From the IMG/VR virus record IMGVR_UViG_3300019730_000004, positions 1 through 33,224 of that record: DNA of 33,224 nucleotides. The stretch is one strand, 5' to 3'. This document shows, one piece after another, positions 1 to 33,224 of the stretch (the first letter of the stretch is position 1; each line of letters starts with the position of its first letter). The DNA is from a virus. The position numbers and the translations under genes were made by a program. The notes beneath the pieces were generated by a model. The model did no database searches. It had not been told where the DNA came from and worked only from the letters and a program-made list of their open reading frames with translations.

Positions 1-123
1 GCTTAGCGTCATGACGGATGGTTCGATTCCTCCTGGGATATTACAATCATATAAAGGGGGTCTACGGACCTCCACTCTCCTTAAGCGATAGATTACACCA
101 ACCAACCAATAAAACCGCCTGTA
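1..123. repeat. Left copy of 123-bp terminal direct repeat
   Basis: The first 123 bases are identical to the last 123 bases of the window. This is either the overlap of a circular contig or a true direct terminal repeat of the virion DNA. It begins inside the anticodon stem of the tRNA-like element, so only the 3' half of that element lies at this end. It also carries a 7-bp hairpin at 56-73 (GGGGGTC / GACCTCC, loop TACG, one G-T pair) with no T tract, so it is not a convincing terminator. Confidence 0.95.
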
Positions 124-153
124 TGGGCGAATAAGAAAGCGAGAGCGGTATAT

Positions 154-348
154 ATGGAATTAATTGTATGGACAAACATGGGAAGGTCATTAATATTTAA
201 GAATGTAGAGAATTTTGGATTTCACACACAAGGATTTGAGTTTGATTACAGGGGCGAGAGCACAGGAGTAAACAGACATGCTAATTTTAATAATACGTGT
301 GTAGCAGGCTATGCAATGGCAGAAAGTGTAGACTCAAGTTGTAAGTAG
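154..348 (+). CDS. Small phage protein of unknown function (64 aa)
   Basis: First gene after the tRNA-like element. Function is not recognised. The protein is short and mixed beta-like, with segments such as SLIFKNVENF and a GVNRHANFNNTCVAGYA region that read as folded protein and not random translation. The ribosome site is weak (GAGAG, about 8 bases upstream), and an upstream ACCGC / GCGGT pairing (114-118 with 145-149) could fold over it. It lies 28 bases before the next gene on the same strand. Confidence 0.5.
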   Translation: MELIVWTNMGRSLIFKNVENFGFHTQGFEFDYRGESTGVNRHANFNNTCVAGYAMAESVDSSCK

Positions 349-376
349 TTTAGTCAGTTAGACAAGGAGAGATAAG

Positions 377-610
377 ATGACAGTATACAGAGCAACGGAA
401 GAAGCTATAAAGGAATCAATGAATATAATGCTGAAAGATGGCATGTTGGTTAAGATGGATAATGATAAGCCTTGCTCGTGTGTGATTGACTTTGATAAAT
501 GCATTCCAGAAGAAGAGGATAAGAAGAAAATTAACTGCATGAACTGCAAGAACGCCGGAGAACAGTGCCAGGAGTGCAACGGTGAGACTTATTACGAAGA
601 GGTGATGTGA
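377..610 (+). CDS. Cysteine-rich small protein, possible zinc binder (77 aa)
   Basis: Function is unknown. A helical N-terminal half (RATEEAIKESMNIML) is followed by a cluster of six cysteines in the C-terminal half (NCMNCKNAGEQCQEC plus CSC), in CxxC spacing that suggests one zinc knuckle. A GGAG ribosome site precedes the ATG. The TGA stop overlaps the next ATG by one base (TGATG), implying translational coupling with the following gene. Real by start signal, tiling and composition; zinc binding is inferred. Confidence 0.65.
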   Translation: MTVYRATEEAIKESMNIMLKDGMLVKMDNDKPCSCVIDFDKCIPEEEDKKKINCMNCKNAGEQCQECNGETYYEEVM

Positions 611-828
611 TGTGTAAACACGAAGACAAAAAGTTGATAGACTGGACATTCTCACATGGAATTCACACATCTACATACCAGTGTAATCAATGCGGTGACG
701 ATATACCAGTGATTGACGACCCTATAATATATAAATACGGGCAACCGATGGTTCAAGTTAATGGTGTAGTGATGCACAAAGAGGATTATGAGATAATCAA
801 AGAGAAGGAAAGGTTGATTGGTGATTAG
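610..828 (+). CDS. Small zinc-ribbon-like protein (72 aa)
   Basis: Function unknown. The N-terminal part carries CKH followed by H..H and a CNQC pair, a pattern typical of a small zinc ribbon; the C-terminal part is a charged helix. I place the start at the ATG at 610, which overlaps the previous stop and has GAGGTG six bases upstream, not at the GTG one codon earlier. It ends directly against the terminase small subunit gene, so it is in the packaging transcript. Confidence 0.65.
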   Translation: MCKHEDKKLIDWTFSHGIHTSTYQCNQCGDDIPVIDDPIIYKYGQPMVQVNGVVMHKEDYEIIKEKERLIGD

Positions 829-1287
829 ATGGCAAAGCTAACTGATAAGCAGAATATGTTTGTAAAAGAATACTTGGTTGACCTTAACGCTACTCAGGCA
901 GCAATACGCGCTGGGTACAGCGAGCATACAGCAAAAGACATAGGTTGTGAAAACTTAGCAAAACCCAATATACAACAAGCTATACAGGAATCCATGGATA
1001 AGAGGGCGCAGAAGGTGGATATCTCAGCCGAGAACGTATTGCAATCTATTTTAGACATAAGAGATACATGTACAAGTAAGATAGGAATAACAAGTAAAGT
1101 AACTGGCGAACAACTTGGAGAGACAATGATTGATGTGAGTGGAGCATTAAAAGCTAATGAATTGCTAGGAAAGCACTTGATGCTGTTTACTGATAAAGTG
1201 ATTCAAGCTAACCTCAACCACGACATGACCGAGGAAGAAGCCGACGAAGTGCTTAAAAGATTTGGTGTGGACGGTGAAAAGCTGTAA
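829..1287 (+). CDS. terS: Terminase small subunit
   Basis: DNA-recognition subunit of the packaging motor, Terminase_2 type. The N terminus (LTDKQNMFVKEYLVDLNATQAAIRAGYS) is the hallmark of this family: a helix-turn-helix of about 45 residues that binds the pac/cos site. A central helical oligomerisation region and an acidic C-terminal tail (HDMTEEEADEVLKRFG) that would contact the large subunit follow. The length of 152 aa is normal. The start ATG follows the previous stop immediately. The large subunit gene lies 480 bases downstream, with one small gene in between, which is slightly unusual. Confidence 0.93.
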   Translation: MAKLTDKQNMFVKEYLVDLNATQAAIRAGYSEHTAKDIGCENLAKPNIQQAIQESMDKRAQKVDISAENVLQSILDIRDTCTSKIGITSKVTGEQLGETMIDVSGALKANELLGKHLMLFTDKVIQANLNHDMTEEEADEVLKRFGVDGEKL

Positions 1288-1322
1288 TAATATGCAACAA
1301 TCAATGTATGTTCATGTATGAA

Positions 1323-1346
1323 GTGCTAAGATTTTCGGCTTAGTAC
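1323..1346 (+). other. Hairpin between terS and the next gene
   Basis: GTGCTAAG at 1323-1330 pairs with CTTAGTAC at 1339-1346 (8 bp including one G-T, 8-base loop). It lies in the 98-base gap after terS. It is followed by AATAAATC and not a T tract, so a role as RNA processing site or weak pause is as likely as termination. Confidence 0.4.
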
Positions 1347-1385
1347 AATAAATCGTGAATATTTGTGTATAAAAGGAGAATAACT

Positions 1386-1769
1386 ATGATTATCAGCAGC
1401 AGAACATACGATAAAATGCACAAAAAGATAATGGAGCTTACGGAAGAGAAGTTTAAATTGAGTGACCATAATGATTCTTTGGAACTGGAAATAAAATTAA
1501 TGAAAGATGAACATATTAAACCATCGAGAGAACAGCTACTGGAAGTTTTAGAGTGGAAAGATAGTGTTATTGAAAAGTTTGAGCGTGAGTGCGCTGAATT
1601 AAGGGCGTTAAACCAACTTAGTAAATGTTCGGAAATAAACGAAAAGGTAAGACGCTGTTCACTTGAAATATCAGCACTCAGACAAATATTAGCGCATAGA
1701 GGAAACTTTTCAAAATCAACAATAGATTACATAGAAACAAAACTCAAAGAACTGGGTTGGGAAGAATGA
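1386..1769 (+). CDS. Coiled-coil protein of unknown function inserted between terS and terL (127 aa)
   Basis: Not recognised. The sequence is highly charged and helical almost throughout, with two long predicted coiled-coil segments (about residues 7-45 and 58-105). The start is the ATG at 1386, seven codons inside the longest frame, because AAAAGGAGA lies just upstream of it. The stop overlaps the terL start (ATGA), so the two are probably co-translated. A packaging accessory role is only inferred from position. Confidence 0.7.
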   Translation: MIISSRTYDKMHKKIMELTEEKFKLSDHNDSLELEIKLMKDEHIKPSREQLLEVLEWKDSVIEKFERECAELRALNQLSKCSEINEKVRRCSLEISALRQILAHRGNFSKSTIDYIETKLKELGWEE

Positions 1770-3226
1770 ACAAGAAAGAACTAGCCAAAGCCATACTGGT
1801 TAAGCAGAGTGCGAACGCTAAGAAGGATTACTACTCATACGTCAAGTATGTGCATGATGATTATGAGGAAAACAAGCACGGAAAGTACATAGCAGAAAAG
1901 ATAGATCAAGCCTTTAAGCGAAGAGATAATATGCTTAAGGGCTTAGAGCCTGTAGAGAATCAATATCTTATGTTCTCAATGCCACCAAGACACGGCAAGA
2001 GTATGCATATCACTGAAACCCTTCCATCATGGGCTATGAGCAAGTATAAGAAGTTCAAATGCATCATGACAGCCTACAGTTCAACACTGGCGCATGACTT
2101 TGCAAGGTCTAATGTTAAGAAGTTGGAAGAAAAGAACGTATTTGGTGCAAAGGTACAGACGGATAACCAAGAGCGTACATATATGGACAACGGTTCTGAA
2201 TGTATAAAAGCTGGTATACTAGGTGGGATTACTGGTAAAGGTGCACACTTGTTGATTATAGATGACCCTATAAAGACAGCAGAAGAAGCGAGGTCAGAGG
2301 TTCACAGGGAAAAGGTATGGCGAGAATGGATTAGTTCACTGTCTACACGTCTTGAGCAAGCAGCAATAGTTATAGTGATAATGACACGGTGGCACGAAGA
2401 TGATCTGTGCGGTCGATTGCTTAACAATGAATACGCAAAGCCTCTTCCATGGCAAGTTGTTAACTTACCGCTAGAAGCCGAAAAAGATGATGTACTAGGT
2501 AGAAAGCCTGGGGAACCGTTATGGCCAGAGAGATACGGCTATGACTTTATTGAGATAAGAAAGAGATATCCGGAAGACTTTAACGCACTGTACCAAGGCA
2601 GACCAACGAGCGCAGAAGGTAATATGATAAAGCGTGAATGGTTGGAGCGTGACGAAGCGTGGTATGACTATACAAGGGAATTTGTTGATAAACTACCAAT
2701 ACTCTGTATGAGTGTAGACGCAACATTCAAGGACACATCAAAGAGTGATAAAGTGGATATACAGGTTTGGGGTAAATTAGGTAACAATTTCTATTTGGTT
2801 GACTCAGTAAATGCACGCATGGATTTTCTTGCGACTTTGCAAGCTATACGTAACTTAGTGGCAGAATATCCCAAAATAGGAATGAAATTCATAGAAGATA
2901 AAGCTAATGGATCAGCAATCATAACGACACTTGCTAAAGAGTTAACTGGAATAGTTCCGGTAAATCCTTTGGGTGGTAAAGAGGCAAGGTTGCAAGCGGT
3001 ACTACCATATCTTGTGTCTAATGTAAGGTTGCCGAGAAATAAAGCATTTGTAAAGAATATACTAGAAGAGTGGTATGCTTTTCCAAATGGATCTCATGAC
3101 GATGCAGTTGATTCAATGACGCAAGCTATAACAAAGCTGATGCATTATTATGGCGAAAAAAGAGAAGAGAACAAGCCTAGAGAACATAAATACACCGAAA
3201 CAATGACAAAGTGGTCTGTATATTAA
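1766..3226 (+). CDS. terL: Terminase large subunit (packaging ATPase and nuclease)
   Basis: Motor that pumps DNA into the prohead and cuts the concatemer. With the start at 1766 (ATGA overlap with the upstream gene) it is 486 aa, a normal length. Walker A is PPRHGKS at about residues 73-79, Walker B LLIIDDP at about 162-168, and the coupling segment MTRWHEDD at about 206-213. The RNase H-like nuclease domain shows SVDATFKD with its first acidic residue near 318, FIEDKANG near 375 and the last cluster SHDDAVDS near 443-450. All key catalytic residues appear present. The domain order and motifs match the Terminase_6/6C group. Confidence 0.96.
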   Translation: MNKKELAKAILVKQSANAKKDYYSYVKYVHDDYEENKHGKYIAEKIDQAFKRRDNMLKGLEPVENQYLMFSMPPRHGKSMHITETLPSWAMSKYKKFKCIMTAYSSTLAHDFARSNVKKLEEKNVFGAKVQTDNQERTYMDNGSECIKAGILGGITGKGAHLLIIDDPIKTAEEARSEVHREKVWREWISSLSTRLEQAAIVIVIMTRWHEDDLCGRLLNNEYAKPLPWQVVNLPLEAEKDDVLGRKPGEPLWPERYGYDFIEIRKRYPEDFNALYQGRPTSAEGNMIKREWLERDEAWYDYTREFVDKLPILCMSVDATFKDTSKSDKVDIQVWGKLGNNFYLVDSVNARMDFLATLQAIRNLVAEYPKIGMKFIEDKANGSAIITTLAKELTGIVPVNPLGGKEARLQAVLPYLVSNVRLPRNKAFVKNILEEWYAFPNGSHDDAVDSMTQAITKLMHYYGEKREENKPREHKYTETMTKWSVY

Positions 3227-3235
3227 GGAGGACGT

Positions 3236-3418
3236 ATGGAATATCTAATTGGAGCTTTAATCGTAGCTGTTTTATGGTTGATGTACGATAAGTATAGGCC
3301 GAAAACGAAAGCAAAGGAAACAAAGGAAGAACGAGAGGAAAGGGAAAAGCTAGAAAAGCATTATAGCAGCATGATGAACTATGATGTTGACAAGGCTTAT
3401 GGAGGTAAGAGCAAATGA
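3236..3418 (+). CDS. Small single-pass membrane protein (60 aa)
   Basis: The N terminus (YLIGALIVAVLWLMY) is one transmembrane segment, followed by a very charged helical tail (KETKEEREEREKLEK) that would lie in the cytoplasm. A strong AAGGAGG site sits seven bases before the ATG. The stop overlaps the portal start (ATGA). Function unknown; the position between terL and portal could fit an inner-membrane or DNA-entry accessory, but nothing in the sequence proves this. Confidence 0.7.
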   Translation: MEYLIGALIVAVLWLMYDKYRPKTKAKETKEEREEREKLEKHYSSMMNYDVDKAYGGKSK

Positions 3419-5166
3419 GCACATATAGTGGAAATGTAAAAGAGTGGGAGTGGTACGAAGCTGGTAAGAACTATAATACTAGGTTAGAGCCATCATACTA
3501 CGATCTTGTGGACATCAATTGGGACTTCTTCTATGGTAATCAGTGGGCTAATGCAGGACTGAGCGAAGATTTGCCACAACCTGTGTTTAACAACATAAAC
3601 AGATTTGTTACATTCTTTGTTGCTTTTATCATGTCGAGCAAGTCAGAAGTACGGTTTGAGTCACCTATAATAGATGATGATGATAATTCTGACGATGTAC
3701 TTAATCAGTCATGGAAAGAATTTGAGGAACGCGTAAAGTTAGTATGGAAAACTAAAAACGCATTGTATGACGGTGCTGTCACTGGTGACTACGTGGCACA
3801 TCTTAGGCTAGACCCAAGCGCAAAGCCTTATAATGGCGTATATGGAGAAGTGGTTGGAGAAATAGATCTGGATTTGGTTTCACCTACAAACCTATATGTA
3901 GCAAACCCTAACAGCGAGGAAAGTTTACAAAAGCAAGACTATGTTCAAATAGCGGGTCGTGACCTTGTTAAGAACTTGCAAAAAGAAGCAAAAAAACAAG
4001 AAGAGATCCAAGCTGATAATGACACCGAGGAACAAGCCGGACGATACGGCAAGATTGAAATGGATTCAAGCGAAGAGACAGATAAAGCAACTTATGTCAT
4101 TACGTATACCAAAAAGAAAGTGTCAGAGGAATACGACGAAGAGTACGAAGAGGATGGAGAAAAAAAGACACGTAAAGCTAAGAAAGAGAGAAAGACAGTT
4201 CATGCAACAAAATGCACAGCAAATGGATATATCTACAAGGATATAGATTTGGGCATAGAACTTTATCCAGTAGCGCATGGTAATTGGGAACTGCAACGGA
4301 ATACTTATCATGGTATGTCTTTTGTGCGTGGAGCGATACCAACACAAATATTTATCAACCGTGGTTTTGCTATGGCAATGTTTAACGTAATGACCGCCGC
4401 ATTTCCTAAGATGCTTTATCATAAAGATAAGATCAGTGGAATAAGCACGATGATAGGTGGACAAATAGGCGTGGAATTAGGGCCAAATGAAAGTTTAGCT
4501 GATGTAGCGAGATATTTAGAGCCTGGTAATATGTCAGGTCAAGTAGTTCAAATGATTGAGTTAGCTCAAACATACATGCAAGACGCTGTAGGTGCTAGTG
4601 ATTCATTGCTTGGTAATGTTAACCCAGAACAAGCATCAGGAGCTTCTATATCAGTTGCAAGCAAGCAAGCGGGCATTCCATTAGAGAATCCAGAAGCTAA
4701 CATGTATAACTGGCTAGAGGACATAGGACGCATTTACCTTGATATGGCGTCTAATCTGTATGGCGAAAGACCTGTAATTATGCCTACGGATGAAGGAGCG
4801 GAGGTTGTAGAGTTTGACTTTGAATCCCTTAAAGGTAAATACAAGAAGGTTAAAGTAAATGTCGGGCCATCTACATATTGGTCAGCACTTGCACAAAAAG
4901 ATACTATGGATAACTTGCTGATGAATGGTTATATTGAATTTGTTGATTACCTAGAGGGCATGACAGATGAATTTGTACCAAACAGGCAAGAAATGATTGA
5001 TAAAATCAAGGAGAAGCAGGCAGAACTAGAGGCGCAACAAGCGAAAGGCAAGTCAGTAGAGCAAGAGTTTTTAGCGCAATTGACACCAGATGAGCAACAA
5101 GCATTCTTAGCGCTACCAGAAGCCGAGCAACAAGCATATTTCGACCAATATCAAGGGGGTGTTTAA
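3415..5166 (+). CDS. Portal protein
   Basis: Dodecameric ring at the unique capsid vertex through which DNA enters and leaves. The call rests on position directly after terL, length (583 aa) and sequence features common in podovirus-type portals: an N-terminal FFYGNQW...LPQPVFNNINRFV region, a central acidic and basic insert (about residues 190-260, EEYDEEYEEDG then KTRKAKKERK), and a C-terminal Gln/Glu-rich helical barrel (about 520-583). The S-x-x-S-V-A segment GASISVASKQ is typical of portal stem regions. GGAGGT precedes the ATG. Confidence 0.9.
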   Translation: MSTYSGNVKEWEWYEAGKNYNTRLEPSYYDLVDINWDFFYGNQWANAGLSEDLPQPVFNNINRFVTFFVAFIMSSKSEVRFESPIIDDDDNSDDVLNQSWKEFEERVKLVWKTKNALYDGAVTGDYVAHLRLDPSAKPYNGVYGEVVGEIDLDLVSPTNLYVANPNSEESLQKQDYVQIAGRDLVKNLQKEAKKQEEIQADNDTEEQAGRYGKIEMDSSEETDKATYVITYTKKKVSEEYDEEYEEDGEKKTRKAKKERKTVHATKCTANGYIYKDIDLGIELYPVAHGNWELQRNTYHGMSFVRGAIPTQIFINRGFAMAMFNVMTAAFPKMLYHKDKISGISTMIGGQIGVELGPNESLADVARYLEPGNMSGQVVQMIELAQTYMQDAVGASDSLLGNVNPEQASGASISVASKQAGIPLENPEANMYNWLEDIGRIYLDMASNLYGERPVIMPTDEGAEVVEFDFESLKGKYKKVKVNVGPSTYWSALAQKDTMDNLLMNGYIEFVDYLEGMTDEFVPNRQEMIDKIKEKQAELEAQQAKGKSVEQEFLAQLTPDEQQAFLALPEAEQQAYFDQYQGGV

Positions 5167-5355
5167 ATGACTTGTGATTACTGCAAGCAAAATTTAGTGG
5201 TAGCCGATAATGAAATGATATCTGCAATTGATTCAACGGACGTATTCGCTAAACAAACTTTAGTGTGTGTTAATCCAAGATGTGAGATATACTCAGGTAG
5301 AGACTTAACACGTCCTGACCACGTAGCAAAGACAGTAGAGAATAAAGTGAATTAA
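5167..5355 (+). CDS. Small zinc-ribbon protein (62 aa)
   Basis: Begins MTCDYCKQN and has a second pair CVNPRC about 30 residues later, giving a CxxC...CxxxxC zinc ribbon. GGGGGT lies upstream and the start immediately follows the portal stop. Function unknown. It is the first of three consecutive tiny genes between portal and scaffold. Confidence 0.7.
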   Translation: MTCDYCKQNLVVADNEMISAIDSTDVFAKQTLVCVNPRCEIYSGRDLTRPDHVAKTVENKVN

Positions 5356-5365
5356 GGGGGCAAAC

Positions 5366-5521
5366 ATGGAGTATAGAGGTAAAAAGATATGTGCAATTGA
5401 AGTTTATAATGAAAATGATAATGATAGGGTGATAGCGAAATTGTGTGACAATTCACTAGAAACAACCAATGGTTATCAGATAAGGATCATTCCATACGTG
5501 CAAGAAGTTGACAATAATTAA
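5366..5521 (+). CDS. Small protein of unknown function (51 aa)
   Basis: A short reading frame with a strong AAGGGGG ribosome site five bases before the ATG. The protein starts MEYRGKKICAIEVYNENDND and ends in a beta-like stretch (YQIRIIPYVQEV). Not recognised. It fills the gap between the zinc-ribbon gene and the Com-like gene exactly, which supports it as real. A promoter overlaps its 3' end. Confidence 0.6.
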   Translation: MEYRGKKICAIEVYNENDNDRVIAKLCDNSLETTNGYQIRIIPYVQEVDNN

Positions 5522-5536
5522 AATACAGCGTAGAAT
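5508..5536 (+). promoter_or_regulatory. Sigma70-type promoter before the Com-like gene
   Basis: TTGACA at 5508-5513, 17-base spacer, TAGAAT at 5531-5536. The -35 is a perfect match and the -10 matches five of six. A transcript would start near 5543, within or just after the AGAGGT ribosome site of the next gene, so it would be nearly leaderless for that gene. Confidence 0.6.
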
Positions 5537-5547
5537 AGAGGTATAAG

Positions 5548-5742
5548 ATGGAAAATGAGAAGCACGGATTTAGAGAATTGAGATGCTCTAGCAAAAATTG
5601 CGTTTCTAATCCAAAAAAGAAAATGAGATCACCAATGTTGCTTGGTAAATCGCTTATGATGCCAGGCAGCATACTAGAGATTCAGTGCCCACGTTGCTCA
5701 ACGGTGACAAGGTTTGAATCTAAACCAATCGAACAAAAGTAG
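5548..5742 (+). CDS. Com-like zinc-finger protein (64 aa)
   Basis: The layout LRCSSKNC ... LEIQCPRCSTVTRFE resembles the Mu Com family: two CxxC-type pairs forming a zinc ribbon that binds RNA. Com activates translation of the mom DNA-modification gene; no mom-like gene is seen next to this one. A basic insert (NPKKKMRSPMLLGK) separates the two pairs, longer than in Mu Com. AGAGGT precedes the ATG. A terminator starts at the stop codon, so the gene may form a short transcription unit with the promoter at 5508. RNA binding is inferred from the family. Confidence 0.65.
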   Translation: MENEKHGFRELRCSSKNCVSNPKKKMRSPMLLGKSLMMPGSILEIQCPRCSTVTRFESKPIEQK

Positions 5743-5784
5743 AACGCCGGGAGCGTCATTGATTTAATCAGTGGCGTTCTTTTT
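5741..5784 (+). terminator. Intrinsic terminator before the scaffold gene
   Basis: AGAACGCC at 5741-5748 pairs with GGCGTTCT at 5773-5780 (8 bp), followed by TTTT. An inner helix CATTGA / TCAGTG strengthens the stem. It lies between the Com-like gene and the scaffold gene with no room for a promoter after it, so scaffold and capsid expression must read through it. Confidence 0.8.
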
Positions 5785-5819
5785 ATATGTCCCTACCATA
5801 GGACGAAAGGAGAACCACG

Positions 5820-6653
5820 ATGGAAGAACAAGGTAACCAAGCCGAAGTTATGAGTATTGATGACATTGAAATCTTGCCGGAAGGATTCAATGAGGAAACA
5901 GGCGAAATCGATGAAATAGAGGAAACCGCAGAGGTAGACACTGTAGAAGAGGCAGCCGAGACAGACGAAGAGGAAGTTGAAACGGAAGAGGAAACCACCG
6001 AAGCCGAAGAAACAGACACTAAGCTGTCAGAATTACTAGGATTTGAAGAGATTAAAGTTAATCACGAGACTAAAAGCGTTAATGAGTTAAGTGCTGATGA
6101 TGTTAAGGCAGCTATTCAAAAAGGTATGGCTTATGACGGAAAGGTTGAAAAAATCCAGGGTAAAATGAAAGAGGCAACAGAAATGTCCGGAAGATTTGAA
6201 GACGTTGCCAAACTATTTGAAATGGACACTAACCAATTGATTGAATCATTGGAACAACAATACTTTGATTTTGCAGCCAATAGGGACAAGCGAAATGTCG
6301 AAGATGTCAAAAAAGATTATTTGTCAGACAAGAAAACCAATGAACAAAAGATGATCGAAAAGTTTGTCGATAAGTTTCCAGGTGTAGATGCTGACAGCTT
6401 ACCGGAAGAAGTAAAAGAGTCTATGGCTTTAGGTGAAGACCTCGTAAATGCGTATGAAATGCATTTGAAGGGTGAAGAACTTAAAGGGAAAGACACCGAG
6501 ATACAAGCACTTAAGGATGAAGTCGCAGAACTCAAGAAGCAAGTTAAGGTCAATAAGCAAAACGAAAAGACCAAAAAGCGCGGCGTTGTTGGTAAGGTTG
6601 ACGGTGGCGAAGACATTAAAGATGATTTCCTTCAAGGACTATTTGGCGAATAG
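5820..6653 (+). CDS. Capsid scaffolding protein
   Basis: Internal assembly chaperone of the prohead. Evidence is position immediately before the capsid gene, 277 aa length and composition: an extremely acidic N-terminal half (runs of E/D/T at about residues 25-70), a helical middle, a coiled coil at about 215-250 (LKDEVAELKKQVKVNKQNEK) and a basic patch KTKKRG before a short acidic C-terminal helix. These are typical of scaffolds, whose basic C-terminal part binds coat protein. GGAG precedes the ATG. Confidence 0.87.
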   Translation: MEEQGNQAEVMSIDDIEILPEGFNEETGEIDEIEETAEVDTVEEAAETDEEEVETEEETTEAEETDTKLSELLGFEEIKVNHETKSVNELSADDVKAAIQKGMAYDGKVEKIQGKMKEATEMSGRFEDVAKLFEMDTNQLIESLEQQYFDFAANRDKRNVEDVKKDYLSDKKTNEQKMIEKFVDKFPGVDADSLPEEVKESMALGEDLVNAYEMHLKGEELKGKDTEIQALKDEVAELKKQVKVNKQNEKTKKRGVVGKVDGGEDIKDDFLQGLFGE

Positions 6654-6665
6654 GAGGAATAACAA

Positions 6666-7493
6666 ATGGCAGTTAATTTAGCAAAAAAATATCAAAAAGC
6701 AATCGATCAAGTTTATACACTGGGTTCACTAACAAAATCCGGCTTTGCTGGTAAGTTCGACTTTATTGGAGTTCAAACAGCTGTAATCTACACACTGACT
6801 TCACAGGCTCTTGGTGACTATACAAGAACTGGATCAGACAGATACGGTACTCCATCCGAACTTCAAGACACTATCCAAGAAATGACAATCTCAAAAGATC
6901 GTTCTTTCTCAATCACAGTCGATAAAGGTAACTATATCCAAGGTAACCTTGTAAAAACAACAGGTGCAGTTATTAAGATTCAAATGGAGGAGCAATTCCT
7001 TCCAGAGCATGACACTTATAACCTTACAGTGCTTGCGGCAGCAGCGGCATCAGCAGGACACACAAACACAGTAGCGGTTACAGCTGACAACGCTTATTCA
7101 CTGTTCCTTGATGGTCAAGTAGCGCTTGATGATGACAAGGTTCCAAGAAAAGGCCGTGTTGCGTATGTATCACCTACATACTACAAGTTCATTAAATTGG
7201 ATAACTCATTCATCCAGGCTTCTGATCTTGCAATGAAAACACTTATCAATGGTCAAGTCGGTGAGGTTGATGGAGTTAAGTTGGTACTTGTTCCTACTTC
7301 ATATCTACCAGCTAGTACATCATTTATCATGACTCAACCAAAAGGTAACGTTGCACCAATGCAACTAGAAGAAATCAAAACTCATGACTGTCCTCCTGGA
7401 ATCTCAGGTGCGCTCATTGAAGGCCGTTTCATCTATGACGCATTTGTAATGGCTCAAAAAGAAGTCGGCTGCTACCAACACTTGATCGCATAG
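6666..7493 (+). CDS. Major capsid protein
   Basis: Forms the icosahedral shell, probably with an HK97-type fold. Support: directly downstream of the scaffold with AGGAGG before the ATG, 275 aa, compact N-terminal arm and strand/helix pattern seen in small podovirus coat proteins, and codon use richer in C and fewer rare codons than its neighbours, as expected of the most highly expressed gene. The GQVGEVDGVKLVLVPTSYLP segment is typical of the capsid A-domain of this class. No protease gene is present. Confidence 0.88.
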   Translation: MAVNLAKKYQKAIDQVYTLGSLTKSGFAGKFDFIGVQTAVIYTLTSQALGDYTRTGSDRYGTPSELQDTIQEMTISKDRSFSITVDKGNYIQGNLVKTTGAVIKIQMEEQFLPEHDTYNLTVLAAAAASAGHTNTVAVTADNAYSLFLDGQVALDDDKVPRKGRVAYVSPTYYKFIKLDNSFIQASDLAMKTLINGQVGEVDGVKLVLVPTSYLPASTSFIMTQPKGNVAPMQLEEIKTHDCPPGISGALIEGRFIYDAFVMAQKEVGCYQHLIA

Positions 7494-7503
7494 AGGTGAT
7501 TAA

Positions 7504-7704
7504 ATGATTAAGATGCAAAAAGGTGACCATATCGTTGAATGTATCCCACTTGTTAAGAACGTCTGGGAACGTGAAGGATACAAAGAGGTTACCGCAGAAA
7601 TCACAGTTGAAGAAATGAAATCAGAACTTAAGGCTAAAGGTGTAGAATTCCACCATAAGCTAGGCGCTGACAAAGTAAAACAACTGTACAAAGAGAATAT
7701 GTAG
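7504..7704 (+). CDS. HeH/LEM-domain head protein (66 aa)
   Basis: The C-terminal half (TVEEMKSELKAKGVEFHHKL then LGADKVKQLYKEN) is a helix-extended-helix LEM-like motif often found on small phage head proteins just after the capsid gene. The N-terminal half may be a small beta region. AGAGGT precedes the ATG. A strong terminator follows nine bases after the stop, so this closes the scaffold-capsid unit. A head-completion role is inferred from position. Confidence 0.7.
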   Translation: MIKMQKGDHIVECIPLVKNVWEREGYKEVTAEITVEEMKSELKAKGVEFHHKLGADKVKQLYKENM

Positions 7705-7712
7705 CCTATACC

Positions 7713-7750
7713 ATAGGGCGCTGTACTTAACCGTATGGCGTCCTATTTTT
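7713..7750 (+). terminator. Intrinsic terminator after the capsid block
   Basis: ATAGGGCGC at 7713-7721 pairs with GCGTCCTAT at 7738-7746 (9 bp with one G-T, 16-base loop), followed by TTTT. It separates the scaffold/capsid/HeH genes from the tail genes and would keep capsid transcripts in excess over tail transcripts. Confidence 0.85.
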
Positions 7751-7770
7751 CTTAGTAAAGGAGTGATATT

Positions 7771-8565
7771 ATGCATGTACACGGAAGTGGAGAAAACGGA
7801 AGTCTAGATGTAAACGTACAGGATCAAACAACAGAAATAATTGATTTGCATTTAGGGCAGACAATACAAGTAATAACTATAGACGCAAACACAAACATAG
7901 ATGATACGGCTATAATAATTGCAAGTGCATCTGAACCAACAGACGGAAACGTCGTGTGTTTAAAAGAAGGCACAGCGTTTTATCAAGGTGAAATACTTGC
8001 ACATAGCTCAGCTGGTGCCGGAAAGTGGAACATATCATTAGATACACCGCTTGATTATGCTTACACTACTGCCGGTGGTTGCAGTGAAATAAACATAAAC
8101 TTAGCAATTGACGGTAGTGTTACGCCTGTTAGTTTTCAGGTTTCACCTTCAGGACTTTCAGCAGGTGTCAAGTGGGATGTTGTAAGAGTTATGTTCCAAA
8201 TAGTTGATGCAGAAGCAATGGACGATGGAAAGTTCGGTGGAATAATTGGCGGATTAACTAAAGGTATAGTTATACGACATAAAAATGGAATCGTTAAAAA
8301 CATTTTTAACGTTAAGACAAATGGGGATTTTGCTGCACACTGCTTTGATGCAACATACGTAGACGCAACGCAAGGCCCAAGTGGAAACTATGCAATAAGG
8401 GTACGAAGAACATTTGGTGGCCAAAGCAAAAATGGCGCTGTTGTTAGATTGGCAGAAGATGGAACAGAGGATTCAGATACTTTTGAAGTTATAGTTCAAG
8501 ACGATCTTACCGGCTTGGTTAATTTTCAGGTTATAGCACAGGGACACGTGGTAGACGAGAGGTGA
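7771..8565 (+). CDS. Conserved virion structural protein, neck or tail region (264 aa)
   Basis: Starts MHVHGSGENGSLDVNVQDQT, an opening I recognise from phage structural proteins that sit between capsid and neck genes in Firmicutes phages. The rest is beta-rich with many polar and small residues and no coiled coil. AAAGGAGTG precedes the ATG. The location right after the capsid unit suggests a decoration, tail-tube-like or connector role; which of these cannot be decided from sequence alone. Confidence 0.7.
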   Translation: MHVHGSGENGSLDVNVQDQTTEIIDLHLGQTIQVITIDANTNIDDTAIIIASASEPTDGNVVCLKEGTAFYQGEILAHSSAGAGKWNISLDTPLDYAYTTAGGCSEININLAIDGSVTPVSFQVSPSGLSAGVKWDVVRVMFQIVDAEAMDDGKFGGIIGGLTKGIVIRHKNGIVKNIFNVKTNGDFAAHCFDATYVDATQGPSGNYAIRVRRTFGGQSKNGAVVRLAEDGTEDSDTFEVIVQDDLTGLVNFQVIAQGHVVDER

Positions 8566-8569
8566 TTAA

Positions 8570-9538
8570 ATGCCAACAGCACAACAATTAATATATGACG
8601 CAAGGGCTTTAATTGACGAATACGTTGAGGAGGGGGTTGTAATAGCCCCCGAAGACGTGGCAACAATTGAGGCTAACGGATTAAGATTCCTTAATATGGG
8701 ACTTCAAGAAGCCTATACTGAAGCTAGAGAGTACGCAGAGTTTGAAATACTTAATAAGAAGATTCCTAATCTTTTAGGCTCTCAGTTTAACATTGAAGAG
8801 TTTATAGGAGAGGACCAACATTACCCACAAACTGGTGAAGGCTCAGTAGGTGCGAAAAGCTATTTTTTCACATTGGATAGTGACGCTATCGTCTATATTA
8901 GAGAGTATGACGGTGCAACATGGAACATAATAGATACATTGACGCTTACACCAACAGAGGAAACGGATTACAAGGGGGCTATAACACCCACAGACCCGTC
9001 TTATCCTATTGAGTTAGTGTTTAGTGGCACAACGTATTATAGGCACTTAAATCGGTGCTTATATAGCTATCCTTTCAAATCTGATGCTATACCTGATTAT
9101 AAAGCATGGAGAAGATATGACATGCCTAGTAACTATGGCCAACTTGATAAGATTGTCGCTGAGTTTACCTATAAGGAATATGTCATAGATAATGTTTACA
9201 AGTGGGAAGGCTTCAACACATTAGCAGTTGACTATGACTACGATGGTAAGTTGAAGGTTATATATAAGCCTATTCCAGAAGAGATAACAGATCTTTCGGA
9301 AACTGTAGAAGTAAACAACACAAAGGCATTGCAATTTATAGTATTTTTTATTGCTGCTAAACTTGCCACAACTGAAAACACTGATTTAGTTAGTTTTTAC
9401 GAACAAAAAGCAAATGAAATGAGAGCAGAAGCATTCAAAGGTCAACCAGCCGGAGAACAACCAATAAATGACGTTTACTTTAGTTCTGATAGTGTAAACT
9501 ATTACGGAGGTTATCGCTATGGCTACATTCACCGCTAG
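8570..9538 (+). CDS. Head-tail adaptor (neck protein)
   Basis: Probable ring protein that binds the portal and connects the tail. The C-terminal helices (NNTKALQFIVFFIAAKLA followed by FYEQKANEMRAEAF) match the pattern of podovirus adaptor and tail-tubular-A proteins, in which a helical core follows a beta insertion. The N-terminal helix LIYDARALIDEY is also typical. Residues about 95-160 form a beta-rich insertion. Its last 20 bases overlap the next gene. Confidence 0.7.
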   Translation: MPTAQQLIYDARALIDEYVEEGVVIAPEDVATIEANGLRFLNMGLQEAYTEAREYAEFEILNKKIPNLLGSQFNIEEFIGEDQHYPQTGEGSVGAKSYFFTLDSDAIVYIREYDGATWNIIDTLTLTPTEETDYKGAITPTDPSYPIELVFSGTTYYRHLNRCLYSYPFKSDAIPDYKAWRRYDMPSNYGQLDKIVAEFTYKEYVIDNVYKWEGFNTLAVDYDYDGKLKVIYKPIPEEITDLSETVEVNNTKALQFIVFFIAAKLATTENTDLVSFYEQKANEMRAEAFKGQPAGEQPINDVYFSSDSVNYYGGYRYGYIHR

Positions 9539-11351
9539 GAAAAAGCCAAAACCTATAAAGATTGATAAGTTTTTTGGTGCTAACGAAGCTGTTGGGGAAA
9601 CTGAGGTTAACCCTGGCGAGTGGATTAGTGGCTTTAATGCGAGAGTAACAAAGAATTATAAAATGCAGAAAAGACCTGGGCATCATACTTTCATAGATTT
9701 TGGTAGTGGAAATGTGCAGGGCCTATGGTATGGTACGCTAGACGGTGATGTTATTATGCTTGTGTGTTGGGATGGTGACGTTTATAGGTATGACATGTCT
9801 ATAGATACTGACACAACGGCTGTAGCTGATTTGATAACCGAAGGAACAGTGACGATCATAGGTAGCATATCTGACACTAAGACCTGTATAACGTACTTTC
9901 AAGACAAGATATACTTTTTAAATGGTGCAGATTATAAAGAATATGACGGCTCAGTCTATCAAGATGTAGTCGCTTATATACCCACAGTTGTAATAGCGTC
10001 ACCTCCAGCCGGTGGAGGTACATTGTTTGAGGAAATCAACTTACTTACTGGACAGAAGTCACAGACATACGTAGGGGATGGCTCAAGCACGTTGTATCAG
10101 CTTGCAGAGACTTCTATTGATGTTGATACAGTGCTTTGCAGTATCAATGGAGTTTCAAAGACTGAGGGCGTTGATTTCACTGTTAATAGAACATTAGGGC
10201 AAGTTACGTTTACAGTCGCACCTATTCTTAATGCAATCGTCATTATAACTTGGGTTAAAGAAGTAGCGGGAAATGATAATTTAGTTAAAAACCATAAGTA
10301 CATGGTTGATTTTGGTGTACAAAATGATACTAACTTGTTTATATGGGGTAACCCTAATGAACGAAACGTATTTAGGTTTAGTGGAATAGCAAAGGCTAAT
10401 TACTTTCCTGCCAATTCATTTGTTGGAGTAGGCTCAACAGAGTTTTTTATCACTGATCTTAAGGCATCACAGCAGAATTTAATGGTGTTTAAAGAAAAGG
10501 CAACTTTTATTGTCAATCCAACAGTTAATCCTAACTTTTCTGATAATGCAGGACTTAACCCATTTAACTATGGTTATCAAGATCTTAATGAGAGGGTTGG
10601 AAATCTAGCCCCTAAGATGGTACAATTAGTAGAAGATACACCTATTTCTCTTGATGGATTTTCATTTTGGCAATGGGGAATCACTAATGTTGAGTTGCAA
10701 AGAAATACAAGGGTTATATCTGATAGACTCAAACTCAGTTTGAAAGTTCTCAACTTAAGAAATGCTGTAACTTTTAACTATGAGAACCAAAAAGAATATT
10801 GGTGTAATGTTGATTCAACTGTTTATATTTGGAACTATGGCAACGACACAATGTATAAATACAGTGATATACAAGCAACACAGTTTATAGACGCTGATGG
10901 AGTCCCTTATTATGGTTCTAACGGAACAGTCGAGAAGATAAGCGAAGATTTTCTTGCTGACGGTACAGTACTAGGTGATACAATCCCTATGAAGATATAC
11001 GGTGGGTTCCTAGACTTTGACGCATTAGAATATCGAAAGATGATGCGTGACCAATGGTTGTCTATTAGACCGGATTCAAGAACAAGCGTACAAATCAAAT
11101 TTATTACCGATAGGATAAATGAAGAAAGTGCAAAGTGGTATCCTGTTGAGTATAAACTAATAGACTTTGACAATATTGATTTTGATGATTGGACGTTTCT
11201 TACAAATAGATCAGCGCAAGTCAATAGAATCAGAGGAAAAGTCAAGAAGTTTACTTATGTACAATGGGTAATGGAAAATGACACAAACAACGAAACATTG
11301 ACAGTTCTTAAATTGTTGATGCAAGCGCAAACTAACGGATATTCGAGGTGA
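9519..11351 (+). CDS. Tail hub / stabilisation-type protein, probable beta-propeller (610 aa)
   Basis: The N terminus (a basic ARKKPKPIKIDKF segment, then GANEAVGETEVNPGEW and QKRPGH) and the long beta-rich body with repeated aromatic blades (VQGLWYGT, VYRYDM, KEYDGSVYQ) fit phage stabilisation proteins of the P22 gp10 / T7 tail-tubular-B type. The protein would form the tail tube or hub below the adaptor. GGAGG is placed six bases before the ATG at 9519, inside the end of the upstream gene. Confidence 0.75.
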   Translation: MATFTARKKPKPIKIDKFFGANEAVGETEVNPGEWISGFNARVTKNYKMQKRPGHHTFIDFGSGNVQGLWYGTLDGDVIMLVCWDGDVYRYDMSIDTDTTAVADLITEGTVTIIGSISDTKTCITYFQDKIYFLNGADYKEYDGSVYQDVVAYIPTVVIASPPAGGGTLFEEINLLTGQKSQTYVGDGSSTLYQLAETSIDVDTVLCSINGVSKTEGVDFTVNRTLGQVTFTVAPILNAIVIITWVKEVAGNDNLVKNHKYMVDFGVQNDTNLFIWGNPNERNVFRFSGIAKANYFPANSFVGVGSTEFFITDLKASQQNLMVFKEKATFIVNPTVNPNFSDNAGLNPFNYGYQDLNERVGNLAPKMVQLVEDTPISLDGFSFWQWGITNVELQRNTRVISDRLKLSLKVLNLRNAVTFNYENQKEYWCNVDSTVYIWNYGNDTMYKYSDIQATQFIDADGVPYYGSNGTVEKISEDFLADGTVLGDTIPMKIYGGFLDFDALEYRKMMRDQWLSIRPDSRTSVQIKFITDRINEESAKWYPVEYKLIDFDNIDFDDWTFLTNRSAQVNRIRGKVKKFTYVQWVMENDTNNETLTVLKLLMQAQTNGYSR

Positions 11352-11355
11352 TGAA

Positions 11356-12717
11356 ATGGCTAAGAAACCATTAACGCAAGCTACATACGCTGTTAATAAC
11401 ATTCAGAACGAAGCCGACCAGGTTAAAGGCGAAGCTGCTAGACTTAAAGCCGCTTTTGACCAAACTGGGGCAGACGCAAAGACACATACTAATAATACAT
11501 TGCTTGTAGAACTTCAAGCCGAAACCCCAAACGCAACAGGGGCCAACGCAATCGGCTCAGAAGCAATCATGGACATTGGCATTGATAACGTAGGTGACGA
11601 ACTTAAGTCAGCTAAGACACAGATTGACGACAAATATGATAAAACCGAAGTTTATAGCAAGACTGAGTTGGGTTCTGTAACTGACGGTGATAGTGGTGCT
11701 GATAAAATTGGCATGACGCCTATTGCTGAGACAGGAGCATCTAATAGGGTTCAATCAGTTATAGAAGCCCTTATAACACGAATTAAGTCTATTACAGACG
11801 GCTCTAGTGGTGCAGACTTAGTAGGAGCAACAACTATTACTGGCATTGTAGGTAACACAGTTCAAACAATACTAGAAAATCTAAAGACTTACATTGATAG
11901 CCAAGCGCCACTCAATATCCCTGACGATTCAATAACTAACCAAAAGATGGCCCCAGGCAACAAGATAAGCAATAAGAATTATTTGATTAACGGTAATTTC
12001 CAAGTAAATCAGCGCGTTGTCTCTGGTACGGTTGTTTTGGCGGCTGGAGAATATGGACATGACAGATTTAAGGGCGGTTCAAGTGGTTGTACTTACATTT
12101 TTGCAACTTCTAACGGCATTACAACGTTGACGATAACTGCCGGTTCATTAATTCAAGTCATAGAAAGTAGTTCTCTTGTTTCTGATGACTATACTTTATC
12201 TTGGGATGGTACAGCCCAAGGAAAGATTGGTGCCGGCTCTTATGCAGACTCGCCTATTACCGCTAGTGTTACAGGCGGCTCGAATTTGAGTATTGAATTT
12301 GATGATGGAACTTTGTCACTTGCTAAATTTGAACTTGGTGATAAATCAACACCGTTTGTTCCTAAGACCTATGCGGAAGAGTTGAGAGATTGTCAAAGAT
12401 ATTATGAGGTTCTTGATTATACTGATACGACACAATTTATAGGGGCAGAATTAACATTTTATGACAGCATAACAACCGGTGTTGTTAGTGGTATCAAAAT
12501 GGCAGTTCCCAAGAGGACAGACGCGCCAACCGTTACAGTCACAGGTCTAAAATATCGTAGAGTAGGCGTGAGAAACGACATTACTGTAACGACAGTTTAT
12601 GTTATAAGCACAAGCGTAACAATAAGGGGGACCGTAGCCACAGCTAGAACTATCGGAGACTCATATCCTTGCGAAAGTACTTCAAGTACATTAATAACAA
12701 TCGATGATGAGTTGTAA
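11356..12717 (+). CDS. Tail fibre / receptor-binding protein
   Basis: An N-terminal helical region (about residues 10-60) is followed by two related segments, TDGDSGADKIGMTPI and TDGSSGADLVGATTI (about 110-165), then a beta-rich distal domain. The NYLINGNFQVNQR ... YGHDRFKGG segment and the ELGDKSTPFVPKTYAEELRDCQRYYE segment are widespread in tail-fibre and side-fibre proteins of Firmicutes phages. The C-terminal 100 residues are probably the receptor-binding head. It sits directly after the tail hub and before XkdW/XkdX-like genes, which usually follow fibres. Confidence 0.82.
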   Translation: MAKKPLTQATYAVNNIQNEADQVKGEAARLKAAFDQTGADAKTHTNNTLLVELQAETPNATGANAIGSEAIMDIGIDNVGDELKSAKTQIDDKYDKTEVYSKTELGSVTDGDSGADKIGMTPIAETGASNRVQSVIEALITRIKSITDGSSGADLVGATTITGIVGNTVQTILENLKTYIDSQAPLNIPDDSITNQKMAPGNKISNKNYLINGNFQVNQRVVSGTVVLAAGEYGHDRFKGGSSGCTYIFATSNGITTLTITAGSLIQVIESSSLVSDDYTLSWDGTAQGKIGAGSYADSPITASVTGGSNLSIEFDDGTLSLAKFELGDKSTPFVPKTYAEELRDCQRYYEVLDYTDTTQFIGAELTFYDSITTGVVSGIKMAVPKRTDAPTVTVTGLKYRRVGVRNDITVTTVYVISTSVTIRGTVATARTIGDSYPCESTSSTLITIDDEL

Positions 12718-12729
12718 GGAGGCCAAATC

Positions 12730-13044
12730 ATGAATCATTATATAAGACTTAGCGAACAAAACCACATAGTAAAGGGTTTTTCGGATGCCTTTGAGGAACC
12801 GCTTGAAACTGATATTATTATTAACGCCGAAGGTGACAGGCACTTTGAATTGAATGGTGTTGTCAACCCATCTTTATTCGATGATAACCAATGTCCATTG
12901 TATGAGTATGATAATGGCATACTGGAATTGACAGGTGAAGAAAAACAAGCGTGGTTAGATGCACAGCCAAAGCCACAAAAAACAGAGTTAGAGATAATTA
13001 AAGACGCAGTAGACCGACTTATTATTGACAGTTTGGGGGTTTAA
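12730..13044 (+). CDS. XkdW-like fibre-associated protein (104 aa)
   Basis: The segment GDRHFELNGVVNPSLFDDNQ and the following acidic helix (ELTGEEKQAWLDAQP) match XkdW-type proteins that sit after tail fibres in Bacillus and Clostridium phages, where a fibre-chaperone or fibre-associated role is assumed. TAAGGAGG lies upstream of the ATG. The next gene is XkdX-like, the usual partner. Confidence 0.7.
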   Translation: MNHYIRLSEQNHIVKGFSDAFEEPLETDIIINAEGDRHFELNGVVNPSLFDDNQCPLYEYDNGILELTGEEKQAWLDAQPKPQKTELEIIKDAVDRLIIDSLGV

Positions 13045-13045
13045 C

Positions 13046-13162
13046 ATGTTTGAACGATTAAAAGCACTTTATAATGACGGCAAGATTACAGCAGAACATC
13101 TTAATCGAGCGGTACAAAAAGGCTGGATTACAGAAGAACAGAAGAACGAGGTGATTGGATAA
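13046..13162 (+). CDS. xkdX: XkdX family protein (38 aa)
   Basis: A tiny protein with the pattern MFERLKALYNDGKIT then A-V-KGWITEEQ, diagnostic of the XkdX family. Function is unknown. GGGGGT is upstream. The stop overlaps the next ATG (TAATG). The gene fills an otherwise empty 117-base gap exactly. Confidence 0.85.
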   Translation: MFERLKALYNDGKITAEHLNRAVQKGWITEEQKNEVIG

Positions 13163-14691
13163 TGGCTTTAAAGCAATTTTTTGACCCTAAAAAAGGTATT
13201 GTTATATCAGCAAAAGAAGCCCCAGCAGGGACCACGCCATACGATCCGTCTATGGGAACAAGTTTATCAAAGCTGAGAGAATCAGTTGGATATAATGAAA
13301 GTTTGAAAAAAGGTTTGGCAGAACAACAAAGTAAGCAGCTGCAAAAGAACCTGCAAGCAGCACAACGTAAAGGGTTTAGCACAAAGCAATTAACAGGATT
13401 CAGAGAAGGAACGCTTGACCCTGCGACTGCTACACCTGAAAAGCCTAGTGTAGACGTTAGCAAGCTGTCAGTAGCCAAAGCACCAACGGAACAGCCGAAA
13501 CAGACGATTCAAGAACAGATTAAAGAAGCGAAGGTTAATAAAGCGGTTGAAGGTTTTAAAAAGGCATATGAGCAGACTAGTGGTAGGCTAGGACAAGAAA
13601 AAGCATCGTTAACGCCTAGATTCCTAAAAGAACGTAGAGGACTAGAAACCGAAGCGGCTATGGCAGGTAGACGTGGAGAAGTCGCAAGGGCCACAGGTGG
13701 ACTAGGACAAGCAGGAGCGGTTGGACAATCTCAACTAGGGCTAGACGTTGCTAAGATGGGCGCTATTGGTAGTCTTGCGGAGCAAAAGCAAGCACTTACC
13801 GCAGATATCGAACGTAGACAGTCAGAAGCACAGTTACTTCGTGACCAAGGAATAGCAACAGCGCAGAGTGACGCAGAGATTGCATTGTTAACCCAACAAC
13901 TTAGAGATCTTGAAAGTGCAGAAACGCAAACAAGGCAAGATACACTTGCAACACTTGGTGCATATGGTGCAGATTATCAAGCGAGAATTAATGAACTTCA
14001 AAATGACGGTGATCCATCTAATGATTGGGTAATACCATTCCTTCAAACTGCTAGACAAGAGAAGATACAAACGCAAGGTCTTGACCCTATAACAGGACAA
14101 CCACTACAAACTGGAATCCAATACACTGTACCGCAAGCATTAGAAGCGTATAGACTCGGTATAAGGTCACCAGAGGTTATGGCCGCACTTAGCGAAGGTG
14201 GACTTATCACAGCGCCTACAGGAGGCGGTGGAGGTGGTGTAGCAACACCTGAGATAACAGACGCACAAGTATTAACCAACATGTCAGCTATTAGAGGTAT
14301 GCTAGACACAGCCGGACTGACTGGTCAACAGGCTATTAACTACTTATCATCTAACTCACAGGGACTTATCAACAAGTTTGGCCGTGAAGCATTTGACGCT
14401 ATGACTAATGAGTTGTTTCAAGGAATGCAACCTGTAGACCCTGTTGAGCCACCACCAGTTGAAGAACTTCCAAGAGATGTTCAAAACATATTAGAGGCTC
14501 AATATACTACAACAGATACAAAAGGTAAAATGATTGTCAATAACGATGCTATGTATGAGGCTGTTAATGCATTATACGAAAGTGGAAACATCAGCGAAGC
14601 ACAAGCACGTAGGGCTATTGGCTTATACAGTTTAACAAAACCTGTGCCATTGGTGCCAGGAGGCGTATATATTCCAAGTCAATACGAATAA
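13162..14691 (+). CDS. Internal virion / ejection protein A (509 aa)
   Basis: Probable DNA-ejection protein carried inside the capsid. Residues about 45-260 are rich in Ala, Gln, Lys and Glu and strongly helical (many QS, QA, LA repeats), with a Gly/Ala-rich patch AGRRGEVARATGGLGQAG near 175-195. A glycine run (GGGGGG) near residue 355 separates a C-terminal domain. Such helical Ala/Gln-rich proteins in this position are typical of podovirus inner-core proteins. No lytic transglycosylase motif is seen. AACGAGGTG precedes the ATG. Confidence 0.65.
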   Translation: MALKQFFDPKKGIVISAKEAPAGTTPYDPSMGTSLSKLRESVGYNESLKKGLAEQQSKQLQKNLQAAQRKGFSTKQLTGFREGTLDPATATPEKPSVDVSKLSVAKAPTEQPKQTIQEQIKEAKVNKAVEGFKKAYEQTSGRLGQEKASLTPRFLKERRGLETEAAMAGRRGEVARATGGLGQAGAVGQSQLGLDVAKMGAIGSLAEQKQALTADIERRQSEAQLLRDQGIATAQSDAEIALLTQQLRDLESAETQTRQDTLATLGAYGADYQARINELQNDGDPSNDWVIPFLQTARQEKIQTQGLDPITGQPLQTGIQYTVPQALEAYRLGIRSPEVMAALSEGGLITAPTGGGGGGVATPEITDAQVLTNMSAIRGMLDTAGLTGQQAINYLSSNSQGLINKFGREAFDAMTNELFQGMQPVDPVEPPPVEELPRDVQNILEAQYTTTDTKGKMIVNNDAMYEAVNALYESGNISEAQARRAIGLYSLTKPVPLVPGGVYIPSQYE

Positions 14692-14700
14692 GGAGATATT

Positions 14701-17700
14701 ATGGCTAGAGCATTAGACGAATTAATTAGAGGTAATAAGCCAAGAGCGTTAGATAAATTGTTACCTGACCAAGGCGTTAGCGCACTTAGAGAACAGATGG
14801 TCCAGGAACGTGGCTATGTTTCACAAGTCGCTAAACCGCCTGTATTTGGTCCTGTATCACAACCGACTACAACAACGCCATTACAGTTCTTGGGACGTCC
14901 TAAAACGCCTACAACGGTTCCTACAACACAACAAGCTATGGACCCTAGAGGATTGCAACAAGCTATGAAGACATCAGTTGCCGAGAGTGGTCGGACTTTT
15001 GGTACTGACATAAAAGAAGCCGTTCCATTTGTCGGTAAACAGCTTGTAGCAGGTGCATCAGATGTTGCCGGAGGCATCTTAAACCTTCCAAGACTATTGC
15101 ATACTGGCGTTAGAGAGGCCGGAGCAGGTATTGAAAGTGCTGTAACTGGTAAAGACGTACAGTTTAAAGGTGATGTTATTACAGATATTTTAGGTAAAGG
15201 CGTCGAGCAACAAGAGCAAGTGGGCCAGTATTACGGAAAAGCCGACACTCCTGTTGGTCGCGTTATTGGTGGTGCGATAAGATCAATCCCGCAGATAGCC
15301 CCTGTATTAGCTGGTGCAACTCCTGCTACTGGATTAGGCTTTATTGGTGGTCAAGCATTAGGCGGTGGAGCAAGAGACATAGAACAACGTGGCGGTTCTA
15401 CACTACAACAGATTGTCGGTGGTGGTGCTAAGGCTGGACTAGAAATCGCAACAGAAGTTGGACCTATCGGAAGATTGGCAGACATTGTTGGCGGTAAAGC
15501 TGGACTTAAGCAAGTCGGTAAACAAATGATTGAAGAGTTCTTCGGTGAGGGTATATCAACCGCGTTAAACCCTCTTATTGATCGTGCAGTCTTTGACCCT
15601 GACGCAGAGTTTGCAACAGCCGGAGAAATCCTTGAATCAGGTATTACAGGCTCACTAGCCGCGCTTATAACTGGTGGTTCAGCAGCTAAGATTAATTCCG
15701 CATTACAGGCGGCTAAAAATCCTACACCTGAAAACATTGACACACTTGTTAATGACGTAGAGATTGCTACAGGCCAAGCTATACCACCTGAAGCAGTTGA
15801 GCAAATGAAAGCAGAAGCACAGACTATAAACCAATTTAAAACACAGGAACAGTTAACACAAGCATTGCAACAACGTGGACTTGATGCAACTGGAACCAAA
15901 GCGGAGCAAAGAGCAAGGCTTAAAGATGCAATGGCTAAGCCTCGTAAGCTAGATGCATTGATAGAAAAACAAGCGCCTACTACTATGGCTGCGCAGATTG
16001 ACCAACCATCTATGGCAAGACCTGCATCACTTGTACAGCAAGAAGGTGTAAGAAAGACATTTGAATCTATACAGGCAAGCCCTATGGTATCAGAAGCCAT
16101 TAAGAAAAGCATGGACCCACAACAGTTTGTCTATGAAGGTATTACAAACGAAGAAACAATGGCACAAGCTAGAGACAATCTAGGTACAGCGCAAGACTTC
16201 TTACAAAAGCCAGTGGGTGAAGACTTTACAGCATTAGACACCGCTAGAGGTATTGAGTTAATGAGACAAGCCTCAAACCAAGGTGACTTTGATACATTCA
16301 ATAGGTTGGCACTTAAGCAAGCTGAACAACTTACAGAGGCTGGACAAGCCGTTCAAGCTGCGTCTATGCTTAGAAGAATGACACCTGATGGTTACTTGCA
16401 GTACTTGAATAGAGAAGTGTCTAAACTTAATGAAACTGGCAAACAAAAACAAGCCCAAGAAGATATAAGCGAACTTCAAAAAGCTATTGACAATGCAACA
16501 CCAGAACAACTAACGAAGATTGAAAACATCTTGAAAAAGCGTAACATTAAGTATAGCGAACTTACACCGGAAAACATACAAGAGTATATAGATCAAATCA
16601 AAGATAAATCAGGTATTGTAGAACTTACAGCAGATGAATCAAAATTTATATACGATAAGATCGCTGAGTCTCTTACACTAGAGGGCAGAGCAAAAGATAT
16701 TGCTATAGCAGAGGCATACAAAGTGTTTGAGGATAAGATCCCTGCTAAGAATAAAGACAAGGTGGCAGCGTTGCAAAGAATATCTATGTTGCTTAACGTT
16801 AAGACACAATCTAGGAACGTTCTAGGTAACTTGTTAATGCAAACAGCAGAGATAGGCAAAGAAGCACTTGCAATTCCTATTGATGTGGCATTGTCTAAAG
16901 TGACTGGTGAACGTACATTAACACCATATAGAGGCACAGACATAACGAGAGGTCTTCAAGGCGTTAAAAAGGGCCTTTATGAAGCATGGGACGATTATTA
17001 CAGAGGCATTAATACTAGACGTGATTCAGGTCAGTTTGAGACACGTTCCGGTAAGATATTCCCTACAGACACTAAGTTTGGGCCACTTAACGCAGTTAAT
17101 AAAGGGTTAAACAAAGCTAATGATTTGACATCGTTCTTACTGTCAGCAGGTGACCGACCATTCTTTGAAGCAACATATAACATGGAAAAGTCAAGGCTTG
17201 AAAGACTACCGCAGTATCAAGGCAAGCCTGATTTAGTTGAACAACAAGCATTGCAGACAGCAGAGGAAAGAACATTCCAAAACCAGTCAGCGCTTGCAAA
17301 ATCAGCAGTTGAAATCAGAGAAAAGGCCGGACTGTTTGGGCGATTAGTATTACCATACGCCTATACACCTGCTAACATCACTGATAAGGTGTTTGACTAT
17401 TCTCCACTTGGCTCTATAAGAACCATCGGTAAGAATGTAGTCACTGATATTAAGCGTGGTGAGTTCAACCAACGAGAGTTTGCAGAACGTGCATCAAGGA
17501 ACCTTACAGGATCAGCACTAATGTATCTAGGTTATATGTTGGCTAAAGCTGGCATTATCACAGGCGCTTACTCAGAGGACAAAGACGAACGAGAGTTCCA
17601 AAAGTCTATAGGTATACAAGATTATGCATTCACTGACGGAAAGACTCAATTCAACTTTGACTGGGCACAACCTATAGCAGTCCCCTTTGCTACAGGAGCG

Positions 17701-18414
17701 AACTTGTATCAAACAGGATTAACAGAGACTAACGCAAAAGAAAATATCTTCAATAAATTGGCACAAGTCAGTATAGAGAGTTCTAAGACTCTTTTAGAGC
17801 AACCACTATTGCAAGGTGTACAAGAGTTGTTTGGTGGATATGGTAGCGAAGGTATATTGCAAAATGTGGCTAACATTGTAAGGACTGCACCGCTTCAAGT
17901 AGTGCCAGGGCTTTCACTGGCCAGACAGGCAAGACAGACTATTGATCCTACCATAAGAAACATTGATTATAACTCATTGTTGCAAAGTCTTAGGAATCAA
18001 CTACCATTCACTAGTTCTTCGTTACCACCAAAATTCTCAACACTTGGAGAAGAACAACAGTATTCCGGTGGCATGGCTCAGAAGTTCTTAAGTCCTGCGA
18101 CTATTACTCAGTTAGACCCAACACCATTGGAAAATGAAATAATAGAAGTATTCCAAACTACAGGAGATCGTGACGTATTCCCTAAAGCAGCGCCAAAGAG
18201 TTTTAGTAAGGACAAAGTACGATATGAATTGACTAAAGAAGAGCAAAGCCAATTCCAAGAAGTTATGGGGCAGTATGTTAAAGACCAACTTGAAAAACTT
18301 ATGAATACACCTAATTACAATAAACTTACACCAGAGCAAAAAGCAAAATTATTTAGTGCTGTTATATCTGACGGCTACGACATAGCAAAGGCGGATTACT
18401 TCGATGGTAGATAG
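14701..18414 (+). CDS. Large internal virion / ejection protein with SAP-like motif (1237 aa)
   Basis: Longest gene. An N-terminal Pro/Thr-rich region is followed by several Gly/Ala-rich amphipathic or membrane-seeking segments (about residues 115-140, 190-250, 310-340) that could form a channel on ejection. About 380-412 a SAP-like motif is visible (EQLTQALQQRGLDATGTKAE), a fold that binds DNA. The C-terminal third has aromatic helical segments (GRLVLPYAYTPANITDKVF; SALMYLGYMLAKAGI). Layout fits the inner-core protein that forms the trans-envelope conduit in short-tailed phages. AAGGAG precedes the ATG. A 24-codon frame overlaps its end. Confidence 0.7.
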   Translation: MARALDELIRGNKPRALDKLLPDQGVSALREQMVQERGYVSQVAKPPVFGPVSQPTTTTPLQFLGRPKTPTTVPTTQQAMDPRGLQQAMKTSVAESGRTFGTDIKEAVPFVGKQLVAGASDVAGGILNLPRLLHTGVREAGAGIESAVTGKDVQFKGDVITDILGKGVEQQEQVGQYYGKADTPVGRVIGGAIRSIPQIAPVLAGATPATGLGFIGGQALGGGARDIEQRGGSTLQQIVGGGAKAGLEIATEVGPIGRLADIVGGKAGLKQVGKQMIEEFFGEGISTALNPLIDRAVFDPDAEFATAGEILESGITGSLAALITGGSAAKINSALQAAKNPTPENIDTLVNDVEIATGQAIPPEAVEQMKAEAQTINQFKTQEQLTQALQQRGLDATGTKAEQRARLKDAMAKPRKLDALIEKQAPTTMAAQIDQPSMARPASLVQQEGVRKTFESIQASPMVSEAIKKSMDPQQFVYEGITNEETMAQARDNLGTAQDFLQKPVGEDFTALDTARGIELMRQASNQGDFDTFNRLALKQAEQLTEAGQAVQAASMLRRMTPDGYLQYLNREVSKLNETGKQKQAQEDISELQKAIDNATPEQLTKIENILKKRNIKYSELTPENIQEYIDQIKDKSGIVELTADESKFIYDKIAESLTLEGRAKDIAIAEAYKVFEDKIPAKNKDKVAALQRISMLLNVKTQSRNVLGNLLMQTAEIGKEALAIPIDVALSKVTGERTLTPYRGTDITRGLQGVKKGLYEAWDDYYRGINTRRDSGQFETRSGKIFPTDTKFGPLNAVNKGLNKANDLTSFLLSAGDRPFFEATYNMEKSRLERLPQYQGKPDLVEQQALQTAEERTFQNQSALAKSAVEIREKAGLFGRLVLPYAYTPANITDKVFDYSPLGSIRTIGKNVVTDIKRGEFNQREFAERASRNLTGSALMYLGYMLAKAGIITGAYSEDKDEREFQKSIGIQDYAFTDGKTQFNFDWAQPIAVPFATGANLYQTGLTETNAKENIFNKLAQVSIESSKTLLEQPLLQGVQELFGGYGSEGILQNVANIVRTAPLQVVPGLSLARQARQTIDPTIRNIDYNSLLQSLRNQLPFTSSSLPPKFSTLGEEQQYSGGMAQKFLSPATITQLDPTPLENEIIEVFQTTGDRDVFPKAAPKSFSKDKVRYELTKEEQSQFQEVMGQYVKDQLEKLMNTPNYNKLTPEQKAKLFSAVISDGYDIAKADYFDGR

Positions 18415-18478
18415 AATAGTTGATGTTATAGTACTGATATTATTTATAATTGCAAGTATATGGTATAAGCGAAAGTAA
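18404..18478 (+). CDS. Possible 24-aa transmembrane microprotein
   Basis: A short frame that overlaps the end of the ejection-protein gene and encodes MVDRIVDVIVLILFIIASIW followed by YKRK: a single hydrophobic helix with a positive C-terminal tail. Upstream spacing of AAAGGCGG is long and the site is weak. Position at the head of the lysis region fits a small membrane protein, but the length is too short for certainty. Confidence 0.4.
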   Translation: MVDRIVDVIVLILFIIASIWYKRK

Positions 18479-18488
18479 CCGCAAAGAC

Positions 18489-18517
18489 TTTAAACCTGAG
18501 TAAAAGGGTGATATACT
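18489..18517 (+). promoter_or_regulatory. Promoter of the lysis region
   Basis: TTTAAA at 18489-18494, 17-base spacer, TATACT at 18512-18517, followed by AACGGAGG and the first lysis-region gene. The -10 matches five of six and the -35 four of six. Confidence 0.5.
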
Positions 18518-18540
18518 ATAAGAAAACGGAGGACGTATAA

Positions 18541-18816
18541 ATGGATAAGGACACTTATGAGATTCTTGACAGACAAGATAAAATAAGTTCAAGAATGTTT
18601 TACCTAGCTTGCATTCTATCATTTCTGCTGTTTGCTTCGATAATTAATACTAACGTGCTTATTAACAAGTCTGTAGAGACTATGGAAAAGAGCGTTACTG
18701 AAATATCGAGTATAAAAGCGGATGAAGTGAAAGAGATCGTTAGGCTGTATTTTGAAACTGATTATGATTTTGGTGAATATGAGCAAAACATAACGCAAAC
18801 GCAAACTGTTGATTAA
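18541..18816 (+). CDS. Single-pass membrane protein in the lysis region (91 aa)
   Basis: About residues 18-42 (MFYLACILSFLLFASIINTN) form one transmembrane helix, followed by an amphipathic or coiled-coil helix (VETMEKSVTEISSIKADEVK) and an acidic C-terminal tail. The strong ACGGAGG site precedes the ATG. The gene is first in the lysis transcript. It could be a holin-like or spanin-like accessory, but it matches no family I recognise. Confidence 0.65.
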   Translation: MDKDTYEILDRQDKISSRMFYLACILSFLLFASIINTNVLINKSVETMEKSVTEISSIKADEVKEIVRLYFETDYDFGEYEQNITQTQTVD

Positions 18817-18833
18817 ATGGAAGGTGAAAAATA

Positions 18834-18935
18834 ATGCCAAAACCAGCCAAACAAAGGAAATATACAAAACCAACCAAGCCTACAAAAAACAAGAAGGTCA
18901 CTAAGAAGGGTGCCGGACAAGGAAGGAAGCGGTGA
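18834..18935 (+). CDS. 33-aa highly basic peptide
   Basis: Encodes MPKPAKQRKYTKPTKPTKN and a further Lys/Arg/Gly-rich tail; roughly 14 of 33 residues are Lys or Arg and there are almost no hydrophobics. GAAGGTG lies upstream. It fits exactly between two membrane-protein genes and ends one base before the next ATG. Function is unknown; binding to nucleic acid or to anionic wall polymers would suit its charge, as inference only. Confidence 0.55.
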   Translation: MPKPAKQRKYTKPTKPTKNKKVTKKGAGQGRKR

Positions 18936-18936
18936 T

Positions 18937-19188
18937 ATGTGTACAAAAGAGAATTGTCCATATAAAGATGTCATAGAAGACCATGAGTCACGTATTCGTG
19001 ATGCCGAAGACCTTAAGTCAGTCATTGTAGGAATACAAAAGGATGTCGGCTATATACTGAAAGTTTTGGACCCTTTAGTTAAAGCGGTGGAAGAGTTGAG
19101 GAACAAGCCAGCCAAAAGGTGGGAAGTCTTAATTGGCGTACTCATTGGTGGCGGTGGAACTTATTTATTGTCACAGATATTAAGTTAG
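18937..19188 (+). CDS. XhlA-like lysis accessory protein (83 aa)
   Basis: An N-terminal soluble part with a coiled coil (DHESRIRDAEDLKSV to VKAVEELRN) and a C-terminal transmembrane helix (WEVLIGVLIGGGGTYLLSQIL) give the layout of the XhlA haemolysin family, which acts with a holin in Firmicutes phages and PBSX. The start is set at the ATG at 18937, preceded by GGAAGCGGTG; a longer frame from 18910 lacks a ribosome site. It is ten bases upstream of the holin gene. Confidence 0.75.
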   Translation: MCTKENCPYKDVIEDHESRIRDAEDLKSVIVGIQKDVGYILKVLDPLVKAVEELRNKPAKRWEVLIGVLIGGGGTYLLSQILS

Positions 19189-19198
19189 GAGTGAAAAC

Positions 19199-19387
19199 AT
19201 GCAAAGTAGATTAAAAAGTCCTGTAGTATGGGCGGCGATTCTTGGACAGTTGGTTATTATACTAACTGCAACAGGAGTAATCCCAATTGAGGTTGTGGGC
19301 CAAGTAGAGGTCATTGGTGCAGCGTTAATTGAAATTTTAACTGTAGTAGCCGTGTTAAACAACCCAACAAACAAGAACGGATTTTAA
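19199..19387 (+). CDS. Holin
   Basis: Small 62-aa membrane protein that would permeabilise the inner membrane to release the endolysin. It opens with the basic MQSRLKSPVVWA, has two hydrophobic segments (AAILGQLVIILTATGVI and VIGAALIEILTVVAVL) and ends LNNPTNKNGF, the typical tail of small Firmicutes holins. AGGAGTG precedes the ATG. Confidence 0.85.
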   Translation: MQSRLKSPVVWAAILGQLVIILTATGVIPIEVVGQVEVIGAALIEILTVVAVLNNPTNKNGF

Positions 19388-19458
19388 ACCGATTTAAGGC
19401 CTTCTGATGTGCTACCCTATACAATGTATAGCAAACGCCGTTGGGAGGCTTTTTCGGT
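19387..19458 (+). terminator. Structured terminator-like element after the holin
   Basis: Outer helix AACCGA / TCGGTT, then AAGGCCTTC pairing with GGGAGGCTTT (wobbles included) next to a TTTTT tract, and an inner hairpin CTATAC / GTATAG. It lies between the holin and the subtilisin-like gene and would lower downstream expression or act as an RNA processing site. The T tract is inside the outer helix, so terminator and extended helix may be alternative folds. Confidence 0.5.
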
Positions 19459-19476
19459 TGAATGAGAGGTGTTAGA

Positions 19477-20391
19477 ATGGAAATAATCAAAGTAGCCATC
19501 CTTGAACTTGGAGCAGATGATAACCAAACCATGCCGATATACATGGGAACGGATATCGAAGGTAAGTTTGAGAATGAACACGCTGAAAATGTTTATAAGA
19601 AAATCACAAATAAGAATGCTGATGGCGTAGAACTGTATTTACTGCCAAAAACTAAAGGCGGTCTTAAGTGGTGCTTAGATAACGGTGTCCACATTGTATC
19701 AATGAGCGCTTTGGATTGGGACGTTGTAGGCGGTGATGAAATAAAGCAAAAGTATATCGAAAAGTATGAGAAACCATTACTAAAGCAAGCGTTTTGTATA
19801 TGTGGTGCTGGGAATGATGGCGATAATGGCGAAAGTTCAGCTTCGCAACGTGGATGGTTTGCTGTAGGAGCAGTAGATAAAAACTTTATGCCTCGTAGTT
19901 ATTCATCATGGGGGCTGTCTGAGGTTGATTGTGTCGCTGTTGATGGACTTGACGGAGACTTTGGGACATCTTATTCAGCACCAGTGATTACTGACGGTGC
20001 AATTGACTTTGCTATAATGCATAGGCGCTTTACTGGATTTGTGCCTAACAACCCATATCACTATAAAGAGCATGTTCTTGATAACTGCTTTGATGTTTGG
20101 GAACCTGGATGGGATAAAAGAACAGGCGCAGGTGTTTACCGCAGACCTACAAGATGGATATTTAAACTTGTTGATTTTACTGTTGATGAATTAGAATACA
20201 AAGTTAGAAGAATTGTAGCGTATAACAATGGCAATATGACTAGTGATAAACCAGTAACAGTTGTTGGTGATGTAAAGCCAAAGATTGAAAATGGTAGAAT
20301 AACATTAAGTGCAACTAATTTGTCTAATGTCTTTGGATTCAGCAAGGCATGGGATCAATCAACTCAAAAAGCTACCTACAGTGGGAGGTGA
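19477..20391 (+). CDS. Subtilisin-like (S8) protein with a CuAO-N-like C-terminal domain (304 aa)
   Basis: The pattern of a subtilase is clear: VKVAILELG at residues 5-12, NEHAENVYKKI near 33-43, VHIVSMSAL near 71-79, GAGNDGDNGESS near 110-121, WFAVGAVDKN and SYSSWG near 127-146, and GTSYSAP at 163-169 with the likely nucleophile Ser165. His35 aligns with the S8 histidine and Asn113 with the oxyanion Asn, but the usual Asp of D-T-G is Glu10. The last 45 residues (NGRITLSATNLSNVFGFSKA followed by WDQSTQKATY) resemble the copper-amine-oxidase N-terminal domain used as a wall or surface module in Firmicutes. The start is placed at 19477 after GAGAGGTG. No signal peptide. It lies between holin and M15 endolysin, so export by the holin is plausible. 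Confidence 0.72.
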   Translation: MEIIKVAILELGADDNQTMPIYMGTDIEGKFENEHAENVYKKITNKNADGVELYLLPKTKGGLKWCLDNGVHIVSMSALDWDVVGGDEIKQKYIEKYEKPLLKQAFCICGAGNDGDNGESSASQRGWFAVGAVDKNFMPRSYSSWGLSEVDCVAVDGLDGDFGTSYSAPVITDGAIDFAIMHRRFTGFVPNNPYHYKEHVLDNCFDVWEPGWDKRTGAGVYRRPTRWIFKLVDFTVDELEYKVRRIVAYNNGNMTSDKPVTVVGDVKPKIENGRITLSATNLSNVFGFSKAWDQSTQKATYSGR

Positions 20392-20395
20392 CGAA

Positions 20396-20818
20396 GTGAA
20401 ACTATACGATGGAGAAATAAACAAGTATTTTAATATGCATGAGTTCGCCTGTAAAAGTGATGGTTCTATAATCGACAATCCACATGTTAGGCTGTTCTAT
20501 GAAATGCTACTAGAGTTTAGGCTATGGTATAACCGCCCTATTGGTATTGAGTCAGGCTTTAGAACTATAAAATATAACAAGATGGTTGGAGGCTCACCTC
20601 AAAGTCAACACCTTAAAGGCGTAGCAGCTGATATTCATTTTCCAACTGATGAAGATATGTCCTTTGAAAGAAAAAGCCAATTCTTAGGCAACGTAAAGAC
20701 TAAATGGTATGATATATGCGACAAGTATGGCATCAAAGGCGGTGTAGGTTTCTATGAGTGGGGTTTCCACCTTGACGCAAGAGTAGACAAGCCTAGATCA
20801 TTTTGGGATCATAGATAA
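20396..20818 (+). CDS. M15 peptidase endolysin (D-Ala/L-Ala metallo-endopeptidase type)
   Basis: Cleaves peptide bonds in peptidoglycan. The zinc motifs are visible: SQHLKGVAADIHF (S-x-H-x3-G-x-A-x-D) and EWGFHLD (E-x3-H-x-D). The SGFRTIKYN segment before them is also standard in Peptidase_M15A. I choose the GTG at 20396 as the start because GGGAGGTG is placed six bases upstream, at the end of the subtilase gene. At 140 aa it is a catalytic domain alone, with no wall-binding domain. Confidence 0.9.
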   Translation: MKLYDGEINKYFNMHEFACKSDGSIIDNPHVRLFYEMLLEFRLWYNRPIGIESGFRTIKYNKMVGGSPQSQHLKGVAADIHFPTDEDMSFERKSQFLGNVKTKWYDICDKYGIKGGVGFYEWGFHLDARVDKPRSFWDHR

Positions 20819-20823
20819 TAAAA

Positions 20824-20842
20824 AGGCCCCTTATCGGGGCCT
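20824..20842. terminator. Bidirectional terminator between convergent blocks
   Basis: AGGCCCC / GGGGCCT (7 bp, loop TTATC). On the minus strand it is followed by TTTTTATTA and is a textbook intrinsic terminator for the leftward operon; on the plus strand it is followed by ATATAAT and is weaker. It closes the lysis region and the replication region. Confidence 0.88.
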
Positions 20843-20849
20843 ATATAAT

Positions 20850-20905
20850 GTCCGGTTGTATTCGTAAACAACAACCCTATATTAGCAGTGGATAGTTTGC
20901 CGGAC
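20850..20905 (-). other. Three-way-junction RNA element in the 3' end of the leftward operon
   Basis: GTCCGG (20850-20855) pairs with CCGGAC (20900-20905) as an outer helix. Inside are a hairpin GTTGT / ACAAC and another CTAT / ATAG. It lies between the YopX stop codon and the terminator, so it would be the 3' untranslated end of the long minus-strand transcript. I see no hammerhead or twister core motif. Confidence 0.45.
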
Positions 20906-20910
20906 TTATA

Positions 20911-21333
20911 TTATTTGTCGTGGATGTTTCTGTGTGTTAGTTCGCAGTACTCGCTATAATCATTCTTTCTAGCATCAAGCATTGAATAATCCCACTCTAC
21001 GTATTCAAGATAATCTTCGCGCTCTATCTCTTCGCCTGTAAGTGAGGCTATAACATAATCACGTCTGTACCATTCTTCCTTAGGCCATTTCATTTCATCA
21101 CCTTCAAAGATCAGCTCACCGTTCTTGTCTTTCAATCCTGTACACTGACATAACGTTTTGTTATCAATTTCAACATCAGTCAAATAAAAATATGATTTTC
21201 CTTGTGTATTTAATGTCGATACACATATCACATGCTGTTCTAGGTCAGTCCCATCACCTTTGCAAGCATAATAACCTTCTGCCCATTCCGAGTTGTCCAA
21301 CCGTTTCGCCTTGCTTAAAAATCTCTCGTTCAA
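20911..21333 (-). CDS. YopX family protein (140 aa)
   Basis: Last gene of the leftward operon. The segment CTGLKDKNGELIFEGDEMKW is diagnostic of YopX proteins, which are common in Firmicutes phages and have no known biochemical role. The start is a TTG at 21333 (MNERFLSKAKRL), chosen because AAGGAG stands about eight bases upstream; the longer frame from 21375 would run through the previous gene. It follows the 52-aa gene by four bases. Confidence 0.85.
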   Translation of the reverse strand: MNERFLSKAKRLDNSEWAEGYYACKGDGTDLEQHVICVSTLNTQGKSYFYLTDVEIDNKTLCQCTGLKDKNGELIFEGDEMKWPKEEWYRRDYVIASLTGEEIEREDYLEYVEWDYSMLDARKNDYSEYCELTHRNIHDK

Positions 21334-21337
21334 ACAA

Positions 21338-21496
21338 TCACTCCTTAAATTTTTCGTTTGCCACACGTTCTCCAACTTCTTTTATAACTTCTAACCTATC
21401 TTTGTTAAACAACAAAGCAATGCTTATGTCTTTCTTTATCATGGCTTCTAGTTCTTCTTTGGTTTTACAGCTTCTATATGCCGTTTCGTATGTCAT
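21338..21496 (-). CDS. Small helical protein of unknown function (52 aa)
   Basis: Reads MTYETAYRSCKTKEELEAMI and then a lysine-rich helical segment ending RVANEKFKE. An AAGGATG site is upstream. The ribosome site of the YopX gene lies inside its 3' end, so the two are coupled. Probably a single helix-turn-helix bundle; not recognised. Confidence 0.65.
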   Translation of the reverse strand: MTYETAYRSCKTKEELEAMIKKDISIALLFNKDRLEVIKEVGERVANEKFKE

Positions 21497-21500
21497 CTAA

Positions 21501-21773
21501 TCATCCTTCCCTTGCTGTGAATAAGTTATTCATTAAATCAAATAGATCCATTATATCTTTATCATTGACTTCGTTCTCAACAAACCACATCATCGTTTTA
21601 TCCATCTGTTCAGCCCATAATGGGTAAAAGTCGTTGAACTTGTCAGCATCAGTGCTAATTGCTGCCAAAAATCTCTGTGTTATGTCAGATATGTTATTAT
21701 AGTGCTGTATTCCTTGGTTTACTTTTTCGTTATGTTCCTCAACATTCTTCAATGCTTGCTCATAAATTTTCAT
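21501..21773 (-). CDS. Helical protein of unknown function (90 aa)
   Basis: Not recognised. Mostly helical and acidic (for example DIMDLFDLMNNLFTARE at the C terminus) with two Trp residues in the middle. GGGAGG stands seven bases before the ATG, inside the end of the upstream gene, with a 14-base gene overlap. Part of the replication operon. Confidence 0.65.
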   Translation of the reverse strand: MKIYEQALKNVEEHNEKVNQGIQHYNNISDITQRFLAAISTDADKFNDFYPLWAEQMDKTMMWFVENEVNDKDIMDLFDLMNNLFTAREG

Positions 21774-21957
21774 CTTTTACCTCCCAGTTAAATACGCTAA
21801 ATAACCAAAAGTCAGCTAGTGTTCTCCATTTTGAATGAGTTGGACCTTTATAGTTAAACTCACCGCCTTGAAATACTACTTGATGCCCTTCGTCACTAAA
21901 TAATATTGTGCCTTGGTTATCAACTAAATGCTTTATGCAGTTATCCATGCCTATCAT
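21760..21957 (-). CDS. Small protein of unknown function (65 aa)
   Basis: Begins MIGMDNCIKHLVDNQGTI and continues with beta-like segments (HQVVFQGGEFNYKG) and an aromatic C terminus (LADFWLFSVFNWEV). The start at 21957 is chosen because AGGAGG lies four bases upstream; the ATG at 21948 is an alternative. It is eight bases after the helicase gene. Confidence 0.65.
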   Translation of the reverse strand: MIGMDNCIKHLVDNQGTILFSDEGHQVVFQGGEFNYKGPTHSKWRTLADFWLFSVFNWEVKDENL

Positions 21958-21965
21958 ATGTCCTC

Positions 21966-22883
21966 CTAAAATGGTGTGTCCTCTGATTTGATCCATTCCT
22001 GTTTACCTTCGTTACGCCAGTTTAAACTAAGCCTTTGTGGTACTCCTGAAATAACTTCTAAGTAAGTCCTGTTCTCATGGTCAAAAATTAAAGGCATTGT
22101 TTTATGTTTTCCGTTAAGCTTATTCTTTTTTAAAGACAGCCAACCGTCCGGTTCATCATCTGCTGGATCAAAGTTACGCCATACAACAAATACATTATCA
22201 CAACTATTAGCCATATCACTTGTGCCACTCATATCAAATATGTCTAACTCTATACCTCGTTGTGCTTGTTTCCTTGCATGATTAACGACTACGCTGTGAC
22301 AGTTATACTTTCTGTTTAGCAATATAATATTCTTAATGAAATCAGCTTGAGCAGCGTTTCTTTCTGCTTGAGAACTAGAAACTAGAGACATCATGTTGTC
22401 AAGGCATACAAGGTCTATCTTTTCAGTTTTAACATACTCAACAATTTCATTAAACATAGCTTCAAAGTCATGAAAGTTTGCTTCTGTCTTGCTTAATATG
22501 TGCAACTTATTCTCATGCCATTGTTCTATCATTTTAAGAATATGCTTTTTTGGTTCCTTAATGTATACTTTATTGGGCTTCGTAAGATCATATAATGATT
22601 TGTCTTTGCCTATAATCTTTAAATACAACTCTCTTATCAATTCCTCTTCATCGTATTCACCATCAACAAGCAATACTTTAAAACCTTTATCAATAGCATT
22701 CAGCAAAATCCTATGTAGTATAACTGATTTGCCTTCTTCTGATTGACTTGTTAATATCGTAATCTTTCGTGACATAAGATCATCAGTATAATCATCAGTA
22801 GAAAAACCAGTAGGTATATATTTTGTGTCTGCTCGCTTTATTGTTTTGTATGGTTTGACTGTAACATTACGAATATATCTCAT
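21966..22883 (-). CDS. DnaB-like replicative helicase / RecA-fold ATPase (305 aa)
   Basis: Probable 5'-3' fork helicase. Walker A is TSQSEEGKS at residues 45-53, an acidic segment VDGEYDEEE follows strand 2 at about 73-81, and Walker B is LVCLDN at about 158-163. SGTSDMANSCDNVFVVWRN near 220-238 corresponds to the DnaB motif that senses DNA and nucleotide. It lacks the DnaB N-terminal primase-binding domain, so it is the ATPase domain alone. It overlaps the initiator gene by four bases (ATGA). Confidence 0.82.
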   Translation of the reverse strand: MRYIRNVTVKPYKTIKRADTKYIPTGFSTDDYTDDLMSRKITILTSQSEEGKSVILHRILLNAIDKGFKVLLVDGEYDEEELIRELYLKIIGKDKSLYDLTKPNKVYIKEPKKHILKMIEQWHENKLHILSKTEANFHDFEAMFNEIVEYVKTEKIDLVCLDNMMSLVSSSQAERNAAQADFIKNIILLNRKYNCHSVVVNHARKQAQRGIELDIFDMSGTSDMANSCDNVFVVWRNFDPADDEPDGWLSLKKNKLNGKHKTMPLIFDHENRTYLEVISGVPQRLSLNWRNEGKQEWIKSEDTPF

Positions 22884-23719
22884 AACTTGACTATCCCTTC
22901 TTTACTTCTGTCAATCTTTATGCCAATGTTTTTGTTTGACTTATCTTTGTTGTCGTAATCGCCCTCTAGTATCTTTACAAAATTGTTAGGGTTAAATATC
23001 CAGTCAAACTTTAACCACTTCTTATCAGATGATTTAGTTAAAAACTTTGATGATTCAGCTTTATCTAATACCTCAATAACTTTTTCAAAACCATAATCAG
23101 CAATACGTGCATTAATCGCCTTTTTTCTTTGGTCGGTTATTTTTTGAGGTTGTGGCAGCGTTTTGCAATTTAATTCATAGTGCGCTACAATATCATTTAA
23201 ATACTGTACTGTACTGTACTGTACTGTACTTTGTGTACTTTTGTCATCAGAAACATCAGTTGTTGCTTTGTTTCCGTCGTCAGAAACCCCATTGTCGATA
23301 GGTTTTTCCTTGACTTTGTTTACATGTTTCTTGTCAGAAAGTGATATCAATAGATAATCAACATTCATAGTGGTTCCTGTTCTTTTGTATGTAGCTGTGC
23401 TATAATGTCGTTGAATCCTTTTTGAAGTCAAGATGTTGTATTCGTCAAACATAGTCTTGTCGAATATTCCCCATTCGACGCACTCACTGATTATTTTTGA
23501 TACAATGTCTTGGCTTAAACCAACTCTTCTGGCAAATAATTTTTGCTCTCTTAAAGACCAGTTAGTAAAATATCCTTTTTCACCGTATATAAGCTGAAAC
23601 ATAGATACTAATATGCCGTAACCTTCCATACCATAATCAGCAATTATTAAATTGACTTCGTCGCTCATGTGGCAATCTAAGGAAAAGTATTCAAGACCAG
23701 TCTTTATTGGTCTAGCCAT
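22880..23719 (-). CDS. Replication initiator, Lin1244/DUF4373-like (279 aa)
   Basis: The N-terminal domain (RPIKTGLEYFSLDCHMSDEV ... YGMEGYGILVSMFQLIYGEKGY) is the winged-helix Lin1244/Lin1753 type found in Firmicutes phage initiators. A low-complexity linker (about residues 140-175) contains two copies of STVQY, then a C-terminal helical domain with KWLKFDWIFNPNNFVKIL, typical of DnaD/DnaA-like loader proteins. It would open the origin and load the helicase encoded next to it. The linker DNA is a pentanucleotide repeat and may be the origin itself. Confidence 0.82.
   Translation of the reverse strand: MARPIKTGLEYFSLDCHMSDEVNLIIADYGMEGYGILVSMFQLIYGEKGYFTNWSLREQKLFARRVGLSQDIVSKIISECVEWGIFDKTMFDEYNILTSKRIQRHYSTATYKRTGTTMNVDYLLISLSDKKHVNKVKEKPIDNGVSDDGNKATTDVSDDKSTQSTVQYSTVQYLNDIVAHYELNCKTLPQPQKITDQRKKAINARIADYGFEKVIEVLDKAESSKFLTKSSDKKWLKFDWIFNPNNFVKILEGDYDNKDKSNKNIGIKIDRSKEGIVKL
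23202..23230. repeat. TACTG pentanucleotide tandem repeat, 5.8 copies
   Basis: Twenty-nine bases of TACTG units inside the linker of the initiator gene (read as CAGTA on the coding strand). Because the unit is 5 bp, three units encode five residues (STVQY), and any change of one or two units would shift the frame. Confidence 0.95.
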
Positions 23720-23866
23720 TTATTTTCCTTCTTTCTTAGGTTTGTTGTTTAGACTATTCATAATAGCAACCGCTATAAAGTCTTTCATAGATTGATCCCT
23801 GTTCAATGCCTCAAGTTTAATTTGCTTATGTTCTTCATCTGTTAAAATAATTGGAAAAGTCTTCAA
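23720..23866 (-). CDS. Ribbon-helix-helix DNA-binding protein (48 aa)
   Basis: Reads MKTFPIILTDEEHKQIKLEA and then DQSMKDFIAVAIMNSL, the strand-helix-helix of the CopG/Arc/ParG class, which binds palindromic DNA as a dimer. The start is a TTG with GAGGTG six bases upstream. The gene is first after a strong promoter that contains two palindromes, so it is probably an autorepressor of the replication operon. It is followed by TAAATG, coupling it to the initiator. Confidence 0.78.
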   Translation of the reverse strand: MKTFPIILTDEEHKQIKLEALNRDQSMKDFIAVAIMNSLNNKPKKEGK

Positions 23867-23884
23867 TGCTTACACCTCACTTTC

Positions 23885-23914
23885 TATACTATATAGTATA
23901 ACTAACATTAGTTA
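23885..23914. promoter_or_regulatory. Two operator palindromes in the replication promoter
   Basis: TATACTATATAGTATA (23885-23900) is a perfect 16-bp palindrome that includes the -10 element. TAACTAA-CA-TTAGTTA (23899-23914) is a perfect 7-bp inverted repeat filling the spacer. Both would be blocked by a bound dimer. The RHH protein encoded next is the obvious candidate ligand. Confidence 0.72.
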
Positions 23915-23923
23915 ACTTGTCAA
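23895..23923 (-). promoter_or_regulatory. Strong leftward promoter for the replication genes
   Basis: On the minus strand: TTGACA (23918-23923), 17-base spacer, TATACT (23895-23900). A perfect -35 and five of six -10 bases. A start near 23888 lies shortly before the TTG-initiated RHH gene. Confidence 0.85.
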
Positions 23924-23953
23924 CGTTTTTCTGCAAAAAGAAAAGGCTCGCGC

Positions 23954-24121
23954 CTAATCTTTCGATATCAATAGAATTATCAACAAGAATATAAATGATT
24001 CATCTAGCGTGACTCCTGTTGTAAATGTCTTGACAAGCATAACAACAATAAATAATAATTTTCCTATTGCTGTAATCAAATCGAGTATACCAATCAAGTA
24101 CCTCTTAGTTTCCTTTGTCAT
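23954..24121 (-). CDS. Small membrane protein (55 aa)
   Basis: Two hydrophobic segments, LIGILDLITAIGKLLFIVVM and SFIFLLIILLI, separated by a short polar loop. The ATG at 24121 has GGAG 9 to 12 bases upstream and a second GTAGGA nearer. Function unknown. It is the last gene of the recombination group before the replication promoter. Confidence 0.6.
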   Translation of the reverse strand: MTKETKRYLIGILDLITAIGKLLFIVVMLVKTFTTGVTLDESFIFLLIILLISKD

Positions 24122-24143
24122 TCCTACCGCTCCTATCTGCCAT

Positions 24144-24572
24144 TTAATGCTGTTGCTTAATCTGTTTGATTAATTGCACTGGCTCAACCGTCAGATGGTC
24201 TATATAGCCACGTAAGGACTTCACAAGGCCACTATGGATTATTACGTTATCCAAGTCATTCGGTGTAAGCCAATAGAATTTATCGGTTTCATTGTCAAAT
24301 ATCATTATACCGCCATTGTTAGCACGTAATGCCTTAAGCTGATGCGCTTTGATTAACGGCTGCTTGATCGTTGGTCGTGGAAAAGTTAGCTTGCTGAGAG
24401 ATTGGACACACTTGCATTCGATTAGAGATACATTACAGTTCTCTAGCTTGAAGTCAGACTTACCTTTACCGGTTTTGTGCCCATACGTGCGAAGTGCACC
24501 TTCTCTCGTGTAAACTATGTTGTTGTCAATCAGTAGCTGTTCAATTTGGTCTTCCAGTTCTTGCCAAGTGAT
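24144..24572 (-). CDS. RecU-like Holliday junction resolvase with no canonical start codon (142 aa)
   Basis: PDDEXK-type nuclease. Key residues read GKSDF ... SLIECK (Asp, then Glu-Cys-Lys for E-x-K), IKAHQLKALRANNGGIMIF and FYWLTPNDL, the RecU order of catalytic Asp, Glu-x-Lys, His-Gln helix and terminal strand. It would cut branched DNA made by ERF annealing or by replication. The frame has no ATG, GTG or TTG before the C-terminal half: after the in-frame TGA at 24585-24587 the only codon correctly placed behind GAGGTGG is ATC at 24572. I place the start there. Start by a near-cognate codon, reinitiation after the upstream TAA, a +1 shift from the membrane gene, or a base error are possible. 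Confidence 0.72.
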   Translation of the reverse strand: MTWQELEDQIEQLLIDNNIVYTREGALRTYGHKTGKGKSDFKLENCNVSLIECKCVQSLSKLTFPRPTIKQPLIKAHQLKALRANNGGIMIFDNETDKFYWLTPNDLDNVIIHSGLVKSLRGYIDHLTVEPVQLIKQIKQQH

Positions 24573-24573
24573 G

Positions 24574-24702
24574 TTACCACCTCACAATGCTATACAGTGC
24601 CAAAGCAATGACGGCTCCTGAGCAGAAAACAGCAATGCCGATTGCTATTCCCTCAACGATTAGATAGGCTAGTTTCATGTGGCTGTTTCCGTCTTTATCC
24701 AT
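24574..24702 (-). CDS. Small single-pass membrane protein (42 aa)
   Basis: Starts MDKDGNSHMKLAYLIVEGIA and continues as one transmembrane helix (IAIGIAVFCSGAVIALAL) with a short basic end (SIVRW). AGAGGT lies seven bases upstream. It overlaps the previous gene by eight bases, and its TAA is one base before the ATC used by the RecU-like gene. Function unknown. Confidence 0.6.
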   Translation of the reverse strand: MDKDGNSHMKLAYLIVEGIAIGIAVFCSGAVIALALYSIVRW

Positions 24703-24844
24703 GGCAACCTCTTTTCTTTGGGCTATCGTCCATCATTGTGATGCAACTTTCACCGCAAGTTAGACAAGTCCATCTAATTACCCAAATGCCATATACCATC
24801 TTCTTACCGTTTCTTCGCCATTGGTGCTTTTTAAAGCTGATCAT
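24695..24844 (-). CDS. Small zinc-ribbon-like protein (49 aa)
   Basis: Basic N terminus (MISFKKHQWRRNGKK) then WTCLTCGESC and a C-terminal Cys/His (GCHG): a four-ligand zinc knuckle is likely. GAGGA precedes the ATG. It shares four bases with the gene before it and eight with the gene after it. Function unknown. Confidence 0.6.
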   Translation of the reverse strand: MISFKKHQWRRNGKKMVYGIWVIRWTCLTCGESCITMMDDSPKKRGCHG

Positions 24845-25008
24845 GTCATTCCTCGCTTCTTAGTCAGTGTGCTAGTTGACAGGTACGATATGTGCGCTCT
24901 CTTCTCTGTAGACTGCTCTTTGTTCCAGTCTTTAAAGGCTCGGCAGATGTCGTGGCAACCAGGGCCTTTGTATCGTCTTATACAGTTCTTGCATGGGCTT
25001 ACTTTCAT
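24841..25008 (-). CDS. Cysteine-rich small protein (55 aa)
   Basis: Starts MKVSPCKNCIRRYKGPGCHD and continues ICRAFKDWNKEQ: four cysteines in a compact zinc or disulphide pattern that recurs in small proteins of Firmicutes phages. The start at 25008 has AAGGTG six bases upstream; the longer frame to 25152 is without a ribosome site. Function unknown. Confidence 0.65.
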   Translation of the reverse strand: MKVSPCKNCIRRYKGPGCHDICRAFKDWNKEQSTEKRAHISYLSTSTLTKKRGMT

Positions 25009-25018
25009 GGGGTTCACC

Positions 25019-25333
25019 TTAATCGTTTCTACAATCGTTACCACAAACAGGACAAACGCCACCGTTTTGTATAAACTCTTGGTAGGTGTAGGGTCGTTTA
25101 CCTTGGCGATGAAGAATTGTATTTTCAATGGACCAATAAAAACATAATGCAACCATCTTTAAATTAGGTTTAAGCCAATAATAACCGAATAATTTAAACT
25201 TAAACCATCTGTCATTAATCCAACGTGAATGTTTTTGAAATACCCACTCTTTGATTTCTTTGAGTTTAAAAAGTCCAGAATTATAACCATAATCTCCTGA
25301 ATCCCAAGTGCACTTTTTGCAATGTGTATACAT
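25019..25333 (-). CDS. Two-zinc-knuckle protein of unknown function (104 aa)
   Basis: An N-terminal pair (HCKKC) and a C-terminal CPVCGNDC flank an aromatic, basic middle (KEWVFQKHSRWINDRWFKFK). GGGAG lies seven bases before the ATG at 25333; the ATG one codon earlier (25336) is possible. Ten bases separate it from the next gene. No family is recognised. Confidence 0.65.
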   Translation of the reverse strand: MYTHCKKCTWDSGDYGYNSGLFKLKEIKEWVFQKHSRWINDRWFKFKLFGYYWLKPNLKMVALCFYWSIENTILHRQGKRPYTYQEFIQNGGVCPVCGNDCRND

Positions 25334-25358
25334 CATATGTCTCCCTTCGTAATCTCCG

Positions 25359-25643
25359 TTATAAATAGTTCTCACCGAATACATCGATCCATTCGGTCAT
25401 TGTCATTGGTTCCTCTAACATAATGCGCTGTTGATGCTCTTGCTTTAGCTTTAACCTTAACTTAGCGTTGTTATGTATAGAATAAGTGTCCCATATGTGG
25501 CAAAAGTCGCACCAGTATACTATGGCGTTGTATTTCTCAGACAAGCGCTTATCGCTCTTATTGAATACGTGGTGCCAGTAATGTGTTCCGACTCTACCGC
25601 AATTGGGGCACTCGCAATACTTTTTATTTGGTGGTTTAGCCAT
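25359..25643 (-). CDS. HNH-like zinc protein (94 aa)
   Basis: Pattern CECPNCGRVGTHYWHHVFNK then KRLSEKYNAIVYWCDFCH: two CxxC pairs and an HH...H core like the small HNH-type nucleases that accompany phage recombination genes. The C-terminal helix is basic. AAGGAG lies seven bases upstream. It may be a nuclease acting with the ERF system; catalytic activity is inferred, not shown. Confidence 0.65.
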   Translation of the reverse strand: MAKPPNKKYCECPNCGRVGTHYWHHVFNKSDKRLSEKYNAIVYWCDFCHIWDTYSIHNNAKLRLKLKQEHQQRIMLEEPMTMTEWIDVFGENYL

Positions 25644-25667
25644 ATTTAACTCCTTAAGTCATCAGGG

Positions 25668-26207
25668 TTAATATTTTGCTTGTGAATCTAAATACTTAAA
25701 CTTATATCCTTTGCATGTATTTATTCTTCCTTTCAAGCAATCTCGTATACTGCAAACGCTGCATTTTAATTCGCTAGCGGCAGAATAAGCACAATCATAT
25801 ACTTTTCCATCACTGCGAATAATAGATTTTTTTTTGCTTTCATTATAACTTTTCAATTTTGTCAAATCATTAATGTATGCATGTTTTGCATTATGTGATC
25901 CTGTACACCATTCTAAATTACTGACAATATTGTTTGTTGGATTACCATCAATATGATTTATTTGAGGATAATTATTGGGGTTTGGAATAAAAGCTTCCGC
26001 CACTAATCTGTGAACTGTGCAATTTTTCCTATAACCATCTTGCTTAAGTGAAACATACTCTCTTTGCTTTTTTGAAATAACAGTTTTGAGTATTTTATCT
26101 CTCTTTTTTTTGCAAATATTGTTTACAAACATAATGCTTTTAACTTTTCCAAAAGTGCTTACTTCATAATATTTCCATCCTTTTATTGGTTTCCATTCTT
26201 CTTTCAT
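25668..26207 (-). CDS. HNH homing endonuclease with NUMOD4 domain (179 aa)
   Basis: Selfish nuclease, free-standing. Residues 1-25 (EEWKPIKGWKYYEVSTFGKV) are a NUMOD4 domain, about 66-102 an HNH core (VHRLVAEAFIPNP, INHIDGNPTNN, NLEWCT), and the C-terminal 55 residues a NUMOD1-like DNA-binding helix region (SAASELKCSVCSIRDCLKGR). The gene looks more AT-rich than its neighbours, with A-runs, and has its own promoter, both signs of recent insertion. AGGAGG precedes the ATG. Confidence 0.92.
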   Translation of the reverse strand: MKEEWKPIKGWKYYEVSTFGKVKSIMFVNNICKKKRDKILKTVISKKQREYVSLKQDGYRKNCTVHRLVAEAFIPNPNNYPQINHIDGNPTNNIVSNLEWCTGSHNAKHAYINDLTKLKSYNESKKKSIIRSDGKVYDCAYSAASELKCSVCSIRDCLKGRINTCKGYKFKYLDSQAKY

Positions 26208-26226
26208 TGAAACACCTCCTAACTAA

Positions 26227-26255
26227 ATGATAACACCACCATTCTCTACTGTCAA
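26227..26255 (-). promoter_or_regulatory. Promoter private to the homing endonuclease
   Basis: On the minus strand: TTGACA (26250-26255), 17-base spacer, TATCAT (26227-26232). It lies in the 54-base gap before the endonuclease gene, inside an otherwise continuous operon. Confidence 0.6.
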
Positions 26256-26261
26256 TCACCC

Positions 26262-26606
26262 TCACGAAGATTGCGACCATTCTCTTTCAATTTGATTAGA
26301 AAGCATCCTCATTTCAAGTTTAATAGCTAGTATCTCTTCCTTCTTAGCTTCATATAGGGTTTGCGCTAAATCTCTGTTATATCGCCTCTCAGCAACATCA
26401 AATCGCTTTGTGTCACCGTGGGCCATAGCATTGCATGCGGTCCATGCTATTTTATCAACTTCATGAAGAGTAAACACTTCGCTACGATATGCTTTTTTGT
26501 ACTCTCGCTCAAATCCGGCAGCCTTGGACCCTAAATCTCTAAGGTCCTTAACTGCTTGTGATAATTCCTTGCGCTTGAAATCTAATTCATTCCATAAATC
26601 ATTCAT
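26262..26606 (-). CDS. Helical protein of unknown function (114 aa)
   Basis: Almost wholly helical with heptad-like spacing and many charged residues (for example LDFKRKELSQAVKDLRDLGS and EEILAIKLEMRMLSNQIERE). AGGTG lies four bases before the ATG. The gene is seven bases after the ERF gene. Possibly a recombination accessory; function unknown. Confidence 0.68.
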   Translation of the reverse strand: MNDLWNELDFKRKELSQAVKDLRDLGSKAAGFEREYKKAYRSEVFTLHEVDKIAWTACNAMAHGDTKRFDVAERRYNRDLAQTLYEAKKEEILAIKLEMRMLSNQIEREWSQSS

Positions 26607-26613
26607 ATGTCAC

Positions 26614-27297
26614 CTACTCAGCAGATTTCTCTAATTTTTTTTCAAACATTGATAAATAACCGGCAACAGCTACGTCAGGTAATGCTTCCAATGAATCAAC
26701 AGATTTCTGTGGATATTGCGCGTTATATTTATCAACAACTTGCATTTCTGTTACGTCACATTTTTTGATAACACTTCTCAAATCTTCTAAGTTCTGAATA
26801 ATTTTAGCTTTCCTATCACTTTCAGCTTTCGCTTTTTCTGCTTGTTCTTTTTTCTTTTTATCTATTTTTGCATCAGGGTCCATTTCGCTAAAGTCACTTT
26901 CTGTAATTTCCCATGCATCAAGATATAAATATCTTCTTGAATACGTTTGAATAGCACCTTCCGCTTGCAGTGCGTTGCCCTTTGATAATTCCATAGGCAC
27001 AAATCTAAATGTATACTCTAGTTGCTTTGGTTCATCTGCAACTGCATCATATACTGTAAGCTTTGCTATGCTTAATTCGTAGTCAAAGGTGACAGCACTA
27101 AAAAGATCATATTTAACTTGGCTATCTAATATCGGTTGAATGAAATCACTAAGTTCATAAAAAGCGGCTTTTGTAAAATCATTATAACCACTTTTAGATA
27201 CTTCCTGACTAGCCACCCATGCTTTAGCTAATGTAAAACGTTTTAAGAATGGAGTAGTTTTATTATCAACATCAAATCTATCATTTTTTTCTGACAT
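26614..27297 (-). CDS. erf: ERF-family single-strand annealing protein
   Basis: Anneals complementary single strands for recombination and repair of phage DNA. The ERF domain spans about residues 20-135: YNDFTKAAFYELSDFIQPIL near the start and GAIQTYSRRYLYLDAWEI at about 113-130, with the conserved Gly, Tyr and Arg-Arg-Tyr. A Lys/Glu-rich linker (about 140-165) and a C-terminal helical region follow. The length of 227 aa is usual. It follows DUF1351, a common partner, with a one-base gap. Confidence 0.87.
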   Translation of the reverse strand: MSEKNDRFDVDNKTTPFLKRFTLAKAWVASQEVSKSGYNDFTKAAFYELSDFIQPILDSQVKYDLFSAVTFDYELSIAKLTVYDAVADEPKQLEYTFRFVPMELSKGNALQAEGAIQTYSRRYLYLDAWEITESDFSEMDPDAKIDKKKKEQAEKAKAESDRKAKIIQNLEDLRSVIKKCDVTEMQVVDKYNAQYPQKSVDSLEALPDVAVAGYLSMFEKKLEKSAE

Positions 27298-27298
27298 A

Positions 27299-28366
27299 TT
27301 ATTCTCCTTTTACAACAACATCAATACCGTTTTTAGCAAATAAATTGTATACTTCCATGCTAGATAATGTTGTTTCAATTGTATGTGTATATTTAGTAGG
27401 TTTTTCTATCGCTTTTACTTCTTCAATTGGTTTTTTAAAAAAATCATCAATATCTGCAACAAATGCTTCTAGTTCTTCAATCTTGCTTCCTTCAATCTCT
27501 GCAATCTTTTTTGCTTCTGCTACTTCACGTTCTTCCTGTTCTTTCAATATAGCTTCCTCAGCAATGCGCCGCTCCTCTGCTAATTTGGCTTGACGTTCAG
27601 CCTCTTCCTTTGCTTTGCGTTGGCGTTCTTCCTCTGCGATCCTTTTTGCTTCTGCTGCTGTAATAGCTGCTTCTTCTGCTTGCTTGCGCTTTTTAGCCTC
27701 AACGTTAATATTAGCCATAACTTGTTGTACATCCATTGTCTCATAATCGCTGATATACCTAGTGACATCATCAACAGTTAGAGGTGTTGCTAGTCCAACT
27801 AATTCAGATACAGTAACAACTTGTTCCTCTACCATCATAATATTTGATTGTTCTGTATTATAGGCGTTTGTTATTACATCTACTTGCTCAGATACGTTGT
27901 CAAGAATTTTCTTTTTACTTGTGGCTACATTTGTAACCCAATCCGGCATAGTAATTCTATTAATAAATTTAGCGGAACAAATAGAGTCTTGGCATAGCCT
28001 GTCTGCTTCTTTAGTGAAAATATCTCGTTTCTTTTGTCGTTCTTCTTCGTCGAATCGGTCGGTTTGATCTTTTATGAATTTTTTGCCATTTGCGATAATT
28101 GCCTTTAATTCTTTGCATTCATCTTCAAACTTTGTTAACGGAAGAAGGAACTCTTTTTTTTGCTCTTTTCTGATTTTTTCAATTTCATTTTCAGAAGCGC
28201 TATACATCTTAACAAGTTGTTTTCGTTCTTTGAGGTTTTCTTGATCGACAGCCACAGTTTCACATGTTTTCATTGCTTCCGTGACATAAGCCTTTACTTC
28301 TTCAAAGTTGGTTTCTATGATTCCTCTAGTTGATGATAATACTGTTAATTGATTGTTCTTTGACAT
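27299..28366 (-). CDS. DUF1351 protein with long coiled coil (355 aa)
   Basis: N-terminal DUF1351 region (NFEEVKAYVTEAMKTCETVA ... RKEFLLPLTKFEDECKELK), common next to SSAP genes in Firmicutes phages. Residues about 225-290 are an unbroken Ala/Glu/Lys/Arg coiled coil (AAEAKRIAEEERQRKAKEEA). Role unknown; a partner of the annealing protein is the usual guess. AGGAG precedes the ATG. Confidence 0.82.
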   Translation of the reverse strand: MSKNNQLTVLSSTRGIIETNFEEVKAYVTEAMKTCETVAVDQENLKERKQLVKMYSASENEIEKIRKEQKKEFLLPLTKFEDECKELKAIIANGKKFIKDQTDRFDEEERQKKRDIFTKEADRLCQDSICSAKFINRITMPDWVTNVATSKKKILDNVSEQVDVITNAYNTEQSNIMMVEEQVVTVSELVGLATPLTVDDVTRYISDYETMDVQQVMANINVEAKKRKQAEEAAITAAEAKRIAEEERQRKAKEEAERQAKLAEERRIAEEAILKEQEEREVAEAKKIAEIEGSKIEELEAFVADIDDFFKKPIEEVKAIEKPTKYTHTIETTLSSMEVYNLFAKNGIDVVVKGE

Positions 28367-28383
28367 AGTATTTCTCCTTTTAT

Positions 28384-28680
28384 TTAAGATAGTTTATTAG
28401 TTTCTGCGTTTTGCTGTTCCTGTAGTTCCTCGTACAATGTATCTGCTTCGAAATCATCTGCAAATGCCATTGCTTCGGGGTCTGTAACTTGTTCGATCCA
28501 TGCTTCACATTCACTGATAACGTCCTCTGTACTAGAAGCGTTAGCCATAATGTCAAACATTTCACCGGGCTCCATCTGCTCGTTAATCGCAGATACAAGG
28601 GCTTCTGCAACGCAGTTGGTGTTATCTGTCTTAAGTAGTTCAGTTACCATTGATACGGCTGATTCTTGAAGTTTAGTCAT
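28384..28680 (-). CDS. Acidic protein of unknown function (98 aa)
   Basis: Strongly acidic (net charge about -20) and helical, with CEAWIEQVTDPEAMAFADDF near the middle. Such proteins in early operons are often DNA mimics or inhibitors, but no fold is recognised here, so function is unknown. GGAGG is seven bases before the ATG, and the start follows the HTH gene with a two-base gap. Confidence 0.68.
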   Translation of the reverse strand: MTKLQESAVSMVTELLKTDNTNCVAEALVSAINEQMEPGEMFDIMANASSTEDVISECEAWIEQVTDPEAMAFADDFEADTLYEELQEQQNAETNKLS

Positions 28681-28682
28681 AA

Positions 28683-28964
28683 TTACCCTCCTATGTGTCC
28701 ACGTTCCTTAAGAACTTGATTAACTTGTGTCTGTGAAATCTTGAAGTGCTTGGCTATCGCATATGGTGTTCTACCGCTAGTAAACATGTGGCAGATGTTG
28801 TTCTTGTTGACTTCCTTGATAGCTTTCTTTGTTACTGCGTTGCTGACAAGTTCCATTGCTACGAACTCAGCAGGTGTTATGGTTCTTTTTGGTAAGTCTG
28901 GATCGTGGTAAATTTCCTCTTCTGTTAGTACTCGGTATGTTTGTCCGTTAATTGTCTCTGTCAT
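28683..28964 (-). CDS. Helix-turn-helix protein (93 aa)
   Basis: The C-terminal segment GRTPYAIAKHFKISQTQVNQ is a resolvase/Hin-like HTH, with the recognition helix at SQTQVNQVLKERG. The N-terminal half (TEEEIYHDPDLPKRTITPAE) may be a dimerisation or ligand part. It is the second gene of the leftward early operon, so a regulatory or replication role is likely; target unknown. Confidence 0.72.
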   Translation of the reverse strand: MTETINGQTYRVLTEEEIYHDPDLPKRTITPAEFVAMELVSNAVTKKAIKEVNKNNICHMFTSGRTPYAIAKHFKISQTQVNQVLKERGHIGG

Positions 28965-28965
28965 G

Positions 28966-29178
28966 CTATCTCTCCTTATCTCTCATAATGAACATGTCCA
29001 GTGGCTTTTCAAGCATTTGGCATATTATATATGATTGTGTTGTTGTTAACTCGGCTGTACGATCACCCTTTATTTTGCGTCTAAGACTTTTAACGTTCAT
29101 TCCAATAGCCTCTGCTATAATTTCGTCTGTAATGTCAGCGTCCTTCCATTCCTCTTGCATTCTTTTTAAGTTTAACAT
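28966..29178 (-). CDS. Cro-like HTH transcriptional regulator (70 aa)
   Basis: Small HTH protein: DITDEIIAEAIGMNVKSLRR then KIKGDRTAELTTTQSYIICQ, matching an XRE/Cro-like fold with the turn at AIGMNVKSLRRK. The start is the ATG at 29178, with AAAGGAG eight bases upstream. It is the first gene from the leftward early promoter and next to two matching operators, so autorepression and repression of the rightward promoter are likely. No larger CI-type repressor is present. Confidence 0.78.
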   Translation of the reverse strand: MLNLKRMQEEWKDADITDEIIAEAIGMNVKSLRRKIKGDRTAELTTTQSYIICQMLEKPLDMFIMRDKER

Positions 29179-29203
29179 CTGTTCAACTCCTTTCGATATA
29201 CCT

Positions 29204-29232
29204 ATTATAGCACCAATCGGTTCTGATGTAAA
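29204..29232 (-). promoter_or_regulatory. Leftward early promoter with operator
   Basis: On the minus strand: TTTACA (29227-29232), 17-base spacer, TATAAT (29204-29209). The spacer contains the operator GAACCGATTGGTGC (29210-29223). It drives the HTH genes and the recombination operon. Confidence 0.8.
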
Positions 29233-29311
29233 GGGCAAAGTGAAAATAGTTTAGCTTCATTATATATAAGGGTTTCAGATTTACAGAAAATAAAAAACAT
29301 AAAGAAAAGTG

Positions 29312-29340
29312 TTGACTTTGGAACCAACTGGTGCTATACT
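29312..29340 (+). promoter_or_regulatory. Rightward early promoter with matching operator
   Basis: TTGACT (29312-29317), 17-base spacer, TATACT (29335-29340). The spacer holds GAACCAACTGGTGC (29321-29334), the same imperfect palindrome (GAACC-4-GGTGC) at the same distance from the -10 as in the leftward promoter. Confidence 0.82.
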
Positions 29341-29379
29341 AAGTACATACCAATCAACAAGCACTTAAGGAGAGTGAAT

Positions 29380-29553
29380 ATGAAAGAATCTAAAACATTT
29401 AATCAATACATGGAAGAGAGAAGGATGAAGCCACATAAAAGAGAAGCTACACCATACGATTTGCAAGAATTCTACGAGAATAATGGAGATATATTTATAT
29501 TCAACGATGGAAAATGTTCTTATGTCGGAAAAGAAGCGGTGGATATCAGATGA
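29380..29553 (+). CDS. Small early protein (57 aa)
   Basis: Starts MKESKTFNQYMEERRMKPHK and continues with a polar segment YENNGDIFIFNDGKCSY. AAGGAG stands eight bases before the ATG. First gene of the rightward early transcript; its stop overlaps the next start. Not recognised; possibly an early host-takeover peptide, by position only. Confidence 0.68.
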   Translation: MKESKTFNQYMEERRMKPHKREATPYDLQEFYENNGDIFIFNDGKCSYVGKEAVDIR

Positions 29554-29651
29554 AGCCAAGGATGAAGAAAGAACAAGCGCTACACTTAATTATAATAGCA
29601 TTTAATATTGGCGTAGCAGTTGGAGCAGTAATAGCCTCACTGATAAATTAG
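29550..29651 (+). CDS. 33-aa membrane microprotein
   Basis: MKPRMKKEQALHLIIIAFNI followed by GVAVGAVIASLIN: a basic N terminus and one transmembrane helix with a small-residue face (GxxxG-like). GGTGG is upstream and the start overlaps the previous stop (ATGA). Membrane location is clear; role is unknown. Confidence 0.55.
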   Translation: MKPRMKKEQALHLIIIAFNIGVAVGAVIASLIN

Positions 29652-29676
29652 CCCCTCCTTCAATTAACATAGCCTC

Positions 29677-29756
29677 GACACTGGTCATTCGGTGTCTTGG
29701 CATTAGCGGTAGCCGTGGAAAGCCATACCGCACGTAACTAGTAATCAAGATGACCA
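29677..29756 (+). promoter_or_regulatory. Structured leader: hairpin loop complementary to a downstream start region
   Basis: GACAC (29677-29681) pairs with GTGTC (29692-29696). The loop bases TGGTCAT (29682-29688) are complementary to ATGACCA (29750-29756), which contains the first ATG of the next small frame. Between them GCGGTA (29706-29711) pairs with TACCGC (29726-29731). Together this is an H-type-like pseudoknot enclosing a hairpin that could hide the start codon. Confidence 0.5.
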
Positions 29757-29869
29757 TGAAAGACTGTATTAATCTCATTTGTAAGTTTACGTCTCAGCGT
29801 GACTACAAGCCTTGCATACTTTCATCGGTATGCAGGGTATTAAGCGGTAGAGGAAGGTGGAAGGTATGA
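29750..29869 (+). CDS. Possible 39-aa cysteine-rich protein ahead of the methyltransferase
   Basis: Reads MTMKDCINLICKFTSQRDYK then PCILSSVCRVLSGRGRW, with four Cys spaced for a metal site. Its stop overlaps the methyltransferase start (ATGA), a common arrangement in this genome. The ribosome site is poor (ATCAAG), consistent with structural control by the leader, or with the frame being non-coding. A second ATG lies at 29756. Confidence 0.45.
   Translation: MTMKDCINLICKFTSQRDYKPCILSSVCRVLSGRGRWKV
29811..29836 (+). other. Stable hairpin upstream of the methyltransferase gene
   Basis: CTTGCATAC (29811-29819) pairs with GTATGCAGG (29828-29836), 9 bp with one T-G pair and an 8-base loop. It lies 20 bases before the ribosome site of the methyltransferase and overlaps the small cysteine-rich frame. 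Confidence 0.55.
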
Positions 29870-30564
29870 GAGTACTTGTAGCATGTGAAGAAAGCCAAGC
29901 AGTAACGATAGAATTGAGGAAACTAGGGCATGAAGCATATAGTTGTGACATTATAGAGTGTAGCGGTGGTCATCCGGAGTGGCATATACAAGACGATGTT
30001 TTGAAAGTTATTGGTGTAGATAGCGAAGAGTATCAATATGGTTTTAAGCCGTGGGTTGACTTTTTTACAACGGACGGAAAGTACCATACACATACAGAAA
30101 AGTGGGACATGATTATAGGTTTTCCACCTTGCACATATCTCAGCAACGCAGGCGCTTGCCGCTTGTATCCAAAGAAAGGTCAGTTGAACCAGGAACGCTA
30201 TCAAAAAGGGCTCAAGGCAAAAGAATTCTTTATGGCTATACTTAATACTGATTGCGATAAGATCGCAGTTGAAAATCCAGTATCATCAAAAGTATTTGAA
30301 ATGCCAAAGCATTCGCAAGAGATACAGCCGTACCAATTTGGGCATCCGTTCACTAAAAAAACAAGACTATGGTTGAGAGGATTACCATATCTTGAACCAA
30401 CAAATATTGTAGAGCCAAAAGGCCCTTATGTTGCAGCAGGAACCGGGAGAAAAGATAAGAGTAAGTATGGTGAGTCAAGGAAAGGCGGTTCATCTAAAAG
30501 CAGATCAAAAACCTTCCAGGGAATAGCCAAAGCAATGGCAGAACAATGGGCCGGAAAAATGTAA
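29866..30564 (+). CDS. DNA cytosine-C5 methyltransferase (232 aa)
   Basis: Compact solitary C5-methyltransferase of the type common in Firmicutes phages. Motif I is LVACEES at residues 4-10, the catalytic motif IV is GFPPCTYLSNAG with Cys near 89, motif VI is VENPVSSKVFEM at about 135-146, and a basic C-terminal region (KTRLWLRGLP, then a Lys/Ser-rich tail) fits DNA binding. ENP in place of ENV is usual in this phage subgroup. GGAAGGTGGAAGG precedes the ATG. Probable role: protection of phage DNA from host restriction. Confidence 0.8.
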   Translation: MRVLVACEESQAVTIELRKLGHEAYSCDIIECSGGHPEWHIQDDVLKVIGVDSEEYQYGFKPWVDFFTTDGKYHTHTEKWDMIIGFPPCTYLSNAGACRLYPKKGQLNQERYQKGLKAKEFFMAILNTDCDKIAVENPVSSKVFEMPKHSQEIQPYQFGHPFTKKTRLWLRGLPYLEPTNIVEPKGPYVAAGTGRKDKSKYGESRKGGSSKSRSKTFQGIAKAMAEQWAGKM

Positions 30565-30611
30565 CTATGCGCAAAAGTTTAGTTTAGCTCACCAAGAAAG
30601 AAGATGATCCA

Positions 30612-30902
30612 ATGGACAGCCTATTCAACCCAAACTGTGACGTAGTAGGAACGCTTTTAACAAGCATAATCAATTCAATGATGGTCTCTATACAGAATAA
30701 GGACATAGCCTCGTATAAAGCGGCCCTTAAAGCGATAGAGAACTACAAATTGCTTGACGGAAGCCATGCGGTAGGATTAATAGAGTTAAAGCAACACGCA
30801 GCAGAGGAACGCAAGATAATAGCCCGAAGGGTGGCGTTGTACGGCTGTGAGGTAAGGAACGATGTAACCGGAGTTGACAATAAGATTGATGTGAAAGGGT
30901 GA
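30612..30902 (+). CDS. Helical protein of unknown function (96 aa)
   Basis: An N-terminal segment NPNCDVVGTLLTSIINSMMV is followed by a charged helical middle and a C terminus with two Cys. The ribosome site is weak (GAAAGAAGATG). It is 47 bases after the methyltransferase and 4 bases before the next gene. Not recognised. Confidence 0.6.
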   Translation: MDSLFNPNCDVVGTLLTSIINSMMVSIQNKDIASYKAALKAIENYKLLDGSHAVGLIELKQHAAEERKIIARRVALYGCEVRNDVTGVDNKIDVKG

Positions 30903-30906
30903 TGGG

Positions 30907-31167
30907 ATGAAAGTAAAGGTAAAGGTAAGTGGAAAAGGTAAACCATTAGGCATTAGATATAAATTGTTAAAAGAAGATTACACAAAAGAGATAGAATTGT
31001 GTACATGTCCTGAACTTAATGGAGTTATTTCAATTAATGGTAATTTAGTAACTGTTATTGATATTATTGTAGCAGAAGATAATGTGTATATAAGGATTAA
31101 CGCTGGAGGTAGGGGATGTGTGAAAAATTGGTTTGAAGAACTATTTATAGCTGACAACACCGACTGA
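30907..31167 (+). CDS. Small beta-rich protein of unknown function (86 aa)
   Basis: Starts MKVKVKVSGKGKPLGIRYKL. Alternating hydrophobic strands (GVISINGNLVTVIDIIVA; NVYIRINAGGRGC) suggest a small beta barrel. AAGGGTGATGG lies just upstream. Role unknown. Confidence 0.62.
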   Translation: MKVKVKVSGKGKPLGIRYKLLKEDYTKEIELCTCPELNGVISINGNLVTVIDIIVAEDNVYIRINAGGRGCVKNWFEELFIADNTD

Positions 31168-31190
31168 GGCGGTAAGGAAGGATGGACGGT

Positions 31191-31556
31191 ATGAAATTAT
31201 ATGCAGTAGCAAGAGGACACAAAACAGGAGTATTTGACAACTGGGAAGAGACACAGGAAGCGACTAAGGGTTATCCTGATGCCAAGTTCAAGAAGGTTAA
31301 GACTTTTGAAGAGGGCGAAGAGTTCATCAAAAAGTTTGGCGTTGAGCGTCAAGACAAGAAGGATTTATTCTCAAGACAAGAAGTGGTTGCAAGTGAGTTC
31401 AAAGTAATAGTCAAAAGTACTGGAATTAATCATAACGAAATAGTTGATAAGATACGTTTAGAAACAAACAACTTATATGAAGTTATTGCACAAGACATTG
31501 GTGGTAATAAATGGGCGCTTGACATTGAGATAACTCCATCATATCAAAAAGAATAG
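31191..31556 (+). CDS. Viroplasmin / RNase HI N-terminal-domain protein (121 aa)
   Basis: The first 45 residues (KLYAVARGHKTGVFDNWEET ... GYPDAKFKKVKTFEEGEEFI) are the caulimovirus viroplasmin domain that binds RNA-DNA hybrids and normally sits in front of RNase HI. No RNase H domain follows; the last 60 residues are a different small alpha/beta segment with no catalytic carboxylates recognisable. The start at 31191 is preferred over 31182 because GGAAGG lies nine bases upstream of it. Confidence 0.75.
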   Translation: MKLYAVARGHKTGVFDNWEETQEATKGYPDAKFKKVKTFEEGEEFIKKFGVERQDKKDLFSRQEVVASEFKVIVKSTGINHNEIVDKIRLETNNLYEVIAQDIGGNKWALDIEITPSYQKE

Positions 31557-31594
31557 TTGGCCTGTAAATACGTATTAGAAGGAGAAGATGACTG

Positions 31595-31810
31595 ATGAAT
31601 AAAATCGTAGTAGAGTTTGAATGTCCAAGATGCAATGAAAAAGGTGCTATCAACGAAGACGGGAAAGTTGAAGGTAATAATTTTGCGTTTGAATCATATG
31701 CACACATACCTATATTTAGGTGCCTAGCTTGCGATACGACCGACAGTGAATTGGCAAAACAAGTTATTAAGGAGTTCAATAAAAAGCAGGAAGGAAAAGC
31801 CAATGAGTAA
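31595..31810 (+). CDS. Zinc-ribbon protein (71 aa)
   Basis: CPRC ... CLAC separated by about 30 residues give a zinc ribbon, followed by a helical lysine-rich end. GAAGGAG lies 9 bases before the ATG. The next start lies inside its last codons. Function unknown. Confidence 0.68.
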   Translation: MNKIVVEFECPRCNEKGAINEDGKVEGNNFAFESYAHIPIFRCLACDTTDSELAKQVIKEFNKKQEGKANE

Positions 31811-32126
31811 AGTATACCAGTTTGAAGTACCGGAAGAGATAACGAACTGCGCAAAATGTAAAATAGGAACCGATAGAAGATGTGACCATTCAGTATGCAA
31901 CATAACCGGAAATGTTCAAAAGTATTCGCACTGGGCAAAAGAGCCACCAACCGACTGCCCACTGACATTAGTAGAGACTAGAAGCGTGGCTGAGATTATG
32001 GCAGAGAAACAAGAAAATTGGAGGCTCGCTAATAAATGGTATGAAAAAGCTAGGAATGTATCAATTATACACGAGGCTAAGGCGCAGGCCCTTGAGTGGG
32101 TACTAAAGGAGGACGTGAAGGAATGA
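31803..32126 (+). CDS. Cysteine-rich small protein (107 aa)
   Basis: Starts MSKVYQFEVPEEITNCAKCK, with further Cys and His in RRCDHSVCN and a single Cys in TDCPLTLVE: a probable zinc-binding N-terminal domain followed by a helical C terminus. The ATG at 31803 has GGAAGG upstream and overlaps the previous gene. Not recognised. Confidence 0.65.
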   Translation: MSKVYQFEVPEEITNCAKCKIGTDRRCDHSVCNITGNVQKYSHWAKEPPTDCPLTLVETRSVAEIMAEKQENWRLANKWYEKARNVSIIHEAKAQALEWVLKEDVKE

Positions 32127-32317
32127 AGATAGAATTTGTAAAGGGTCTTAAAGCTATTCTAAGCGACGGCAGCGACGTAGACATAACAACCATAGCCGGA
32201 AACCCCAGGGTGGGCTGTACGGTGGCACAGGAAGACGGTAAGTGGAAGGTTACAGGGAACAACGTAGATGCTAACTGTGTGAATGGCGTGTGTGATGCAT
32301 GGAAGGGGGCGAAGTGA
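32123..32317 (+). CDS. Small protein of unknown function (64 aa)
   Basis: Starts MKIEFVKGLKAILSDGSDVD and shows strands ending in VTGNNVDANC and a CVNGVCDAW end. GAAGG is only two bases from the ATG and GGAGG is further up. It overlaps the previous gene (ATGA). Not recognised. Confidence 0.6.
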   Translation: MKIEFVKGLKAILSDGSDVDITTIAGNPRVGCTVAQEDGKWKVTGNNVDANCVNGVCDAWKGAK

Positions 32318-32532
32318 TGAAGCCGGATTGGAATGATGCACCTGAGTGGGCGAACTACTTGGCAATGGATAAGGATCATGAATGGCATTGGTATGAAGAC
32401 GAGCCTGAAATTGCAAGTACATTTTGGCACTTTCGTAGGGGTAGATATGCTCATGCGCCATTGGATGCACGTGATAATTGGACTAAGTCAAGAGAGCAAC
32501 GCCCTTGTGATAAGGCTGAAAATGATGTATAA
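32317..32532 (+). CDS. Conserved small phage protein (71 aa)
   Basis: The pattern KPDWNDAPEWANYLAMDKDH then EWHWYEDEP is familiar from small early proteins of many tailed phages; function is unknown. GGGGGCGAAGTG precedes the ATG at 32317. The stop codon lies inside the -10 element of the promoter at 32505-32533. Confidence 0.72.
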   Translation: MKPDWNDAPEWANYLAMDKDHEWHWYEDEPEIASTFWHFRRGRYAHAPLDARDNWTKSREQRPCDKAENDV

Positions 32533-32533
32533 T
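32505..32533 (+). promoter_or_regulatory. Promoter of the large non-coding RNA region
   Basis: TTGTGA at 32505-32510, 17-base spacer, TATAAT at 32528-32533 (perfect -10). It overlaps the last 28 bases of the upstream gene and its stop. Expected start is about 32540. Confidence 0.75.
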
Positions 32534-32539
32534 AGACTT

Positions 32540-33072
32540 ACAGGGAATTTCAGTATCTTAGAGACCAATAAGCCGTAGCGTGAGCGTTATGCGTGGTGAA
32601 ACAAACAGCGCCTAGAGTTGTCAAAGGCTTTGGGCGTATTAGGGGTTAGTCGCTCCCTAGATATAGTATTGCGACAACTAATTAGGTGCCTGAAAGTTTA
32701 GAGTTAGATTACTCTCGGTGACGAAAGTCTTAAATTGAGGACAGCTGTATGGACAATTTAATATTATGTTGCATTTCTGTGGGATTTGTAAAAGTAGTGG
32801 CCCTTATATGAACAGAACACTACAAAGACTATCGCTTTGATGTTGGCCCCATTGGCTATAGTAAGCGTGAGTAAAGGTTGAAAAGATATATACCAATACA
32901 ACAACCAAAATAACGCAATGGGCGTATGGGTTGCATTTCTCGTTTTGCAGAGTATTGATTTGATAAGTATAGTTTCGAGTAGACAATAAGTGAACATGCT
33001 TTTAGTAATAGTTCTACCTGATTAATTAAACATAGGTTAAAAGCACCAGTCCAACTTTTACCTTTAGAGGAC
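32540..33072 (+). ncRNA. Large structured non-coding RNA candidate (about 530 nt)
   Basis: No credible gene on either strand, but many complementary segments. GCGCCTA (32608-32614) pairs with TAGGTGC (32683-32689) and encloses AGTTGTC (32616-32622) / GACAACT (32673-32679), which encloses AGGGG / TCCCT (32641-32658). Then AGAGT / ACTCT (32700-32715), a GAC-GAAA-GTC hairpin (32720-32729), TTAAATTG / CAATTTAA (32730-32761), GTAGTG / CACTAC (32794-32823), ACTATCGCTT against ATAGTAAGCG (32828-32867, order fits a pseudoknot), GGTTG / CAACC (32876-32906), and GCTTTTA-ACCT / AGGT-TAAAAGC (32998-33044). GTTGCATTTCT occurs twice (32768 and 32930). Consensus promoter in front, tRNA-like element behind. 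Comparable in size and context to phage ROOL/GOLLD RNAs; family unassigned. Confidence 0.65.
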
Positions 33073-33073
33073 A

Positions 33074-33142
33074 TATCTCATAGTTCAGTGGCAGAGCGGG
33101 CGCTTAGCGTCATGACGGATGGTTCGATTCCTCCTGGGATAT
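33074..33142 (+). tRNA. tRNA-like element that lacks the anticodon
   Basis: Acceptor stem TATCTCA (33074-33080) / TGGGATA (33135-33141, one T-G pair), TA linker, D arm GTTC-AGTGGCA-GAGC (33083-33097), one base, anticodon stem GGCGC (33099-33103) / GCGTC (33107-33111), a 5-6 base variable region, and a canonical T loop TTCGATT (33123-33129). The anticodon loop is only TTA: bases fit positions 32, 33 and 38, with the four bases holding the anticodon and position 37 missing. The T stem has two mismatches, or a one-base bulge if shifted. No CCA is encoded. Either a decoding-dead tRNA mimic, the 3' domain of the upstream RNA, or a local assembly error. Confidence 0.5.
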
Positions 33143-33224
33143 TACAATCATATAAAGGGGGTCTACGGACCTCCACTCTCCTTAAGCGATAGATTACACC
33201 AACCAACCAATAAAACCGCCTGTA
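33102..33224. repeat. Right copy of 123-bp terminal direct repeat
   Basis: Identical to positions 1-123. Shows that the window closes on itself. The repeat start falls exactly inside the anticodon stem of the tRNA-like element. Confidence 0.95.

Follow-up and report, generated by a model that had tools for sequence, protein, structure and literature searches.

The stretch 32681-33022 of a 33-kb phage contig (IMG/VR record IMGVR_UViG_3300019730_000004, all 33,224 nt of which are referred to here as the window) is, as judged by sequence and fold, a member of an RNA family that is absent from Rfam 15. Comparison of family members supports a fold in which three helices, P1, P2 and P3, meet in a three-way junction. 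The first-pass annotation had proposed a promoter-driven structured RNA that ends in a tRNA-like element and belongs with ROOL or GOLLD; the structured RNA, the promoter and the tRNA-like element stand, whereas the assignment to ROOL or GOLLD does not, there being no Rfam match to either, and the family core makes up about half of the region then proposed. To our knowledge few classes of structured phage RNA have been described, and the best known, ROOL and GOLLD, are still without a function. Structured phage RNAs of unknown function are as such already known; the present family, with its compact conserved core, its members of about 100 nt and its prophage copies, lends itself to functional tests in ways that the giant RNAs do not. 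Novelty is judged here against Rfam 15, by sequence and fold, and some papers may describe the motif already; a structured-RNA survey of human microbiomes reports thousands of motifs (PMC8040213).

The window phage and the setting of the RNA

Positions 33102-33224 of the window are an exact copy of positions 1-123, and this 123-base terminal repeat indicates that the contig is circular or terminally redundant, with its cut falling within the tRNA-like element. Compared by portal protein, the window phage comes nearest, among deposited phages, to Page-like podoviruses of Bacillus megaterium (about 25% identity). An ORF ends at 32532 and is followed by 540 bases without a supported gene, up to the tRNA-like element at 33074-33142; the terminase and virion operon lies downstream of the RNA on the same strand. 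Minus-strand ORFs of 60-77 aa within 32533-33073 had no PHROG match below E 0.1, and coding on that strand was rejected for lack of such support, in agreement with the earlier view that this part of the region holds no credible gene.

The consensus promoter previously noted ahead of the RNA was recovered on the plus strand as a sigma-70-type sequence, TTGTGA-17-TATAAT (32505-32533), identified by its 10/12 match to the consensus. On the 3' side of the tRNA-like element, sequence and fold give a plus-strand hairpin, GGGGGUC-UACG-GACCUCC (33157-33174), which lacks a T run and is therefore not a standard terminator; a terminator search of the region found none. The 11-mer that had been described as repeated, GTTGCATTTCT, does occur twice, at 32768 and 32930. 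Two inverted repeats also connect the variable arm of the RNA with sequence beyond the tRNA-like element (32829-32837 with 33184-33192, 9/9; 32801-32811 with 33148-33158, 10/11). These would cross each other, and so represent a pseudoknot at most, or chance.

Identification of the family

Only chance matches were returned by a blastn homologue search in phages and plasmids, by two 16-mers from the window used as bait and, save for the tRNA part in one record (L029), by 31 searched records of related phages; a neighbouring protein used as bait led to no homologue of the window RNA. Viral contigs were also searched for tRNAs with a shortened anticodon arm, of which many were found. The short-arm tRNA of one such contig, L144, has relatives among human gut phages, including L210 (MT838775.1), in which a stretch between two tRNAs matches the window RNA in two collinear segments. 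A scan with the longer shared block, GUAGNCAAUAAGUGAAC, yielded 24 viral and 24 bacterial contigs, and the rest of the motif was present in 23 of the viral and six of the bacterial ones; the remaining matches look like chance matches inside genes. Beyond the window, the main scans placed the family in 23 viral contigs, six genome contigs of Clostridia/Limnochordia and a single gut-phage record. Scanning with the 5' block alone added two members, L323 and L341, whose single changes within the block had kept them from matching the first pattern; P1 is kept in L341, and its inner pairs only in L323. The 5' block by itself is a weak bait, as most of its 68 matches lie by chance in genes.

A model built without the window finds the window with 40.3 bits (E 1.3e-11). 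The window has the 3' block GUAGNCAAUAAGUGAAC..AUNGUUCU, the 17-base part of which, taken from the window, also served as the scan pattern. This 17-base block was fixed by the scan pattern and the 5' block was required in the set of 21 sequences used for covariation, so that some of the conservation of the two blocks reflects how sequences were selected. Outside the scan pattern lie P1, the X-N pair, the A..A/G..G match and AUNGUUCU.

Core structure and covariation

From 5' to 3', the family consists of a variable P1 strand, X-CUGAAAGUUU, an arm, GUAGNCAAUAAGUGAAC, [GA]NGC, a small hairpin, AU[GA]GUUCU and the second P1 strand. P1 closes the junction and has an invariant G-U base; P2 (XCUG/UAGN) bears the variable arm and is linked by CAAUAAGU to P3 (GAAC..GUUC), which has a matched purine on each strand. 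About 35 bases around the junction are near-invariant, partly through selection of the search blocks.

P1 covaries strongly. Across the 21 sequences 92% of its cells pair, and seven of the eight pairs have changes on both sides, with 57 such cells against 19.9 in shuffles. The covariation score of 0.42 compares with 0.126 in shuffled alignments (reached in 0 of 500) and with at most 0.10 in slid registers. Two further features point the same way. The X before CUG and the N of GUAGNC form a pair in 22 of 23 sequences, all except the window, which has C-A. In 31 of 32, one and the same purine follows GAAC and precedes GUUC; the window has A..A.

In the window, all elements of the core lie on the plus strand. 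The 5' strand of P1, AUUAGGUG (32681-32688), ends in the conserved G of the G-U base and is followed by the conserved block CUGAAAGUUU (32690-32699), the start of which (32690-32692) forms the 5' strand of P2. The variable arm (32700-32978) measures 279 nt, against 32-286 nt in relatives. A second conserved block, GUAGACAAUAAGUGAAC (32979-32995), contains the 3' strand of P2, the junction CAAUAAGU and the 5' strand of P3 (32992-32995). AUAGUUC (33008-33014) then supplies the 3' strand of P3 (33011-33014) and, before it, the counterpart of the A that follows GAAC; the 3' strand of P1, UACCUGAU (33015-33022), starts with the conserved U. P1 has 8/8 pairs here (32681-32688 with 33015-33022), flanking CUGAAAGUUU and GUUC. 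The arm and the tRNA-like element have no sequence counterpart among other family members, and the same holds for the leader (32540-32680, plus strand), which includes most of a nested helix (32608-32689) described in the first-pass annotation.

That annotation had listed at least eight helices, among them the three-level nested helix. The number of helices found no support in the folding energy of the whole region, which was close to that of shuffles (z -0.32) in a low-power test that gave only -1.31 for a genuine ROOL; because ROOL itself was not significant, energy z-scores were set aside as a test of structure. The best local segment of 90 nt was unusual, its energy being reached by 6 of 200 shuffles. 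The nested helix has two competitors. It takes the 5' strand of P1 as its own 3' strand, so that it competes with the covarying closing helix, and in the energy model a 12-bp hairpin competes with it. No homologue was found of the leader in which it largely lies.

Comparison with known RNAs

When 925 bases were compared by cmscan with all 4227 families of Rfam 15, to E 10, tRNA was the sole significant match. The ROOL model (RF03087) matched neither the window stretch nor short-arm members to E 10, whereas the ROOL of L. salivarius was found with E 1.7e-28 in a like-sized stretch used as a positive control; GOLLD had no match in the all-Rfam search to E 10, in which ROOL was the only positive control. 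Nor was there an Rfam match for other members, namely the L210 portion and the short-arm L237, L240 and L244. The window RNA is on this comparison a family separate from ROOL and GOLLD. Kinship with ROOL, considered because the L. salivarius RNA contains a short string of similar sequence, was rejected since the two are separate loci in the same records: three phage records carry both, about 0.8, 1.4 and 6 kb apart.

The new family resembles ROOL as a structured, single-copy RNA of Bacillota phages and prophages that is often near tRNA islands, and the tRNA-like element at 33074-33142 gives the window copy the phage-tRNA proximity that marks ROOL. It differs in its conserved core, its genome position and its lack of an Rfam match, and its core spans about 100-350 nt against the 574 model positions of ROOL. 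GOLLD, often longer than 800 nt, is also a phage RNA found near tRNA islands, in contrast to which the new family has a three-helix core and a short member of about 100 nt. ROOL forms a homo-octameric nanocage, and the linker of GOLLD can contain tRNAs (PMC12286853). The HDV-like theta ribozymes similarly adjoin phage tRNAs in gut phages, sitting at the 3' end of the tRNA and cleaving within 5 nt (PMC10879173). The new RNA lies instead 5' of tRNAs, as the window copy lies 5' of its tRNA-like element, and has a closing helix that spans its entire length; HDV-type Rfam families had no match in the window stretch or the short-arm members. RAGATH-21 RNA (RF03097) occurs in the same gut-phage tRNA cassette as one new-family member (L210), but is a separate RNA with its own core and is absent from the window.

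The tRNA-like element

A tRNA-like element had been proposed at the end of the region, and one is present at 33074-33142 on the plus strand, with 37.7 bits against a gathering score of 29 for RF00005. The Rfam match and the fold agree on a cloverleaf in which a UUA triloop replaces the anticodon loop. In its four stems, all of which pair, and its T loop, UUCGAUU, it is like a tRNA; it is unlike one in having no anticodon, the stem GGCGC/GCGUC being closed by UUA alone, and in the bulged U of its T stem. ARAGORN called no tRNA in this element, for which the three-base loop may be the cause. With UUA in place of seven bases the element cannot decode, which leaves processing or protection as its natural remaining role. 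A degenerate tRNA array in 32540-33073 was considered and rejected, as the search to E 10 gave a single tRNA match.

Distribution and neighbours

Each of 25 records searched whole had one copy. Under strict filters, about 795 Bacillota genomes contained no copy beyond the seeds, and among 50,697 deposited phages searched with short consensus queries there was one record with a convincing match; the RNA is thus a sporadic phage element. A tRNA lies within 1.5 kb of 16 of 29 members, against one of 60 control loci that were chance matches of another scan and were not matched for contig size or source. In nine of the 29 the tRNA starts 44-127 nt after GUAG, and the tRNA-like element of the window starts at 95 nt. 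Ordinary tRNAs hold its position in relatives, and many members lie inside tRNA arrays.

Prophage members have recT (three times), ssb, a sigma factor and peptide deformylase as neighbours, and are placed in the early operon, after recT in those three cases and before ssb. In five members (L237, L240, L244, L246 and L257) the RNA runs directly into a Shine-Dalgarno sequence and start codon. Another, L239, has a 12/12 promoter just ahead of P1, and L248 an inverted repeat and T run just 3' of P1. The genes downstream differ between members and have no common function.

Four members (L286, L288, L292 and L296) lie in tRNA arrays in which ARAGORN calls tRNA-Pyl, a suppressor-type tRNA with a CUA anticodon. 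Such arrays hint at phages that recode stop codons. The occurrence of members in the same tRNA islands as ROOL and suppressor-type tRNAs suggests that these phages use RNA to solve a common problem.

Possible functions

The promoters of L239 and the window, together with the inverted repeat and T run of L248, suggest that the family RNA is a gene of its own. Of the explanations considered we favour, as plausible though short of probable, that this gene produces a stand-alone, trans-acting RNA that is promoter-driven and freed by processing at the tRNA-like domain. Transcription from the promoter at 32505-32533 would yield one transcript containing the leader, the family RNA (32681-33022) and the tRNA-like domain (33074-33142). 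RNase P, if it acts on this element, and the tRNA 3' enzymes would recognize its acceptor/T-arm half and cut there, which would free the RNA and set its 3' end. During infection the freed RNA would then work in trans, most likely bound to a protein of the host or the phage or to the ribosome. Action in trans is proposed because the downstream genes vary and there is a single copy, and formation of the 3' end by tRNA processing because the tRNA position is shared and because the window element has lost decoding and kept its stems. Processing of a tRNA cannot hold for the family at large, since about half of its members lack one within 1.5 kb, and the broken X-N pair (C-A) of the window counts against this explanation. 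A more far-reaching version is correspondingly tentative: these phage RNAs would be a new trans-acting class, carried once per phage and residing in tRNA islands and early operons beside ROOL, and in the window phage a tRNA would have turned into a non-decoding 3' module for processing or binding, the RNA and tRNA-like element forming one unit.

The main rival is a cis-acting element of a phage operon transcript that acts on downstream genes, whether as a processive antitermination RNA like HK022 put or as an element of mRNA processing or stability. It owes this rank to the five members that abut a ribosome-binding site and start codon, an arrangement that a cis role fits too, and is consistent with the early-operon position of prophage copies and with the single copy per phage. 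Such a role would not readily account for downstream genes without a common function, for the many members within tRNA arrays, or for a member with its own promoter at P1 (L239) and one followed by an inverted repeat and T run (L248), and we regard it as unlikely.

It is also conceivable that the family is real and the window copy a decaying remnant, with an RNA and tRNA-like element that no longer function. The shortened anticodon loop, the broken X-N pair and the lack of a copy in the nearest relatives of the window phage would all be expected of a remnant, but both core blocks, the 8/8 pairs of P1, the A..A match and all four tRNA-like stems are intact, and short-loop tRNA-like elements with intact stems recur in other phages; decay is in our view improbable. 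About as hard to credit is a ribozyme whose compact junction would cut or join RNA and perhaps mature neighbouring tRNAs as theta ribozymes do, for which the near-invariant bases round the junction (owed in part to search-block selection) and the tRNA neighbours could speak, but which sits poorly with the lack of an Rfam ribozyme match, with a position 5' of the tRNA at varying distance rather than the theta cut within 5 nt of a tRNA 3' end (PMC10879173), and with members that have no tRNAs.

Other RNA elements in the searched phages

Several additional elements were observed during these searches. Viral contigs contain recurrent tRNA-like elements with intact stems and anticodon loops of three to five bases (91 stretches found with one pattern), for example L121 3695-3765, L124 6013-6084 (also in L154, L168 and L169), L156, L192 4180-4251 and L163. 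In some contigs no tRNA is called apart from such an element; L156 carries three consecutively. These recurrent elements are a possible class of non-decoding phage tRNAs. A gut-phage cassette with RAGATH-21 RNA, present in L144 (12700-13213, minus strand) and in L210-L214, has constant flanks around a slot in which tRNAs are swapped; a short-loop tRNA occupies it in L144 and L211 and different tRNAs do so in L212-L214, and in L210 it contains three tRNA-type elements together with a new-family member.

Phage tRNA arrays also include a permuted tmRNA in L166 (2176-2354, minus strand), recognized by both Rfam and ARAGORN, and an ARAGORN tmRNA call in L157 (5794-6091, minus strand). Finally, two relatives of the window phage have in common a promoter and hairpin leader upstream of their tRNA genes (L089 5300-5470, plus strand; L099 4780-4945, minus strand), and the hairpins, GCTTAACGGTG..CACCAGTTAAGGCTTGTATT and GCTTATCAGG..CCTAGATAAGACTTGTATT, differ by apparently compensatory changes.
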